From Fuerstiella sp. (GTDB taxonomy: Bacteria > Planctomycetota > Planctomycetia > Planctomycetales > Planctomycetaceae), in assembly GCA_022447225.1 (NCBI GenBank), contig JAKVAZ010000009.1:124001-188000 (forward strand): DNA of 64,000 nucleotides, written 5' to 3'. Shown here piece after piece: positions 1 to 64,000 of this stretch; position 1 is the stretch's first letter; each line of letters starts with the position of its first letter. The notes under the pieces were generated by a model, which ran no database searches, had not been told where the DNA came from, and was given only the letters and a program-made list of their open reading frames with translations. The translations under genes were made by a program, and so were the position numbers.

Positions 1-986
1 CCAATTTGTTCGCGCAGCCGAAGCAACTGATCGGTCACGCATTCGGGATCTCCCGATATGATGACATCTTCCATGAAGTAATCGATTGTACAGTCCGAAT
101 CCGCCTGTTGTTCGTCGCGTTTCCACATAGCCACACCGTCGGGGGCTGTTGCCTGGGTCAGATCAAGGATGTACTGAATACACGATCCCAGCGAATTCTT
201 TCGCGCCAGTCGCTGCGCATCCTCAGTCGAATCTGCCACCAGCACATTTCTCGCAACCGCCCAGTCGGAAGGGTCTGCCATTCGACCGGCGCCGGCTGCC
301 GCCTCAGCATAGGTCTGCCACTGTGCCTGCAGGCAGTCGGTGTGGAGCATGTGGTGACTAATAAAACGAAATCCTCGTTCCGCCGCTTTTTGCAGTCCGA
401 CCGAACTGCGGCTGATACTTGGAACGTAGATCGGCGGATGCGGCTGCTGAAACGGTTTGTGGAGATGCCCAACCCCAAGCTCAGTATGAAGATTGTCCTT
501 CATCCTGACGTTCCAGAACCGGCCTTCCATATCAACGGGCAGCTCCTCCTCCCACAGTCGCATGATCATGCCAATTGACTCAGAAACTCTCGCTCCCATT
601 TCACCTGGGGCCGATCCGAAAACCTCCATATCGGTCGGGATCGCACCCGGTCCAAAACAGACGTTCAGGCGTCCACGTGACATGTGATCCAGAAATGCGA
701 GCCTCCCCGCTACGTGCATAGGATGGTGATACTGCAGGCAGACCGGCGCAGGACCGATTCGAATTCGTTCCGTCAGGCCAAGTACTTTTCCCAGAAATAT
801 TTCCGGCATAACGATGTTCTCAATCGACGAAGAATGATGTTCGCCAACCCAGAAATCGTCAAACCCGAGTTCCTCACACTTGACTGCCAGTTCAAGGTCC
901 TCATCGATACATTGCGCCAGAGGCTTGCCTGGATCGTGAATCGGCATCACGAACATTCCAAGTCGCAGCGGTGTCACCTGGTTCAT
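1..986 (-). CDS. Luciferase-like (LLM class) flavin-dependent oxidoreductase, C-terminus cut by window edge
   Basis: The minus frame is open from ATG at 986 to the left edge (328 codons visible, no stop). The product begins MNQVTPLRLGMFVMPIH and carries LLM-family landmarks: DEDLELAVKCEELGF, FWVGEHH near residue 47, GPAPVCL, HVAGRLAFLDHMSRGRLNVCFG. Bacterial-luciferase-fold enzymes of this family use reduced flavin, usually FMNH2, and oxygen to oxidise or cleave organic substrates in the cytoplasm. It is about half identical by eye to the LLM protein at 2047-3186, so the two look like duplicates. Its ATG overlaps the stop of the upstream dehydrogenase as ATGA, and a strong GGAGG lies ahead of it, so translational coupling is likely. 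The substrate cannot be told from sequence. What is missing is only the C-terminal tail beyond the window. Confidence 0.9.
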   Translation of the reverse strand, partial: MNQVTPLRLGMFVMPIHDPGKPLAQCIDEDLELAVKCEELGFDDFWVGEHHSSSIENIVMPEIFLGKVLGLTERIRIGPAPVCLQYHHPMHVAGRLAFLDHMSRGRLNVCFGPGAIPTDMEVFGSAPGEMGARVSESIGMIMRLWEEELPVDMEGRFWNVRMKDNLHTELGVGHLHKPFQQPHPPIYVPSISRSSVGLQKAAERGFRFISHHMLHTDCLQAQWQTYAEAAAGAGRMADPSDWAVARNVLVADSTEDAQRLARKNSLGSCIQYILDLTQATAPDGVAMWKRDEQQADSDCTIDYFMEDVIISGDPECVTDQLLRLREQI

Positions 987-2050
987 TGCGTTACTCCTCC
1001 GTTCAGAATGCCGGAGAGGTCAATATCCAGGCGATCTCCGTGAGCGTAGAATTCCTGCAGAGTCCTGTCGTCAACCGGAATGCCCTCGATCTCACGTCTC
1101 CTCCGGACACGAAACTCGATTTCGCCAGGAACCAGGACTTCATCGAACCCGGGGGCGGGTGGAGAGGATTTCATATACGCCACGGTCTCGTCCATCAGTT
1201 GCTTAAATGTCTCGATCGGACAAAACGCGGAAGGATCGATGACGATGAAGCAGACTCCGTTGCCAAACACTTCCGTGTCCTGACAACTGATTCCGGCAAG
1301 TGCGCTGCCAAGAATTTCGACCAGAAGACTGAGTGCGAATCCTTTGTGTCCCACGCCACCGCCCAGTGGCATAATGCCTCCACGTGGTGGCCCGTAAAAC
1401 TCATTCGGATCATTGGTTGGGTTTCCGCCGGCATCCAGGATCCAGCCATCCGGAACTGACTGCCCCTCATTGCGATGGAATCGAATTTTTCCTTCCGGCG
1501 CTACCGAGGTGGAAAAATCGGCCACAATCGGATCTGCTCCCGTCGGGGCCGCCCAGGCGATGGGATTGGTTGCCAGTCGACCTTCCCGCCCGCCAAACGG
1601 AAGAACAAAGTGTCCGTAAACCGGGGAGTTGCATGTCGACAGCGCTATCATACCGCTGTCGGCTGCAAGCTGAACCCACGCACCGATGCGTCCGATATGG
1701 TTACAGCGTTTTGTAATCACACAGGCCGTTCGCTGCTCACGCGCCATACGAACGGCCTCATTTACAGCACGTTCCGCTCCCACGGCACCGAATCCCTGAC
1801 CACAGTCGACAACGGCAGTGGTCGGCCCCGTTTGCTGAATCGATACCGGCGCTTCAATATCAATCGAACCATCGGCTACAAATCCCAGATATTCGGGAAT
1901 TCGCATCACTCCATGCGAGTCATGCCCCATCAGACTGCTGGTAACCAGTGCTCCAACCGTTGCCTGGGCTTTAGACTCTTCAACACCGGCCGCAGCAAAC
2001 AGCTCCATTCCGGCATGTGAAACGGCCTCTGACTGATAAAGCTGACTCAT
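983..2050 (-). CDS. Ldh family (malate/L-lactate/ureidoglycolate type) NAD(P)-dependent oxidoreductase
   Basis: This 355-residue protein has the length and motifs of the malate/L-lactate dehydrogenase family (PF02615, which includes AllD, ComC and YlbC): DSHGVMRIPEYL near residue 43, a conserved His in KRCNHIGRIGAW, ATNPIAWAAPTG near residue 160 and GHKGFALSLLVEILG near residue 233. Members oxidise or reduce 2-hydroxy/2-oxo acids with a nicotinamide cofactor in the cytoplasm. The gene sits between two luciferase-like genes and overlaps both by ATGA; a GGAG motif lies 6 bases before its ATG. The three genes therefore look like one pathway unit, with this enzyme probably acting on a hydroxy or keto acid made or used by the flavin enzymes (inference). 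The exact substrate is unknown. Confidence 0.9.
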   Translation of the reverse strand: MSQLYQSEAVSHAGMELFAAAGVEESKAQATVGALVTSSLMGHDSHGVMRIPEYLGFVADGSIDIEAPVSIQQTGPTTAVVDCGQGFGAVGAERAVNEAVRMAREQRTACVITKRCNHIGRIGAWVQLAADSGMIALSTCNSPVYGHFVLPFGGREGRLATNPIAWAAPTGADPIVADFSTSVAPEGKIRFHRNEGQSVPDGWILDAGGNPTNDPNEFYGPPRGGIMPLGGGVGHKGFALSLLVEILGSALAGISCQDTEVFGNGVCFIVIDPSAFCPIETFKQLMDETVAYMKSSPPAPGFDEVLVPGEIEFRVRRRREIEGIPVDDRTLQEFYAHGDRLDIDLSGILNGGVTQ

Positions 2051-3186
2051 ACTGACTCCAGTGATGTTGATTCCCTTACGTCACTTCCACAAACGGCTTT
2101 GTTGAGGGCGGGCATCAGTTCATTGGCAAACAGTTCCATACTGCGAATCCAGACGTCTTTGTCATCCCAGTCGTAACTCATCAGGATCAGCGTCCCAAAC
2201 TCACCGGTTTCTTCCACCAGCATCAGCAACCGCCGCAGAACCTCATCCACATCGCCGGCAATGATCTGTTCGGTCATCAAAAAGTCCAGATTGCATTCCG
2301 AATCGGGCATGTCCAGATCACGTTTGTAAATCTGACGCCCCAAGCCTTTGTCAAAAAGCCCGCCGATGTATTCGTAATTTCTTCCCATTGAATTTGTCCG
2401 GGCAAGTTCAACTGCTTCCCGGGTTGTATCCGCCAGCAGTATCGATCTTGCGACTTTGAAATCAGAGCGGCAGGGCGTGCGTCCAACTTCGTTCGCTCCG
2501 GCCGCATAAGTATTCCACTGATCGGCAACCACATTTCCGGTCACCAGACAATGGGCAAACGGCTGAAAACCCCGCTGCCCCGCCACTGTCATACTGTACG
2601 AATTGCGGCTTGTACCCGGCATCGATATCGGCGGATGCGGTTTTTGAAACGGCTGGTGGATGTACCCAATCAAAGATTCCTCATCCACCGTGTCCGCCAG
2701 CCGAAATTTCCAGAATTCACCGTTGTATTCATAGGGGGGACCATGCGACCACAGATCAAGTATCACATCAATCGCCTCAAGTGCCATACGTCCGCCGTCT
2801 TTGGGTTCGATTCCGAACAATTCATGATCAGCTGTGACGCTGCCGTTTCCCATGCACAGATTAAGCCGTCCCTTTGCAAGATGGTCCAGCATTGCCAGAC
2901 GACCGGCAACCATGGCCGGATGATGCTGATTCAAACACAGAGGCGCGGGCCCCATACGAATGCTGCTGGTTTCACCGAGGGCCCGCGCAATGAACATCTC
3001 GGGCATCACGATCGTTTCATATTTCATCGTGTGATGCTCACCGATCCAGAACTCACTGAAGCCCAGTTCCTCAGCGCGAATGATCAGTTCAAGATCTTCG
3101 TCATAACCCTGCGAAAGTGGTTTTTCGGGTACGTGAAACGGCATAATGAACATGCCGTAATCGATCTGCTGAACGCTCTGAGCCAT
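2047..3186 (-). CDS. Luciferase-like (LLM class) flavin-dependent oxidoreductase
   Basis: Predicted 379 residues, a complete LLM-class (PF00296) TIM-barrel monooxygenase. Landmarks include DYGMFIMPFH at the N-terminus, DEDLELIIRAEELGF, FWIGEHHTM, RMGPAPLCLNQHHPAMVAGR and KGRLNLCMG. The open frame extends upstream to 3258, but the ATG at 3186 is chosen because homology begins there and GAGG precedes it by about 11 bases. It is the first of three overlapping genes (LLM, Ldh, LLM) and lies 126 bp downstream of the Nramp-like transporter, probably in the same transcript. Such enzymes need FMNH2 from a reductase, and none is visible here. The paralogous pair recalls LuxA/LuxB, so the two products could form a heterodimer (inference). 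Confidence 0.9.
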   Translation of the reverse strand: MAQSVQQIDYGMFIMPFHVPEKPLSQGYDEDLELIIRAEELGFSEFWIGEHHTMKYETIVMPEMFIARALGETSSIRMGPAPLCLNQHHPAMVAGRLAMLDHLAKGRLNLCMGNGSVTADHELFGIEPKDGGRMALEAIDVILDLWSHGPPYEYNGEFWKFRLADTVDEESLIGYIHQPFQKPHPPISMPGTSRNSYSMTVAGQRGFQPFAHCLVTGNVVADQWNTYAAGANEVGRTPCRSDFKVARSILLADTTREAVELARTNSMGRNYEYIGGLFDKGLGRQIYKRDLDMPDSECNLDFLMTEQIIAGDVDEVLRRLLMLVEETGEFGTLILMSYDWDDKDVWIRSMELFANELMPALNKAVCGSDVRESTSLESV

Positions 3187-3312
3187 TTTCCCGGGTCCTC
3201 GTTTCCTGATAACTGAGTCGGTCGTATCGACCGATCGGAGACACCCACTAATCTGCATTAATCAAAATTGACATCGGCCACAGATGGTAACGGGTCGTTC
3301 ATATCCGCGGAA

Positions 3313-5025
3313 CTACGTGCCCCTGTTTTCCATCCACTGACGAAACGGCCTGACGACAATGAGACTGAACAACGTAACGGCGAAAATTCCTGACATCGAA
3401 AACCATCTGGACTGCAACAGACCGCCGTCCGGATCGTGATTGTCCCAGTAACCTTTCAGCCCCAGGCCCAAAAACAACAAGCCGGAACTAACGTACAGTA
3501 CTCTTATCAGGAGAGATGACCTGAGGCCTGCCGGCACGTGGTTCATTTCGATCCACAGGTTCGAAAGACAAAAGATGCCACACGCAAGTACCCCCGTGAA
3601 CAGGTTCACCGGTCGTAAAACAATCAGAATCACTTCTTTTGGACTCGGTGACCGGGACTCGGTTTCCTGAGCCGGCATCTGCTCCTCCACGCTGCCCGGA
3701 CGGTCTGCTGCGTCACTGCTCTCTGAATTCAACGGCACCGTCTGTTGTGCGGATACGGTCCTGGCATTTTCACGCCCCGCAGCAAACACATGGTTGAACA
3801 TCAGCAGAATCACAAAGGCAGAAAAAACGGCATGCCAGATCAGCACCACTCGGGCGATGGACTGACGACGCACATTGACCCAGTCCCGATTGAACGAACG
3901 GAGAAGCTCCGTTACCACTGCAACCCCGATCTCGACGGTCCCGTACAGCGTTCCGAACATAGTCAGAATCGCACCAATCACATACAGCGGATACAGCCAG
4001 GGATGAACTTCGGTAAGAATCCGGGCCTGTTGTCCGAGCATATCACCACTGTCCGGAATCTCTTCTGCCGGAGCAAGCAGTTCCACACCTGACGCCACAA
4101 ACACCGCACTGAACGCCACGATAAGAGTGAAACTAATGCCACAGTCGATGACGGGAGCTTTTAACCATTTCCTGGCAGGATGATGCGGGTCATCCGCCAT
4201 ATTCTTCAGATCAACCTGGGTTGGAGGTGTCACCCCCGCATAGCCCCAACGTTTTTCTCTCAGCCAGGTTGTATAGGCCATGTAATCAAACGCCGCTCCT
4301 CCGATAACTCCGACATATGTTGTGAGTTCAACCCATTTAGGGGTTTCCCAGATCGTCTGATATTTGTGTTCGATCCATGCCGGATAATCACCGAACCGGG
4401 GCGAGATAAAACCGCGCATCATTTCAGTGTAATTCGGATCGTACATCACCAGAGAGACAACCGCCGCAACCATCAACGCGAACACCACCACAATCTGGAT
4501 GCGTTCCATGAACGTGTAACCGCCACTGAAACAGAGCGCAACGACCAGACCAACCAGCAAAAGGGCCCACATAAACTGTGCACCACCGAAAAGGCTGTCA
4601 GTCGTACCACTGAGCAGAGCTACGTAATTTCCGAGTGTGCTGCTGTGAAAGCTCACCCAGATCGGCTGAACAACACAAATCATCAGCAACAGCATCATCG
4701 GGAGCCACCCGCGAGGCCCTGGCAACTCCATCATGCGTTGAAACGGGTGAACACCTGTCAGAAGCAAATGTTTGGAAGTCCCGAATACGAGGACCCACTT
4801 CAACATTGAGATAAAAAGAAACAGAAACAGGATGTTGTAGCCGAACAGAACTCCACCGCGGGTTGAGAAAATGAGTTCGCCCGTACCAATCGTTACGCTG
4901 GCAACGACGGCCCCCGGACCAAACAACGTTAACCAAGCCAGCGGACTTCTGGAGGTCAATGCTCTGGGCAGGTCCGGCAGTGATTCGTTACGGTCAGCCG
5001 CATCGTCGTTCGCCACTTGTGACAT
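3313..5025 (-). CDS. Nramp-like integral membrane transporter with altered metal-site motif
   Basis: About 570 residues with at least ten hydrophobic segments, and the GPGAVVASVTIGTGE start of the first membrane helix recalling Nramp family transporters (PF01566). The sequence GGAAFDYMAYTTWLREKRWG near residue 250 matches the position of Nramp helix 6. The hallmark DPGN metal-binding motif of helix 1 is replaced by residues around TIGTGE (45-50), and the MPH motif of helix 6 is not evident, so transport of Mn2+ or Fe2+ should not be assumed. An insert of about 50 polar residues (near 410-460, rich in Glu, Ser and Pro) separates the last helices. The start at 5025 is preferred over 5055 because GAGA precedes it. 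It leads into the LLM-Ldh-LLM genes, so it may import their substrate (inference). Confidence 0.75.
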   Translation of the reverse strand: MSQVANDDAADRNESLPDLPRALTSRSPLAWLTLFGPGAVVASVTIGTGELIFSTRGGVLFGYNILFLFLFISMLKWVLVFGTSKHLLLTGVHPFQRMMELPGPRGWLPMMLLLMICVVQPIWVSFHSSTLGNYVALLSGTTDSLFGGAQFMWALLLVGLVVALCFSGGYTFMERIQIVVVFALMVAAVVSLVMYDPNYTEMMRGFISPRFGDYPAWIEHKYQTIWETPKWVELTTYVGVIGGAAFDYMAYTTWLREKRWGYAGVTPPTQVDLKNMADDPHHPARKWLKAPVIDCGISFTLIVAFSAVFVASGVELLAPAEEIPDSGDMLGQQARILTEVHPWLYPLYVIGAILTMFGTLYGTVEIGVAVVTELLRSFNRDWVNVRRQSIARVVLIWHAVFSAFVILLMFNHVFAAGRENARTVSAQQTVPLNSESSDAADRPGSVEEQMPAQETESRSPSPKEVILIVLRPVNLFTGVLACGIFCLSNLWIEMNHVPAGLRSSLLIRVLYVSSGLLFLGLGLKGYWDNHDPDGGLLQSRWFSMSGIFAVTLFSLIVVRPFRQWMENRGT

Positions 5026-5618
5026 GTGCGTCTCTATCACTTCAAAAGGACACATACGGTGGAGTCAGCTCATGCTAACGTAACCCGTTGACGACCGCCT
5101 CCCACATCGATCGTTTTCCCTGATTCACCAGTCTTCTTTGCACCATCAAAGACTTACAAACTGTTCACTCTCCGTAACGCAGTTCCGATCCAGGTCGAAA
5201 CGGTTTCAGCTCTGCCACACTTCGGTCGTGCCTCACAACGCCCGAAACAGACAATCAAGCTGGACCGACAATTCAGATCTGTTCAGACATCCACAGAAGC
5301 GACTCCGGACCGCAATTGGTGTGATCCGACTGCTGTCAGATTGCAGACACGATACCGAATCTGCAAAACACGGTCAGTTCGAACCGGGCCCGGTTCCTGA
5401 ATCCAAACACACTGGATATTGAGTAAAGCTGACGGTACCCGCATGAAGAACTTCCACACTCTCGACGGGAAGACACCGCATCGGTGATGCCAAAGCGTTC
5501 GACGTCTGTGCAAAAGGACAACATTCTGACGGAAGACCCGGTATAGTGGAGTACTCTGCAACCTGATCCGAACGTTCTGCCGGTCTGCACAAGCTGTCCC
5601 GGCCAACAGGAAGTCCTG
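5026..5618. other. Divergent intergenic region, no gene seen
   Basis: This 593-bp stretch separates the minus-strand transporter operon from the plus-strand dehydrogenase, so it must hold promoters for both. I see no convincing coding frame: the open frames on both strands have arginine-, serine- and cysteine-rich shadow-like translations. A short inverted repeat GAAACGGTTTC near 5198 could be an operator but is too short to call. No clear sigma-70 promoter pair stood out. Confidence 0.5.
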
Positions 5619-8600
5619 ATGCGAGCACTGTCCCTGCTGAATGTCCTGATCATGGCTCTGCCGGCCTGCCAGATCATGGCGAATGAGGAAACATCTGAAG
5701 CCGCCGAATCGGATACCACGCCGTTTGGCCTTACAAACCGCATACCGTGGACCACTTCACGTATTGCCGGCACGCCCGAACCACCTCCACCTTATACGGT
5801 CAGTCGGGCTTTCCCTAACCTGACATTTGAAAACCCGGTCTGCATCGCACAGGAGCCTGGCACCAACCGCTTCATGGTTGCCGAAAACGGCGGCCGAATC
5901 TATGCGTTCACCAAAGACACGGCCGACACGGCGTCTCGTGAACTGTTCCTTGACGCCGGACGCAATCTGTACGCCTTCTCCTTTCACCCCAACTACGAAC
6001 AAAACGGCTTTGTCTTCACACACAGTCCAAACGGAACAAAACCCGCTGAACCGCAGCCGGATGACCTACCGGGTTCCTCAACGGAAAACGAAAGCAGTGG
6101 AGACAGTACCGAAAACGACAATTCAGACAGCGGGCAAACTGAACACACCAGCCGGGAACCGGAAACCGAAAAACAAGACCCTCCGGTCCCTCAACCGGAA
6201 GATCTGCCACCTCATCGCCGGAGTCGCGTGTCACGTTTTCAGGCGGTGGGCACCACATCCCGCCGCTGCCTGCCGGAAAGTGAAAAGATCATCATCGAAT
6301 GGCCGTCAGGGGGACATAACGGCGGCGAAGCGATTATTGGACCGGATGGATACTTATATGTTTCCACCGGTGACGGTTCGTCAGGGTCAGACGCAAAGGT
6401 AACCGGACAGGGCGTGAACGACCTGCTGGCCGTGATCCTGCGGCTCGATGTGGATCATCCTGCCGAAGGCAAAGCCTATTCTGTCCCTTCCGACAATCCC
6501 TTTATCGATTACCCGGGAGCCCGACCGGAAATCTGGGCCTTCGGTTTCCGCAACCCGTGGCGGATGAGTTTCGACCGGAAAACGGGTGACCTGTGGGTCG
6601 GCGACGTCGGTCAGGATTTGTGGGAGATGATCTGGCGTGTGCAACGAGGCGGCAACTACGGCTGGAGCGTTCAGGAGGGGTCCCATCCATTCCATCCGAA
6701 TCAGCAAACCGGTCCTGGTCCGATTTTGCCGCCTGTCGTCGAACATCACCATGTGGAATGTCGATCGATTACCGGTGGCTATGTGTACTACGGTAAAAAA
6801 TTCCCGAAACTCAACGGCACCTATTTCTATGGTGACTATCAATACGGCATGCTCTGGGGGATTCGTCTCAACGGTCAGCGGGTAACCTGGCATGAGGTGC
6901 TGGCCAGCACGCCGCTGCAGATTTCCAGTTTCACAATGAGTCGGGCAGGAGACATCTATATGCTCGACTACCTCACTTCTTCGATCTATGAACTCATGCC
7001 CGCTGAGCATAACGATGAAAGTCCTCATTTTCCCCGCAAGCTCAGTGAAACAGGTCTTTTCACCTCGCTCAGCAATCACCAGGTCGCTCCAGGAGTCATA
7101 GGTTATTCGGTAAACACACCACAATGGATCGATGGCGCAACCAAGGAACGGTTCATGGCAATCCCGGGTGACTCAAAAATCGAATTCGTCGAAAGAAGTA
7201 AAGATGCTCAGACGTGGGTCTTGCCGGATGGCACCGTGAACCTTGAAACCATCTCAGTTGAAATGGAGTCCGGCAATCCCGCATCAAAACGCAGGATTGA
7301 GACGCGCATCATGGTCAAACAGTCCGGAAAGGAAGAATTCTGGCTTGGTTATTCGTATCTGTGGAATGACGAACAGACGGATGCCGCTCTTGTCGAAGCC
7401 AACGGCCGGGACATTCCCCTCATCATCATCGATTCACTGGCTGCTGAGGGAACTCGACAGCAGACATGGCACGTTCCAGGTCGTAATGAGTGCATGGTCT
7501 GCCACTCACGAGCGGCCGGATTTGTACTGGGCCCGAGGACGGTACAGATGAACCGTGACCATGATTACCTCCGGGGCACCGACAACCAACTGCGGACATT
7601 GAATCACATCGGTCTGTTTGCCGAGCCGCTAAACAAGCCCCCGGAAGATTTCGAGTCTCTTGCTGATGCGTACGATCCGACAGCTGACCTGAACGACCGG
7701 GCTCGGGCTTACCTGCACGTCAACTGTTCCGGTTGCCATGTGGCTGACGGCGGAGGCAATGCAAAAATGGACATGAAATACCATCAACCACTGCAGGACA
7801 CCGGCCTGACCGACTCACCGATGCACGGCACGTTTGGTCTGAGCAATGCCCGACTCGTCGTCCCCGGTGACCCTTACGCATCTGTATTATTCTACCGCCT
7901 CGCCAAGTGGGGTCGCGGACGAATGCCGCATGTCGGCTCAAATCTGCATGATGAACAGGGACTGCATCTGATTCACAACTGGATCACGCACCTTCCGGAT
8001 GTATCAGACGATCCCGGACGTGCATCAGCCAATCCGCCTCCAACATCGCAAACACCGGACGCGGAAGAAGCACAGCAACTGCGGATCCGGAACAAACTGA
8101 TCAGCAAAGATCGTATTGCCGAGGCAGCGGTGCGAAGAAAATCGGTGGACAACGAACTGCGTTCCGTGACGGCAGAACTGCAGCGAGCCGAACAACTCAC
8201 CGCGGAACACCAGACTGAAGAACTCGACAAACTGCTGTCGTCACCCCGAACGGCTTTGGAACTCGTCCAACTTGTTCAGCAACACATGACGTCTGATGGT
8301 GTCCGCCGTCAGCTGATCGCCCGGGGCGCTGCTCACTCCGATACCAATGTGCGTGATCTGTTCGAGCGGTTTCTACCCGAAAACCAGCGAACCCGGCGGC
8401 TGGGAAATGTGATCGCCCCGGCCGAGATCCTGGCACTGGACGGTAATGCCGAACATGGACGGGAGTTTTTCTTCACGGCAACCGCGTTGCAGTGCAGCGG
8501 CTGCCACCGACTGGAAGGGAAGGGCGGAACGATTGGTCCCGATCTCAGTCAGGTTGGTCGGAAATACAAGCAGCGCGAACTTCTGGAAGAACTGCTTGCA

Positions 8601-8885
8601 CCGTCGCGCAGGATCGATCCGAAATACAGAACACATGTTCTGGTGACCACTCAGGGACAAAGCTATACCGGCATTCTTACCGAAAATTCTGCACAGCACG
8701 TGGTTTTGAAAGTTCTAAAAAACGGAAGGTCGGTCGAAGTCCGGGTACTGACCGAAGACGTGGAGGAACTGGTTCCACAGCAAACGTCGCTGATGCCGGA
8801 GGGAATGCTTCGTGACCTCACCCCGCAGCAGGCCGCCGACCTGCTGGCGTTTCTGAGTTCATTGAACCAGGAACCATCGGAGTAG
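5619..8885 (+). CDS. Secreted GSDH-type (glucose/sorbosone) dehydrogenase fused to three CxxCH heme sites
   Basis: A 1088-residue protein with an N-terminal signal peptide (residues 1-22, AGGA ahead of the ATG). Residues about 50-470 match the six-bladed PQQ-dependent glucose/sorbosone dehydrogenase propeller: SGGHNGGEAIIGPDGYLYVSTGDG, GFRNPWRMSFDR, VGDVGQDLWEMIWRV, GNYGWSVQEG, GGYVYYGKKFP. A low-complexity acidic and proline-rich insert (about 143-200) interrupts the propeller. CxxCH heme sites follow at about 625 (CMVCH), 703 (CSGCH) and 958 (CSGCH, followed by GPDLS, as in the Pirellula/Verrucomicrobium heme-binding domain TIGR02603). It probably oxidises a sugar in the periplasm and passes electrons along its own hemes. 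Calling PQQ the cofactor is by family; the ligands were not verified. Confidence 0.88.
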   Translation: MRALSLLNVLIMALPACQIMANEETSEAAESDTTPFGLTNRIPWTTSRIAGTPEPPPPYTVSRAFPNLTFENPVCIAQEPGTNRFMVAENGGRIYAFTKDTADTASRELFLDAGRNLYAFSFHPNYEQNGFVFTHSPNGTKPAEPQPDDLPGSSTENESSGDSTENDNSDSGQTEHTSREPETEKQDPPVPQPEDLPPHRRSRVSRFQAVGTTSRRCLPESEKIIIEWPSGGHNGGEAIIGPDGYLYVSTGDGSSGSDAKVTGQGVNDLLAVILRLDVDHPAEGKAYSVPSDNPFIDYPGARPEIWAFGFRNPWRMSFDRKTGDLWVGDVGQDLWEMIWRVQRGGNYGWSVQEGSHPFHPNQQTGPGPILPPVVEHHHVECRSITGGYVYYGKKFPKLNGTYFYGDYQYGMLWGIRLNGQRVTWHEVLASTPLQISSFTMSRAGDIYMLDYLTSSIYELMPAEHNDESPHFPRKLSETGLFTSLSNHQVAPGVIGYSVNTPQWIDGATKERFMAIPGDSKIEFVERSKDAQTWVLPDGTVNLETISVEMESGNPASKRRIETRIMVKQSGKEEFWLGYSYLWNDEQTDAALVEANGRDIPLIIIDSLAAEGTRQQTWHVPGRNECMVCHSRAAGFVLGPRTVQMNRDHDYLRGTDNQLRTLNHIGLFAEPLNKPPEDFESLADAYDPTADLNDRARAYLHVNCSGCHVADGGGNAKMDMKYHQPLQDTGLTDSPMHGTFGLSNARLVVPGDPYASVLFYRLAKWGRGRMPHVGSNLHDEQGLHLIHNWITHLPDVSDDPGRASANPPPTSQTPDAEEAQQLRIRNKLISKDRIAEAAVRRKSVDNELRSVTAELQRAEQLTAEHQTEELDKLLSSPRTALELVQLVQQHMTSDGVRRQLIARGAAHSDTNVRDLFERFLPENQRTRRLGNVIAPAEILALDGNAEHGREFFFTATALQCSGCHRLEGKGGTIGPDLSQVGRKYKQRELLEELLAPSRRIDPKYRTHVLVTTQGQSYTGILTENSAQHVVLKVLKNGRSVEVRVLTEDVEELVPQQTSLMPEGMLRDLTPQQAADLLAFLSSLNQEPSE

Positions 8886-8886
8886 T

Positions 8887-8930
8887 CGTGCAGACCCGAG
8901 AAACACGAGTTCCAATTCGTGTTCTGCACG
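8887..8930. terminator. Bulged hairpin after the GSDH-cytochrome gene, possible bidirectional terminator
   Basis: It starts one base after the stop codon. Outer arms CGTGCAGA/TCTGCACG (8 bp) and inner arms ACACGA/TCGTGT (6 bp) are contiguous on the 3' side and separated by an 8-base bulge on the 5' side, closing on an 8-base loop. It lies between convergent genes. No run of T follows immediately, though ATTTTATTTT occurs 12 bases later, so intrinsic termination is uncertain. Confidence 0.5.
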
Positions 8931-8996
8931 CGATCGACGGGAATTTTATTTTCCAGTCTGCCACGGCATCGGATCATCCAAGACTCTGTCCCGGGA

Positions 8997-9941
8997 TTAT
9001 CGACGGTGCGTCAGAGGTTGCGGGGTCAAACGAAGGTTGACCAGCAGAATCCCCGTGGCAACCGCGATTCCGGATACGAACAACCAGGGTGAAAGCGGGT
9101 CGCCGCGAAACAGAACAGCAAACAGAATTCCAAACAGCGGGGTTGCAAAACTGAAGACAGCAACCGACGACGCTGAGTGCTTTTCCAGAAGCCGAGCCTG
9201 AATCGCAAAACACAGTCCCGCAACAGCAAACCCCTGATAAAGCAGTGACCAGACTGCATGCTGAGTCCGTAAATCTTCGAACTGCATCAGCACCCCGGGC
9301 CGAAAATCTTCAAACAGAAACGCCCAGCCCAGCATCAGTGATGTTCCGAACACTCCGTGCCAGAAGATGAACGAATCCGGATGAAGATTCCGTACCGCGT
9401 ATTTGGTGTAGGTCAGCTTGACGGCCAGAATGAATGCGCTGAGCAACAGCAACAGATCTCCCTCCAGTGAGGCCCGCTCCAGCAAATCAACCGGCTGATC
9501 CGAATCAGGAAACAGGATCAGGGTCACCCCGAAAGCAGCCAGGAAAAGCCCCGTAAATCGCAGCGGAGTGATTCGATGGACTCGAGTCACAAAGTGCTCG
9601 ATGGCCACAATCCAGAAGATGAAGGTGTTCACGAAAATCGAACCGTGCGACGCATTGGACAAATCCACACCTGCCGTGAAGGTTCCGATCTGGAAGAACA
9701 GAAGAATTCCACCAATGCATGGCAGCTTCCACTGACCAGCCCGCAGACGCAGTGAAGTTTTATGGACCCTCACCCAGCCCAGCATAAAAATTCCGGCCAG
9801 TAAAAACCGCAAACCGGACACCGTCATTGGCCGCAGCAGATCGGTCGAATAACGAATAGCCACCGGTGTAGCGGCCCATAACACGACTGTCAGCAGGATG
9901 AGCAGGACGGCTCGTGCATTCAGCGGCTGCGTTTGATCCAT
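8997..9941 (-). CDS. DMT superfamily EamA-type transporter
   Basis: A 314-residue inner-membrane protein with about ten hydrophobic helices arranged as two EamA repeats (PF00892). The first repeat begins VLLILLTVVLWAATPVAIRY and contains PMTVSGLRFLLAG, typical of the drug/metabolite transporter family; the second shows ASSVAVFSFATPLFGILFAVLF and ATGILLVN. Length and topology are normal for the family. Members export amino acids, metabolites or drugs, and the substrate cannot be assigned. It is convergent with the upstream dehydrogenase gene and divergent from the lactonase gene across a 204-bp gap, so it is probably transcribed alone. Confidence 0.9.
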   Translation of the reverse strand: MDQTQPLNARAVLLILLTVVLWAATPVAIRYSTDLLRPMTVSGLRFLLAGIFMLGWVRVHKTSLRLRAGQWKLPCIGGILLFFQIGTFTAGVDLSNASHGSIFVNTFIFWIVAIEHFVTRVHRITPLRFTGLFLAAFGVTLILFPDSDQPVDLLERASLEGDLLLLLSAFILAVKLTYTKYAVRNLHPDSFIFWHGVFGTSLMLGWAFLFEDFRPGVLMQFEDLRTQHAVWSLLYQGFAVAGLCFAIQARLLEKHSASSVAVFSFATPLFGILFAVLFRGDPLSPWLFVSGIAVATGILLVNLRLTPQPLTHRR

Positions 9942-10145
9942 CGGTGGATTCCGAAAAACGAAAAAGACTGTGTCGGTTCAGGGACTTGACTGTCTGAAAC
10001 GGCTGCCAATTTTCGCTGCGATTCGCGTCTTCGTCAGTGAATCCGTACGCTGGGAATAGCGTGAATACTCCACGATGTCAAAGTCACCACCTGACCGGCA
10101 TCCACGATCAGTGGATTCATCAAATTAAGGAAACGGAAAAACAGC

Positions 10146-11276
10146 ATGAACTACCTCAAAATGATTCTGATTCCGGTGGTCATCATGAGCTGCTCCGTCA
10201 CCCGCGCGGGCGACAAACAGTTACTGTACCTGGCGTCACAGCAGCAGAAGGCCATCGTTGCCTATGAGATCAGTAACGACAGCGGTGAACTGACACGACG
10301 TTTCCAGTTTGACATGGAAGGCACTCCGGGCGCGATGACGTATTCCCCCGATGAATCCATGATTTACGTCCTGCTGTCGGGGCTTGAAAACGGCGGTGCG
10401 GCCGCCGCGACAGTCGCACGTGATCAACACGGTTCATTGACCCTGAAGGGAACGGCCGCCGTCATGGGAGGGTCCCCTTATATCTGCTGCAGCCTGGACG
10501 GACGATGTCTGCTGGCAGCTCATTACGGGGCAGGTGAGGTCACCGTTTATCGTATCACCGACGGCGTCTGCACAGAACAGCTGCTGGATCACAGAATGAC
10601 CGCGAGGACTGCACACTGCATTGAACTGGATCCGTCAGGTCAGTTTGTGTTCGTACCTCATACGAGACCAAATCGGGTTGATCAGTTTCGACTTGATTCG
10701 AACTCCGGTGTGCTGACACCCAATACCCCGCCGCATGTCAAAGGCCCCGATGAAAACCATTTGTATCATGAACCTCGACACTACGCTCATCATCCCCGAC
10801 TGAACATGGCCTACACAGCGAATGAAAACGGAGGAGGGATTTCTGCATGGAAGTTCGATCCCAAAACCGGCACACTCAAACTTGTGCAGACCTTGTCGTC
10901 ACTTCCTCCCGGATTCGACGGGCAAAGTGCCGGAGCCGACATTCACATCACTCCCGACGGTCGGTTCGCCTACGTTTCCAATCGTGACGTGACTCAGCGC
11001 GGCGAAGGAGACCCTCAGCAGGATACACTGGCGGGATTTGCCCTCGATGAAACAACCGGCCGAATGAAACTGACCGGACACATCGCAACAGTGGAGCTTC
11101 CAAGATCGTTTTGTATTGACACTACAGGCAACTTTCTCTTTGCCGGCGGACAGCAGACCAGGGAGTTATTTGCGTATCGAATCGACCAGACAACCGGCGA
11201 ACTCAGTTTGCTGAAAAAATACGAATCCGACGGCAGGACGATCTGGGTGATGTGTGGTTCTGTGCAGGCTGACTGA
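10146..11276 (+). CDS. Exported lactonase family protein (6-phosphogluconolactonase-like seven-bladed propeller)
   Basis: 376 residues. A signal peptide (about 1-21, MNYLKMILIPVVIMSCSVTRA) is followed by a seven-bladed propeller of the lactonase family PF10282: LLYLASQQQKAIVAYEIS, GTPGAMTYSPDE, PHTRPNRVDQFRLD, HHPRLNMAYTANENGGGISAWKFD, TPDGRFAYVSNRD and a C-terminal LFAYRIDQTTGEL. The family includes cytoplasmic 6-phosphogluconolactonase (Pgl), but the secretion signal suggests a periplasmic lactone or no catalysis on sugar phosphates. It may open lactones made by the heme dehydrogenases in this window (inference). The gene appears monocistronic, with GGA about 9 bases ahead of the ATG. Confidence 0.85.
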   Translation: MNYLKMILIPVVIMSCSVTRAGDKQLLYLASQQQKAIVAYEISNDSGELTRRFQFDMEGTPGAMTYSPDESMIYVLLSGLENGGAAAATVARDQHGSLTLKGTAAVMGGSPYICCSLDGRCLLAAHYGAGEVTVYRITDGVCTEQLLDHRMTARTAHCIELDPSGQFVFVPHTRPNRVDQFRLDSNSGVLTPNTPPHVKGPDENHLYHEPRHYAHHPRLNMAYTANENGGGISAWKFDPKTGTLKLVQTLSSLPPGFDGQSAGADIHITPDGRFAYVSNRDVTQRGEGDPQQDTLAGFALDETTGRMKLTGHIATVELPRSFCIDTTGNFLFAGGQQTRELFAYRIDQTTGELSLLKKYESDGRTIWVMCGSVQAD

Positions 11277-11769
11277 TCTCAAGTCATCAGTGATTATCCA
11301 TGACGCGTCCGCAGATCATCGGTGTCCGAACAACCACAGAGATGAGCCGTGTTACCCAACACTGATGGCATCAACCTCTCACTCCCGCCGAACCAACACC
11401 GAAATCACCTGCCAGGCGCCGCACGATCCTGTTCCACTGTCAAAAAACACGACTCGGCGGGGTGAACAACCAGGCATACTCGTTCATTCGCAAAACATGT
11501 CCAGGAATGGTCCATCACAACAGATGTCCGGATACTGAACCGGTTCTGTGTCTCACCGAACTCCGAAACACCGTCCGTACTTGACAGACCGTGTTGTGCC
11601 CTGTGGAATGTTTCGCAACCATCTCCAGGTATGTCTCTGCACAGGTTCGCGCTGATATCAGACAGATTACCAATCCAATGCCCTCAACACGGGAACGGGA
11701 TACCCAACTTAGCGCTGGAACATCATCAGTCATAAGCCCGACTCGGGTTACGAGTGGAGATATTCGGTG
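11277..11769. other. Intergenic leader region before the DUF1549/DUF1553 gene
   Basis: There is no supported gene in this 493-bp stretch; short open frames here look like chance frames. It holds one promoter-like pair (listed separately) about 160 bp ahead of the next start codon, which would give a long untranslated leader. Confidence 0.5.
11581..11609 (+). promoter_or_regulatory. Candidate sigma-70 promoter
   Basis: A perfect -35 TTGACA (11581-11586) is followed after exactly 17 bases by TGGAAT (11604-11609), a 4 of 6 match to the -10 consensus. It points toward the DUF1549/DUF1553 - DUF1501 gene pair, whose first ATG is 160 bp downstream. This is a sequence match only. Confidence 0.35.
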
Positions 11770-14436
11770 ATGCACGATCTCAATCGACGAAGCCAACTTG
11801 ACGGAACAAGGCTTATCTTCGGACTGTGTGTTCTGCTGTTCCGTGTTCCTGCAACTGTCACCGCAGAGGAACCTCGTTTCGAACGAGACATTGTGCCAAT
11901 TCTCGACGCCAAGTGTGTTCGGTGTCACGGAAGCAGAAAACGCACCGGCGAGCTCGATCTCCGCTCCATGGCTGCCATTCGCAGAGGCGGCGCCAGTGGA
12001 GACGTGGTGACAGAAGGCCTGCCTGACGAAAGCCTGCTGCTCCGACGAATCTACGATGAGGAAATGCCGCCGGAGAACGAAGGAAAATTAACGGCCGCTG
12101 AAGTCACACTGATCCGCGACTGGATCGAAGCCGGCCTGCCTGCCGACGAACAGCCCCTGCCTGACTCACCTGACGCAGAAACGTCAGTCATCAGTAGTAC
12201 CGATCGTGAATTCTGGTCATTTCAGCGACTGAAGCGTCCCGCCGTACCGGACGTGAACGGTCTGCCGCAGACGCCAATCGACTCGTTCGTTATGGAACAG
12301 CTCCACAAACACCGACTGACGCTTTCGGGGGACTCGGAGCCCCGTCGTCTTGTCCGACGGCTTTACTTCGATCTGCTGGGACTCCCCCCGACCCCCGCAC
12401 AGCTGGAGACTTTTCTCAGCGACACCACGCCAAACGCCTACCAGAGACTGGTCGACCGCCTGCTGGCTTCCGAACATTTTGGTGAACGCTGGGCGCGGCA
12501 CTGGCTGGACACCGTGGGATATACCGACACGGTTTCTTACGATGGAGACACCAACTTTATTCCGGGTTTCATCAAGGGGCGCTGGCGTTATCGCGACTAC
12601 GTAATCGATTCACTCAACAGCGATAAACCGTACGATGAATTCCTCCGGGAGCAAATTGCGGGTGACGAACTTGTTGACTGGCGTGACGATGCATCCTTTG
12701 ACGCAAATGTGATCAGCACCCTGGCCGCCACCGGTTTTTGGCGAAACAGTGAAGACCGAAGCGGTGCCGCGAAAGAAATCGTCTACAAGTGGTCGCTGCT
12801 CCACGACACCATGCAGACGTTTGGAACCAGTGTCCTGGGACTGACTCTCCGCTGCGCGAGATGCCACAGTCATAAGCACGAGCCGATTCCGCAGGAAGAC
12901 TATTATCGGATGTTGTCGCTGATTACTCCGGCGTTCAATATCCAGGACTGGAAGTCACCGGAGGAACGTGCGCTGCCGGCCCTGTCGGCAGCCGAAAAAA
13001 CACAGATTGATGCACACAACGCGGAAATCAACAAACAGACAGAGGAACTGACGCGTCAGGTGACGGAACTCCGTGACGCATGTCGAAACCGTCTTCGGGA
13101 GCAGAACTTCGGTCGCATTCCTGTAAAGGTACGTGAGGCGGTACGTGCAGCATTTGACATCGAGGTCCAGGCCCGGACACCTGAACAGCAAACACTTGTT
13201 CAGCAATACACGGACCGGCTCAATGTCACAGAGGACACCGTTGAATCAGCACTGACCGATGCAGAAAAAAAGAAGATAGCAGATCTAAAAGCGCAAAGTG
13301 CGGAAATAGAAACTCAACTCCGCACACACGGCTGGATCCAGGCGGTCTACGATGTGGGTCAGCCACCGGCAGCATACCTGCTGAAACGTGGCGATTACAC
13401 ACGTCGTGGACGAGAAGTCACTCCCGGTTTTTTGAGCGTTCTGGCGGACCCGGACCGGAAACCCGAATTCAAACCGCTCAACGCAAGCAGTGGACGCAGA
13501 ACAGCACTGGCCCGGTGGCTCACGGAACCCTCGACGCCGGCTGTCGGACTCGTCGCACGCGTTTTCGTTAACCGTATCTGGCAACACCTGACCGGAGTCG
13601 GCCTTGTGGCCTCGTCAGAAAACCTCGGGATGTCCGGTTCCCGGCCCACACATCCCGAACTGCTGGAGTGGCTGGCGGCCGAATTGGTAGACGGAGACTG
13701 GCAGATCAAACCTGTCATTCGGCAGATTGTAACTTCCTCTGTTTACCGACAGACATCGCGACCGAACACACAGCTTCAGACCACTCAGGCCGGTGAGGTC
13801 AACCCGCTGGATGTTGATCCGGAAAACCGTTTTTTGTGGCACAGCCGTTTACGACGGCTCGAATCAGAGGCGATTCGCGATTCCATGCTCGTGGCAGCCG
13901 GCGTGTTTGACGCCACCCCCGGCGGCCCGCCCGTACCGCTTCAGTACAGGAAAGACGGACTGGCCGCTTTTGATGTGGAGAAATTTCCGTCACCAACGGC
14001 AGGATGGCGACGAAGTGTGTATTTGTTTCAGCGGCGGGTCTACCACCTGACGCTGATGACCGTCTTTGACCAGCCGAGTGTTGCCGGACCGACTTGTCGA
14101 CGCGCCTCTTCCGCCGTTGCACTTCAGTCTCTGACTCTGCTGAACGACGATCTGGCTCTGGAGCTAGCAGAACAGTTTGGTAAACGTGTGTATCAACTTG
14201 CCGGAGACTCCCGTGAACTGCAGATCAACACGGCATTTCTCCTTGCTCTGGGCCGTTCGCCCCAACCTGAAGAACGTGAGTGGAGCAAACAGCTGCTTGG
14301 TCACCAGCTGCAACTGTACAAAAAAGATCCACAAAGCGGTTCCAAACCGACCATCCCCGAACAGGCGACTCAAAAGTCGCTCATGCACCTCGGTCGCGTC
14401 CTGTTCAATTCAACTGAGTTCCTCTACATCGAGTGA
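11770..14436 (+). CDS. PSD1 and planctomycete cytochrome C domain protein (DUF1549/DUF1553)
   Basis: About 888 residues with the canonical planctomycete order: a signal peptide (to about 33), a cytochrome-C-like PSCyt1 domain with CVRCHG near 49 and the usual ELDLRS after it, then DUF1549/PSCyt2 (LPPTPAQLETFLSD, ERWARHWLDTVGY) with a CARCHSHKHEP motif near 365, a helical coiled-coil-like middle (about 415-515, Gln/Glu-rich), and a C-terminal DUF1553/PSD1 domain (VNRIWQHLTGVGLV, HPELLEWLAAEL, TSSVYRQTS, RLRRLESEAIRDSML). ATG at 11770 is chosen over the adjacent GTG, with GGAG upstream. The biochemical role of this very abundant planctomycete family is unknown; c-type heme binding in the periplasm is likely. 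It is paired with the following DUF1501 gene, as is usual in the phylum. Confidence 0.93.
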   Translation: MHDLNRRSQLDGTRLIFGLCVLLFRVPATVTAEEPRFERDIVPILDAKCVRCHGSRKRTGELDLRSMAAIRRGGASGDVVTEGLPDESLLLRRIYDEEMPPENEGKLTAAEVTLIRDWIEAGLPADEQPLPDSPDAETSVISSTDREFWSFQRLKRPAVPDVNGLPQTPIDSFVMEQLHKHRLTLSGDSEPRRLVRRLYFDLLGLPPTPAQLETFLSDTTPNAYQRLVDRLLASEHFGERWARHWLDTVGYTDTVSYDGDTNFIPGFIKGRWRYRDYVIDSLNSDKPYDEFLREQIAGDELVDWRDDASFDANVISTLAATGFWRNSEDRSGAAKEIVYKWSLLHDTMQTFGTSVLGLTLRCARCHSHKHEPIPQEDYYRMLSLITPAFNIQDWKSPEERALPALSAAEKTQIDAHNAEINKQTEELTRQVTELRDACRNRLREQNFGRIPVKVREAVRAAFDIEVQARTPEQQTLVQQYTDRLNVTEDTVESALTDAEKKKIADLKAQSAEIETQLRTHGWIQAVYDVGQPPAAYLLKRGDYTRRGREVTPGFLSVLADPDRKPEFKPLNASSGRRTALARWLTEPSTPAVGLVARVFVNRIWQHLTGVGLVASSENLGMSGSRPTHPELLEWLAAELVDGDWQIKPVIRQIVTSSVYRQTSRPNTQLQTTQAGEVNPLDVDPENRFLWHSRLRRLESEAIRDSMLVAAGVFDATPGGPPVPLQYRKDGLAAFDVEKFPSPTAGWRRSVYLFQRRVYHLTLMTVFDQPSVAGPTCRRASSAVALQSLTLLNDDLALELAEQFGKRVYQLAGDSRELQINTAFLLALGRSPQPEEREWSKQLLGHQLQLYKKDPQSGSKPTIPEQATQKSLMHLGRVLFNSTEFLYIE

Positions 14437-14447
14437 CTCCTCCTCTT

Positions 14448-15887
14448 ATGAATAACAATCTCGATTTTTGCCGGCGAAGTTTTCTCGAGCAGTCCGGTCT
14501 TGGATTTGGCACGCTGGCACTGGCGGCTCTGCTGAAACAGGATGGGTTGCTGGCAGCCGATCAGATCTCGCGGCCTGCCCTCAGTCTGCAGCCCAGGCAG
14601 GGACACTTCCCGGCACGTGCAAAAAATGTTGTGGTCCTGATGCAGTCCGGCGGGCCGAGTCATATGGACCTGTTTGACCCGAAACCCGAACTGCAGAAGC
14701 GTCACGGGACCACCGTTGCAATCAACAGTCTGCAGGGACGGCCGCGTGAGCCTCTGATGGCCAGCCCGTTTCGTTTCTCCAGGCGAGGCCAATCGGGAAT
14801 GGAATTCTCCGAGCTGGTTCCGCACCTTGGCGCCCTGGCAGACGACCTGTGCATGATTCGTTCGATGCATACCTTTGACCCGTGCCATGCCGGTGCCCCC
14901 CTGATTCTCTTCACAGGCAAACTGGAATTCGGACGCCCGACCCTAGGCGCGTGGGTCAGCTATGCACTGGGAACAGAGAATCAGGATCTGCCCGCATATG
15001 TCGTACTTCCGGATATCGCCGGACATAACACGGCAGGTTCTGCGTTGTGGGACAACGGGTGGCTTCCGGCTTTGTACGGCGGCACAGAGTTCCGACCGAT
15101 CGGTTCACCTGTGGTTAATCTGCATTCCGCGCGCGGGATGCCGAAAGGCGCCGACGTCAATGATCTCACGCTGATCGGCAGACTAAATGAAAAATACCGT
15201 CGGCGTTATCCCCGGGCCCTGGAGCTTGAGTCGCGGATCCGAAATTATGAATTGGCGGCACGGATGCAGATAGCCGCCGAAAAACACCTGGACCTGACGC
15301 AGGAAACGGCGAAAACACGAGAGCAATACGGTATTGATGATCCTGTCACCAAAGCATACGCAACACAGTGCCTGATGGCTCGTCGGCTAATCGAAGCGGG
15401 AGTTCGCTTCGTGCAGATCATGAACAAGCCGCACAATCCGTGGGATCACCACGGCAATCTGCGTTCGCGGCTGCCGCAGGAGTGTGCATCGATCGACCGG
15501 CCGTCTGCAGCCCTGATCGCAGATCTCAAACAGCGGGGTCTGCTCGACCAGACAATCGTCGTCTGGATTGGAGAATTCGGCCGCCTGCCGACGTCGCAGG
15601 GAGGTACGGGACGAGACCACAATATGCATGCGTTCACGGCGTTGATTGCGGGAGGCGGATTCAAATCGGGTCACATTCACGGCGCCACCGACGAACTGGG
15701 GCATCGTTCCGTTGTCGATAAAGTCAGTGTCCTGGACCTGTTGTCGACAATCCTGCATCAGGTTGGGCTGGACCAGAATCAGCTGTCATACCGCCACAAC
15801 AACATCGAAGAAACACTGACTGACGCAAAAGTCACTCAGGCGAGAGTCGTCGGCGAATTGCTTAGTCAGGCACCGACAGTCGTTTAA
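14448..15887 (+). CDS. DUF1501 (sulfatase-like fold) exported protein
   Basis: About 479 residues, 11 bp after the DUF1549/DUF1553 stop and surely co-transcribed with it. It begins MNNNLDFCRRSFLEQSGLGFG, a twin-arginine-type signal, then shows DUF1501 landmarks: VVLMQSGGPSHMDLFDPKPEL, IRSMHTFDPCHAGAPL, EAGVRFVQIMNKPHNPWDHHGN, DQTIVVWIGEFGRLPTSQGG-GRDHN and a C-terminal LDLLSTILHQVGLD. DUF1501 belongs to the alkaline phosphatase/sulfatase-like structural superfamily, but its activity is not established. An in-frame GTG at 14433 overlapping the previous stop is possible, but the Tat signal fits the ATG better. Confidence 0.93.
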   Translation: MNNNLDFCRRSFLEQSGLGFGTLALAALLKQDGLLAADQISRPALSLQPRQGHFPARAKNVVVLMQSGGPSHMDLFDPKPELQKRHGTTVAINSLQGRPREPLMASPFRFSRRGQSGMEFSELVPHLGALADDLCMIRSMHTFDPCHAGAPLILFTGKLEFGRPTLGAWVSYALGTENQDLPAYVVLPDIAGHNTAGSALWDNGWLPALYGGTEFRPIGSPVVNLHSARGMPKGADVNDLTLIGRLNEKYRRRYPRALELESRIRNYELAARMQIAAEKHLDLTQETAKTREQYGIDDPVTKAYATQCLMARRLIEAGVRFVQIMNKPHNPWDHHGNLRSRLPQECASIDRPSAALIADLKQRGLLDQTIVVWIGEFGRLPTSQGGTGRDHNMHAFTALIAGGGFKSGHIHGATDELGHRSVVDKVSVLDLLSTILHQVGLDQNQLSYRHNNIEETLTDAKVTQARVVGELLSQAPTVV

Positions 15888-15962
15888 AACACATGTAAGC
15901 CGACGGGGCCGATTGAATCTTCTGCTCAGACTGGCGTCCGGCCCCGGTACAGGACCGGGCTG

Positions 15963-18188
15963 TCAGTCGTCTGCAGTCGGCAGCACGATACAGATGATCT
16001 CTGTATCACTGCGGGCGTAAACGCAATTGCCGGCATAAGCCGGATGAGCCCAGGTTCTGCCAATGATGTTCGTGCGAGTCTCTTCCTGATACCCCTGAGG
16101 GTTCAGACGAACCAGGATCAGATCCCCATCGGAATTCAATGCGATCGCCCGATTCCCGTCTCCCAGCCAGACCAGTGTCGCCTGAGGATTCCGTCCCTTG
16201 GGAGTCAGACGATTGTCGTCATCCCAGACCTTCGTCCCGGTGGCAAGTTCAAAACAGGTTAGTCCGTGTCGTTTGTCGAGCATGTACCCGTACCCGTCGC
16301 GGTACAGTGGCTGCATCATCAAACCACGCAGATTACGTCGATCGTGCCACACCACTTCTGCCGACAGGGAGTCAGTGCCGGGGCGAATCGCCTTGCTGCC
16401 GTCGTAGTAACTGCAGACCACCACTAAGCCTTCCTGAAAAATCGGACAGGAGACTGACGAACCATTCACCACCTGGAACGGGACCGTCCACAACAGTTCG
16501 CCAGTAGAGGGGACCAGCCCCTGGACGTTTGTGGGAGTCCATGCGACCAGCTGTTGTTTCCCCTGCTGTTCAATCAGAATTGGTGTCGAGTATCCCGCAG
16601 AATCTGACAGACTCCTCCAGCGTTCCTCGCCGGTCTCCCGGTCAAAGGCCATCAGACAGCCGTTAGGATCGGCGCCGGGATGCACGATCAGCAGGTCCTC
16701 ATAGATCAGCGGTGACGCACTGAGTCCCCACAGCGGCACACGAGCTCCAGCCTCTTCAACAAGATCGCGTGACCACACCAGTGTCCCGTCGACAGCCTCA
16801 AAACAACACAAATGTCCGACTGCCCCCAGAGTATACACTCGGTCCTGAAAAACGGTCGGAGTGGTACGCGGACCATTATCGTAACTCACTCCACTGTAGT
16901 CGACCGGATATACGTGGGACCACAACGGTTCACCTGTCACCGCATCGAAGCACAACACCCGTTCAGTGTCTTCGGGTTCGAGCTGTCGATCCATGACATA
17001 AGTACGACCGTCTGCAACAGCAATCCCTCCATAGCCACCACCAAGTTCCCGCTGCCAAACGCGTTTCAGTCCGTCCTCCGGCCATACGGCAGGCAGCCGG
17101 GGAGCCTGCCACGTTCCGTCGCCAAGGCGGCCCCGCCAGCGCGGCCAGTCCACACCGTTTTCAGGCAGCGGCACATCGGCTGGATCTGCTGTCATGGCTC
17201 GAGCCGAAACATCTGCATCCGACAACCCGGAGGCTGCGATGACCGGATTCAGTGTGGCCCCCTCCGAAGTCAGTTCGCAAACCACCCGCATCCCCAGCGC
17301 GTAGAAGCGACCATCCGGAATATCCGCATACCGAAATGCACTGCGGCAGTCACGACCGTCACTGTACCAGTCGCCGCCGCGAATCACACGAGATGTTCCC
17401 TGTTCCGAACCGAGCGGATCTGTCTCAGGTGACACCCGGTAATAATCACGGTCAAAACGGTCCATACACCACTCATGCAGATTGCCGTGCATGTCATACA
17501 GTCCGAACCCGTTGGGTTCATACGAACCAATGACCGTGGTGCGTTTCAGAAAGGGACCAGGCTCCGCATCTCCAAACGGATGTTCCCCATTGAAATTGGC
17601 CTGTGTGGAAGACAGTGTCTCACCCAGATGAAAAACGGTGGTCGTCCCAGCACGGCAGGCATATTCCCATTCCGCTTCCGTGGGCAGCCGATACACACGG
17701 CCGGCCGTTTTTTCCGCAGGCAGGTCTGACAGTCGCCGGCAGAACTCAATGGCCTGATACCACGTGAGACCATCAACCGGAACCTGTGAAGCCTCGTCCG
17801 ATGCATCATTCGGCTGCTCACTTCTGGTGAACGAACTGGGATTGATCTCCATCAACCCCTCGAATTCCGGCTGGGTGACTTCATAGACACCCATATAAAA
17901 CGGCTTACTGATTCGCACCTGATGTTGTGGCTGTTCGTCTTCGCGAGCACCGGGGTCGGCTTCGGCCGATCCCATAAGATACTCACCTGCGGGAATACGG
18001 GTGAGCTTCATACCGATCGAATTTGTGATCGTTGTGACCACTTCTTCGTTGAATTCTTCCTTCCGAGGCGTCGCCGGCTCTGAAGTCTCCGAGGTATTTT
18101 CCGATGGGGCACTGATGTCGTCACAGCCGGCCACGGTCAAAACCATTCCGACTGAAATGATCCACGCGATATGGAAAGAGTTGGGCAT
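15963..18188 (-). CDS. Lipoprotein with formylglycine-enzyme-like (SUMF1) domain fused to PQQ-like beta-propeller
   Basis: About 741 residues. MPNSFHIAWIISVGMVLTVAGC is a lipoprotein signal with its lipobox Cys near 22; the frame runs to 18266 but this start gives the signal. Residues about 55-310 form an FGE-sulfatase domain (PF03781): IPAGEYLMGS, YEVTQPEFEGL, PVDGLTWYQAIEFCRRLS, RLPTEAEWEYACRAGT, GNLHEWCMDRFD and RVIRGGDWYSDGRDCRSAFR. The paired active-site cysteines of true formylglycine-generating enzymes are not at the expected place, where GGDWYSDGRDC stands instead, so sulfatase activation is doubtful. Residues about 365-740 are PQQ-like propeller repeats (WPRWRGRLGDG, VLCFDAVTGEPLWSH, LMAFDRETGEERW), possibly structural only. 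It is convergent with the upstream DUF1501 gene. Confidence 0.88.
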   Translation of the reverse strand: MPNSFHIAWIISVGMVLTVAGCDDISAPSENTSETSEPATPRKEEFNEEVVTTITNSIGMKLTRIPAGEYLMGSAEADPGAREDEQPQHQVRISKPFYMGVYEVTQPEFEGLMEINPSSFTRSEQPNDASDEASQVPVDGLTWYQAIEFCRRLSDLPAEKTAGRVYRLPTEAEWEYACRAGTTTVFHLGETLSSTQANFNGEHPFGDAEPGPFLKRTTVIGSYEPNGFGLYDMHGNLHEWCMDRFDRDYYRVSPETDPLGSEQGTSRVIRGGDWYSDGRDCRSAFRYADIPDGRFYALGMRVVCELTSEGATLNPVIAASGLSDADVSARAMTADPADVPLPENGVDWPRWRGRLGDGTWQAPRLPAVWPEDGLKRVWQRELGGGYGGIAVADGRTYVMDRQLEPEDTERVLCFDAVTGEPLWSHVYPVDYSGVSYDNGPRTTPTVFQDRVYTLGAVGHLCCFEAVDGTLVWSRDLVEEAGARVPLWGLSASPLIYEDLLIVHPGADPNGCLMAFDRETGEERWRSLSDSAGYSTPILIEQQGKQQLVAWTPTNVQGLVPSTGELLWTVPFQVVNGSSVSCPIFQEGLVVVCSYYDGSKAIRPGTDSLSAEVVWHDRRNLRGLMMQPLYRDGYGYMLDKRHGLTCFELATGTKVWDDDNRLTPKGRNPQATLVWLGDGNRAIALNSDGDLILVRLNPQGYQEETRTNIIGRTWAHPAYAGNCVYARSDTEIICIVLPTADD

Positions 18189-18903
18189 CCTGCATGTCCG
18201 GCTGAAAATCTGTTGAGTGCTCAGGTGAGGTTTCACTGTCAGTCTCAGATACGGCACGTGAAACAAACATTTCTCGCTATGATTCTAACTCGATGCTGAG
18301 TCTTCAATCCAATCCCGGGCGATCGTTTTGTTTCGCAATCCCGGATGCTTGCACACCAAATGTACACCGAAATTCGTAAAACCCATGTTTCGACCATGTC
18401 CGCAGAACTGCCCGCCGGCACCGACCGGGTCTGATGCCTGCCAATTATTCGTTTTTACTGTCGCAAAAACCGGGGACTGACACTCACAGATATATACTCA
18501 GCCAGGAAAACTTGCCTGCGGCACCTCGTTTGACGAACTTCTGCGGTAAACATTTCAAAGCGATTTCGATTTGAAATCGTTTCAGAAATTAAGGTATTGA
18601 AGAATCCCGACGACTCCCATACGGACACTCGAACCGAGGTCATTTCCCAAAGATGTTGTGTATCGGGGTCTGATGATCGATACTCTCAGGCTGCCTCAGC
18701 CTGGAATCGTGGCAGGTTCACATCGTCTCGGCGAGACGGTGCCTGTGCTTCTCGTCCTCTAAGTATCCTCGTCACACACTTCCCTTTTACCGGGTCGGCG
18801 ATTCATCGGCGTGCCCCGCAGGAACCACAAAACAACCACTCAGCAGCGGTCTGCGACATTGGACGATCAATGAAGACAGTACCACCCAAGATCGTATTCG
18901 CTG
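18189..18903. other. Gene-free stretch with one short hairpin
   Basis: 715 bp without a supported gene. It contains a hairpin at 18561-18579 (CGATTTC, five-base loop, GAAATCG), which extends by a G-T pair to about 10 bp. The last 300 bp share a reading frame with the DUF1501 remnant downstream, but the translation there (Arg/Ser-rich) does not resemble DUF1501, so the 5' part of that gene has been lost or replaced. Confidence 0.5.
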
Positions 18904-19108
<205 letters not shown>

Positions 19109-19127
<19 letters not shown>

Positions 19128-19570
19128 CCCGACATCTGCGAACGCAGGTAATCCAGGACAATTTGATTGGGTTCGCTTTTTTCCCAGTGACTCTCAGTAC
19201 CATCGGTCAGCGTGATGACACGGAATTTCGCGATCTGATGGCCTTTTGACTCAGCCACCAGCACACTCGGGATGGCTTGCCAATCAATTTGTGTGCGACC
19301 TGACAACTCGTCGAAGGAGAATGGTTGCGACCGTTCGGTACAAGTTTGATAATCGTCCCGAAGATCATCCCAGCCTGTCGGCCATTGATTGTTGTTAGCT
19401 TTCATGTGTTCCACGACCAGGTCAGCGACCCACCAAACCGCATAGGCGTTGCGGACTCCTTGGTTGAGGCGGTGCAGACAGTATCCACCAGCAAGACAAA
19501 GTATGACGAGCACGACACAAACGGTCGGCAGCCTGGAGCGTTTTTCCGGTTCGGGTTGTACGTCAGCCAT
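19109..19570 (-). CDS. Hypothetical single-pass membrane protein
   Basis: 153 residues. A charged N-terminus (PEPEKRSR) is followed by one membrane helix (about 15-33, [19 protein letters not shown]) and then a soluble domain of about 115 residues containing [20 protein letters not shown] and [15 protein letters not shown] do not recognise a named domain; the layout, with a helix followed by a small globular domain that opens on a W/P-G-W motif, resembles uncharacterised small planctomycete proteins. It is well formed and conserved-looking, unlike shadow frames. It probably faces the periplasm. No operon partner is evident, and its last bases overlap the DUF1501 remnant on the other strand. 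Confidence 0.65.
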
Positions 19571-19671
19571 CAGTGTGATCCTGATTCGTACAAGCTAACT
19601 TTGAGCCCCGTCAGACCATGACCGGCGGGTTCTCCAAAGATCAGATCTTTGGAAACCAACGTGCTCGACAA

Positions 19672-19687
19672 TCCGAACGCTTATCGT
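19672..19687. repeat. Short repeat copy 1 (hairpin-like, 3' of the SMP-30-like gene)
   Basis: 16 bases (TCCGAACGCTTATCGT) identical to 20979-20994. It lies 25 bp beyond the stop of the SMP-30-like gene. One arm of the GAACG/CGTTC inverted repeat seen in copy 2 carries a mismatch here. Similarity continues weakly on the flank (CGTCC, TTT). Confidence 0.5.
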
Positions 19688-19712
19688 GCCCGTCCTGGTT
19701 TGCTTTATGCTG

Positions 19713-20612
19713 TCAGTCCGTTCGCAGGAACGTCAATGTTCCCTCAATCATGTCAGGAACGATCAGCTGCTCGTTTTTCCGGTCGAAGAACAGGTCGGCG
19801 GCCGTAGTGAACCTGTCGGACAGTACGGTCAATGACTGTTTCCTGTAATCGTACTTCCAGACTTTACCCAGCGGCCAACTGGAAACGTACATGACGCCCT
19901 GACCAAATTCGATCCCGTCGGCCCCGCGCATGCCATCAGCCATGATCGTATGCTGCTGACCGTCCCACGACAGAATATTTCCGGTAAAGAAATCGCCCAG
20001 TACAATTCGGTCGCGGTCACCGGTGCCCGCGACCGCAACCCCGTTGGGACCGGTCAGTTTGCCGCCGGGCGGAACGACCTGAGTCACCGTGCCATCCAGT
20101 CCGACTCGATAAACACAGCCGGTTTTGGGGCATTTTGCCCGAGTACTGTCCGCCGGCCAAAGCTTCCTTTCACCGTCCGGATCGAACATCCACCTGGGAT
20201 GGCTCATCTCGGTCACATAAACACCGGTACCATCCGGCGTCACGGCCACGTCGTTTAAAAACTCGATCGGCCCCGGAAAGTCCTCCCTGGTCACAATTGC
20301 CTGAATTTCCCCTTTGGCATTCACTTGCCAAATCGTGGTTTCGTCGGCCGTCACGAGAACTCCACCGACGAATACAATTCCCTTCGGTGAATTCATGCCC
20401 CGACAAAATTCTTTCACACTGTCGCCATCAACAACATTCACGCCGCCATCACCAGGTTCATCACCGTCAATAATGGAAACAAACAGTTTGTCATCAAACC
20501 CGCGGCAGACACTTTCCGGTTTCTCGCCAACACTGATTACGCGAGGCTCCGAACTGTGGGCCGTCAATTGCAGCACGACGATCATGTTGACGGCGATTAA
20601 GATGTGCTTCAT
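19713..20612 (-). CDS. Exported SMP-30/gluconolactonase-like propeller protein
   Basis: 299 residues with a signal peptide (MKHILIAVNMIVVLQLTAHS) and a well-placed GAGGAG before the ATG. Propeller motifs of the SMP-30/gluconolactonase or NHL type are visible: FLNDVAVTPDGTGVYVTEM, GCVYRVGLDGTVTQVVPPGG, LTGPNGVAVAGTGDRDRIVLGDF, MRGADGIEFGQGVMYVSSW and AADLFFDRKNEQLIVPDMIEGTLT. Family enzymes hydrolyse sugar lactones with a divalent metal; the metal ligands cannot be confirmed by eye. It lies 375 bp downstream of thuA-like gene 20988 on the same strand, and may form the end of that sugar-oxidation operon or be a separate unit. Export implies periplasmic action. Confidence 0.82.
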   Translation of the reverse strand: MKHILIAVNMIVVLQLTAHSSEPRVISVGEKPESVCRGFDDKLFVSIIDGDEPGDGGVNVVDGDSVKEFCRGMNSPKGIVFVGGVLVTADETTIWQVNAKGEIQAIVTREDFPGPIEFLNDVAVTPDGTGVYVTEMSHPRWMFDPDGERKLWPADSTRAKCPKTGCVYRVGLDGTVTQVVPPGGKLTGPNGVAVAGTGDRDRIVLGDFFTGNILSWDGQQHTIMADGMRGADGIEFGQGVMYVSSWPLGKVWKYDYRKQSLTVLSDRFTTAADLFFDRKNEQLIVPDMIEGTLTFLRTD

Positions 20613-20987
20613 GGATCCGGCTCCTCTGTTTCTCCTGAGCTTGCCAAACGCATACGCAGTTCGTGTTGAAATGACTGCCCGAAGAATAATAGCAAAAACA
20701 ATGTCTACTGCGCGGCCGCCGGGGAAGTTACCACAATGCTACCGCCCTGGCCGTCAATTCGGCAGGTCATTGTCATCACACACGGCAGATGTGAATTCAT
20801 CGTGGACCAGCTGCGACAAAGGTAAATCCTCCTTGATTAGTTTTCCACCACAGAATGACTGTCTCAAACGGTCCGACTCCGCGTCCCAAAACTTCGCCTG
20901 TTTCAGGTACACCACCGGCAAAGTGAAAACAACCGTACCGGTTCCCGGCAAACAGGCCCCTGGAACCAGGCGAGGCATTCCGAACGC
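20613..20987. other. Intergenic region, no gene seen
   Basis: 375 bp between two minus-strand genes. No supported frame. It holds repeat copy 2 at its right end and presumably a promoter for the SMP-30-like gene, but none was recognised. Confidence 0.45.
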
Positions 20988-20994
20988 TTATCGT
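20979..20994. repeat. Short repeat copy 2 (hairpin at the end of the thuA-like gene)
   Basis: 16 bases identical to 19672-19687. Here the core is a perfect inverted repeat GAACG-CTTAT-CGTTC that overlaps the thuA-like stop codon. Both copies sit at gene 3' ends in the same operon-like stretch, which suggests a dispersed 3' element. Confidence 0.5.
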
Positions 20995-21869
20995 TCCTCG
21001 TCCAGATTTTGTTTAATTCGGTGATCCGTGACTGAAGCTGACGGACAGCCCATTGTCGGAACTTCCACGTTCGCGGTCCACAGGATCGCGTTGAGCACGA
21101 TTTTTCGAAAATTGTCATCCTGCCAGCTGACATGGTTATGGGCGCCGGTGAAACCGAATCCCCGTCCTCCGCCCGGGCGTTGGTAGGCCCAAGCCACATG
21201 CTGCGGTTCCCTGCGGGCAACTGCCTCACGGACCGTCGCGTTCCCGCTGCGCGGACCATCGGGACGTTCCAGGCTTTCGGGGGGTGGCACATCAGACAGG
21301 ATCGGAGTGACACCCTTTAAGCCGTCCACAAACCGCATGTGGTAATACCATTCATCCTGTACGCTGAAAGGCTGTACACCATGGCAGATCGGATGATCGG
21401 GAAACCTGTAAAACGTCGGTTTCCAGTGAGGATTGACCGACCAGTCGAGATCACAAAAACCTCCCATCCATTCGAGAAACTTTTCACCCGGCCTCCCCTT
21501 TTCCGCTTCGGTCGCCCAATGGATCATGACCACTCCTGTCCCTTTCTTCATCCATTCATCGAATTCATCCAGGTGAGGATTCAACAGGTGACGACGGTGA
21601 CCGGTGCAAAAAATGACAACACTGTCAGCGTTTTCCAGGCAGGTGGTCTCTTTGGGATATCCGTCATGGGGCACAACATACGTATCGACCGGCAGTCCCG
21701 AACGTTCTAATCCGTCGGCCAGCAGCAGGCAGCCGGCACGGTGTTCGTGTTTCATCGTACCGTGACTCGGTGAACCATGGATGAAAACAACCTGTGCCCT
21801 GTCCTGAGCAGAACATAGGGCGGCGCATAACATCAGGCCCCAGAAGACGAAACCACCTTTGAATGTCAT
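20988..21869 (-). CDS. ThuA domain-containing exported protein
   Basis: 293 residues with a signal peptide (about 1-21, ends CSAQ). It matches the ThuA/trehalose-utilisation family (PF06283), a glutamine-amidotransferase-like fold: VVFIHGSPSHGTMKHEHRAG, ENADSVVIFCTGHRRH, GTGVVMIHWATE, FRFPDHPICHGVQPF-like region, DEWYYHMRFVDG, HVAWAYQRPGGGRGFGFTGAHNH and FRKIVLNAILWTA. ThuA works with the dehydrogenase ThuB in keto-disaccharide catabolism in rhizobia; planctomycetes encode many secreted versions whose reaction is not established. Its ATG is only 3 bp after the stop of the heme dehydrogenase gene upstream, so co-expression is nearly certain. Confidence 0.88.
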   Translation of the reverse strand: MTFKGGFVFWGLMLCAALCSAQDRAQVVFIHGSPSHGTMKHEHRAGCLLLADGLERSGLPVDTYVVPHDGYPKETTCLENADSVVIFCTGHRRHLLNPHLDEFDEWMKKGTGVVMIHWATEAEKGRPGEKFLEWMGGFCDLDWSVNPHWKPTFYRFPDHPICHGVQPFSVQDEWYYHMRFVDGLKGVTPILSDVPPPESLERPDGPRSGNATVREAVARREPQHVAWAYQRPGGGRGFGFTGAHNHVSWQDDNFRKIVLNAILWTANVEVPTMGCPSASVTDHRIKQNLDEER

Positions 21870-21872
21870 AAC

Positions 21873-24800
21873 CTACTCGCTAACAATTTCGACCCGGTTC
21901 CAGTACGCCCATTCATTGCGCCAGTTGTTGGCCCGATTCTCAATGACCAGTGAAACGCTCTGCCCGGCAAACCGGGTGAGATCGACTTCGACATCCAGCC
22001 ACTCGTTTCCGGCCACCGTCCGCCGGCCAACCATGGTGTCGGCAATCAGCTGGTCATCGGCCAGAACCCGCAGTTGCCAGTCACCGTGAGGGTGATGACT
22101 CACACACAGATTCAACGTGGTTCGCTTCTCTTTCGGAATCTCAACCCGACGTTTGAGCTGACAGGGGATGTGGCGATCCTGAGGGTGCGTCTGAACGGCC
22201 GTTCGATTTCGAAATTCGCGGTGAAACACGACTCCCAGTTCACCGACCGACCTGACGTTGAATCCCTTCGCCACTTTTTGAAGTGTTCTTTTGTATCGGT
22301 CGGCGGTCTTCGAATACTCAATTTCGTCCAAACTTCCGTCACCCGTAATCAGACGTCGGGCTACAAACCGGTTGAGCGTCGGAATCGAACCGGAAGTCAC
22401 CAGATCGATCGCTTGAGGCGCAAAGTTTGGGACCATCGGCTCCAGAGCAAACCAGTACATGCGGGGAAGGTTGTTATCGTCAGCATCCTCTCCATGCGTC
22501 AACAGACCTTCCAGAATCGGCCAGCGATGTTTGAACGGCATCCGCTGAACGGCCGAGGCGAGGTACAGGCGAACTACGGGTGACGGATCAATCCGGGCCA
22601 GCAATGCAAAACGATTCCGAACCGACTGCGGGAAGATCACGGGCGAATCGCCGGCAGACGGCGAGAGAGGCAGGAACGCATTCATGGAACTGGCGTCGCC
22701 CAGTAATTGAATCGACCAGGCCCGAACATGTTCATTGGAATGGTTCAGCAGCCCGGTCAAATACGCTTGTTCGGTCCCTCCGCTCACGTGCAGAGCCCAC
22801 AGCGCCCGCAGTTGCTTCGCAGAACCAGTTTCCGTTTTTAGCAGCTGTTTTAATTTTGCATGCACACGCGAACGATCCAGTGTCCCTTCGGACGCACGAT
22901 ACTGCAGTTCGGTCCGCGCCTGGCGGACGAACCAGTCATTGCGATCCGTTTGCAGATCGACCAGCTCGCTGTCAGACAACGCCCGCAAATCTGGCCGATT
23001 GACCGCCTGCGCATCGGTCGGCATGATTCGATAGACACGACCGGAATCCGGGAATTGAACCGAATTCCCGCACACGTCCTGATCGTGCCAGTCCAGGATG
23101 TAAACACCCCCGTCCGGACCGATCTCCACACTGAACCCAACCCAAGCCATGTCGTTGGTGGGAAGGAAGTCGTCACCATGCTGTCCGATAAAGCTCGATC
23201 CACTGGGGACCATCACATCGGTCAGTACGGCATGTTCATGGATATTACACATGAACAAACGGCCCCGATACTTTTCCGGAAAAACATCGGCCAGGTAAAA
23301 ACGGGCCCCCCCGTGCGCAGACAGGTGGGTATGGTCCCGGATCGTTTTAATGTCGTCGTAAATGTGCGGATTGAAGTGCGGTCGGCTCTGTTTGTGATAC
23401 ACGCCTCCCTGCACCACGTGGAATAGATGCGGAATCACACAACAAGTGGCAAACCCCTGGCCCTGATCGTCAAAATCAAATCCCCAGGGATTGGAAAGAC
23501 CGCGGGCAAAAATTTCAAAAGTCTGCCGCGTGGGATGGTAACGCCAGATTCCTCCGTCAATCAATTGCCGGTCGCCGTCCGGGTCGCCCGGTTTACCGAC
23601 TTTCGACATCGTAAACACACCGTGACATCCGTAAAGCCAACCGTCCGGCCCCCAGATAAAACTGTTCAGCGTCTCATGTCGATCATTCATTCCCCAGCCG
23701 TCCAGCAGTACCTGAGGCGGGCCGTCAGGCTGGTCATCCCCGTTTTTGTCGGGAATAAATGTCAGGTGAGGCGGCGATCCGACGAAAACGCCCCCCATGC
23801 CAACGGCGATGCCGGAGGTAAACGTCAGTGTATCGATGAACGTCTGCTTTTTGTCAAAAACACCATCGCTGTCAGTGTCCTCCAGGATCTGGATACGACT
23901 GACCGGATCGTCAGTGTGTTTGCGGCGAGTCCGGTAATTGAAATTCTCGGCCACCCAAATTCGGCCCCGATGATCGAAACAAAACGCGATCGGTTCCGCA
24001 ATGTCAGGCTCGGAGGCAAACACTGATACGTCGAAACCGGGAGGGATCGACATTTTGGCAACCGCCCGCTGGGGATCCAGGAAGGGTGCATCACTGATTT
24101 TGTGTTTTTTCTGGGGCAGTTCGTTTCGCTGTTGTTCGGCTTCCCGACCAACCTGTTCCGATGTTTGCAGGTATTTAACCAGATCGACCACCTGCCGATC
24201 GGTTAACCGGTCCAGTTGCCCGTCAGGCATGATTGATTTTTCAGAAGTCCGCTGAAATTCGATATCGGCTCTGGCAATCACGATCCTGGGCTGGTCGGGC
24301 GTTCTCAATACAAGTCGAGTTTCATCTTCCTGATCCAACACTCCGGTCACGACCCGACCGTCCACCGTTCCAACCACCACGGTTCTGTACCCGTCGGCAA
24401 CGTCGAAACTCGGATCAACACTGTTGAGCAGGATGTAATCCAGATTGGCACGATTGGAACCGGTCAGATCAGGACCAACTTTTCCACCCTGGCCGTACAA
24501 CAGATGACAGGCGGCACACGTTTTCTCATAAACGACCCGACCCCGCGACGGACTGGCCTGTTGCATTGCTTCCGGATTGCAGATTTGGCGGTATTTTTTC
24601 AGCAGCTGTTCCCGTTGTTCGGCAATCGGTTGATTGTTTTGGCCGAACACATTGACCCATTCCTGTCCGAGAATGCCGTGCAGAGAACGAGAAACCTGGG
24701 ACGGGACTTCGTCACGCGGGATCTGCCCCTCCCGAACTGCCTCCAGTAATGCCCGGGCATAAACCCTGCGTGAAGCTAATGTGTCTAGTACGGCGCGACG

Positions 24801-25352
24801 TTGCAACACATCAAACCCGGAATAACGTTGAAGCAAAATGTCGGGCGCTTTGAGATTTTCCACAATCGCGAAGCCACGAATCGCGTCGAGCGCCATCACC
24901 GGTTCATCGATCAAAGTTTCCAATTGCCGGGAGGCTTGCTGATTTTGCTGGTTCAACAACCGGTCCAGCGCCGTTCGGCGCCGACCGGGATCAGTGGCCG
25001 GATCCGCAATCCTGTCCAGCGCCCGCTGAACCGCCAGTTCATCACCAAACATCTGAGACAGCTGCAGCGCACGCTGTCGGACCTGCGAATCGGAACTTGA
25101 GGTCAAACGGCCGTTCAATCGGTTCCAGGCGTCCGGTTCAGGAATATTTCGTCTGCCTTCCAGACCTTCCAGAACGCCCTGTAGCAGAGCGGCCTGGACC
25201 AGCGGATCGTCCGTCCTGTCAATCGCCTGTATAAGCATCGGCAACGAGCCGTCCGGTTCACCATCCTGCACAGCCCAGGCAGTCGCTGCCCAGCACCACA
25301 ACAGACCATGACAAAGCGTTCGACCCCACGCGCAGGTCGCAAAAATTTTCAT
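21873..25352 (-). CDS. PVC-type heme-binding dehydrogenase, cytochrome domain ahead of the propeller
   Basis: 1159 residues with a signal peptide (to about 28). Residues about 35-250 are HEAT-like helices. A c-type heme domain begins with CAACH near 277, followed by GGKVGPDLTGSNRANL and IMPDGQLDRLTDRQVVDLVKYL (TIGR02603-like). From about 432 a membrane-bound-dehydrogenase-type propeller follows (TIGR02604: FDVSVFASEPDIAEP, RIWVAENFNYR, TDSDGVFDKKQTF, LNSFIWGPDGWLYGCHG, LSNPWGFDFDDQG, DWHDQDVCGN), then more HEAT-like repeats and a C-terminal beta-sandwich (about 1010-1159, HHPHGDWQLRVLADDQ). In most relatives the heme domain is last, so this order is unusual. It is tightly packed between Gfo/Idh/MocA (17 bp) and thuA (3 bp). 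Its substrate is probably a sugar or sugar alcohol (inference). Confidence 0.88.
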   Translation of the reverse strand: MKIFATCAWGRTLCHGLLWCWAATAWAVQDGEPDGSLPMLIQAIDRTDDPLVQAALLQGVLEGLEGRRNIPEPDAWNRLNGRLTSSSDSQVRQRALQLSQMFGDELAVQRALDRIADPATDPGRRRTALDRLLNQQNQQASRQLETLIDEPVMALDAIRGFAIVENLKAPDILLQRYSGFDVLQRRAVLDTLASRRVYARALLEAVREGQIPRDEVPSQVSRSLHGILGQEWVNVFGQNNQPIAEQREQLLKKYRQICNPEAMQQASPSRGRVVYEKTCAACHLLYGQGGKVGPDLTGSNRANLDYILLNSVDPSFDVADGYRTVVVGTVDGRVVTGVLDQEDETRLVLRTPDQPRIVIARADIEFQRTSEKSIMPDGQLDRLTDRQVVDLVKYLQTSEQVGREAEQQRNELPQKKHKISDAPFLDPQRAVAKMSIPPGFDVSVFASEPDIAEPIAFCFDHRGRIWVAENFNYRTRRKHTDDPVSRIQILEDTDSDGVFDKKQTFIDTLTFTSGIAVGMGGVFVGSPPHLTFIPDKNGDDQPDGPPQVLLDGWGMNDRHETLNSFIWGPDGWLYGCHGVFTMSKVGKPGDPDGDRQLIDGGIWRYHPTRQTFEIFARGLSNPWGFDFDDQGQGFATCCVIPHLFHVVQGGVYHKQSRPHFNPHIYDDIKTIRDHTHLSAHGGARFYLADVFPEKYRGRLFMCNIHEHAVLTDVMVPSGSSFIGQHGDDFLPTNDMAWVGFSVEIGPDGGVYILDWHDQDVCGNSVQFPDSGRVYRIMPTDAQAVNRPDLRALSDSELVDLQTDRNDWFVRQARTELQYRASEGTLDRSRVHAKLKQLLKTETGSAKQLRALWALHVSGGTEQAYLTGLLNHSNEHVRAWSIQLLGDASSMNAFLPLSPSAGDSPVIFPQSVRNRFALLARIDPSPVVRLYLASAVQRMPFKHRWPILEGLLTHGEDADDNNLPRMYWFALEPMVPNFAPQAIDLVTSGSIPTLNRFVARRLITGDGSLDEIEYSKTADRYKRTLQKVAKGFNVRSVGELGVVFHREFRNRTAVQTHPQDRHIPCQLKRRVEIPKEKRTTLNLCVSHHPHGDWQLRVLADDQLIADTMVGRRTVAGNEWLDVEVDLTRFAGQSVSLVIENRANNWRNEWAYWNRVEIVSE

Positions 25353-25369
25353 TCCGATCAGTCCGCTGA

Positions 25370-26497
25370 TTAAGACGAAGTTTGCAGGGTAAATTCCGGT
25401 AGAGGAACCACTTGACCCTGTTTCAGAGCCGATTCATGAGCGCAAAGCCCAACGCAGGTCCAGTTGGCGCTGGTGACCGCATTTGGCCACGGATCCCGAT
25501 CCTCCAGTAAGGCGCTGACAAATTCGTGGACCAAATGTGGATGGGAGCCACCGTGGCCGCCGCCCTGAATAAAGGACAGGTGATCCGCATCATGGATTTC
25601 TGCGGGAAGTGTAAACCGCCGGATTGGTTCGGGCAAAAGGTGGGCAAAGTCAGGCACTTCGATCTTTTGGGGAATCTCATGTTCCTGTTTTTTTGCCGTA
25701 TGCAGAACGTGTGGTTCGTTTTCAACCAGGGTCCACTCGAAACTTTGCCTGGTTCCGTACACGTCGAAACTCTCACGGTACTGGCGAGCAACATCGTACA
25801 GAAATCGCCAGATATGGGCGGTCACGTCGGAGTCCTTGATCTGGATGTGACACGATTCGACCGCGAAAGAATTGCCCGATTTTTTGGCAATATCATCCCT
25901 CACTGTTCCGCTGCCAAAACAACTGACCCGCGAAGCAAGCCCGTCGAGTAAACCAAGACAGGGGCTGACCACGTGGGTCGCGTAGTGCATCGGGATCATC
26001 TCTTCCCAGTAACTCGGCCAGCCGTCCATATCCTGTGGGTGTGAAGCTGCCAGATGCTGAATTTTTCCGAGTTCCCCTTTCCGGTAGAGCTCCTTGATAA
26101 ACAGGAATTCCCGGCTGTACACGACCGTTTCGGCCATCATGTATTTCAAACCGGTCTGTTGTACCTTTTCGACAATCTGTCGGCATTCGTCGATGGTGGT
26201 CGCCATCGGTACCGTACACATCACATGCTTGCCCGCGTCCAGAGCCTGCAACGACATCCAGGCATGATCCGGGATCGGACTGTTGATATGCACAAAGTCA
26301 ATTTCACTGTCGGCCAGCACGTCATCGTAACTGGTATACCGCCTGGAAATCCCGAATCGATCGCCACACTTATTCAGCGCCGCCTCGTCCCGACGACAGA
26401 TCGCGCTGATCTCGACCTGGGGATGCGCCTGATAAATCGGGATAAACTCAGCACCAAAACCCAGTCCAATCATCGCCCCCTGAGGGATCTTATTCAT
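25370..26497 (-). CDS. Gfo/Idh/MocA family oxidoreductase
   Basis: About 375 residues; ATG at 26497 is chosen because AGGTG precedes it and the Rossmann start follows (GAMIGLGFGAEFIPIYQAHP). Further landmarks are VEISAICRRDEAAL, DFVHINSPIPDHAWMSLQALDAGKHVMCTVPMATT (the EKP-type motif carries V-P here in place of E-K-P), and DADHLSFIQGGGHGGSHPHLVHEFV near the C-terminus. These NAD(P)-dependent enzymes oxidise or reduce sugars and inositols. No signal peptide is seen, so it is cytoplasmic. Replacement of the catalytic-type EKP lysine by TVPM is notable but occurs in some subfamilies. It heads the heme dehydrogenase-ThuA operon, consistent with the ThuB-like partner of ThuA (inference). Confidence 0.88.
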   Translation of the reverse strand: MNKIPQGAMIGLGFGAEFIPIYQAHPQVEISAICRRDEAALNKCGDRFGISRRYTSYDDVLADSEIDFVHINSPIPDHAWMSLQALDAGKHVMCTVPMATTIDECRQIVEKVQQTGLKYMMAETVVYSREFLFIKELYRKGELGKIQHLAASHPQDMDGWPSYWEEMIPMHYATHVVSPCLGLLDGLASRVSCFGSGTVRDDIAKKSGNSFAVESCHIQIKDSDVTAHIWRFLYDVARQYRESFDVYGTRQSFEWTLVENEPHVLHTAKKQEHEIPQKIEVPDFAHLLPEPIRRFTLPAEIHDADHLSFIQGGGHGGSHPHLVHEFVSALLEDRDPWPNAVTSANWTCVGLCAHESALKQGQVVPLPEFTLQTSS

Positions 26498-27372
26498 TCC
26501 ATCACCTATTTTATTTGCGAACGGTCCAGGCCGTTCGATTGACCGGCAGATCACCACCCTGCGGTGGTACCGGCGGAAACTGCACGGATGCAGGGATTCG
26601 CTTAATATAACAAACGTTTCGACAAATCACGCCCTTGCGCACGTATAGGTATGCCTTGACCAATGAGTTTTTTCAGGACAGGCGAACCGTCAACTGCTGT
26701 CGTCACCATTCACTCGTCTCAGCGCGTTCCCAACACAATGATCGTATAGTCGATCCTGATGCTATTCGTGAAACACGTTAGCCGGATTCGTCTTCCTCAT
26801 CATGCGTGACCCGCCATTCATTGCAATCATTGCTTGATTTAGATTCCCGACTCCGGATAAAACGTCCGAATACGACATACCTGAATTTCCAACATTCCAA
26901 AACGATGAGTCCGTTCAGCATACAGAACCCCGTTCGACTCACCGACCGCATAGCACGAGGACTGTCACCTCCTGTTCTCCCCCCTCCCCCGCACGGTCCG
27001 ATGAGCTGACCACTGAGTCTTTTTTCCGCAAACACGGCTGTCGGTTTGCATAGACATCCCGTCTCCTGAAAACGCAACCAACATCCTTCCGCAAACGTTC
27101 CAGCGCGTCCTGTTCGCCAGCCGAAACATTCGACAGCCCTGGATCCGACCTGAAACATAACTTACAAATGTCCTCAGCGTCCTGGCCTACTCATGATTGA
27201 CTGCCGGCTGCCGTGCAGCCGGAACGATCGTATGGCCTGATCCTCAACGAAGCATCCGCGGACACAACCCGGTAAGTCGGACGCGGGTGGTTCGCCGATT
27301 TGTTGGAGATTCCCGACGTTCTCCGGATCTTCGGAAGACCGCTGGTTCACATCTTGACTTTACGCAGGAACG
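26498..27372. other. Gene-free stretch upstream of the Gfo/Idh/MocA operon
   Basis: 875 bp without a supported gene. Its left end should hold the promoter of the minus-strand sugar operon. Open frames here (for example on the minus strand 26778-27158) have Arg/Cys/Gly-rich translations without recognisable domains and no ribosome binding site, so I leave them out. Confidence 0.5.
26604..26626 (-). promoter_or_regulatory. Possible operator/promoter of the sugar operon
   Basis: On the minus strand this reads GTCGAAACGTTTGTTATATTAAG without a break. AAACGTTT (26612-26619) is a perfect palindrome similar to LacI-family operator cores, and TATATT just after it could be a -10 element, but no good -35 is found 17 bases upstream. 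It is about 105 bp before the Gfo/Idh/MocA start. A weak call. Confidence 0.22.
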
Positions 27373-28914
27373 TCAGAACTTTCTTAAAAACACGGGCGAG
27401 CTCCATGCCCATTGTCCATTGGTCTGTCTCACCCTGACGTAATAAAACCCTTCCTCCCCGCTGTCATCCACGTCGACAAACTCGCAGCGCCAATTCAGCT
27501 CCCCGGGCTGGGGCGCACGATTGAAACGCCAACTCGGCGCGACCGTGTGCTCGAGTGAACCCGATCGCGCCCCGAGCATCAGTTCCTCAAGCGTATGCTC
27601 GGCGCGAACACCGTTCATCACCGCGAATACCCGCGCGTCTCGCTGCATTTCAACTTCCAGGCACATCCCCTGAGTCGTGCACGTTGAGTTCGTTGGATTG
27701 CCAACGGACTGCGTTTCGAAAAGAACGGCCCGCTCCGTTTTCTCAAGGATTCTGGAGCAATAAAATGACTCTCCTTTGTCTGATTCACGTTCCGTCGGCG
27801 CCACGACTTCCAGACCACGAAAGCGTGGCTCGACGTTCAAAACACGACCGGAGTGAATTCCAAATTCGACACACCAGTCGGTCGTTCTGTGCTTCTCGCC
27901 CCAGCCAAGTTCGAGGTGGAGTTTTGTCCTCACACAGTCGCTCGCCCCGGATACCGGAGCGACATCCATTTGCGACAGCCGCCGTATGAGTTTGCCGTTC
28001 CTGATCACATCCACACAGTCAATCGCGCCGCCGGCCGCAACGTTGACCGCGATTTTCCGACGTGTCGTGACAGGTATCACATCGCCCATCGCTGCGTCAT
28101 TGACCGCGAATTCCAGCAGTATCCGATCACCGGTCAACGCGTACATGCGCCGCGCGTAAAACGCATCCCAGATCGCTTCCCGTGTACAGGCCTCCGCCCA
28201 CAAACCAGTACAACCATGTCCATAACTTCCGGGATGTCCACTGTGATGATCGGTACTGCCCGAAAAGCCAAATACGTGTCCGTGGCGCAAACCGCAGGCG
28301 ATCGTACTCTCCCAGTCCGACGGCCCCATCGAATGCAGAAACGGACGCGTATTTTCACTGTTTTCCGAACAGCCGTGCATCGACAACAACTCGACGAACG
28401 GGGCAAACGTCGGGTCGAACGTACTCCAGTCGATCCCGCGGGTACCGGCGCGGTAACCAACATGATGTGGCTGCGCAATGCTGTCTTTCCCATTGTCACG
28501 AAGGTCCTGTAACAACCGCTGCAGATCGTTGAGATCGTCGGGATACAGAATTTCTCCATCCAGAGTCTTGTAGAGCATGTTACGATCCCCGGTGGCACTG
28601 AAGTGAACTTCGAAGCCCGGAAAAATCACAAATTCACCCTCCACGTTCCTGGTCCGCAGCGTCTCCATCATTTGTGGCCAGGCCGATTTCAAACGGGAAA
28701 ACCCTTCTTCGTGAAAGTCGATGAGATACTGAATTCGTTCCTCGGGCTGAGGCATATCGGGCCAGTGCGCGTGACCGGTGATCGACACGAAATCCAGTTG
28801 CTCGCGTGCGTTGGACAATGCGTCTTCCAATGAACCGTGGCCGTAGGAAATCCCGCAATGATTGTGAATATCACCAAACAAAGGGCGCAAACCGCTGTAG
28901 GGGTCACCGTTCAT
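27373..28914 (-). CDS. PHP-domain / DUF3604-like metal-dependent protein
   Basis: About 513 residues from ATG at 28914 (an in-frame GTG at 28962 is an alternative). The N-terminal half has PHP-type metal motifs: LFGDIHNHCGISYGHG (HxH), FVSITGHAHWPD, EFVIFPGFEVHF, SIAQPHHVGY, VELLSMHGCSEN and GSTDHHSGHPGSYGHG. This arrangement resembles DUF3604 (PF12228), a PHP-like family found mainly in marine bacteria. The C-terminal half, about 330-513, looks like beta-strands (IDCVDVIRNGKLI, EGFYYVRVRQTNGQWAWSSPV), again as in DUF3604. No signal peptide is evident. It is probably a hydrolase or phosphoesterase-like enzyme, with substrate unknown. It stands alone on its strand. Confidence 0.78.
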   Translation of the reverse strand: MNGDPYSGLRPLFGDIHNHCGISYGHGSLEDALSNAREQLDFVSITGHAHWPDMPQPEERIQYLIDFHEEGFSRLKSAWPQMMETLRTRNVEGEFVIFPGFEVHFSATGDRNMLYKTLDGEILYPDDLNDLQRLLQDLRDNGKDSIAQPHHVGYRAGTRGIDWSTFDPTFAPFVELLSMHGCSENSENTRPFLHSMGPSDWESTIACGLRHGHVFGFSGSTDHHSGHPGSYGHGCTGLWAEACTREAIWDAFYARRMYALTGDRILLEFAVNDAAMGDVIPVTTRRKIAVNVAAGGAIDCVDVIRNGKLIRRLSQMDVAPVSGASDCVRTKLHLELGWGEKHRTTDWCVEFGIHSGRVLNVEPRFRGLEVVAPTERESDKGESFYCSRILEKTERAVLFETQSVGNPTNSTCTTQGMCLEVEMQRDARVFAVMNGVRAEHTLEELMLGARSGSLEHTVAPSWRFNRAPQPGELNWRCEFVDVDDSGEEGFYYVRVRQTNGQWAWSSPVFLRKF

Positions 28915-29256
28915 CTTCTCGTCCCACTGGTCTCCGTCTTCCGATTCGCCCCGTTCGGGCACCGACAGGCCGAAAGTATGCCTTCGCCTCCCTGCGGTAA
29001 CTCAACTGTCTGTTGCGGATGACACCGAGGTCGTTGTGTCATCGTTCAAGTCTCCTCATGCTGTGAAAACTCATAACACATGTGTCAGGATTTTGGGAGC
29101 AGACCAAACGTGGCGACGGCGTATCAACCACGGAAAGGCCTGGCAGGTTCAATGCAAAACGCGGATCTGACGAATCGGAACGAAAAGTCCAGCGCCAGGT
29201 CGCGCACAAATCCTGCGGGCAGACAACATGTTCAGTAGCGGCTTTGCGTGCATCAA
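28915..29256. other. Intergenic region, no gene seen
   Basis: 342 bp upstream of the DUF3604-like gene and downstream of the beta-barrel gene. Nothing beyond chance open frames was recognised. Confidence 0.45.
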
Positions 29257-30183
29257 TCAATAACGCCAGCCCGCCTGTAACAGAACACCGTCGCTGAGCC
29301 GTATTTCTGTGGCCGTCACTTCATATTCAATGCGCCGGTTGAATGCATAGCCACATTCAGCGAACCAGCCGCCTCCGCCATCGGTGACGTGATCAATTCC
29401 AAAGATCACTCGGATATCCCGCAGAGACAATTCGTCTGTGAGTCCTGAGTTCCGCGTCACTGCCCAGGTATTACCGCCGATACCGGCTGTGAGATAACTC
29501 CACGTTTCATACCGGCTGCCGTTTTTGTCCAGTCGCCATGCAAGCTTCGATTCCGGAAAGCGAAGGTCGAGTTTGACCGTCGGCTTCGGAGTCCATGTCA
29601 GGCCGACTGCCGGGAGCAGCGGTAGATCGGCACGGTCGAGATAGACGGCACCAAACGACAGTGACAGAAGCTCCGGTTGATAATCCCAGTTCAGTAAACC
29701 GAGCCCAAAAACACGAAACGCCTGATCACTCGTCGTAAAATCACTGCGGATTGAAGGACGCAGGATAGCCATCGCGCTTAGCTGATTATGAATTGGCCTG
29801 CGGTAGAAAAAACTCAACCCGGTTTCAAACAGTTCAGCGGGAACGTCCAGCGTTGGTGCCACGTCAAAAACATCAGCTCGAAAGGAAGGAGTGACTCCGA
29901 GAATATTTTGGAAACTACCGAGTGGGATGCCCAAATCAACAGATGTTTCAACAAAACGTGTGTTCAAATCGTCGTGGCCAATGGCTTCTAACCAACCGGC
30001 AGAAAACTTGATGTTTTGAACCGCTTGTTTCTTGAACCGTCTGACAGGAATCTCGGTGATGTTTACGTGCGGTGTGGAATCCAATCCGTGGGGAACACAT
30101 TGCAGGGAAGACTGCTCAATAGACGCATGCTGCGCTTGAACGCACGACGTCAACATTAGGATAAGACAGTGGACAGGTTTCAC
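29257..30183 (-). CDS. Probable outer-membrane beta-barrel protein (DUF6268-like)
   Basis: 308 residues with a GTG start and a signal peptide (about 1-18, MKPVHCLILMLTSCVQAQ). The body alternates hydrophobic and polar residues as amphipathic beta-strands and ends in an aromatic C-terminus (LLQAGWRY), the usual outer-membrane barrel signature. Motifs such as FVETSVDLGIPLGSFQNILGVTPSF and DRADLPLLPAVGLTWTP-K resemble the planctomycete family DUF6268, recalled from memory and not searched. It probably sits in the outer membrane; the function is unknown. No Shine-Dalgarno sequence is visible. Neighbours give no functional hint. Confidence 0.72.
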   Translation of the reverse strand: MKPVHCLILMLTSCVQAQHASIEQSSLQCVPHGLDSTPHVNITEIPVRRFKKQAVQNIKFSAGWLEAIGHDDLNTRFVETSVDLGIPLGSFQNILGVTPSFRADVFDVAPTLDVPAELFETGLSFFYRRPIHNQLSAMAILRPSIRSDFTTSDQAFRVFGLGLLNWDYQPELLSLSFGAVYLDRADLPLLPAVGLTWTPKPTVKLDLRFPESKLAWRLDKNGSRYETWSYLTAGIGGNTWAVTRNSGLTDELSLRDIRVIFGIDHVTDGGGGWFAECGYAFNRRIEYEVTATEIRLSDGVLLQAGWRY

Positions 30184-30642
30184 GATGGAATCTTAGTCAT
30201 CTCATGGAGACTGACCTGCGTTAAGAATTCGATTTTGGTGAGACTTCCAGGTCAATTGTTGGGATCGTCATGCCCAATAGCAGAAGTTGCCGATCGTGCT
30301 GAATAAGTTTCAGAACTTCTGACTGATTGTGGAGTGGGTCTGGCAGGTTGAAACAGGAAACGAACGGCCATAGCCTGCAATGTCGTCACCTGCGGTTAAC
30401 ATCACCAATCACGCGTGTCTGTGCCGTTCCCCACAGGATTCCACGTTCATCGCATTCAGAAACAACGAACAATTCAGCCGGACTTCATGAACAAAAGATG
30501 AGAACTCGTCTCCGCTCCACGAGTTTCTAATCCACTGGTGTTATCGGCGATGCCTGTCCGAAATGTGTCCGGTCACGCCGGCGAGTGTGCTGACGTGTTA
30601 AACAACCGGCATCATGGCAATATCGATCCAGCACAACCCTGC
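30184..30642. other. Intergenic region, no gene seen
   Basis: 459 bp between two minus-strand genes. It should contain the 3' end of the nitrilase transcript and the promoter of the barrel gene; no clear hairpin, promoter or coding frame was recognised. Confidence 0.45.
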
Positions 30643-31500
30643 TTAACTGGTTCCGGCATCGTCCGGTATTGACGCATATTCGTCAGGATCCACGGTGTCT
30701 GAAAACAGCAACGGGGCACAGTCTTCCATGTCGAAGTGGAACATCGCCTGTGTCGCCAGACTGAGATCAATTTCAGTCACGAGTAGTTGTTCCTGCCGGA
30801 GTTCAGATTCAGCATGCACCTGACCATCGGGAGCAACGACCATTGAACGACAGTTCTGATGCGGATCCAGGCACGCGTTGCACGATGCAAACCAAATCGT
30901 GTTTTCGGCCGCTCGGGTCGTGATCATGGAATGATGAAGGGGAATCTTCCAGGCATTGGGACGCGTGGTGTTATTCTGTGGGTGAAAGACAAGGCGTGCT
31001 CCCTGACGGACGCATTCGGCCGTTGTTTCCGCAAAACGGAATCCCTCAAAGCAAATCACCACGCCCACACACACGTTGCACAGTTCAAACGTCTGCATCG
31101 TGTTCCCGGATGAGTACGCTACGGCATCGAGGGGTGTCAGCTTCGTCTTGTGGTGAACACCCAATACTTGACCCTGCTCACTGATCACCAGCGCTGAATT
31201 GTACGGTCTGGCATCTGGCTGACCGGCAACAGGAGTCTCCGTTCCCAAAATGCAGGCCATGTGTGCGCGGGCGCAACGCCGCGCCACTTCTTCGTGCAGT
31301 TCATTCAACTTCGCGACGGGACACGGTGCACGGGTTTCGGCAATATCAACACGATAGCCAACCGTCTGTGTTTCCGGGAAACAAACGATCTGCACACTCT
31401 CACGAGCCGCTTCGTCCAGGAATCGCAGAATCGTCTCGGAATTTTGATCAAAATCGGACGTCTGTCGGGTCTGAGCCAGCCCGATTCTTAATGTGGTCAC
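30643..31500 (-). CDS. Carbon-nitrogen hydrolase (nitrilase superfamily amidase)
   Basis: 285 residues, a normal length for the family (PF00795), with the catalytic triad positions visible: Glu near 43 in CFPETQT, Lys near 118 in VHHKTKLTP, and Cys near 150 in VGVVICFEGFRF. Other landmarks are RIGLAQTRQTSD at the N-terminus and NSALVISEQGQVLG. It hydrolyses a C-N bond (amide, carbamoyl or nitrile) in the cytoplasm; the subfamily is not clear. Translation probably starts at GTG 31500, since GAGG lies about 10 bases upstream and the N-terminus then begins exactly at the first beta-strand. Nearest neighbours are unrelated, and the gene looks monocistronic. Confidence 0.9.
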   Translation of the reverse strand: MTTLRIGLAQTRQTSDFDQNSETILRFLDEAARESVQIVCFPETQTVGYRVDIAETRAPCPVAKLNELHEEVARRCARAHMACILGTETPVAGQPDARPYNSALVISEQGQVLGVHHKTKLTPLDAVAYSSGNTMQTFELCNVCVGVVICFEGFRFAETTAECVRQGARLVFHPQNNTTRPNAWKIPLHHSMITTRAAENTIWFASCNACLDPHQNCRSMVVAPDGQVHAESELRQEQLLVTEIDLSLATQAMFHFDMEDCAPLLFSDTVDPDEYASIPDDAGTS

Positions 31501-31778
31501 GCCAAAGCCTCACTTGAATCACAAAACACACAAGGATGCGTGTACCTCCGACTGCAGAGCTGATCGCACACGGTTTGGTCTACCGTATGTCAGACGCACA
31601 CACAGTGTCTTACAAAGGAGTCCTGTCCGGCAACACAAAAGTCGGTTTAACACGTCAGCGGGGAAAATCCGGTCTCATGACAGAAATGAACTGTACCGTG
31701 AACTCAAACACGTTCATCAAGGCAGGATGATATCCGAAACATGGAGAATGCTGTTGAGTCCGGCACGAACCTTTTAGT

Positions 31779-31798
31779 CCTGCCGCATGTGCGGCAGG
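31779..31798. other. 9-bp GC-rich inverted repeat
   Basis: Arms CCTGCCGCA and TGCGGCAGG are separated by only two bases, so as RNA it would form a tight GC-rich hairpin, and as DNA a near-perfect dyad that a protein could bind. A short T run (CTTTTAG) lies upstream on the plus strand, which on the minus strand gives CTAAAAG after the hairpin, not a U tract. Confidence 0.5.
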
Positions 31799-31872
31799 GT
31801 CCGATATTCTCCTGTTACAACCCGGTCTTCTGCAATCACAACCCTCGTGTGTGTTCACGGCGGTACAAATGA

Positions 31873-31902
31873 AAAGAGGGAAGGAAAAATCCTTCCCTCT
31901 TT
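31873..31902. terminator. 13-bp perfect hairpin, probable bidirectional intrinsic terminator
   Basis: Arms AAAGAGGGAAGGA and TCCTTCCCTCTTT pair perfectly over 13 bp around the tetraloop AAAA. The A-rich 5' end and T-rich 3' end give a bidirectional terminator shape. No annotated gene ends directly at it on either side, which suggests an unrecognised transcript nearby. Confidence 0.6.
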
Positions 31903-31941
31903 CCGCCGAGCGTCTGCCAGACAGACAACACGACAGGAGCT

Positions 31942-31974
31942 CCCACTCGGGCAACGAGCCCTTTTATGAGTGGG
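31942..31974 (+). terminator. Nested hairpin with T run, terminator-like
   Basis: Outer arms CCCACTC/GAGTGGG (7 bp) enclose an inner hairpin GGGC-AACGA-GCCC followed by TTTTAT. The inner part reads as a plus-strand intrinsic terminator; the outer arms offer an alternative fold, an arrangement like an attenuator or switch. Confidence 0.4.
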
Positions 31975-32908
31975 AACAGGCGAACCAGACAGCCCAGGGG
32001 TTACTGCTCCCGATGTTGGTCCGGAAACCGGTGCTCCTTCGACGAGTCCTGGTGGATAGACCACGTCCGTGCTCAACCACTTCCGGTCCTGCCATCTCCT
32101 CTTTTTGCTCACAATTTCTCAGACAGGCCTTGATCCGGCCATGCATTCATGGCGTGTGAACTTATCCTTCATCCGCTCACTTAACTACGCGAGTTTTGAA
32201 CAACGCCCAACTTGTGTGCGGATAGGCCTTCCACCGCTGACTAGGCAACACGCGCGCCAAATCGACAGCAGAGACACAATCTCATTGAGTGTTTTTCTCA
32301 AATGGTCAGCGAATTTAGCAGTCCATGGACCGGAACGTTTCACACAATTCTGCACGCAGGCATAACTGGATGGAAACAGCTGCATATTTATGCATCAGTA
32401 TCGCTTATTCGTCCGGCACTGTTTATCAGGCCGGTTACACTCGTTGGATCGCATCAGGAACTCCAGCGTTCCAATTCCCTGAGAGGCCCGTTCAAATTCG
32501 CCATCGAACAGATTAAGAACTCTCAGGATCAATCCGGCACTGAGGGGAATTCAACCACGAAAAACAAACCGCCGGAGACCTGTCGGGCCGTCTCCATTCA
32601 TGGCCATGTGCTCCCGAACAGACTGTTCATTCCCGTCTCTTTTCCAAAAGCTGCCCAGGGGCGTATATCCCGTGGTCATCGTCATTTTGGATGCAGCTGC
32701 AACAAATCAAGTTGATACCGACCAGATCAGACCAGCTTGTCCCCCGGGGCAGACTGTCGAACTGACAGAGACCTCAACTTCGCTGGCCGATCGTCATCAC
32801 GTTCACGGCCTGCGGCAGGACACAGAAGATCGGCATCTGAACAACTCAACACTACCTGCCCCGCCACAAAATTCACTTATCTCAGCCGAAACGACAATCC
32901 CCGCGCAT

Positions 32909-32953
32909 AAAAAACGCCTGTTCAAACCCAACTGAGGAGCTTCGAACAGGCGT
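32909..32953 (-). terminator. Intrinsic terminator of rpmA
   Basis: On the minus strand, beginning 28 bp after the rpmA stop, a 10-bp perfect stem ACGCCTGTTC/GAACAGGCGT with a 20-base loop is followed directly by TTTTTT. This is the clearest rho-independent terminator in the window. Confidence 0.85.
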
Positions 32954-32980
32954 CGAATAGCCTTGCACGGTTCACGAGAG

Positions 32981-33235
32981 CTAATTGTTCTCAGCTAAAG
33001 CAACATTGATTCTTCGCCCCTTGCGGTCAAAGTACACTTCGCCTTCAACCAGCGAGAACAGCGTGTAATCGTTACCGATACCTACGTTGCGGCCCGGATG
33101 CCATTTGGTGCCACACTGTCGAACCAGAATGTTACCAGGAGCCACACTCTCGCCGCTGTACTTCTTGATGCCCCGTCGCTGAGCCTGCGAATCACGTCCG
33201 TTACGGGTCGATCCCTGTCCTTTCTTGTGAGCCAT
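32981..33235 (-). CDS. rpmA: 50S ribosomal protein L27
   Basis: 84 residues beginning [20 protein letters not shown], the canonical L27 N-terminus, then [21 protein letters not shown] and [18 protein letters not shown]27 lies at the peptidyl-transferase centre of the large subunit with its N-terminal tail near the tRNA ends. The start is fixed by homology at 33235 although the frame continues upstream to 33316. In most bacteria rpmA follows rplU (L21); no rplU is present here, and the gene is alone with its own terminator. A 7-bp hairpin (GAGAGAC/GTCTCTC, 33266-33290) lies about 30 bp upstream in the leader and could be regulatory. No internal cleavage-type N-terminal extension is seen. Confidence 0.97.
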
Positions 33236-33520
33236 ATTACCGTTCCATTTACTATGATATTCGCGGAGAGACGCAGCAATGGAGTCTCTCGGACAAGCCT
33301 TTGAGTTCGCGGACAAGCGATCTCCGAATAGGTTAATTCCCTATTTTGACGTCCGGAGCTAAATATGCAAGAGATCTCTCACTACCTCTCGCATGGATTC
33401 CCGGAGGAAGCAGCATGTTCAGGGAGCGTTAAACGGACATCACGGCCGTTACGCACATAACAATCCACCGGCGAATAGACGATTGACAAGGTCCACAGGG
33501 TGAACGTCCGGCCTGGGTGA

Positions 33521-34474
33521 TTACCTGACAGTCGCATCCTTCGTTCTGTTGCCGAGAACAGAAAGCACACCGGGAAAATCCAGAGTTGCTTCGCGTGGCA
33601 CATAGATCCATTTTGGTTCACCGACAACACGAAACTCTCGATCACTTTGTTCAAAGCGATCTCCAGGCCTGCCAAATTCCTGCACAATACACTTGTCCTC
33701 AACCATGATTTTTCCGTCATCATGCGAAGTGAGCCGATAAGCATTGCTGAACCCGGACATGATCACTCTAAAGAAGTCTGTATCAGGATTAACATTGCGC
33801 CAGATGGCAACTCCGTAGAGTGCGTGATCCAGAGCGTCGGGGTCATCTACAGAAACCTGAGTCCCAACAGCAGAAATGGCCTCGATGCTGTTGAGAAGCT
33901 GCCGATCTTTGGCGTTATCACGAAATTCCCGCCTCAAGACCGCCTGCTGAATGCCGTGGTTGACTTCATCAACGTAGGTGTTTTCCGCACCCTCATCAGT
34001 TGTTTGCAGCACGAAACGTGGCATCACCAGGCTGTCAGTACGGAATTCATCCGGTTTATTTTGGGGATCCACAGCTTCATTCCGGAGACGATTCAGCAGG
34101 TTCGACCGGGATTCTTCAGACCCTGCCAATTCCGTGTAGTCCCGTGGTATGACGCGGTACACCATGTACCAGACAAGCTCACGCTTTGTCTGCTGAGTCT
34201 GTGGATCTGTGACCGGCAGTCGCAGCAGCCGAACCGGTTTGTACTGAACTTCGGCAATCCACAAAGCTGGAAATCCCGGGCCAAGGATCGCATCGTTTGC
34301 CGTACGGTTTAGCTGTGTCCCGAGCATTTCCTGCACGTTGACAACAATCGAACTGCTGCGAGCAAAGCCTCGATTCAGTTCGGCCCGAATCGTTTGACTG
34401 TATGCAGCCTGCTGGCTGATTCCCGCAAAAAACGTGAGCAGCACCAAACAGAAATGACAGGTTCGGCCAAACAT
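33521..34474 (-). CDS. Exported hypothetical protein
   Basis: 317 residues with a signal peptide (about 1-27, ending AAYSQ). The mature protein contains GFPALWIAEVQYKPVRLLRLPV, LVWYMVYRVIPRDYTEL, FVLQTTDEGAENTYVDEVNHG, YGVAIWRNVNPDTDFFRVIMSGFSN and KWIYVPREATLDFPGVLS. I do not recognise a named domain; the evenly conserved-looking hydrophobic and charged pattern and the signal peptide argue for a real gene, probably a planctomycete-specific periplasmic protein. The VWYMVYRV segment is hydrophobic but too short for a membrane helix. It lies 285 bp upstream of rpmA on the same strand, too far to assume a shared transcript. Confidence 0.75.
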   Translation of the reverse strand: MFGRTCHFCLVLLTFFAGISQQAAYSQTIRAELNRGFARSSSIVVNVQEMLGTQLNRTANDAILGPGFPALWIAEVQYKPVRLLRLPVTDPQTQQTKRELVWYMVYRVIPRDYTELAGSEESRSNLLNRLRNEAVDPQNKPDEFRTDSLVMPRFVLQTTDEGAENTYVDEVNHGIQQAVLRREFRDNAKDRQLLNSIEAISAVGTQVSVDDPDALDHALYGVAIWRNVNPDTDFFRVIMSGFSNAYRLTSHDDGKIMVEDKCIVQEFGRPGDRFEQSDREFRVVGEPKWIYVPREATLDFPGVLSVLGNRTKDATVR

Positions 34475-35137
34475 TGAACAGATCCTGATGACTTGAACTG
34501 GTCGCGAACTTAAAAACGTCCGTCACCTAATTTTACCGGCAGAACCGGCACATTATGCCGGTCAGTCGAAATTCTGCGACGGTCCCATAGAAGTTATCGA
34601 CCGGATACCGGATGGAGGTTGCTCTATCGTCTGCGCAAGCTCTGCAAAAGCAAGGAAATTACCAGCGACGAAGCGTGTACATCAACCAGATTTTGTTTCG
34701 ACAATGGATTACCGGTGGGAATTTGTCGTCGCCTGCCGGGTCTCACCTTTCCCGGACATCATGTTTCAGATCAGATTGCGGGTGTCATCCGATCTCAGCT
34801 GGGACAGAGTCATCCACTTCGCAGTCGCGGTGACAACCCGAGTGCCTCGCTCCCCAAAGTACCGTAACTCTTTGAGATCAAGCGAAGCATGGTCTCTCTC
34901 GTCACCGTTCCAGGCGATCATCCGGCGTGATTTCTATGACAGACTATTTATTCTACCACGGATAATGCTCACAGCGTTTTGAACCAGGTAACAATGTCAA
35001 CCACAATATGGTTCCCTGGTATTCCGCGAATACACCCATATTCCGACGGCGTGAAGGGTCAATCTCCCGGAATCATCGCTTAGCATGCTGTTGCTGACTG
35101 ATCTTCGAATGATCCGGAAACCACGCAGAGGAATCTC
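34475..35137. other. Gene-free divergent region
   Basis: 663 bp between divergent genes, so it should carry two promoters. Short open frames on the plus strand at 34612-34982 overlap each other and have no domain or clear ribosome binding site. Nothing else was recognised. Confidence 0.45.
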
Positions 35138-36526
35138 ATGTTTCACCGTCAACATCGTCGAACATTTCTGACGAAGCTTGCGGGAGCCGGCGCCGCGATG
35201 CTCTTACCGCGATTCCGTGACAATCCATGGCTGATGGCTGCGGAACGGGTTCGCAACAGGCTGCGGATCACCGAAATCGAGAGCTACACATTCTACCTTC
35301 CCTATCACAAATTCAATTCAACAGATGTGTTGCGGTACCATAGTTACCGGCTTCAGGCCAACACTGTGATACTGGTCAGGACAGACAAAGGCCTTGTTGG
35401 TGCGGGACAGTCGTGGGGGATCTACAACGTCTCCGATGAACAGCGGAAGAAGTACATTGGAACAAGTCCGTTTGACTGGCTGGCTTCGCGTTCCGATCTG
35501 CCGTTCAACATGGCAATGTACGATCTCATGGGCAAATATCTGGACATTCCGGTTTGGAAACTCATCGGTGAACAGGTTCGTGATCGAATGCCGGTGTCAG
35601 CGTGGACGGCTTCGTTTGCTCCCGAGAAGATGGCCGAAGAAGTCAGGCACGCTGCATCCATGGGATACAAGTGGCTAAAGTATCACATCGACGAAACACA
35701 GAATGTCGTTGATCAAACGCGGGCTATGCAGGCGGTGGCCCCGCCGGACTTCAGGGTCCATTACGATTTCAACGTCAATTCACATCGGGCGGCCATTGAA
35801 CCGGTACTCGACGCTCTCCGGGAGTTTCCAATTGTTGGACGCATTGAGGATCCCATCAGCACTGCGAAGCCCGAGGACTGGCAATATTTCTGTGACAAGT
35901 ATGATTTTCCGATTGTCGGACATCATGCGCCGGTCAACTTTATGGTCAACGGATCAGCAGACGGTTATATGGCAGGACACGCTCCGATTGGCCAGGCCAT
36001 GAACGTGGCCAGTGTGGCGGAACACGTCAACAAACCGATCATGCTGCAGCAGGCCGGCACCTATATCAACCAGGCCTTTCAGGCACACGAAACATCCGTT
36101 TTCCCGACCGCGACAATGGATCAGGTCAATCTGGCAGAACTCTGGGACGATCATGTCACCAACGAAACCATGCCTATTGAAAACGGCAGCATCTCAGTAC
36201 CGGACGGTCCGGGACTGGGGGTCACCGTCGATGTTGAAAAGTTGAAGCAGGTAGCAAGTCGGCCAAAACCGAGTCTGGCGCCCTATCTGGTGAGAATTGT
36301 CTACAAGCACGGTCCCACAATTGTCGCCCGGCACATTCCAGGCACTGAGGGTCATACTGACGACATGAGAATGCTTACGAGGCTCCTTGGGCAAAAAACG
36401 AATCTGCCTGGTCCGGTTCCCGGATACATGAACGAAGTCCGAACAGACTGGTGGGACGACACCAGTGACCCGGCCTGGCAAAAGGCATGGACCGCAACTG
36501 AGAACCAAAAATACGTTCTGATATGA
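35138..36526 (+). CDS. Tat-exported enolase-superfamily (mandelate racemase/muconate lactonizing-like) protein
   Basis: 462 residues. A twin-arginine signal (RRTFLTKLAGAGAAML, residues 8-23) precedes an enolase-superfamily fold: N-terminal cap domain (EIESYTFYLPYHKF, TVILVRTDKGLVGAGQSWG), then the barrel with GYKWLKYHIDETQ (Lys-containing strand), FRVHYDFNVNSHR (Asp ligand), VGRIEDPI (Glu ligand) and YDFPIVGHHAP in place of the third ligand. Superfamily enzymes abstract a proton next to a carboxylate with Mg2+ (dehydratases, epimerases). Tat export is unusual for this mostly cytoplasmic family but is seen in planctomycetes. GAGG lies 7 bases before the ATG. It is convergent with the DUF1501 gene that follows, and its substrate is unknown. 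Confidence 0.85.
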   Translation: MFHRQHRRTFLTKLAGAGAAMLLPRFRDNPWLMAAERVRNRLRITEIESYTFYLPYHKFNSTDVLRYHSYRLQANTVILVRTDKGLVGAGQSWGIYNVSDEQRKKYIGTSPFDWLASRSDLPFNMAMYDLMGKYLDIPVWKLIGEQVRDRMPVSAWTASFAPEKMAEEVRHAASMGYKWLKYHIDETQNVVDQTRAMQAVAPPDFRVHYDFNVNSHRAAIEPVLDALREFPIVGRIEDPISTAKPEDWQYFCDKYDFPIVGHHAPVNFMVNGSADGYMAGHAPIGQAMNVASVAEHVNKPIMLQQAGTYINQAFQAHETSVFPTATMDQVNLAELWDDHVTNETMPIENGSISVPDGPGLGVTVDVEKLKQVASRPKPSLAPYLVRIVYKHGPTIVARHIPGTEGHTDDMRMLTRLLGQKTNLPGPVPGYMNEVRTDWWDDTSDPAWQKAWTATENQKYVLI

Positions 36527-36551
36527 AAGCGATCCGTCCGGTGGCGGTGGT

Positions 36552-37961
36552 TCAGATCAATTCGTAAATCGGAGAACCTTCCGGCAGAACCGGAACCGGG
36601 CGACCGGCTGGCGTGATCGTCTCCTGAGTCGGATTGATTCCAAGGTGACGATAAATCGTTGCCAGCACGTCGCCGGGACTCACCGGACGTTCAACCGGCA
36701 CCTCACCCTTGTCGTTCGACGCCCCCAGAACCTGACCGGTTTTCAGGCCGCCACCTGCCAGCAAAATGCTCATCAGTGACCCCCAGTGATCGCGACCTCC
36801 GGTTTTGTTCACTCGGGGAGTGCGACCAAATTCTCCCCACACAACCAGCAGTACCCTGCGATCCAGTCCGCGTTCATACAGGTCCGTCACCAGTGCAGAC
36901 ACCATCTGATCCATCGGCGGACCGGTCACTTCCATTCCACGGTTGGGCCCCTGCGAGCCGTCTGACGGTCGATGATCATTAACGATATTGCGATGCCAGT
37001 CCCACGACAACGAGTCCGGCGCCGTATTGAGGGTAACAAACGTGACACCGGCTTCCACCAGACGCCGTGCCAGCAGCGCCATTTGTCCCCAGCGATGGCG
37101 CCCATACATGTCACGCGTTTCCGGAGATTCCCGATTGAGATCAAACGCCTGACGCGCTTCACCCGTCGCAACCATTTCGAGCGCCGCGCGGGTGAACTGG
37201 TCAACCCCCTCGAACGATCCGCCGATATCGGCGCTGCGTGCCAGACGATCGACTCCGGCCAGCAGTGACCTGCGGTCCTCGGCCCGCCCTACAGTCATGT
37301 CATCAGCCAGTTGCAGACTTGCTGTGGCCTGACGAATCTTTTGAGGATTAAACTCGTCAAAAAACGGATCCTGTAGAACGGTAAACGGGGAATACTGCCC
37401 CCCCAGATGACCAGGCCCCATGACTTCGCCGATCTGGAGGTTTTTTGTCTGTTCATCAGCAAGCAGGACGTATCCGGGAAGCCCGGGCCGATTCGAACCG
37501 CGAAAACGCGAAGTGACTGCTCCTGCCGACGGATGCGTCGCCCGTTCTGCGGTTCCCGGATATCCCGTTGAACACCAGTGTGCCCCGGTAAAATGGCCGT
37601 TGGTTGTATGTGTCACGCTTCGAATAATCGAAGCACGATCAACAATCTGAGCCATTTTGGGGATCATTTCACAAAATGAAATCCCGGGAATTTTTGTGGC
37701 GATTGGCGAGTACGGCCCCCGAATTTCGGACGGAGCCTGTGGTTTGGGATCAAACGTTTCAAACTGACTGGGCCCGCCCCCAAGCCAGATCTGAATAACC
37801 GCCGTATCGGATTTGCCCTGAGTCTCCGCCACGGCCTGTGATCTAAGTCTCAGCACATCGTCCAGTGCCAGACCGGCACCACCAGCCAGAAGACTGGACT
37901 GCAGAAATCCACGACGTGAACGTCGTGGGGGCTGCACGTCATATCCGGTCTTGGGGGCCAT
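36552..37961 (-). CDS. DUF1501 (sulfatase-like fold) Tat-exported protein
   Basis: 469 residues. ATG at 37961 is chosen because GGAG lies 9 bases upstream; the upstream GTG lacks this. The N-terminus carries RRSRRGFLQSSLLAGGAGLALDD, a twin-arginine signal. DUF1501 landmarks: IQIWLGGGPSQFETFDPKPQAP, RSVTHTTNGHFTGAHWCSTGYPG, EAGVTFVTLNTAPDSLSWDWHRN, RRVLLVVWGEFGRTPRVNKTGGRDHWG, LLAGGGLKTGQVLGASND and PGDVLATIYRHLGI. Usually such genes pair with a DUF1549/DUF1553 gene; none is adjacent here, so this copy is solitary. Activity is not known for the family. Confidence 0.93.
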   Translation of the reverse strand: MAPKTGYDVQPPRRSRRGFLQSSLLAGGAGLALDDVLRLRSQAVAETQGKSDTAVIQIWLGGGPSQFETFDPKPQAPSEIRGPYSPIATKIPGISFCEMIPKMAQIVDRASIIRSVTHTTNGHFTGAHWCSTGYPGTAERATHPSAGAVTSRFRGSNRPGLPGYVLLADEQTKNLQIGEVMGPGHLGGQYSPFTVLQDPFFDEFNPQKIRQATASLQLADDMTVGRAEDRRSLLAGVDRLARSADIGGSFEGVDQFTRAALEMVATGEARQAFDLNRESPETRDMYGRHRWGQMALLARRLVEAGVTFVTLNTAPDSLSWDWHRNIVNDHRPSDGSQGPNRGMEVTGPPMDQMVSALVTDLYERGLDRRVLLVVWGEFGRTPRVNKTGGRDHWGSLMSILLAGGGLKTGQVLGASNDKGEVPVERPVSPGDVLATIYRHLGINPTQETITPAGRPVPVLPEGSPIYELI

Positions 37962-38766
37962 CAGGAACTCCGACGGTTTATTGATCAAATCCACACCAAA
38001 ACTTCATATTAACCAACTCGTAAACTACTGACAATAACTGTTGAAACACAAAACAGCTCAATCAGGTGCAGCGTCAGAAAAACCAGTCTTATCCAACCTC
38101 AGTATTCCTGAACGCGTGTTTCCTGACCATACTTTCTCAGCACACATTTGATTTCCCGGGTGCAGGTCAAAAGACTGCCTAATTATACCATATACAGTTC
38201 ACCCTGCATAAGAAGGCATGCAGAATCAAAAAATACTGACCACTCACCTTCTCTCGAGGTATTCAGAAGGAGAGGGAATTAGTAACGACCGGCCATTTTC
38301 CGGTCATCGTTTTTCCACCACTGTCCAAAAGTACATGGTGGTTTTCATGCGTCTCAACGTCGGACTCAACTCCGCCGGGAAATTTATCGACGCTCCAACG
38401 ACACCAACCACGAACGCTGCGGCTTAACGTGAAACTGAAAATCACCAAGCCTCTCCTCCCGAAAAAGTCCCCTCGAAGAACAGACACCTCATCAATCTCC
38501 CCTGTATCAATCTCCCCTGTATCAATCTCCCCTGTATCAATCTCCCCTGTATCAATCTCCCCTGTATCAATCTCCCCTGTCACGGCACAATAAGGTCCGG
38601 CATCATGCCAGGAACAGGAGGCGACTCCAGTTGTCCCTGTTCTGATACAAGGTGCCGGTCGCAATCGATACATTTGCTGGACACTGTGCAACGCGCACGT
38701 TAGGTTCCCTGCCTCTTCAGTGTGCTTGCTTATGAGCGACCTGAAAACGTCGTTCGGAGGTTCGGC
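37962..38766. other. AT-richer gene-free region ahead of the acyl-CoA ligase
   Basis: 805 bp between divergent genes, holding the 15-bp tandem repeat (38491-38580). The segment 38150-38230 is locally AT-rich (for example TAATTATACCATATACAG) and may contain promoter elements. A minus-strand frame of 202 codons crosses the repeat but overlaps the next gene in antisense and has no homology. Confidence 0.5.
38491..38580. repeat. Six perfect tandem copies of a 15-bp unit
   Basis: The unit ATCAATCTCCCCTGT repeats six times with no mismatch, 187 bp before the acyl-CoA ligase start. The unit length is a multiple of three: one plus-strand frame (possible GTG at 38429 to TAA at 38593, 54 codons) would encode six SISPV repeats, and the minus strand would encode GEIDT repeats, but neither frame has a convincing ribosome binding site. 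Perfect identity suggests recent expansion by slippage. Confidence 0.95.
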
Positions 38767-40296
38767 ATGAATATCGCGCAACTTGCGGTCGACGGGCTTA
38801 CAGAATTTGGAGAATACGAGTCCTGGCATTTTGAAAACCGCTGGCACACAAATCGTGAACTGCTTGAACATGGCTGCCGGCTGGCGACAGTACTGACTGA
38901 ACGAGGGATTCAGGCCGGCGACCGCGTCGTGGTAATGATGGAATCCTGTCTCGAAGTTCCACAGGCTTTTCAGGCGATTGCCCGAGTCGGTGCCGTGGCC
39001 GTACCGATTATGCCTCAGCTGGTTCCCGAAGAAGTCCGTTACATCGTGGAAAACTCAGGTGCCGCCACAGTGATTACGGCAGCTGACCTGACTCAGAAGG
39101 TTACTGAGGCAACCGGGACCATCGATGGATTTCGACAGATTCTTGTCTTTGGTGAGACAGATACTGACGGTGCCGAAAACATTTCCTCAATGGCGGCGTC
39201 GGCGGCTCCGCGGGCCGAAATGTACGATGCGAGTGATAATGACACGGCTGTGATCATCTACACGTCAGGAACCACAGGCCATCCCAAAGGAGTCATGTTG
39301 TCTCACGGCAACCTTGCAGGCAATATCCAGGCAACCGCAACTCTGTTTTCATCGGGAGCATCTGATCGCTCACTGATGGTGCTGCCGATGAGTCACGTCT
39401 ATGGCATGATGCTGATGAATATTAGTGTCGTTCTTGGCGGACAAAACGTACTGATGCGGCGGTTTGATCCGGAAAAAGTGCTGCAGGCAATTGAGGAGTT
39501 CAGGATTGAACGTTGCTCACTGGTTCCGGCCATGCAGGTGGCGATGATTCATCATCCGGCCCGCGAACACTGCGACGTGTCCAGCCTGAAGACAGTGACT
39601 GCCGGATCGGCGCCTCTTTCCGAAGAAGTCCGGACCACCTTTGCAAAACTTTACGACTGTCGTGTGGTCGACGGATACGGACAGTCGGAAGCGACCTGTG
39701 TGGTTTCCGGTTACGCCGATGCCGAAGAGCCGGTACCCGGATCCGTCGGCCGGCCGCTGCCCGGCGTGGATGTTTGCGTCCAGGATGAAAACAACAATCA
39801 TCTGGGCCCCTACCGTACCGGAGAAATCTGTATTCGCGGTCCCAACGTCATGAAAGGCTACTGGAACAATGAAAAGGCAACAGCCTCAACGGTGGTTGAC
39901 GGATGGCTGCATTCCGGTGACACGGGGCATACTGATGAGCGGGGTTACATTTACATAACTGACCGCATCAGAGACATCATCATCAAGGGGGGTGAGAATA
40001 TCTCTCCTCGCGAAATTGAAGAAGTCATTTCAAGCATGCCTCAGGTGGCTGAGGCAGCCGTCTACGCGGTACCCGATGAAAAATTCCAGGAAGAGATCGC
40101 GGTCTCGGTCGTTCTGCTGCCCGGTGCAGAGCTGACGGAGGATCAAATCCGCACAGCGACTGCGACCCGAATCAACAGATTTAAAATCCCGAAATACATA
40201 CAGTTCACAAATACACTTCCTCGGAATGCCAACGGAAAAATTGTGAAACGCACTCTGCGCGAAATGTGGCTGGAGAGACGGACCCCGGTAAAATAG
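38767..40296 (+). CDS. AMP-dependent synthetase/ligase (acyl-CoA ligase family)
   Basis: 509 residues; a GGAGG lies 7-8 bases before ATG 38767, which overrides the longer frame from 38722. ANL-superfamily motifs are complete: IIYTSGTTGHPKGVM near 162 (phosphate-binding loop), YGQSEAT near 305, GWLHSGDTGHTDERGYIYITDR near 380, IKGGENISPREIEEV and the catalytic Lys motif NANGKIVKR at the C-terminus. It activates a carboxylic acid as acyl-adenylate and then acyl-CoA in the cytoplasm; fatty acid is the likely substrate class. It begins a plus-strand run of ligase, thioesterase and second ligase. The tandem repeat lies in its upstream region. Confidence 0.92.
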   Translation: MNIAQLAVDGLTEFGEYESWHFENRWHTNRELLEHGCRLATVLTERGIQAGDRVVVMMESCLEVPQAFQAIARVGAVAVPIMPQLVPEEVRYIVENSGAATVITAADLTQKVTEATGTIDGFRQILVFGETDTDGAENISSMAASAAPRAEMYDASDNDTAVIIYTSGTTGHPKGVMLSHGNLAGNIQATATLFSSGASDRSLMVLPMSHVYGMMLMNISVVLGGQNVLMRRFDPEKVLQAIEEFRIERCSLVPAMQVAMIHHPAREHCDVSSLKTVTAGSAPLSEEVRTTFAKLYDCRVVDGYGQSEATCVVSGYADAEEPVPGSVGRPLPGVDVCVQDENNNHLGPYRTGEICIRGPNVMKGYWNNEKATASTVVDGWLHSGDTGHTDERGYIYITDRIRDIIIKGGENISPREIEEVISSMPQVAEAAVYAVPDEKFQEEIAVSVVLLPGAELTEDQIRTATATRINRFKIPKYIQFTNTLPRNANGKIVKRTLREMWLERRTPVK

Positions 40297-40489
40297 GATC
40301 ATCAACGTGGCTGCTTCGCATGGCTGAGATTCGCCCGGAAGTAACAGTGTTATCGGAACCCGAACTGATCGTTGTCAGAACCAAGGTCCTGTCAGCAGGT
40401 CTGTAAACATGGGAGCGGGTGGATAACACAGCATCATATGCAGGCCCGATTCAGACCCAAGAACGTGCAGGAAAGCAGCCGGCTGGACT

Positions 40490-40987
40490 ATGACCAGAAT
40501 AAAACTTGACCCGGCGACTGTGAGCCAGTTGCCTGAAACGTACCGTCACACCATAGCGGAAGATTACCTGGATTCGATGGGACACATGAATGTGATGTGG
40601 TACACACATTTGTTCTCGATGAGTTTCATGGGGCTCATGAAACTCGTGGGAATGACGGACGTATTCGACGGCCGAAATGATGGAGGCACATTTGCCCTGG
40701 AGTCACACATCCGGTATCTGTCAGAAGTGCGCGCGGGACACACAATACGGATTTATTCACGGATAATTGGCCGGTCCGAAAAACGGTTTCATGTGCTGCA
40801 TTTCATGACCAATGACCAGAAGCAGGATGTGTCAGCCACTCAGGAAATCGTCAGCAGTTACGTAAATCTGTCACAGCGGCGTACGGCTCCTATTCCGCCT
40901 GAGATGGCTGACCCCATGGACAGTCTGCTCACTCAAAGCAGACAACTTACCTGGGAGGCTCCGGTGTGCGGGATCATGTCGGCGTAA
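40490..40987 (+). CDS. Hot-dog fold acyl-CoA thioesterase-like protein
   Basis: 165 residues, the size of a single 4HBT-type hot-dog domain. The segment AEDYLDSMGHMNVMWYTHLF (about 24-43) matches the active-site helix of 4-hydroxybenzoyl-CoA thioesterase-type enzymes, in which the Asp before the MGHMN motif is catalytic; SHIRYLSEVRAGHTIRIYSRIIG is the following strand region. It would hydrolyse an acyl-CoA thioester. It lies 193 bp after the first acyl-CoA ligase and 29 bp before the second, so it is most likely co-transcribed with the second. The chain length or substrate is unknown. Confidence 0.82.
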   Translation: MTRIKLDPATVSQLPETYRHTIAEDYLDSMGHMNVMWYTHLFSMSFMGLMKLVGMTDVFDGRNDGGTFALESHIRYLSEVRAGHTIRIYSRIIGRSEKRFHVLHFMTNDQKQDVSATQEIVSSYVNLSQRRTAPIPPEMADPMDSLLTQSRQLTWEAPVCGIMSA

Positions 40988-41016
40988 TCTTTTGACCAGT
41001 CACCAGGAGATTCAAA

Positions 41017-42639
41017 TTGCAGAATGATCCGTTTAATCTTGTACAGATTCTGGAACACGCAGGCCGGTTTCATGCGCAGGTGGAAATTGTTACCCGGTGT
41101 GTGGAAGACGATTCGATTCAGCGTTCGAATTACGGAGAAGCAGCAGCACGAACGCGACAGCTGGCCAACGCACTGAAACGGATGAATATCCGGACAGGTG
41201 ATCGAATTGGCACACTGGCCTGGAACACACAGCGACATCTGGAAGCCTGGTACGCAATCTCCGGCCAGGGCGCGATCTGTCACACGATCAACCCGCGACT
41301 TTTCGTGGAACAGATCGAATACATTGTCAACCATGCCGGGGACCGTATTCTGCTGATCGACCCGCCGTTTGTCCCTCTGCTTGAACAGCTTCAGGAACGG
41401 CTGCCAACTGTGGAGCGATACATTGTGCTCACCGACAATGAGCATATGCCAGACACAAATCTGCGAAATGCCGTTCCCAGTGAATCACTGATCTCCGCCG
41501 AGTCTGCTGACTACCACTGGCCAACACTTTCCTATGAGACACCGGCCGGACTGTGCTACACCTCCGGCACGACCGGCAACCCCAAAGGAGTTCAGTACAC
41601 ACATCGCTCTAACTTACTCCACGCTTATGGCGTGAGTGGTGCCGATGGAGCAGGAATCAGTTCAACAGAGACTGTTCTGATGGTTGTCCCGATGTTCCAC
41701 GCGAACAGCTGGGGACTGGCCTACGCATGTCCCATGGCCGGCGCACCGCTGATCCTTCCGGGAGCCCGGCTGGACGGCGAAAGCATCCACGAGCTACTGG
41801 ACAGTGAAAAGGTCACATTTTCCGCTGCGGTACCGACGGTTTGGAATATGCTGCTGTCGTACATGAAGACAAATGAACTGCACCTGCCGTATCTCAGCGA
41901 AGTTTTAATCGGCGGCTCGGCGGTCCCTCGACACCTGATCGAAACATTCGACAAAGACTACGGTGTCACCGTACTGCAGGCGTGGGGAATGACGGAGCTT
42001 AGCCCGCTGGGCACGGTCTGTCGCCTGAAAGCCGACATGATCGACTGGTCGTACGAACGGCAGATCGCAGTACGACTGAAACAGGGAAAACCCATCTTCG
42101 GTTGCAATCTGAAAATTGTTGACGACGACAACAAGCAGCTCCCGCACGATGGTCAGGCAGTGGGCAGACTGCTGGTGAAAGGCCCTTGGGTTGTTCGTCG
42201 TTACTACAAAGACGAGCATGATGCTGTCGACGCAGACGGGTGGTTCGATACCGGCGACATCGCCAACATCGACCAGTATGGATATCTGCAGATCACCGAT
42301 CGTGCCAAGGATCTCATCAAGTCCGGAGGAGAATGGATCAGTTCTGTTGACCTTGAAAACGAAGCAATGGGCCACACCGAAGTCCAGCTGGCGGCGGTGA
42401 TTGGCGTTTCTCACCCCAAATGGGAAGAACGTCCTCTTCTCGTGGTGATACGCAAAGAGGATTCCGATCTTTCCAGAGACGAGATACTAACGTATCTGAG
42501 CGACAAAGTTGCCCGGTGGTGGCTGCCCGACGATGTGGTGTTCGTGGACGAAATTCCAATGACCGCAACCGGAAAAATAAGCAAACTACGTTTACGGGAA
42601 CAGCTCTCAGACTACAGACTGCCGAATCAACCGACGTGA
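41017..42639 (+). CDS. Long-chain fatty-acid-CoA ligase-like AMP-dependent synthetase, TTG start
   Basis: 540 residues. AGGAGA sits 7-8 bases before a TTG at 41017, which is in frame exactly where the family N-terminus ([17 protein letters not shown]) begins, so a TTG start is well supported. ANL motifs: [20 protein letters not shown] near 185, [26 protein letters not shown] near 325, [25 protein letters not shown] near 408, [15 protein letters not shown] and [13 protein letters not shown]. This pattern (SGGEWISS) is typical of medium/long-chain fatty acyl-CoA synthetases, and it is only distantly related to the ligase at 38767. It probably provides acyl-CoA for beta-oxidation. A hairpin downstream may end transcription. 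Confidence 0.92.
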
Positions 42640-42975
42640 CGAAGGGCTCCCCCCGTACCGCAACGGATGGTAAAGACGGCTGACAGACCGTTTCATCAGC
42701 CGTTCCGGGGACACGACAAAGTTGTTACACACAGGTTTCTTTTATTTCTGTCTGAACGGCGGCGTAATCAAAGCCTGTTTTTTGGTACGGCAGCTGAAGT
42801 CGGCAGGAAACGGCCCATCGCGTGAACCCACGCGAACACTGTTGAACCGAAACACACCGCCCCGAGCAACTTCGGCATGAGTGCTCTGCTGCCGAACGAA
42901 GGCATCTCCGGCTTCAGATCACAGTGGCGCGCCCGGGCATCCGGCCCTGGCGACAACAGTACTCAAAGTGAAAAC
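42640..42975. other. Intergenic region between convergent genes
   Basis: 336 bp between the ends of the acyl-CoA ligase and the GNAT gene. Apart from the hairpin at 42676-42703 nothing was recognised. Confidence 0.45.
42676..42703. terminator. 8-bp hairpin after the acyl-CoA ligase gene
   Basis: Arms ACGGCTGA and TCAGCCGT pair perfectly around a 12-base loop, 37 bp after the stop codon. No T tract follows on the plus strand, so it may be a weak or rho-assisted terminator, or it may only stabilise the transcript. Confidence 0.4.
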
Positions 42976-43869
42976 CTATCGTTTGATGCGCTGCTGCTGA
43001 ACATTTTTCAGTCCACTGTCCCGAAGATCATGTTGCCAGATTGTGTGAGTCTCACCGGGACTGAATCCACCGGCCCTGTAAAGCTGCACTGCCGGCTCGT
43101 TCTCCCGGTCGCAATACGCCACGATGTCATTACTCTTTGACTGCTGAAGATCGGAAACACAGCCCGAACTCACCTGTTTCAGAAGACGTCCGGCAATTCC
43201 CTGTCGTCGAAAATGTCGGACAACCCCGAGATACTCCACGGTCACCAAACAAGCATCAGTGTCCCGGGTGACGACGGCCAGACCTGCCAGCCTGTTCTGA
43301 TCCTGTGCCACCAGTAATTCGGAATCCGGCAACGAGATCCATCCGGAAAGCAGCCCATGAGGTGTCACTGGATCAAGCGCCTGCAGGTCTTGCGATCCAT
43401 CCAGGCAACCTGCGATCAATTCCTCGATATTTTTGGTGCCGTAGCCCGTTATCGCGTCTGCAAGTGGCTGACAGTGAATTCCAGGATCTTCCTTCCCGCT
43501 CAATTCGCTCCGATGCCTCAAGGCCTGTAAACGGACAGTCGGCTCAAATCCATGAGCCGCCAGACTGACCGTTGACACCACCGGACACCCGGCTTCTACC
43601 AGGCACCGCACGGAGTTGCGTCGACTGTCACTCGCGACAATCAACGTTTCCACGAGTACTTGATCCCAAATGTCCTGAATGGCATCAGATGACAGTTCGG
43701 CGTTTTGAGCACAAACAAGGTCCACCGGACCGTCAGGATTCAGCAGCCCGCGGATCTGCAGTACTGCGTAATTTCCATGCAACGCCGTCCAGCAATAACC
43801 GTCCTGATGATCGGCAACGATCCGGAACCCGTCTTTCACTGTGGCAGACGGCAGCAACCGGGACTGCAT
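42976..43869 (-). CDS. GNAT family N-acetyltransferase
   Basis: 297 residues. The C-terminal half (about 150-280) holds a GNAT domain: LAGLAVVTRDTDACLVTVEYLGV, RHFRRQGIAGRLL (the acetyl-CoA pyrophosphate loop, Q/RxxGxA), and NEPAVQLYRAGGFSPGE. The N-terminal half (about 1-145) is a weaker acyltransferase-like domain, as in planctomycete two-domain GNAT proteins. The substrate is unknown. Its first 34 bp overlap the end of the FmdB-type gene upstream in another frame, so the two are probably co-transcribed and coupled. It acts in the cytoplasm; no signal or membrane segment is present. Confidence 0.85.
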   Translation of the reverse strand: MQSRLLPSATVKDGFRIVADHQDGYCWTALHGNYAVLQIRGLLNPDGPVDLVCAQNAELSSDAIQDIWDQVLVETLIVASDSRRNSVRCLVEAGCPVVSTVSLAAHGFEPTVRLQALRHRSELSGKEDPGIHCQPLADAITGYGTKNIEELIAGCLDGSQDLQALDPVTPHGLLSGWISLPDSELLVAQDQNRLAGLAVVTRDTDACLVTVEYLGVVRHFRRQGIAGRLLKQVSSGCVSDLQQSKSNDIVAYCDRENEPAVQLYRAGGFSPGETHTIWQHDLRDSGLKNVQQQRIKR

Positions 43870-44063
43870 GGCCCCGCTTCGGGCGGTGGACAGCCTGCAT
43901 TGATCGGCAGAGGCGAGGCATTCGCCACACGGCCGGACGCAACACTCATAAGTTTTTCAAGCGTTTGCGAACCGCACTGCGGGCATTCCGGTGTCTCTCG
44001 AACTGCGACCAGCAGTTCAAATTCAGAGTCGCATTGAGTGCAGGAGTATTCAAAGATCGGCAT
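43836..44063 (-). CDS. FmdB-type zinc ribbon protein
   Basis: 75 residues beginning MPIFEYSCTQCDSEFELLV, the typical start of the FmdB/CxxC zinc ribbon family (putative regulatory protein, PF09723), with paired CTQC and CPQCG knuckles about 20 residues apart, then a disordered tail ending in a cysteine-rich CSPGCCRLPQ. The zinc knuckles suggest nucleic-acid or protein binding; the precise role of the family is not settled. It overlaps the GNAT gene by 34 bp and shares its direction. The Cys-rich tail is common in planctomycete members. Confidence 0.9.
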   Translation of the reverse strand: MPIFEYSCTQCDSEFELLVAVRETPECPQCGSQTLEKLMSVASGRVANASPLPINAGCPPPEAGPCSPGCCRLPQ

Positions 44064-44120
44064 GGGACGGCTCAGACATTTGCCCTGAAGAATCGGACAA
44101 AAAACAGAAAAGAAACCGGA

Positions 44121-45248
44121 TTATCTCTGGTCTGCAGACGCGGGCTTGAGTGGAACCCCGTCAGGCAGATCCGTCAGCCCCAATTCTGACGTATTCAACG
44201 TCTGCGTCAATGACTGTTTGAACCGAAACTCACGAGACCGTCCCCCGGAAGATACGATGGCCTGTCCTGCCAATGTCAGGTTTTGATCAAGTTGAATCGA
44301 CTTCGGCACCCGGGTCATTTCATCCAGCAGTATTCGCCCCGATCCCGTGAACGCCGATCCGGTCAGCTGAAAATCCTGAAATGTCAGAGGCAGGTCGTCA
44401 TTGAACTGATGCGACACCAGGCCGACCGGCCCCTGCATGGAAAACCGTACTTCCGGTTTTTCGATCGAATCCACAGAACAGACATAATCGCAACGTACGT
44501 TCCCGGGCAGTCCAAGCGACACAACCAGCGTTCTGGTCCACTCGCTGTCCAATGTCAGTCCGGAATCGTCATCGGCCTTTTGCCTCGGTGGATTCTGTGA
44601 GTCGGAACTGGTGGGCGGTTTGCCGACATTTCTTGCGGGAAAAGGTCTGAACGGCGGACGACCGACTGTCACCGGAACACAAAACGGCAGATCAAACCAC
44701 GACCGAAACACAACATCGCTGCAGACCTGCGTGAGCACATGATGCGACGGCCCGGTGTCACGACGAAAAACAGATTCTTCGGCAACCACGTTCACTGCGT
44801 TTCCCTGGTCAGATACCAGCATCAGCACAGCCGGAAACCTGAAAGCCTTAGGTACATCAAGTGATCGAATGCTCTTTTCACCATGTTTGTCGATGGTGGT
44901 CCGGTCCAGTGACTGAATCTGCACCTGCAGCCGGGCTCTGCCGGACCGGTCGTATCCGGACATCTGGTAATGAAGTAAAGCTCGATCTGTGATATCGCTG
45001 TCGGTTGTGTGATCGCCGATACTGATTTCTGTAACCCGATGAGTCGCAACCTCGACGGCAAATTTCTGTCCGTCTGACAACTGCCAAAGGGGGATGGCGT
45101 CCTCTGCCAACAGGCCAGGACAACACACAATCGCCGGCAACATCAGGGTGACCATCAAACGGCCGGCATTCCTGACAACAGGCCGGCAACAAAACCTAAA
45201 CAGCGGGCGGTTAAAAATAACGGGAGCAATCCGGAACGCCGAGCGCAT
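44121..45248 (-). CDS. Exported hypothetical protein coupled to the bifunctional-nuclease gene
   Basis: 375 residues. A hydrophobic stretch near 31-48 (LMVTLMLPAIVCCPGLLA) reads as a signal peptide, so translation may truly begin at Met 32; the upstream ATG overlaps the stop of the bifunctional-nuclease gene as TGATG, which favours the longer form. The mature part is beta-rich: IPLWQLSDGQKFAVEVATHRV, LLHYQMSGYDRSGRARLQVQIQSL, YVCSVDSIEKPEVRFSMQGPVG and FQLTGSAFTGSGRILLDEM, with a proline-rich loop near 205-235. No known domain was recognised, but the profile resembles other secreted planctomycete proteins of unknown function. Confidence 0.72.
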   Translation of the reverse strand: MRSAFRIAPVIFNRPLFRFCCRPVVRNAGRLMVTLMLPAIVCCPGLLAEDAIPLWQLSDGQKFAVEVATHRVTEISIGDHTTDSDITDRALLHYQMSGYDRSGRARLQVQIQSLDRTTIDKHGEKSIRSLDVPKAFRFPAVLMLVSDQGNAVNVVAEESVFRRDTGPSHHVLTQVCSDVVFRSWFDLPFCVPVTVGRPPFRPFPARNVGKPPTSSDSQNPPRQKADDDSGLTLDSEWTRTLVVSLGLPGNVRCDYVCSVDSIEKPEVRFSMQGPVGLVSHQFNDDLPLTFQDFQLTGSAFTGSGRILLDEMTRVPKSIQLDQNLTLAGQAIVSSGGRSREFRFKQSLTQTLNTSELGLTDLPDGVPLKPASADQR

Positions 45249-45646
45249 CAGCTCACCTGCTCAAGAACACTGTCGTCGACCAAAATTGGAGTTGCCGGGT
45301 TATCATGAATAGCCAGAGCCACTGCGTCGCTGGGACGGCAGTCGATCTCGTGAATCTCGTCACCCTGGCTGACGCGCAGCAGCGCATAATAGGTGTGATC
45401 TTCAATTCGAGTCACCACAACTTCCTGAATCACACCACCCATCGCTGCAATGCAGTTGTGCAGCAGATCGTGTGTCATCGGGCGGTACGGTGATTCTTCA
45501 AGTAACCGACGATTGATTACCGACGCCTCAAAATCGCCGATCAAAATCGGAAACACTCGATACCCATCGACTTCTCTGAGATAGATGGCTCTTTGATCGT
45601 TGAGGTCAGAAACAATCACACGACTCAGCTGCATCGGAACCAGCAT
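45248..45646 (-). CDS. Bifunctional nuclease family protein (DUF151/BFN)
   Basis: About 132 residues from ATG 45646, chosen because AGGAG lies 6 bases upstream; the frame extends to 45688. The sequence matches the bifunctional nuclease domain (PF02577): LSRVIVSDLNDQRAIYLREVDG, RVFPILIGDFEASVINRRL, PMTHDLLHNCIAAMGGVIQEVV and EIDCRPSDAVALAIHDNPATPILV, the last being the most conserved family segment. Characterised members cleave DNA and RNA, though many have unknown roles. Length is normal. It overlaps the following exported protein gene by one base (TGATG), so the two are translationally coupled. Confidence 0.92.
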   Translation of the reverse strand: MLVPMQLSRVIVSDLNDQRAIYLREVDGYRVFPILIGDFEASVINRRLLEESPYRPMTHDLLHNCIAAMGGVIQEVVVTRIEDHTYYALLRVSQGDEIHEIDCRPSDAVALAIHDNPATPILVDDSVLEQVS

Positions 45647-45796
45647 AAAAACTCCTATCACCCTGGCCTCTACAGCACCAGGACACACGCAGATCTACCG
45701 GGTAACCTGCCGGACGTACCAGGAGTACGGCAGGTTCCCTCCGGCTCAAATCCAAACCGGAATTGACGAAAGGAGGGGCAAACCAGAAAGCCTGGT

Positions 45797-46417
45797 CTAC
45801 GGCAGGCGACGAACTTTTATCCCGCGGTAATAGACCGTGCTCTTTGGATCATGAGCCTGAAGTGCAAATGTGCCGCGCCCAAGCCGTCGCTCAAACTTTT
45901 CTGAAAATGCGGGCTTATTTTCAGGTTCTGTGTAGTCGACGACAACGGTACCATTCACGGTGATCACAATCTGCTGACCCTGGACGCGAATGTTTGTCGT
46001 ATACCATTCATTGTCTTTGGCGGGTGGTTCCGTCACTTTGACAACGCCATAGATACTGCCGGATTTAATCGGATCCCGGTGCGAAATATTGACCTGGCAT
46101 TCATGACCCCACCGAGGCCAATCTTCGATCTGATAATCTGTATGGAAGTAAATTCCGGAATTGCTGCCCGGAGTTGTCATCGTTTCACACTCAAATTCAA
46201 AATTGGTAAACGGTTCATCGTTTCCAACGTAGAACAGATGTGCCTTGGGTCCGCTGCACACCAGTTTCCCGTCTTCGATGCCCCAGGAATCTGCGTTTTC
46301 GCCAACCTTCCAGCCGGTCATGGTTCCGTCAAAAATTGATTTCCACTCGCCGGTTTCCTCGGCAGCACCTTGCGCGGAAAGCAAAGCAGTCAACATCAGG
46401 ATGGATATTCGATACAT
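45797..46417 (-). CDS. DUF1080 (3-keto-disaccharide hydrolase-like) exported protein
   Basis: 206 residues from ATG 46417, with GGAG about 9 bases upstream and a signal peptide directly after it (MYRISILMLTALLSAQGAA); the longer frame to 46564 is not used. DUF1080 (PF06439) landmarks: GEWKSIFDGTMTGWKVG, WGIEDGKLVCSGP, NFEFECETMTTPGSNSGIYFH, EWYTTNIRVQGQQIVITVNGTVVVDY and GRGTFALQAHDPKSTVYYRGIKVRRL. Planctomycetes hold dozens of these; some members cleave 3-keto-glycosides. A periplasmic role in glycoside breakdown after oxidation is plausible. It is divergent from the glycosyltransferase gene. Confidence 0.93.
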   Translation of the reverse strand: MYRISILMLTALLSAQGAAEETGEWKSIFDGTMTGWKVGENADSWGIEDGKLVCSGPKAHLFYVGNDEPFTNFEFECETMTTPGSNSGIYFHTDYQIEDWPRWGHECQVNISHRDPIKSGSIYGVVKVTEPPAKDNEWYTTNIRVQGQQIVITVNGTVVVDYTEPENKPAFSEKFERRLGRGTFALQAHDPKSTVYYRGIKVRRLP

Positions 46418-46624
46418 TCGTCGTTCTCCGGTAGGTACAGGTGTGGCATTTGAGTGAAGTTCCGCACTGGGAATACTGACGGAATACATCGTCCGTCCCT
46501 TCACGTCGACGGTTGCACCGTTGTTTGTTGTTTCTACGAAAATCTTTCCGCACTTTCCACTCATTCATTTTGAATCGGCCGACAATTCTGTGCGTCGGGC
46601 TGACTGGCGGCAACCGAATTTTTC

Positions 46625-47776
46625 ATGCGAATCGCCCATCTCATCACCCGACTGATCATTGGCGGTGCTCAGGAGAACACACTGTTCAGTGTTGATGATC
46701 AGCACCATCTGCACGGAGACCAGGTATGCCTGATTACCGGTCCGGCAACCGGGCCCGAAGGCACTCTGGCAGACCGTGCCCGCGAGCGACAGCTGGATGT
46801 TCGACTGGTGCCTCAGCTTCACAGGAATCTAAATCCACTGAGTGATCTGCAGGCTTATTTTGCCGTCAGAAAACAACTCCGTGACTACCAACCGGATCTG
46901 GTTCATACGCACAGTTCCAAGGCGGGAATCATCGGGCGTCGGGCCGCATACGACCTGGGAATTCCATGTGTGCACACAATTCATGGCGCTTCCTTTCACT
47001 ACGGCCAGCCACGTATGTTGCACTGGGCCTATCGACGCGCAGAGAATGTGGCTAATGGCTGGTGCCAGCATTTCATCACCGTCTGCGACGCGATGATTCA
47101 GCAATACCTCGATGCAGGTATCGGGACTCGGTCAAAATACACGACAGTCTACAGCGGAATGGATGTTGACCGTTTCCTCAATCCGACTGAATCGAGAGAA
47201 GCAGTTCGAACACGTTTGGGGATTGCCGATGACGACATCGTTATTGTTAAGGTCGCCCGGCTTTTTAATCTGAAAGGCCATGATTATCTGATTGACGCTG
47301 CTTCACAGATTACGGCAGCGATTCCCAAAGTGAAGTTCTTACTTGTTGGTGATGGAATTTTACGGAGCGAATTTGAGTCCCGCATTGCCGCCCTGGGACT
47401 GTCAAATCATTTTGTGTATGCCGGACTGGTACCGCCCGCTGAAGTAACGAACTACATTCACGCGGCGGAACTGGTGGCCCACACCAGCGTCTGGGAGGGC
47501 CTGGCCCGTGTGTTACCACAGGGTCTGATCGCAGGAAAACCAGTGGTCAGTTTCGATATCGACGGCGCCCCCGAAGTCTGCATCGATGAGGAAACCGGAC
47601 TTCTGGTGCCGACACGCGATGTCAAACTTCTCGCGGATGCGATTATCCGCCTTGCCTCAGACGAGCGTCTGAGGCAACGACTTGGGCAAGAAGGCCGCCG
47701 TCGGTTTACCGAACAGTTTCGCCACGAATACATGACAGAGCGGATTCGGGACGTGTACCGCACCATTCTGAATTGA
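46625..47776 (+). CDS. GT4 family glycosyltransferase
   Basis: 383 residues with a GT-B fold. The N-terminal domain begins MRIAHLITRLIIGGAQENTL, a typical GT4 start, and includes PDLVHTHSSKAGIIGRRAA and TIHGASFH; the C-terminal nucleotide-sugar domain has IVKVARLFNLKGHDYLIDAA, FLLVGDGILRSEFESRI, FVYAGLVPPAEVTNYIHAAEL and TSVWEGLARVLPQGLIAGKPVVSFDIDGAPEV, with the EGLxRV motif and Glu of the ExxE region in place. It transfers a sugar from a nucleotide donor, probably in cell-surface polysaccharide synthesis. It stands alone; the next gene is convergent. Confidence 0.93.
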   Translation: MRIAHLITRLIIGGAQENTLFSVDDQHHLHGDQVCLITGPATGPEGTLADRARERQLDVRLVPQLHRNLNPLSDLQAYFAVRKQLRDYQPDLVHTHSSKAGIIGRRAAYDLGIPCVHTIHGASFHYGQPRMLHWAYRRAENVANGWCQHFITVCDAMIQQYLDAGIGTRSKYTTVYSGMDVDRFLNPTESREAVRTRLGIADDDIVIVKVARLFNLKGHDYLIDAASQITAAIPKVKFLLVGDGILRSEFESRIAALGLSNHFVYAGLVPPAEVTNYIHAAELVAHTSVWEGLARVLPQGLIAGKPVVSFDIDGAPEVCIDEETGLLVPTRDVKLLADAIIRLASDERLRQRLGQEGRRRFTEQFRHEYMTERIRDVYRTILN

Positions 47777-47872
47777 GTTTAAAAACAGCCCCCGAACTCA
47801 CCGAACACGACACGACACGACGGCCGCAACGTATCTCACGCGTCATTGACCAATCGTCTGGTCAACGCGAAG

Positions 47873-50800
47873 TCAATTGGTGAAAGTCTGGTCCAGCATC
47901 GCGGGCAGTTCATCGTCCCGCATCAGAGTTTCACCTGGTTCCTCCCGGGACCGCACCAGTGGTTCATGCTTTGCCCGGTGTGCAAGTACCTGCTGTTCAT
48001 AGTCCCGCAGCGGACCAATCAGGGCTTTGGAAACAAACTGTCGGCGAGTCAGAAATCTCTCCCGTTTCTTTCCTGCGACAGCGAAAATTTTCTCCATTTG
48101 CTGCAGAGCGATCTGCGTGACCTGAATCGACAATTCAACGTCACGCTGCATGCGAACAGCGGATGTCGGCTCAAATTCCGTACGAGCCTCCCATCGCAGA
48201 ATCAACTCCTGAACAAGATCATTCAGGTGATCAAACCGTTCCACATCATTGTCCACAATTTCAGGTTGTTCAGTGAGCTGTTTCAGTGCTGCGACCACGT
48301 TCCGAACGGAATAGTCGCCAGGCTGTGTGTAATGGATCGTGTGCAGACGATGCTGAAATTCGACCCGGGGTTCAGGATGTCCTGCCCGTTCATGGATGCT
48401 CACCAGTTCATGATGAACAAAATCCGAGATCAAAGGCTCATAATCCACTGAAAAATCACTGAGACGTTGCAGTTCCGACAGCGACACCGGGCCGGAACGA
48501 ACCTGTTTCAGCACTTCCCCGAGGGTCGTCAGGTAAGCTTTGCGATGCTCATCCAGCGGATGCGGCAGACGGTGCAGTTTACCGTCACGAAACACCTCCA
48601 CTGGTCGTCGCGGATTTCGCTGCATCTCTGATTTCAGTGATTTACGATACACACCTGGTTGATCGGGAAAAGCGGTCAGTATCTCAACCTGCTGAGCATA
48701 AGCACTGATCCTGCGGCGAAATTCTTCGTGAGTCGGCCCCGACGGCACCGCCTGAGCGATTCTCATTTGATGCGGCGCCAGCAATTTGTGAACGTTTCCT
48801 GCATGATTCACCGACTGCACCGTCTCCCAGCCCAGACGCAGACTTAATGACCCGGTGTTGACGGCGGAACCCGGCGAAAGATCATAGTGGTTCCACAGTC
48901 CGATCGGATCGGCGGAATCAACCACAGGTAATGCTGCCAGCTGACACCAATCCCACCCGCAGCGACTCAACTCGCGCTGCACGTGCCTCCGCGACATGCG
49001 CATCAGTACCCCACTGTCCAGCAGAGGAACTGAGGAGTTGCTGCCCAGCAGCGCGATTTCTCCTGGTCCCATCCGCACCATCGCGACATTTTCGAAAACC
49101 TCGGAGACTCTGGCCAGGATCTGCAGGACGCTCTCGCGACCGATATGCTGCTGTCGAATGCGCTGACAAAACACACCATCTGCCGTCAGTCTTTCAGAGA
49201 CAGCCCGAAACCAGCACGTTGACAGACGTGACAATGATGCACTTCTCAAAGGATCTGCCAGAACAGAAATCAACACGTCAACCGGAGCCACCGATGCATC
49301 ACGGATCACAATCTCCGGATCCTTGAACACAATCTCTATTTCGCCGTCTTCCAAAGACTCAACTGCCGTCAACTGACTGTGTGCAGCCGGCGGCCTGACC
49401 ACAGTCACTCGATGCAGGGGAAACTGCCGGCAGGTCCTCAAAGCAACACCCGAATAGTCGCTCATCAGCAGCACGCTGCCAGGACGTTGATGCATTACCA
49501 GCGGCAGGACACACGTCAAAACTTCTGCAACAGGCTGCGGCGTCGTTGAGGTGTTTGTGGAAATTTCACCCACACTGTGACCGTTAACTCTTATTTCCAG
49601 CGCATCCGCACTCTGTTTCCACGTCGTCACCGTTCCTTCCGCTGATTCATAACTGTCAGCCAGTCGGACAGCATCGCTTTCTGAAATCATATCCGCGGGC
49701 ACACCGTGATGAATGGCCGCAATCGGTCTCATAGAGAACAACAGACGCGACGGACCGGTCATCTCCGGTAACAAAGTAAAAATGCCAATCACGGCTGCAG
49801 AAGCGGACAGCACACCAGTTAGCCGGATCAAACCAAAACGATCACTGTTATTAGCAACTCGCCACAGCAACATGACAGGCACGACAGCAATGACGCCGAC
49901 AGCAGTCAATGCCGGCCACACCGGCGAAATCCCCATATGAGAAACCAGCCCGGGAATCGCACTCCCCAGACAAAAGGATACAGGATGAACATTTGATGTC
50001 CGGCACTGCCCACTTTCAAGAAAACGGCAACCGGACATCGCAGCCATCAGAAGCGGCACTGACCAGACGGCAAGCTGAAAACCCTGCCAAAAAACCATTT
50101 CCATACCGGTGGATATCGTCGCGCGGAGATGCAGATTCCAGTTTACGACACCCGTAAAAAACCACGGCAGAATGGCAATGACGACCAAGCTCCCCGCCCA
50201 GACAACCCGTGGACGATATTTGAGCTGCAGCTGTGGTATCATGGCTACCAGCAGCAGGCCGCCCGTGCAGACGATTCCCGCACAAATCGCGATCAGGGAA
50301 ACCGAAAAGACGCGATGTAAAACCAGGATTCCTGCAACAACCCCCGTACCCGCCGCAACATTCATCAGCATCTGCAGGATCCCGAAGTCACTTCTGAAGG
50401 TCCTGATTCCATTCGGCCGAAAATCAGCTGTGTCGCCTGGTCGCCGTACAGCGATTCCAACCACACAGCCGCCCAGCAGTATCACCGAAAATGTAAACGA
50501 CCGGAACAACCAGGCATGAACGGCAAAAAACGTGACTCCTGCGACGCAGCCGATTACACGACGCCGAGTCATTTCCGTGGAACCGAAATCAAAGAGCAGA
50601 CAACACGCGAGGGCACCGGCAGCAGGCAGTGCCGCAACCATCCAGACCGCAAACGGAGACAATCCGAAGCCGGCCCCCAGTCTCAGACAAAACTCAAAGC
50701 ATACGGGCGCAGTCACGACCGTCAGCACACCCGTCACGCCGGCAATGATTGTCTGCAGATTCTGAGCACGAATCCGCCTCCGCAGAAAACGCGAACCGGC

Positions 50801-50968
50801 TACACCCGCAGCGACAGCCACACACAACGCTGTGTTCGACAGAGGCGACGTGCCACAGATCGACACCCACTGGCACAGCAGCGTTAGCAGCAGGAAAGCG
50901 GCCAGTGCCGCTGTCAGCACAGGCTCAGTGAATCTGTTCACCGTCTCAAATCGGTCCCGGGCTTCCAT
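47873..50968 (-). CDS. Large multi-pass membrane protein with degenerate spermidine-synthase-like domain
   Basis: 1031 residues. Residues about 12-420 form some twelve membrane helices. Residues about 490-670 are laid out like an aminopropyltransferase (spermidine synthase) Rossmann domain: VLTCVLPLVMHQRPGSVLLM, HRVTVVRPP, VDVLISVLADP, AVSERLTADGVFCQRI and VFENVAMVRMGPGEIALLGS. Where true enzymes have GGGDGG for the nucleotide part of the substrate it has SDYSGV, so catalysis is doubtful. Residues about 670-1031 are helical and charged, with no known domain. This membrane-plus-synthase fusion resembles large planctomycete and other bacterial proteins whose role is not known. It is transcribed divergently from purU and probably stands alone. 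Confidence 0.7.
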   Translation of the reverse strand: MEARDRFETVNRFTEPVLTAALAAFLLLTLLCQWVSICGTSPLSNTALCVAVAAGVAGSRFLRRRIRAQNLQTIIAGVTGVLTVVTAPVCFEFCLRLGAGFGLSPFAVWMVAALPAAGALACCLLFDFGSTEMTRRRVIGCVAGVTFFAVHAWLFRSFTFSVILLGGCVVGIAVRRPGDTADFRPNGIRTFRSDFGILQMLMNVAAGTGVVAGILVLHRVFSVSLIAICAGIVCTGGLLLVAMIPQLQLKYRPRVVWAGSLVVIAILPWFFTGVVNWNLHLRATISTGMEMVFWQGFQLAVWSVPLLMAAMSGCRFLESGQCRTSNVHPVSFCLGSAIPGLVSHMGISPVWPALTAVGVIAVVPVMLLWRVANNSDRFGLIRLTGVLSASAAVIGIFTLLPEMTGPSRLLFSMRPIAAIHHGVPADMISESDAVRLADSYESAEGTVTTWKQSADALEIRVNGHSVGEISTNTSTTPQPVAEVLTCVLPLVMHQRPGSVLLMSDYSGVALRTCRQFPLHRVTVVRPPAAHSQLTAVESLEDGEIEIVFKDPEIVIRDASVAPVDVLISVLADPLRSASLSRLSTCWFRAVSERLTADGVFCQRIRQQHIGRESVLQILARVSEVFENVAMVRMGPGEIALLGSNSSVPLLDSGVLMRMSRRHVQRELSRCGWDWCQLAALPVVDSADPIGLWNHYDLSPGSAVNTGSLSLRLGWETVQSVNHAGNVHKLLAPHQMRIAQAVPSGPTHEEFRRRISAYAQQVEILTAFPDQPGVYRKSLKSEMQRNPRRPVEVFRDGKLHRLPHPLDEHRKAYLTTLGEVLKQVRSGPVSLSELQRLSDFSVDYEPLISDFVHHELVSIHERAGHPEPRVEFQHRLHTIHYTQPGDYSVRNVVAALKQLTEQPEIVDNDVERFDHLNDLVQELILRWEARTEFEPTSAVRMQRDVELSIQVTQIALQQMEKIFAVAGKKRERFLTRRQFVSKALIGPLRDYEQQVLAHRAKHEPLVRSREEPGETLMRDDELPAMLDQTFTN

Positions 50969-51359
50969 GCCACAGCCTCCACGGATTCATTGCTAGTCGT
51001 TGAAAACCGGCTCTCAGCTCGACAAAGAAAGTCCTGCCTGATCATTTATTCCAGGTTGACCCACTCCGGATATCTGCCGACAGTCGAATTCTGATATCTT
51101 CTGAAAACTGCTCCAACCACCATTAACTTAACCTGTTTTCTAACCTCAAAGCCCGATCCGTCTCAAGATCAGCCCCGATGAAGTCCCAAGGATCAGAGCA
51201 GACGGTTCAATCAGCGGATTTGGCTCTGGTTAAATCAAATCCGGTGTCAGCCCGCCGTTCTGGGTCCCGGACACTGGACCTGTGTCATGCCGAAAACGTC
51301 AGACAGCACCGGACAGGTGTCGGATTCTGTGACACGAAGCAGCAAAACGGAGAATTTCT
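50969..51359. other. Divergent intergenic region, no gene seen
   Basis: 391 bp that must hold promoters for the large membrane protein and for purU. No coding frame with support and no clear promoter or hairpin was recognised. Confidence 0.45.
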
Positions 51360-52223
51360 GTGCAGATTATCATTACAGCGGTCGGACCGGATAATCGAGG
51401 ACTGGCCGACCCGATCGTCCACTACGTGACGGGAGCCGGAGCCAACATTTATGAAATTCAGATGTACGACCGGGACAGTGAACACCTGTTTGCGATGCTG
51501 CTGCGAATCAACTGGACGAAAAACGATGACAGTATCGACGTCCTGAGAGATCACCTGAGCCAGATTGGGAAACTTCGTGGATTACAGATCCGAGTCTGGA
51601 CCCGCGGCGAGCACCAGACAACGCCGAAAATTGCAATTTGCACGACGTACCGTACCGAGCATCCACTGGCAATCCTGCGAGCCGTCCGTGACGGACAGCT
51701 TTCGGCGGAACCGGCGGTCATGATCGGCAACCGCGATTCCTGCCGCAGTGTAGCAGAACAGTTTGGTGTCCCGTGGCACAACATCGGTGATCCGGACGGC
51801 AACCCGGATTACGGCCGTCTGGAATCACTCGTCGATGAATACAAGATTGACTACATCGTGCTGGCACGGTTCATGAGGGTTTTGCCGGCGGAACTCTGCT
51901 GGAAGTTTGCAGGCGGGAGAATCATCAATCTGCACCACGGACTGCTTCCATCGTTTCCCGGATTTCGTCCGTACGAAGACGCCCACCAGCACCACATGCT
52001 GTGTTATGGAGCGACAGTGCATTTTATCGTTCCCGAACTGGATGCAGGAAACCAGATCATCCATCAAAGTTCGTTTACGGTTTTACCTGGCACGTCACTC
52101 AGTAACATCAAACGCCAGGGCGAATCCGATCATGAACCCAACTGTCTGGTGGAGGGGCTGCGCAGAGTTATCAACGAAGAAGTCGAACTGCACTTTCATC
52201 GTGTCGTCAGGCGGGAGACATAA
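51360..52223 (+). CDS. purU: Formyltetrahydrofolate deformylase
   Basis: 287 residues from a GTG at 51360 with GGAG about 7 bases upstream. An N-terminal ACT-like domain (TAVGPDNRGLADPIVHYVTGAGANI) is followed by a formyl-transferase-type catalytic domain: KIAICTTYRTEHPLAILRAV, VDEYKIDYIVLARFMRVLP, INLHHGLLPSFPGFRPYEDAHQH near 190 and ATVHFIVPELDAGNQI. The Asn/His of NLHHG and the Asp of ELDAG are the family catalytic residues. It hydrolyses 10-formyltetrahydrofolate to formate and tetrahydrofolate, balancing one-carbon pools and feeding formate to purine synthesis. The QIIHQS segment differs from the common IIAQ, but length and order are normal. It is divergent from the large membrane gene. 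Confidence 0.92.
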   Translation: MQIIITAVGPDNRGLADPIVHYVTGAGANIYEIQMYDRDSEHLFAMLLRINWTKNDDSIDVLRDHLSQIGKLRGLQIRVWTRGEHQTTPKIAICTTYRTEHPLAILRAVRDGQLSAEPAVMIGNRDSCRSVAEQFGVPWHNIGDPDGNPDYGRLESLVDEYKIDYIVLARFMRVLPAELCWKFAGGRIINLHHGLLPSFPGFRPYEDAHQHHMLCYGATVHFIVPELDAGNQIIHQSSFTVLPGTSLSNIKRQGESDHEPNCLVEGLRRVINEEVELHFHRVVRRET

Positions 52224-52353
52224 CATTTTTGTATTAACGCCGGCGCTGCGTTCCCAATGGAACACGATTGAGTTACGGACAAAGTCGGCTGTCGACCCAC
52301 ACAACCGGGTTCAAAAACAGAAGCCTCCCGTCCTCTGTCCGCCAGGCTAAATC

Positions 52354-53010
52354 TTATCGACCGTTCCCGGTTAACATAGCATCAGCCCGATGCTTAATGA
52401 GTCGACGGCCATGATCAAAGACAGGGTAGGAATCCGGACCCAGAGCGGCCAGTGGAATCCGTCTAAGCACCTGATTGATCCGCATCATCAGACGGTCGTT
52501 GTCTGCGTAGTCATGCAGAAACCTGATCCGACAAAACGCACCAATGAATCGGGCCAGACCGTCAACCGGCCTGGACACTACCAGATTCACCGATTCCTGA
52601 ACCCAGTCCGCATCAACCGACTGCAGGGCGGTGTAGTATCGCGGAAGCAGTTCGGGGTCGCGGCGGGCCAGTTCATTGTCCAGAAGCAATTCCGTCACGA
52701 CATGCCCCAGCAGGCCAGGTCGGTGATCATACGGATCGGGCATCAGTCGGTGAAACCGGCGAACCAGATCTTCGCACACCTCCTGAAATATAATGCTTCG
52801 GTGAAACAGCTCATCATCAGCATGATGCTGCATGATGCCCCGACACAGCCGCAGAAATGCCTGATCACGGCCCTCTTCGATCATCGCACCGACCACACGA
52901 GATCGGGCACGAATCCGGGGGGCTGCCACCCGCAGCCAGTCCGGTACAGCCGTTCCGGCAACGAATAGCGGGTCATCCAGAAAACGATATCCGTGCGCGA
53001 GATAATTCAT
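52354..53010 (-). CDS. AcpH-like (DUF479-type) conserved protein
   Basis: 218 residues beginning MNYLAHGYRFLDDPLFVAGTAVPDWL, an opening very like that of acyl-carrier-protein phosphodiesterase AcpH (DUF479), whose members start with MN(F/Y)LAH. Further His/Asp-rich stretches (IMQHHADDELFHRS, LLGHVVTELLLDNELARR, RFLHDYADNDRLMMRIN) could form a metal site of the HD type. AcpH removes phosphopantetheine from ACP. The match beyond the N-terminus is distant, so the activity is not secure. No signal peptide or membrane helix. Neighbours (purU convergent, epimerase divergent) give no functional link. Confidence 0.7.
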   Translation of the reverse strand: MNYLAHGYRFLDDPLFVAGTAVPDWLRVAAPRIRARSRVVGAMIEEGRDQAFLRLCRGIMQHHADDELFHRSIIFQEVCEDLVRRFHRLMPDPYDHRPGLLGHVVTELLLDNELARRDPELLPRYYTALQSVDADWVQESVNLVVSRPVDGLARFIGAFCRIRFLHDYADNDRLMMRINQVLRRIPLAALGPDSYPVFDHGRRLIKHRADAMLTGNGR

Positions 53011-53262
53011 GTAAAAACAGTTCAGACTGTGAGATTTGACACTTTCAACACGGTCACTTGCAGAATTGCGATACGGAACTCATCCTGTGGCCCGAAGATC
53101 ATCGTGGCCTCGAAAACCACAAAAACACCTGACAGTCGGATCTGCTGCCTTCCGGGATGCAGTAGCCGGATTCAAAACTCACAGGTTTTGCAGTCAGAAC
53201 ATCAGGAATCAACCGGCGACTCCGGATATTTTGTCTTAAACACATACTCGGGAGAGTACTGA

Positions 53263-54111
53263 ATGATCAAGTACGGTATGAATTTGCTGCTGTGGACTTC
53301 TGATGTCACAGAAGAGTTGTTCCCACTGTTCGGACAGCTCAAAGACATCGGCTATGACGCCGTTGAGCTGCCGATTTTTGACGTCGATGAAGCAAAATAC
53401 TCCCGCATCGGACAGGAGCTGCAGAAAAACGAACTACAGGCCACAGCAGTCACGGTGTGCGCAGAAGACGCCAACCCGATTTCTCCTGATGCAGCCGTCC
53501 GCAGGGCAGCTGTCGCCAATCTGAAACAAACAGTGGACATGTGTGTCGCCAGCGGGGCCACACACCTGTGCGGTCCGATTCATTCGACCTTGGGAAAATT
53601 TTCCGGTATGGGCCGAACACAAGACGAATGGAACCGCTGCAAAGACGTCCTGTCGGAGGTTGCCGACTATGCCCGCACCGGCGACGTGACACTGGTCGTC
53701 GAATATCTCAATCGGTTCGAATGTTATTTTCTCAATACCGCCGCAGATGCGGCCCAATTCTGCCGCGAAGTGAACCATCCGAACGTGCGAACGATGTATG
53801 ACACGTTTCACGCCAACATCGAAGAAAAATCCATCACAGAAGCTGTCAAAGCCTGCTCCGAGTACCTGGCCCACGTCCACATCTCGGAGAATGACCGTTC
53901 AACCCCGGGGGAAGGTGGTGTCAACTGGGACGAATCGTTTGCGGCACTCAAACAGGTCGGCTATGACGATGGTTATTTGACGATTGAAGCCTTCGGTCAG
54001 GCCCTGCCGGAACTGGCAGCCGCAACCTGTATCTGGCGTCGAATGTTCGAAACAGAACTTGACGTTGCAAGAAACGGACTGGAGTTCATGAAAAGCCGGT
54101 GGGAAGGATAA
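53263..54111 (+). CDS. Sugar phosphate isomerase/epimerase (AP endonuclease 2 / ketose 3-epimerase-like TIM barrel)
   Basis: 282 residues, the usual length; GGAG lies 7 bases before the ATG. The barrel metal ligands of ketose 3-epimerase-type members are visible: Glu in VVEYLNRFE near 148, Asp in YDTFHANIEE near 180, His in LAHVHISENDR near 206 and Glu in YLTIEAFG near 246. The start MIKYGMNLLLWT is also typical. Such enzymes interconvert ketoses, or keto-sugar intermediates, with Mn2+ or Mg2+. It may process products of the DUF1080, ThuA and Gfo/Idh/MocA enzymes in this window (inference). The next gene, an oxidase subunit III-like protein, follows 33 bp later, but no functional link is obvious. 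Confidence 0.88.
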   Translation: MIKYGMNLLLWTSDVTEELFPLFGQLKDIGYDAVELPIFDVDEAKYSRIGQELQKNELQATAVTVCAEDANPISPDAAVRRAAVANLKQTVDMCVASGATHLCGPIHSTLGKFSGMGRTQDEWNRCKDVLSEVADYARTGDVTLVVEYLNRFECYFLNTAADAAQFCREVNHPNVRTMYDTFHANIEEKSITEAVKACSEYLAHVHISENDRSTPGEGGVNWDESFAALKQVGYDDGYLTIEAFGQALPELAAATCIWRRMFETELDVARNGLEFMKSRWEG

Positions 54112-54144
54112 GTGTTACCCGGCAGCTGAAGAGAGTTCTGTCAT

Positions 54145-54747
54145 TTGAATGCCAGTGAAATGCAACCGGACGTTATCCGACACCTACAAAAGCCAGGAAC
54201 GTTCGCTGTTGCTTTCTTCCTGCTTGCGTTTGCTGTTCTCACCGCCGCCGCCGGCTCTGCCTGGCTGGCAACGCTGATTGCCGAACCGGATCCGGCCTGG
54301 AATCGGTTTGCATTGGTTGTATCGTTTGTCGGCAGCACCGCACTGTTAGCGGGCGGTAGTATCCAGCTGATCCGGGCAACGGGGTTCGTCAAAAGGGAAC
54401 GACAACCCGAATTTCGTCAGTGTCTGGCCTGGGCACTGGCCATCGGAACCGCATTTGTGAGTGTCCAGACGTACGGACTGCATTCTCTGATTGCCCTGCA
54501 TACTGACGATTTCGCCACCGCGGTCAGACATGCCGCGTTTGCCTTTATCCTGCTGCACGCCATTCATGTTGTCATCGCACTTCTCTTTCTGGTGTATATC
54601 GCACTGCAGGCCGTGACAGATCGCTATGACCACGAGTACTCGCTGGGAGTCACATTCTGCAGCTGGTTCTGGCACGGACTTGGTATCGCATGGATCGCCA
54701 TCCTAGCGGTATTTACCGTTGCCGGAGCTGCAACCATGGCACACTGA
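54145..54747 (+). CDS. Heme-copper oxidase subunit III-like membrane protein
   Basis: 200 residues with five hydrophobic helices: about 20-45, 55-78, 90-115, 130-155 and 172-198. The sequence GLHSLIALHTDD, LLHAIHVVIALLFLVYI and YSLGVTFCSWFWHGLGIAWIAI follows the pattern of cytochrome oxidase subunit III (COX3), including the conserved Gly-Leu-His and the WHGLGxAWI end. No subunit I or II gene lies nearby, so it may serve as an orphan subunit for an oxidase elsewhere or a related respiratory complex. The start is uncertain: TTG at 54145 with a GAGAG upstream, or ATG at 54160. It lies 33 bp after the epimerase stop, so the two could be co-transcribed. Confidence 0.72.
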   Translation: MNASEMQPDVIRHLQKPGTFAVAFFLLAFAVLTAAAGSAWLATLIAEPDPAWNRFALVVSFVGSTALLAGGSIQLIRATGFVKRERQPEFRQCLAWALAIGTAFVSVQTYGLHSLIALHTDDFATAVRHAAFAFILLHAIHVVIALLFLVYIALQAVTDRYDHEYSLGVTFCSWFWHGLGIAWIAILAVFTVAGAATMAH

Positions 54748-54895
54748 CATACATTAACGCGGCCATTTCGTCCCGTCCTGTCTGATCGTGCCGGCATTGT
54801 CCGCAACGGACCATTGTGCGAAACTACAGACGTACTTTTGCCGGGTCCGTACTTTTTTGACTCGTGGCATTTGCCCAGCTGAAAAACCCCGATCT

Positions 54896-57800
54896 ATGAT
54901 CCGCGCGGCGCTCAAGAATCCCTACCTCGTCATCGTTATCGTGTTGATGGTTGCTGTCATTGGCGGGATCAGTGTGCTGAAGATCCCGGCTGACCTTTTA
55001 CCAACCTTCAAAACCTCAGCCGCACAGATCGTCTGCTTCTACCCGGGCATGCCGCCGGAAGTCATGGAGCAGGACATCATGAGCCGCCTGCAGAGGTGGA
55101 CCGGACAGTCTTCTGGAATCGAACACCAGGAGGCGAAAGCCATGCAGGGCGTGTGCGTGGTCAAAGACTTCTTCCATCCGGAAGTCAGTCAGGCCGAAGC
55201 GCTCAGCCAGGTCAGCATGTACGCTATGAGCGACATGTTTTATCTGCCTCCGGGCACGATTCCTCCTATGGTGATGCCGTTCGATCCCACGGCCAGTGTG
55301 CCGCTTTGTCTGGTGTCAGTCTCCAATCCGGACATGACCGACGCCGAACTGTACGACGTGGCTTACAAAAACCTGCGCAACAATCTGCAGTCTATTTCCG
55401 GTGTTATCGCACCGGCTGTGAACGGAGGTACCTTGAGGCGCATTCTCGCCTATGTCGATCCCGATAAGCTGGTGGCTCACAATCTGTCGATCATGGAAGT
55501 CCACGCTGCCCTGCGACGCCAGAATGTACTGATCCCGGCCGGAAGCGCCAAAATCGGCGACAGCGAATTCTATATCTACACAAACGCAATTCCCGACAAG
55601 GTCGCAAAGCTCAATGAAGCACCCGTCAGGATTGGTCCTGGAGGTCAGCCGGTCCTCTTCAAAGACATCGGTGAAGTGAGGGACACCAGGCAGATTCAGT
55701 CGAATATCGTACGTGTCAACGGACGGCCACTGGTCTATGTTCCGGTCTATCGGCAACCTGGATCCAATACGATCGAAATTGTGGACCGCATTCACGACAA
55801 GCTTGAAGAAATCACACTTCGTCTGAAGGAGGAACGTCAGCGTCCGGATGGTTCCGATGATCCCAAGATGGTGAATCTGAATCTGGAAGTTGTGATGGAT
55901 CAGTCGGTTAAAGTGCGGGAGAGCGTCGATGCCCTGTGGATCGCTGCGTTACTGGGTGCTTTGTTTGCCGGCGGAATCGTATTCCTGTTTTTGCGTAATT
56001 TCCGCGCTACTTTGGTGATTGTGCTGGCGATCCCGGTCTCGATTCTGACATCACTGATTGGTCTGTACTTCACCGGTAATACGATCAATGCCATGACTCT
56101 GGGTGGTCTGGCACTGGCTGTCGGGATCCTGATCGATCAGGCGATTGTTGTCCTGGACAATGTCGAACGCCACATGAAAATGGACAAAGGGCACCTGCGT
56201 GCGGCACTTGACGGCACTCAGGAAGTCATCGTGCCGCTGTTTGTTTCGACGGTGACTTTCATGGTCGTCTTTTTTCCTGTGATCTTTTTGTCCGGTCTGG
56301 CCCGTTTCCTGTTCACCCCCCTGGCGATTGCTGTCCTGTTTGCCGTGGTGGCATCGTTCCTCATTGCTGTTTTCTTCGTCCCGGTCGCCGCCGCCAGGCT
56401 CATGCGAACGGGCAGCCACACAAAACCCGACATTGTGGAATCAGCCGATCAGGCCAGAGGCTGGCTGGTTCAGGGATACCGAGTGCTGCTGCTGCGGTCG
56501 CTCAAAGTCCCGTGGCTGGTCCTGGGCGTCGCTGCACTGCTGTTCGCACTTTCCCTCATACTGGTACGGAACACCGGTCGCGAACTGTTTCCCCCGGTCG
56601 ATTCAGGGCAGTTTACAGTCTATGTGCGGGCACCTTCGGGCACCAAACTGGAACGATCACGAGATCTTGTCAAACAGATCGAAAACGTCATCGTTGACGA
56701 ACTCGGTGATCCGGCTCCGGATAACCCGACCCCGGATGCAGTCTATCCGTCTACAAAGAATAAATACGCCGCTGGTGAAGATCGTATTCTGACAGACGAA
56801 GAAGTTCAGGCCGCAAAAGCCGACTCACACTGCAGTATGCTGATTGCAAATATCGGAGTGCTGCTGGACTGGCCGGCTGCTTACACACCCAATACCGGCG
56901 CGATGGATTCCTTCATTCTTGTTCAGCTGGACAGGGGAGGCCCCGACGTCTTCCGGAATGTCAGTCGCCTCAGAACAAAACTGAACGATCTGTTTCCCGA
57001 TGTCGAGTTCGCCTTTGACACCGGTGGAATTCTGACAGCCGCTCTGAATATGGGAGAACCGTCTCCGATCCATTTTCAGGTCACCGGTTACACGCTGGAG
57101 ACAGCTCATCAGATCGCGGACCACCTGATCGAAACCATTACTGCCGTACCAGGCGCCATTGACGTCCGTGTCGCCCAACGTATCGATTATCCGATGATTC
57201 GTGTCGAAATTGATCGCGTTAAAGCGCTCGATCGAGGTGTCTCACCGGAAGAAGTCATGAAGTGCCTGGTGAGTTCCACGAACAGCTCCATCAATTTCGA
57301 TCCGGCTTTCTGGATCGACCCCAGAAACGGCAATCACTATTTTCTGGGTACTCAGTATTATGAGGAACAGATCAATTCCCTGGACACACTGCGCAGGATT
57401 CCGGTCAAAGGTGGTGGTGCTGACACTCCAATCGTGTTCCTGGAGGAAGTTGCGGAAATCATCACAAATGTCACGGGGCCATCCGTCATCAATCATCGTA
57501 ATATCACGCGAGTGACTGACGTTTACGCCAACGTGTTACCCGGTTTCGACCTGGGAACGGTCGTCCGAAACATTGAAGAGAAGGTGACCAGTCCCGATCA
57601 TCCATTGCAGCTTCAGGCGACCGCTGACTCAAGAGCAGCAGCGGCTCAGTATCCAATCTGGTTCCAGAACGTACTCACGGCCGCGGGTTTGAACACCCCG
57701 ACTCGGTATAAAGTCGGCGGAGACGGTTTTACGGGATTCACAGTCGAGCTTCAGGGTGAGATTCGGTCGATGAGGGATTCATTTGTCGACTTTGCACTGG

Positions 57801-58303
57801 GACTGATTCTGGCAGCTCTGCTGGTTTACCTGGTCATGGTGGCCCAGTTCCGGTCTTTTCTTGATCCTCTCATCGTGATGGTTACCGTTCCACTGGGATT
57901 TGTAGGCGTCGCATTCGTTCTGACGTTCTGGCAAACCCGACTGAACATCCAGTCGTTTATGGGCATCATCATGATGATTGGAATCGTGGTGGAATATACG
58001 ATTGTGCTGCTGGACTTTGCCAACCATCGGCTCACGAGCGGAGCAACGGTTCACCAGGCGATCGTTGATGCGGCTGTGGTACGTTTTCGGCCGATCCTGA
58101 TGACATCAGTCACCACCATTCTGGCACTGTTACCCATGGCAATTGGATTTGCCGGAGGTGAAGCCGATGAACCTCTGGCACGCACTATTGTGGGTGCTGT
58201 CATTGCAGCCACTCTGCTGCCAAAATTTGTGGTACCGTGTCTGTATGTGATTTTAAAACGACAACCCCGACTCAATGAAGATGACGTCAAGGCATGGGCC
58301 TGA
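54896..58303 (+). CDS. RND family efflux transporter permease
   Basis: About 1135 residues from ATG 54896, where homology begins (MIRAALKNPYLVIVIVLMVAV); the frame is open further upstream but without homology. Twelve membrane helices and two large periplasmic loops are in the normal RND places. Helix 4 reads GILIDQAIVVLDNVERH near 413: the first Asp of the usual DD pair is kept, the second is Gln. Helix 10 reads IGIVVEYTIVLLDFANH near 1032, with Glu where AcrB has its proton-relay Lys. Such substitutions recall heavy-metal (CzcA/CusA) types, yet the substrate is not known. It uses proton influx to move substrates out across both membranes with the adaptor and TolC proteins encoded next. The sister gene 58453 follows 150 bp later. 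Confidence 0.93.
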   Translation: MIRAALKNPYLVIVIVLMVAVIGGISVLKIPADLLPTFKTSAAQIVCFYPGMPPEVMEQDIMSRLQRWTGQSSGIEHQEAKAMQGVCVVKDFFHPEVSQAEALSQVSMYAMSDMFYLPPGTIPPMVMPFDPTASVPLCLVSVSNPDMTDAELYDVAYKNLRNNLQSISGVIAPAVNGGTLRRILAYVDPDKLVAHNLSIMEVHAALRRQNVLIPAGSAKIGDSEFYIYTNAIPDKVAKLNEAPVRIGPGGQPVLFKDIGEVRDTRQIQSNIVRVNGRPLVYVPVYRQPGSNTIEIVDRIHDKLEEITLRLKEERQRPDGSDDPKMVNLNLEVVMDQSVKVRESVDALWIAALLGALFAGGIVFLFLRNFRATLVIVLAIPVSILTSLIGLYFTGNTINAMTLGGLALAVGILIDQAIVVLDNVERHMKMDKGHLRAALDGTQEVIVPLFVSTVTFMVVFFPVIFLSGLARFLFTPLAIAVLFAVVASFLIAVFFVPVAAARLMRTGSHTKPDIVESADQARGWLVQGYRVLLLRSLKVPWLVLGVAALLFALSLILVRNTGRELFPPVDSGQFTVYVRAPSGTKLERSRDLVKQIENVIVDELGDPAPDNPTPDAVYPSTKNKYAAGEDRILTDEEVQAAKADSHCSMLIANIGVLLDWPAAYTPNTGAMDSFILVQLDRGGPDVFRNVSRLRTKLNDLFPDVEFAFDTGGILTAALNMGEPSPIHFQVTGYTLETAHQIADHLIETITAVPGAIDVRVAQRIDYPMIRVEIDRVKALDRGVSPEEVMKCLVSSTNSSINFDPAFWIDPRNGNHYFLGTQYYEEQINSLDTLRRIPVKGGGADTPIVFLEEVAEIITNVTGPSVINHRNITRVTDVYANVLPGFDLGTVVRNIEEKVTSPDHPLQLQATADSRAAAAQYPIWFQNVLTAAGLNTPTRYKVGGDGFTGFTVELQGEIRSMRDSFVDFALGLILAALLVYLVMVAQFRSFLDPLIVMVTVPLGFVGVAFVLTFWQTRLNIQSFMGIIMMIGIVVEYTIVLLDFANHRLTSGATVHQAIVDAAVVRFRPILMTSVTTILALLPMAIGFAGGEADEPLARTIVGAVIAATLLPKFVVPCLYVILKRQPRLNEDDVKAWA

Positions 58304-58452
58304 AAACACATGGAAGGCGAGGAACGATCCTATACGACTGGTCTGACTCAACTGTTTCGTGACACACGAAACCGACAAACATGCTGCCATACCTGGATCA
58401 TTTTACAGTTGCCCCGGTTGAACCACCACGGCAGCGCGTACTGGAACATCTA

Positions 58453-59784
58453 ATGAATTTCCGACGTAAGCACTCACTGACCACTGGACGGCTCCAGGAC
58501 ATTGTCCTCGCCGCTTTATTCGTGACTTTCACTACAGCGGCCCACCAGGCGTTTGCTCAGCCACATCTGGTGACCGTGGAAGGGCAAGAATACCGCGAAA
58601 CCGTGAAACTTCAGGGGGCAACGGTCCATGGATTTCAGGTCACAGATATCAGAGCCAAACTTGGCGGGTTCGTGAAGTCAATTGGCAGCCTCAACGGACA
58701 GGACGTGGATATTGGGTCTCGTGTAAAACAAGGTGAAATTCTGGCCGTTCTGGATATCCCTGAAATGAAAAATCTGCTCGTAGAAAAAAAAGCGATGGTC
58801 ACTCAGGCAAAAAGCGAGGTAGCCCAGGCCGATGCAGCAATCCTGGAAGCTGAAGCTGCCGTCATTCAGAGCAGGGCGCAACTGGAGCAGGTGCGTTCAC
58901 AGACTGCTGAAAAAACGGCCATGCTGAAACTCAACGAAAAGAAACTGAACCGTCTGATCGGCCTGGCCAGCAGCGGTGCGATCGACCAGGACGCTATCGA
59001 CGAAGCAACGTTTGAAGTTGCAGTTGCGAAGGCCCGGCTAAACAGTGTCAAAGCAGACATTCGGGCTGCGAATGCTAAAACTCAGGCGGTTCAGGCAACC
59101 GTTCGAAAAACGCAGGCGGACCGGAAAAGCGCTGATGCAAGAGTGGCTGTCAGTGAATCGTCAGTGAATCGTCTGAAGACGATGATGAACTACACGGTCA
59201 TCACAGCGCCTTATGACGGCGTGATTACCAGGCGAATGATCGATCTGGGAAGTTACGTGAAACCTGCCGAAAACAATTCCGCCGCCATGCTTGTGTTTCA
59301 GCTGACGCAGGTCAGCAGAGTCCGCATCGTTGTTGCTGTTCCCAACAATAAAATTGAACTCATCGAACTTGGTCAAACCGTGCTGTTCGATTCCATCGGT
59401 GGCCTTCAGGGAACAGCGTTTCGCGGTCAGGTCACTCGTGTGGCCGGCGCGCTGGATGCGAAAACCAGGACCATGCCGATCGAAGTTCACCTCGACAATC
59501 CGGCAGTCGATGACCTAAGCGGCAAAACCGTGGAACTCAAACCCGGACTTTACGGTTCACTCACCATTATCCGCAGAGACTGGACAGGCGATTCTCTGCT
59601 GCCGGTGGTTCCGGCATCTGCTGTCGCCAGAGATCCTGACGGCAATAATTACGTAACCCTGATGAAAGACGGCACTCCGATCCGGCGGAATGTCAAAATT
59701 GCCTTCAATGACGCCGTCACTGTGGGTATCAGCAGTGGCCTGAGCATTGGTGACCGGGTCATGAAATCAGTCGCCAAACGATAG
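58453..59784 (+). CDS. Efflux RND transporter periplasmic adaptor subunit
   Basis: 443 residues from ATG 58453, with an N-terminal hydrophobic export signal (IVLAALFVTFTTAAHQAFA). It shows an HlyD/AcrA-type plan: a lipoyl-like half (TDIRAKLGGFVKSIGSLNGQDVDIGSRVKQGEILAVLD), a long alpha-helical hairpin (about 105-235, with AKSEVAQADAAILEAEAAVIQS and many Ala/Gln/Glu heptads), the second lipoyl half (YTVITAPYDGVITRRMIDLGSYV), then beta-barrel and membrane-proximal domains (TVLFDSIGGLQGTAFRGQVTRVAG, LKPGLYGSLTI, VPASAVARDPDG). It joins the RND permease to the outer-membrane channel. It lies downstream of the permease and convergent with the TolC-type gene. The frame continues upstream to 58381, but that extension lacks a signal. 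Confidence 0.93.
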   Translation: MNFRRKHSLTTGRLQDIVLAALFVTFTTAAHQAFAQPHLVTVEGQEYRETVKLQGATVHGFQVTDIRAKLGGFVKSIGSLNGQDVDIGSRVKQGEILAVLDIPEMKNLLVEKKAMVTQAKSEVAQADAAILEAEAAVIQSRAQLEQVRSQTAEKTAMLKLNEKKLNRLIGLASSGAIDQDAIDEATFEVAVAKARLNSVKADIRAANAKTQAVQATVRKTQADRKSADARVAVSESSVNRLKTMMNYTVITAPYDGVITRRMIDLGSYVKPAENNSAAMLVFQLTQVSRVRIVVAVPNNKIELIELGQTVLFDSIGGLQGTAFRGQVTRVAGALDAKTRTMPIEVHLDNPAVDDLSGKTVELKPGLYGSLTIIRRDWTGDSLLPVVPASAVARDPDGNNYVTLMKDGTPIRRNVKIAFNDAVTVGISSGLSIGDRVMKSVAKR

Positions 59785-59914
59785 CGTTTGCATATCTGAA
59801 TCTTCATCGGCCGATCACACAAGGCCGGAAACTGCGCACAGTATGTTGTCGCCACCTTAACTCAGACACATCATCCGCTTGTGTCTGGTTTTCTGTCAGC
59901 CTGTGGCTTTCGGC

Positions 59915-61816
59915 CTATAGACTCTGCGACACCGGTCGGCCAATAGCACGCAGTAGAGACGTCTGTGCTTTGTTGTAGTCCACAATGGCGCGCAGCAAAT
60001 TCAGTCGCGTGCTGCTAACTCCGTTGAGTGCCTGAATGGCTTCCAGAGGTAACCCTTCAAGACCTCGGATTCGGTCCAGATTCATCTGCAGGACCCGGGA
60101 TGCGTCCTCCACGTTGCGCCGTGCCAGGTCAGTTCTCTGTCGACCGGCATCAACCCGATGCCAGGCATTCCGCACGTCTGCTGCGATCTGGTCCTGGACC
60201 TGGTGTGCTCTGAGCACTGACTGACGGTAGCGACTGTCGCTTTCACGTCGTGCTGCCCGCTCGCCAAACCCAAAGTTACGAACCTGCCAAACCAGAATCG
60301 CATCAAAGTCAGAGCGAACGCCCAGCCCGCTGCGGTTGCTGCCAGGTCCTCCGTCAAAGCCACCGGCTGACATACCCAGATTGACATGTGGAATAAACGG
60401 TCGCAACTTCTGAGACTTCGCACCGGCACCTTCAGCCTGAGCCAGAGCATAGTGTTCCGCAACTTCCGGACGACACCGCTGTCCCTGCGCAATTAATGAT
60501 TCCAGGTCACAGGATTCTGAAATCAGATCGATTGCCAGCAGATGGTCATCAGCACTGTAAAGCAACGCATCTGCAGAGAGGAGTGCCGGATCCAGTCGGA
60601 CGATGCGAATCAGTTCGCTGGAAGCAATCTTCAGTTTCAGTTTTGCATTCACCTGGGACTGCTGACGGTTTGCCACGATGACTTTCACACGTGAGACTTC
60701 GGCGGCTGAAGCTCTGCCCGCCGTTACAAAAGCCTCTGTGATCGATAGCAGATTCTCAGCCTCGTGAAGATTCAGGTCCGTCGCCGCAACTTCACCCTGA
60801 GCTGCAACGAGGTCAAAATAAGCGATGGCCGCGTCCAGTTGAGCGTTGTTGAATTCCACAGTATGACGGTGTCTGGCAGCACGGGACAGTTGTCGGGCCA
60901 CCAGTGGCTGAAATAACACATCTGCAATCGGCAGATCAACGAAAAGTCGAGCCGGACCACCGGCTCCGCCGGCCATCGGAGCATTAGCAACTTTGGCTCC
61001 TCCGCCCACAAATAATGAGTTCCGACTGACATCAACAATTTGCCCGTTTATGGCCTGAATCCGTCCTTCATGTCGGGTCGCCCCAATCCCCAGATTCAAA
61101 GACGGAACCCACAACACGTCAGCGGCATCTACATTGGCTTCGGCCTGATTAATCCGTTCCCAGGCCAGCTGAACAGCCCAGTTGTGTCCCCCGGCCAGTC
61201 GTAAAACAGTGGGCAGATCAACAGGAAAGGCATCCGATCTGGAGACCAGGGCTTCTTCGACTGCCGGTTCATCAGAATCGACAGATACCGATTCAGTTGA
61301 CACCGGCAAAACAGATAACGCCTTGTGTTTCTCATCTCGGTCCGTGGCGTACGGAAAGCCGGGGAGCATATCGGTTCCGCTGATACCCGTGTTTCCATGC
61401 TCCGAGTTAACAGTCGCCCTGTGAACATGCTCAGTCCGGTTTTCGGCGACTGCTTCCGATGACTGTTCAGAGTGAATCGATCTCTGGTCGAGACGATCTG
61501 CGGTGTGTTCTGCTGCTGCAGATTTAGTTTCGCCGGAGATCTGCATTTCTGCAGGCGAGGTATCGGTGTCCGATGTCGTCTCGCTGGGTTTTGCAGCTGC
61601 GTGCCGCAGAGAGGCAAAATTTTGAGCGTGCCAATCGGTTCGAATGCGTTCACTCGCGGTCAGTCCACCGTCCACATCTTTTCCCTGCCGCACCGACATG
61701 ACCGGTTGGAATCGTGACAGACTTCTGACACCACTCGTACTGTCCGAACTCTGACAACCAGCCAGCCCGGACAGCAGCGTCATCGCAATCGAAAATTGGC
61801 AGTATCGATTCGACAT
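59915..61816 (-). CDS. TolC family outer-membrane efflux lipoprotein
   Basis: 633 residues. A lipoprotein signal (MSNRYCQFSIAMTLLSGLAGC) puts the lipid-bearing Cys near 21. Residues about 25-190 form an acidic, Ser/Thr/Glu-rich low-complexity stretch, far longer than usual. From about 195 the outer-membrane factor repeats begin (LPTVLRLAGGHNWAVQLAWERINQAEANVDAADVLWVPSLNLGIG, then DAAIAYFDLVAAQGEVAATDLNLHEAENLLSITEAFVTAG), and the second half has the matching repeat (IPHVNLGMSAGG, FGFGERAARRESDSRYRQ, IAADVRNAWHRVD). It would form the trimeric channel for the RND pump. It is convergent with the adaptor gene. The in-frame GTG at 61846 is not used because the signal starts at the ATG. Confidence 0.9.
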   Translation of the reverse strand: MSNRYCQFSIAMTLLSGLAGCQSSDSTSGVRSLSRFQPVMSVRQGKDVDGGLTASERIRTDWHAQNFASLRHAAAKPSETTSDTDTSPAEMQISGETKSAAAEHTADRLDQRSIHSEQSSEAVAENRTEHVHRATVNSEHGNTGISGTDMLPGFPYATDRDEKHKALSVLPVSTESVSVDSDEPAVEEALVSRSDAFPVDLPTVLRLAGGHNWAVQLAWERINQAEANVDAADVLWVPSLNLGIGATRHEGRIQAINGQIVDVSRNSLFVGGGAKVANAPMAGGAGGPARLFVDLPIADVLFQPLVARQLSRAARHRHTVEFNNAQLDAAIAYFDLVAAQGEVAATDLNLHEAENLLSITEAFVTAGRASAAEVSRVKVIVANRQQSQVNAKLKLKIASSELIRIVRLDPALLSADALLYSADDHLLAIDLISESCDLESLIAQGQRCRPEVAEHYALAQAEGAGAKSQKLRPFIPHVNLGMSAGGFDGGPGSNRSGLGVRSDFDAILVWQVRNFGFGERAARRESDSRYRQSVLRAHQVQDQIAADVRNAWHRVDAGRQRTDLARRNVEDASRVLQMNLDRIRGLEGLPLEAIQALNGVSSTRLNLLRAIVDYNKAQTSLLRAIGRPVSQSL

Positions 61817-62574
61817 TGCATGGCCCGGTGATTCAGCGCCCGACACTCGTCGGCTGAAACAATGATGAGGAAAGATCTCAGAAGAACAGAGAACAAGGTC
61901 CTGCGTGTCAGATCGGCGAATCCAGTTGCCACCGTTTGCAGGAATGTTCCGACTGCTCCGGTTTATCCACAGACTCCGGTTACGCGTCAGAAATACAACG
62001 GTTCACCGGGTAAAATCGACGATCATGATTTTCCCGGTTGTACCGGCTGTTCCAGATAGGTGCTGAAATGCAAGTCCAGACAAGCCTGACATCCGCACGG
62101 CGACTCCCATTCCGTGTGATTCGTTGCAGGACATTTCGGGTACTCTATCTGCACAAATCCCGTCTGTGCAGTCTGCGCCGGTTACAGCGACTTTTCCTGC
62201 AGTCAGTCAGCTCACAGGGCCAAAACCCGGGACACGTCATTCCGACCGTCAGTCGCGACGATGGTGCGGCACTCAAATCAGAGCCAAAGGTTCCTGGTCC
62301 ACGTAAACGAAAGCGTCAGACTGCCATAAGTATCTGCAAAAAAAGCAAGTCGCGAAGATCTCCTGAAGGGACACCTGGAAAGCAACCGGAACCTGTTTTC
62401 GTCTTTTGTTTCCGGACCAACCGGCTTCACAGACGTGCACCGGGCGGAGATTGGTGATTTTACGGAATTGCGTCTATCCTTTTTTTGTTTTGTGAAACAA
62501 CCGGGCAAATCAAACAAGACCTGTGTCCGGGTCTGCTGAATCATTGAACAGGAAGTGTCGGTGCCTGATTGCAA
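61817..62574. other. Gene-free stretch between the TolC-type gene and the YrhK-like gene
   Basis: 758 bp between divergent genes. Open frames on either strand have Arg/Ser/Thr-rich translations without a domain. A weak hairpin TTGTTT-TGTG-AAACAA lies near 62486. No promoter was recognised. Confidence 0.45.
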
Positions 62575-63225
62575 ATGTCATTTCACCATAAAACATCCAG
62601 GAATATTGTCTCCTGGATGTCGGTGCTCTTCATCATCGGGTCCGTCTGTTTTGGCGGAGCTGCCGCCGCGTTTCTGCTTCCCTCGGCAAATCACGTCCGT
62701 CTGAATTGGGTGTTCTTCACCGGATCCATCATCTTTACCGTTGCCGGCTATCTGCAGCTTCGACACGCCACAAACCAAAAGGGACAGATTTCGCGGTTCT
62801 TTGCCTGGCGTCCCCAAAATGTCGGCTATCCGGCAGCTCTGACCCAATGGATTGGCGCACTCTTTTTTAACATCAACACTTTCGACGCAACACTGACGGA
62901 CTTCTCGTGGATTGAGGGTGATCTGTATATCTGGACGCCAAATGTTATTGGTTCCGTTCTTTTCCTGGTTTCGGCCTGCTATCTCCTGCAGGAAACAACG
63001 TTTCGCTTTGCGATTTCTGATCTCGACAGCTGTGGTGCCTGGATCAATCTGCTTGGATGCATCGCCTTCATGATCTCCGCCCTCTGTTCCGTTGACCTTC
63101 CGTGGCAGGTTTCAGAGTCCGTAACCAGACTTGCTTTGATCACCATTGCCCTGGGCGCCCTGTGCTTCCTGATCGTGTCTGTACTGACCCTGCTCCGGAT
63201 GGGTTCCGATCAGATGTCGCCCTGA
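62575..63225 (+). CDS. YrhK-like integral membrane protein
   Basis: About 216 residues with six probable membrane helices. The N-terminal part (VSWMSVLFIIGSVCFGGAAAAFLLP, LNWVFFTGSIIFTVAGYLQLRHA) resembles the YrhK domain (PF14145), a paired-helix membrane unit of unknown role; the later parts (YIWTPNVIGSVLFLVSACYLLQ, GAWINLLGCIAFMISALCS, ALITIALGALCFLIVSVLTLL) repeat the theme. ATG 62575 is used; TTG at 62569 would add two residues. No clear Shine-Dalgarno is visible at either. It is alone between the efflux genes and the gyrase-type gene. Function unknown. Confidence 0.7.
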   Translation: MSFHHKTSRNIVSWMSVLFIIGSVCFGGAAAAFLLPSANHVRLNWVFFTGSIIFTVAGYLQLRHATNQKGQISRFFAWRPQNVGYPAALTQWIGALFFNINTFDATLTDFSWIEGDLYIWTPNVIGSVLFLVSACYLLQETTFRFAISDLDSCGAWINLLGCIAFMISALCSVDLPWQVSESVTRLALITIALGALCFLIVSVLTLLRMGSDQMSP

Positions 63226-63528
63226 CCGTTCAGAATCAAAGCACATGCACTGCCCCGGATGGTCGTCGCTTAACCTGACAGGTTTCCTGTTCAGAGGGTT
63301 CCCATCCACAGCTCACAGCGAACAACCTGTAACAGAACAATGGTTCGCACGGGTGGTAAAAGTCACCCGATGTCCATGATCACGACATCACCAACATCCC
63401 ACGACCTCTGCGATCGCCTCCTGCCAATTTGGTTGCAACCGGATCCCGGTGCCTCACGAAGACGTTGAAGAAACATCATGATCACGTTTTCAGCCCAGTG
63501 ATGATCGTTATTTTAAGCCCCACAGCGG
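63226..63528. other. Intergenic region between convergent genes
   Basis: 303 bp. A short hairpin at 63350-63369 (CGGGTG, eight-base loop, CACCCG) lies between the converging ends and might be a terminator, but no T tract follows. Nothing else was recognised. Confidence 0.4.
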
Positions 63529-64000
63529 CTATTCTTCCTGCTCTTCTATAAACGACCAGTCAACCAGTTCAATTTCCGGACGCAGCACTTCAACAAACCC
63601 AATACGTTTACTTGTCTGAACGCCTCGACCTCCGCGAGATGCAACCTGATATTTCTGCTGTCCAAACGACACGACCCGTCCACTGGAATTCTTTACCCGC
63701 AAACAATCGCTGGGACGTGCCAGCTGGACAATCCCCAGCACGTGATCCCTGTCATCCACCCTGATCCCGCGCACTCCTTTTCCTGCATTCGTGAGTAAAG
63801 GGATATCGTCAAGTGAAAAATGCACGACTCTGGCAGATGCGCTGGCCATCATGCATGTTTCCGCATCCGTAATCAGTTGACAGTCGACAACTTCGTCTCG
63901 CTGGCGCAGTCGACAGAATTTCCGTCCGGCTCTGGTGGACGGTGTACGAAAGCCGTGCAACGGAATACTCAGAACCTGTCCCTGCCTCGTTGCCACCAGC
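63529..64000 (-). CDS. DNA gyrase / topoisomerase IV subunit A, C-terminal fragment (5' end beyond window)
   Basis: The frame is open at the right edge and ends at 63529; about 156 residues are visible. They match the beta-pinwheel C-terminal domain of GyrA/ParC: repeated blades ATRQGQVLSIPL, ARVVHFSLDDIPLLTNAGKGVRGIRVDD, GRVVSFGQQKYQVASRGGRGVQTSKR, and the last residues (EIELVDWSFIEEQEE). Each blade follows the pattern of a basic start, a hydrophobic strand and a G-x-G turn. Subunit A carries the DNA-cleaving tyrosine, which lies outside the window, so GyrA and ParC cannot be told apart here. The gene is convergent with the YrhK-like gene. Confidence 0.82.
   Translation of the reverse strand, partial: LVATRQGQVLSIPLHGFRTPSTRAGRKFCRLRQRDEVVDCQLITDAETCMMASASARVVHFSLDDIPLLTNAGKGVRGIRVDDRDHVLGIVQLARPSDCLRVKNSSGRVVSFGQQKYQVASRGGRGVQTSKRIGFVEVLRPEIELVDWSFIEEQEE

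Follow-up and report, generated by a model that had tools for sequence, protein, structure and literature searches.

What does a protein do that joins a large membrane part to a spermidine-synthase fold and a helical tail, when the residues expected of the enzyme have been replaced? This question is raised by a gene of Fuerstiella sp. that occupies positions 47873-50968 on the minus strand of the window, the 64,000-nt stretch of DNA analyzed here, and that encodes 1031 aa. The gene was delimited from the list of open reading frames and from its orthologues; it starts with ATG, and its frame is intact with no inner stop. The initial annotation described a giant membrane protein with an apparently inactivated spermidine-synthase domain, perhaps recruited for binding or transport. 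The reading that we favor, with a confidence slightly better than even, is that of a lineage-core, membrane-anchored pseudoenzyme that serves as an interaction scaffold in the envelope of Planctomycetaceae.

The architecture was computed from an AlphaFold2 model built from 34 orthologues (mean pLDDT 84.4, pTM 0.86); all features given below lie on the minus strand. In this model, 13 helices were predicted N-terminal to the spermidine-synthase (SpeE) fold. The initial annotation had counted about twelve, and 12 indeed form an MFS-type membrane bundle (aa 1-372; 49853-50968). VIA-align placed the bundle of the predicted model on G6PT1 (9ugy; Z 20.8, 342 residues aligned, rmsd 4.1) and on GlpT (1pw4; Z 19.7). 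The count missed a thirteenth, hydrophobic helix, which leads into the soluble part (aa 377-398; 49775-49840) and was assigned from the model, hydropathy, and the charges of its flanks and of the loops.

The SpeE fold follows, with N-terminal strands, a Rossmann domain, and C-terminal helices (aa 403-735; 48764-49762). Structure prediction and comparison with spermidine synthases, the check proposed at the outset, matched this part of the predicted model to 2e5w_A (VIA-align Z 21.5, rmsd 2.7, 251 residues aligned), and Foldseek against spermidine synthases gave an E-value of 1.3e-7. The profile of the orthologues matched solved spermidine synthases at E 3.7e-19. For the window protein itself, the PF01564 score was 19.5 bits in the protein scan (cut-off 22.9) and 24.1 bits, above the cut-off, in the genome scan of the same frame with its neighbors; the TIGR00417 score was 17.7 bits (cut-off 249.55). 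Because PF01564 was also matched at E < 0.01 by 24 of the 34 aligned orthologues, and given the E-value of the profile and the Z score of the fold, the assignment is not due to chance, and the "synthase-like" domain of the initial annotation is a spermidine-synthase fold. Since the fold extends to approximately aa 735, the unexplained tail comprises approximately 270 residues (aa 736-1005; 47954-48763). The 360 residues that had been attributed to it do include a helical tail, but approximately 90 of them are the end of the SpeE fold.

Aligned with the SpeE proteins of E. coli and B. subtilis, the window protein differs at each of the sites that bind the cofactor or carry catalysis. GGGDG is replaced by SDYSGV (aa 503-508; 49445-49462), as the initial annotation had noted, and Arg525 (49394-49396) stands where E. 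coli SpeE has, after strand 2, the acid that binds the cofactor (VEID). DDG is replaced by KDP. SDCTDP, which holds the catalytic acid pair of E. coli SpeE, is replaced by SVLADP; the site as a whole reads DVLISVLADP (aa 564-573; 49250-49279) in place of DVIISDCTDP, so that the first catalytic acid is absent and the second (D572) is kept. According to passages of PMC10349129, the acid in GxG(D/E)G binds decarboxylated SAM (dcSAM) and is required of aminopropyltransferases.

We then counted these residues in 32 orthologues, the window protein included, in 11 SpeE controls, and in 19 relatives in which an MFS-like part is fused to a spermidine synthase ("fused relatives"). The 32 are those of the 34 rows of the orthologue alignment that hold the region (the fragments L004 and L030 do not), and the alignment represents 34 of the 36 matched Planctomycetaceae genomes, G008 (L009) and G018 (L050) having been left out. 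The SpeE and fused groups were assigned by motifs, and by NCBIfam for seven distinct proteins. Duplicate or near-duplicate cores (L084, L085, L086, L087, L089, and L068) were dropped from the counts and from the tree described below; in another step, L061, L062, L069, L071, L077, L090, and L103 were set aside as repeats. The dcSAM acid was found in none of the 32 orthologues, in 11/11 controls, and in 0/19 fused relatives. A complete GxGxG was present in 7/32, 9/11, and 15/19, respectively, and the acid after strand 2 was present in 26/32, 11/11, and 19/19. The D plus G/A of the DDG motif, which belongs to the nucleotide pocket, was present in 0/32, 11/11, and 19/19; an acid alone at the second DDG column was kept by 15 of the 32 orthologues, including the window protein, where Pro is next to it. 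Both catalytic acids were present in 0/32 orthologues, 10/11 controls, and 2/19 fused relatives, with one or the other alone in 3 and 4 of the 32. The two orthologues outside the 32 (L009 and L050) also lack the dcSAM acid, D-G/A, and the catalytic pair, and both keep the strand-2 acid.

Because the dcSAM acid, D-G/A, and the pair of catalytic acids are absent from all 32 orthologues, aminopropyl transfer is, judging from the aligned residues, very unlikely across the whole orthologous family. The inactivation proposed initially therefore stands as far as the enzyme residues are concerned, but it is not peculiar to one gene: the loss is family-wide, and the dcSAM acid is already gone in the fused relatives. 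A genuine spermidine synthase that uses alternative pocket residues would be consistent with the intact fold of the model. It is nevertheless highly improbable: all three residue sets are absent from the family, and another gene of the genome encodes a full-length aminopropyltransferase of the PRK03612 type (L102; 629 bits vs. a cut-off of 472). An active spermidine synthase was rejected on the residue counts. Binding of SAM is also unlikely in the window's genus, whose three members have R, K, or P in place of the strand-2 acid.

A different picture is given by the residues that have stayed. Within the SpeE fold, FCQ is nearly invariant (C601, 91%; Q602, 94%), as is D564 (97%). Together with the strand-2 acid kept in most other genera and the acid kept at the second DDG column by 15 of the 32 orthologues, these residues argue against the whole SpeE fold being an inert spacer.

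The side of the membrane on which the soluble part lies was estimated from charges, with the helices as placed by the model. Under a 13-helix topology with a cytoplasmic N-terminus, K+R were more numerous in "inside" than in "outside" loops in 26 of 27 orthologues (means 12.7 vs. 4.0), the 27 being those of the 34 rows with the full membrane part. Helix 13 was hydrophobic (median best 19-residue average 1.76; at least 1.3 in 29/32 orthologues), and its flanks, summed over 31 orthologues, held 68 K+R before the helix vs. 35 after it. The loop-charge bias and the flank charges together suggest that the soluble part is probably outside the cytoplasm, in the periplasm.

This bears on the main rival to the scaffold reading, in which the membrane-fused protein remains enzymatically active and uses a remodeled pocket for methyl transfer or the transfer of another group. 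We consider it unlikely. An enzyme of this kind would need SAM in the periplasm if the domain faces there, and we know of no SAM supply in that compartment; moreover, D-G/A is absent from all 32 orthologues, GxGxG is complete in only seven, and the strand-2 position is R, K, or P in the window's genus. On the other side, the strand-2 acid persists in 26/32 orthologues, FCQ is nearly invariant, and the fused relatives retain the SAM acids (19/19 at each of two sites) even though they lack the dcSAM acid (0/19). A precedent also exists. The passages of PMC10349129 describe fungal NHMT (AN4663), a histidine methyltransferase that acts on LPMOs: it has seven helices, and secreted proteins are methylated by its SpeE-like domain. 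NHMT has replaced the acid of GxG(D/E)G (I322) yet works as a methyltransferase, and its SAM-binding Glu is kept.

Selection was not uniform along the protein. In the comparison of the window gene with its 71% identical orthologue (L002), a Nei-Gojobori estimate from this one pair with dS near 1, overall dN/dS was 0.18; it was 0.30 for aa 1-400, 0.17 for aa 401-645, 0.10 for aa 646-735, and 0.08 for aa 736-1005. Conservation across the 34 orthologues showed the same order of extremes (1.56 bits per column in the bundle, 2.11 in the SpeE core, 1.99 in aa 646-735, and 2.12 in the tail). Thus, the tail was the most constrained part and the membrane part was the least conserved. The bundle columns conserved at 85% or more were the start Met, five Gly, two Pro, and one Leu, none of them charged.

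These values weaken the transport role suggested initially. If the protein were a transporter, then the MFS bundle would move a substrate, for example a polyamine or nucleoside, and the SpeE fold and tail would sense or regulate. The fold of the bundle agrees with this (Z 20.8 over 342 residues), and Pfam MFS_1 was matched by two fused relatives tested (41.4 bits, above the cut-off of 33.4, and 28.9 bits, below it). However, conservation is lowest in the membrane part (1.56 bits vs. 2.12 in the tail; dN/dS 0.30 vs. 0.08), and no charged bundle column is conserved at 85%. We regard a transporter as quite unlikely.

The tail profile matched 160 of 170 Planctomycetaceae genomes (126 of 130 when good genomes alone are counted), from 57 of 58 genera. 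Almost all genomes had one match; four had two, with the second matches in G447 and G543 among them. In a phylum sample of 392 genomes there were 29 tail matches, 28 of which belonged to the same family, and in a class sample of 297 genomes there were 84, of which 83 belonged to the same family. The two outsiders were weak matches (G110, E 2.7e-4; G570, E 1.4e-4 with three stops inside). These searches were made within the phylum and scored at most 5, 7, or 12 candidates per genome, so that a very distant copy could escape them. A search with the full protein found it in 36 of 37 genomes of the family and in 1 of 22 others, the latter being a fused relative. Among named relatives, identity was highest to a Fuerstiella sp. 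bin (71%), followed by Planctomycetaceae S139_18 (39%) and a Gimesia bin (24%); the family is called Planctomycetaceae here after the names of these relatives.

The motif erosion in the window copy, and the place of the G008 orthologue, which is listed with one TGA inside, could be taken as signs of a decaying gene or a gene-calling artefact. At the G008 place, the frame of that orthologue is open for 1134 aa. The intact frame in the window, the overall dN/dS of 0.18, and the orthologues in 57/58 genera point instead to purifying selection, and decay is hardly credible; we rejected it. With its presence in 57/58 genera of the family and its near-absence among other members of the phylum samples, the gene may well serve a cell function peculiar to the lineage. 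In the open-licence PMC literature we found no study of this orthologous family, and the passages of PMC11107197 contain nothing on membrane-fused forms of spermidine synthase.

The gene neighborhood, which the initial annotation had proposed to search for conserved genes, did not point to a partner: no neighbor family occurred in more than 7 of 41 loci. The most frequent were IspD and a zinc-ribbon protein, each encoded downstream on the same strand in seven loci; a dispersed family at 1.7-5.3 kb was equally frequent (7/41). A sigma-54 regulator was directly downstream on the opposite strand in 6/41 loci. A neighbor cluster of 11 loci proved to be the antisense frame of the gene itself. A conserved operon partner was ruled out by the 41-locus comparison. 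In the window, the gene is flanked by a family 4 glycosyltransferase (46625-47776) and an ACT-formyltransferase (51360-52223); the latter is divergent and adjoining in the three genus members and in 0 of the other 18 loci compared. A search of PHROGs for a link to phages gave no family at E ≤ 0.1.

The tail was characterized by itself. In the model it was helical throughout except for one hairpin (tail pLDDT 86.8). Seven residues were invariant in all 34 tails (Y774, R775, R809, L816, E854, R925, and R929), and of the 31 columns conserved at 85% or more, eight were Arg and eight were Asp or Glu. Eleven Pfam families were listed for the 34 tails at E < 0.1, each matching one member, and none was a TPR family; the tail profile retrieved only unrelated PDB sequences (E 0.61 and above). 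To this extent, the description of a tail with no known domain holds. The further claim that the tail is the part least explained by known families needs adjusting: the first stretch of the tail as originally drawn closes the SpeE fold, and what follows (aa 736-1005) carries weak TPR-like signs. TPR domains were numerous among its fold neighbors (best Foldseek E 0.07; VIA-align Z approximately 8-10, within the stated background for helical models). Both weak non-orthologous matches of the tail profile that were opened were in TPR-bearing proteins, on the TPR repeats in G002 (C21) and just before the TPRs, not on them, in G110. C-terminal TPRs were found in two of six fused relatives tested, among them the paralogue in the same genome (L101). 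The tail profile matched no frame of the fused relatives in the set scanned, and hhalign against the TPR tails of two of them gave a probability of 0.2%. We suspect from the modeled fold and these weak matches that the tail, which is specific to the family, may be a diverged TPR-like solenoid.

Under the favored reading, that of an envelope scaffold, the residues for cofactor binding and catalysis would have disappeared from an ancestral fused MFS/spermidine-synthase protein, and a C-terminal helical tail would have been acquired or reshaped. The MFS bundle would now be chiefly a membrane anchor, and helix 13 would place the soluble part, the SpeE fold with the tail, on the periplasmic face of the inner membrane. 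There, the SpeE fold would be a rigid link that also serves for docking; the tail, with its conserved Arg, Asp, Tyr, and Trp, may bind, within the envelope, either a protein partner or an anionic ligand. To our knowledge, planctomycete envelopes are poorly understood. A broader and rather doubtful extension is that fused MFS/SpeE proteins in general do not make spermidine but have a SAM fold that faces the envelope, as methyltransferases of exported substrates like NHMT, and that the planctomycete branch became an envelope receptor or assembly factor core to the unusual cell envelope of the lineage.

The origin of the family was examined in a maximum-likelihood tree of 75 cores, a quick tree with midpoint root and no bootstrap that includes 13 further PF01564 proteins ("other") outside the three residue tallies. 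The family was separated from all other cores by a branch with an SH-aLRT of 100. It grouped with the fused relatives at SH-aLRT 92, below the mark of 95, and apart from SpeE at 99.

Among known systems, the nearest group in the tree is that of the fused MFS/spermidine synthases (NF037959), which share with the window family an MFS-like bundle, a last helix, and then a SpeE fold. The NF037959 model (curated score 40 bits) gave no match to the window protein at E ≤ 1 and was matched at E < 0.01 by 11 of the 34 orthologues (best E 1.1e-8). Some NF037959 proteins end in TPRs (two of the six tested), and they keep the acids of the SAM pocket (19/19 on two counts), whereas the window family lacks D-G/A. 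SpeE (PF01564, TIGR00417) has the same fold as the window domain (Z 21.5), but the window family is without its dcSAM acid, D-G/A, and catalytic pair. PRK03612-type proteins (NF002956) resemble the window protein in having membrane helices ahead of a SpeE domain; they differ in having seven helices by hydropathy and the catalytic residue set. NHMT, as described in the passages of PMC10349129, likewise joins membrane helices to a SpeE-like domain without aminopropyltransferase function, and there too the acid of GxG(D/E)G is replaced; unlike the window protein, it has seven helices with only low-scoring fold matches, and those passages mention no such tail. SpeE, the fused relatives with their cofactor acids, and this family, in which most have been lost, thus form a series from enzyme to pseudoenzyme, at the end of which the label "spermidine synthase" would mislead.

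In the window, the gene divergent from the studied gene (51360-52223, +) encodes a PurU-like protein combining ACT and formyltransferase domains, which scored 131 bits, well below the PurU cut-off of 286. Among 21 loci, this ACT-formyltransferase gene was the divergent neighbor of the studied gene only in the three members of the window's genus. Two further neighbors, at window 44121-45248 (-) and 52354-53010 (-), were conserved in genome G001 (63% and 78% identity, respectively), and a Pfam scan of both returned no matches above cut-off. Of the 41 loci compared, 6 (L036:6325-7986 and five further loci) had a sigma-54 activator gene directly downstream of the studied gene and encoded on the opposite strand.

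In genome G002, a TPR-rich protein of 1996 aa (L141:7468-13458, +) is encoded approximately 3.4 kb from a fused MFS/SpeE gene; the tail profile matched this protein weakly. A Lentisphaeria contig carried a tandem pair of fused MFS/SpeE genes (L058:77-6101), the first of which encodes C-terminal TPRs.

The window's own genome also encodes a PRK03612-type aminopropyltransferase (L102:1807-3330, +, on contig G000:C14). Hydropathy gave seven helices, with 10 K+R inside vs. 2 outside; thus, its catalytic domain would face outside the cytoplasm, a location that would be unusual for a dcSAM-using enzyme.

Residue counts in the alignment showed that the SAM-pocket acids were kept in all 19 fused MFS/spermidine synthase-type proteins (L057, L058, L059, L060, L074, L107, L111, L120, and others), and the dcSAM acid was found in none of the 19. 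The fused class looks more like methyltransferases than like spermidine synthases.
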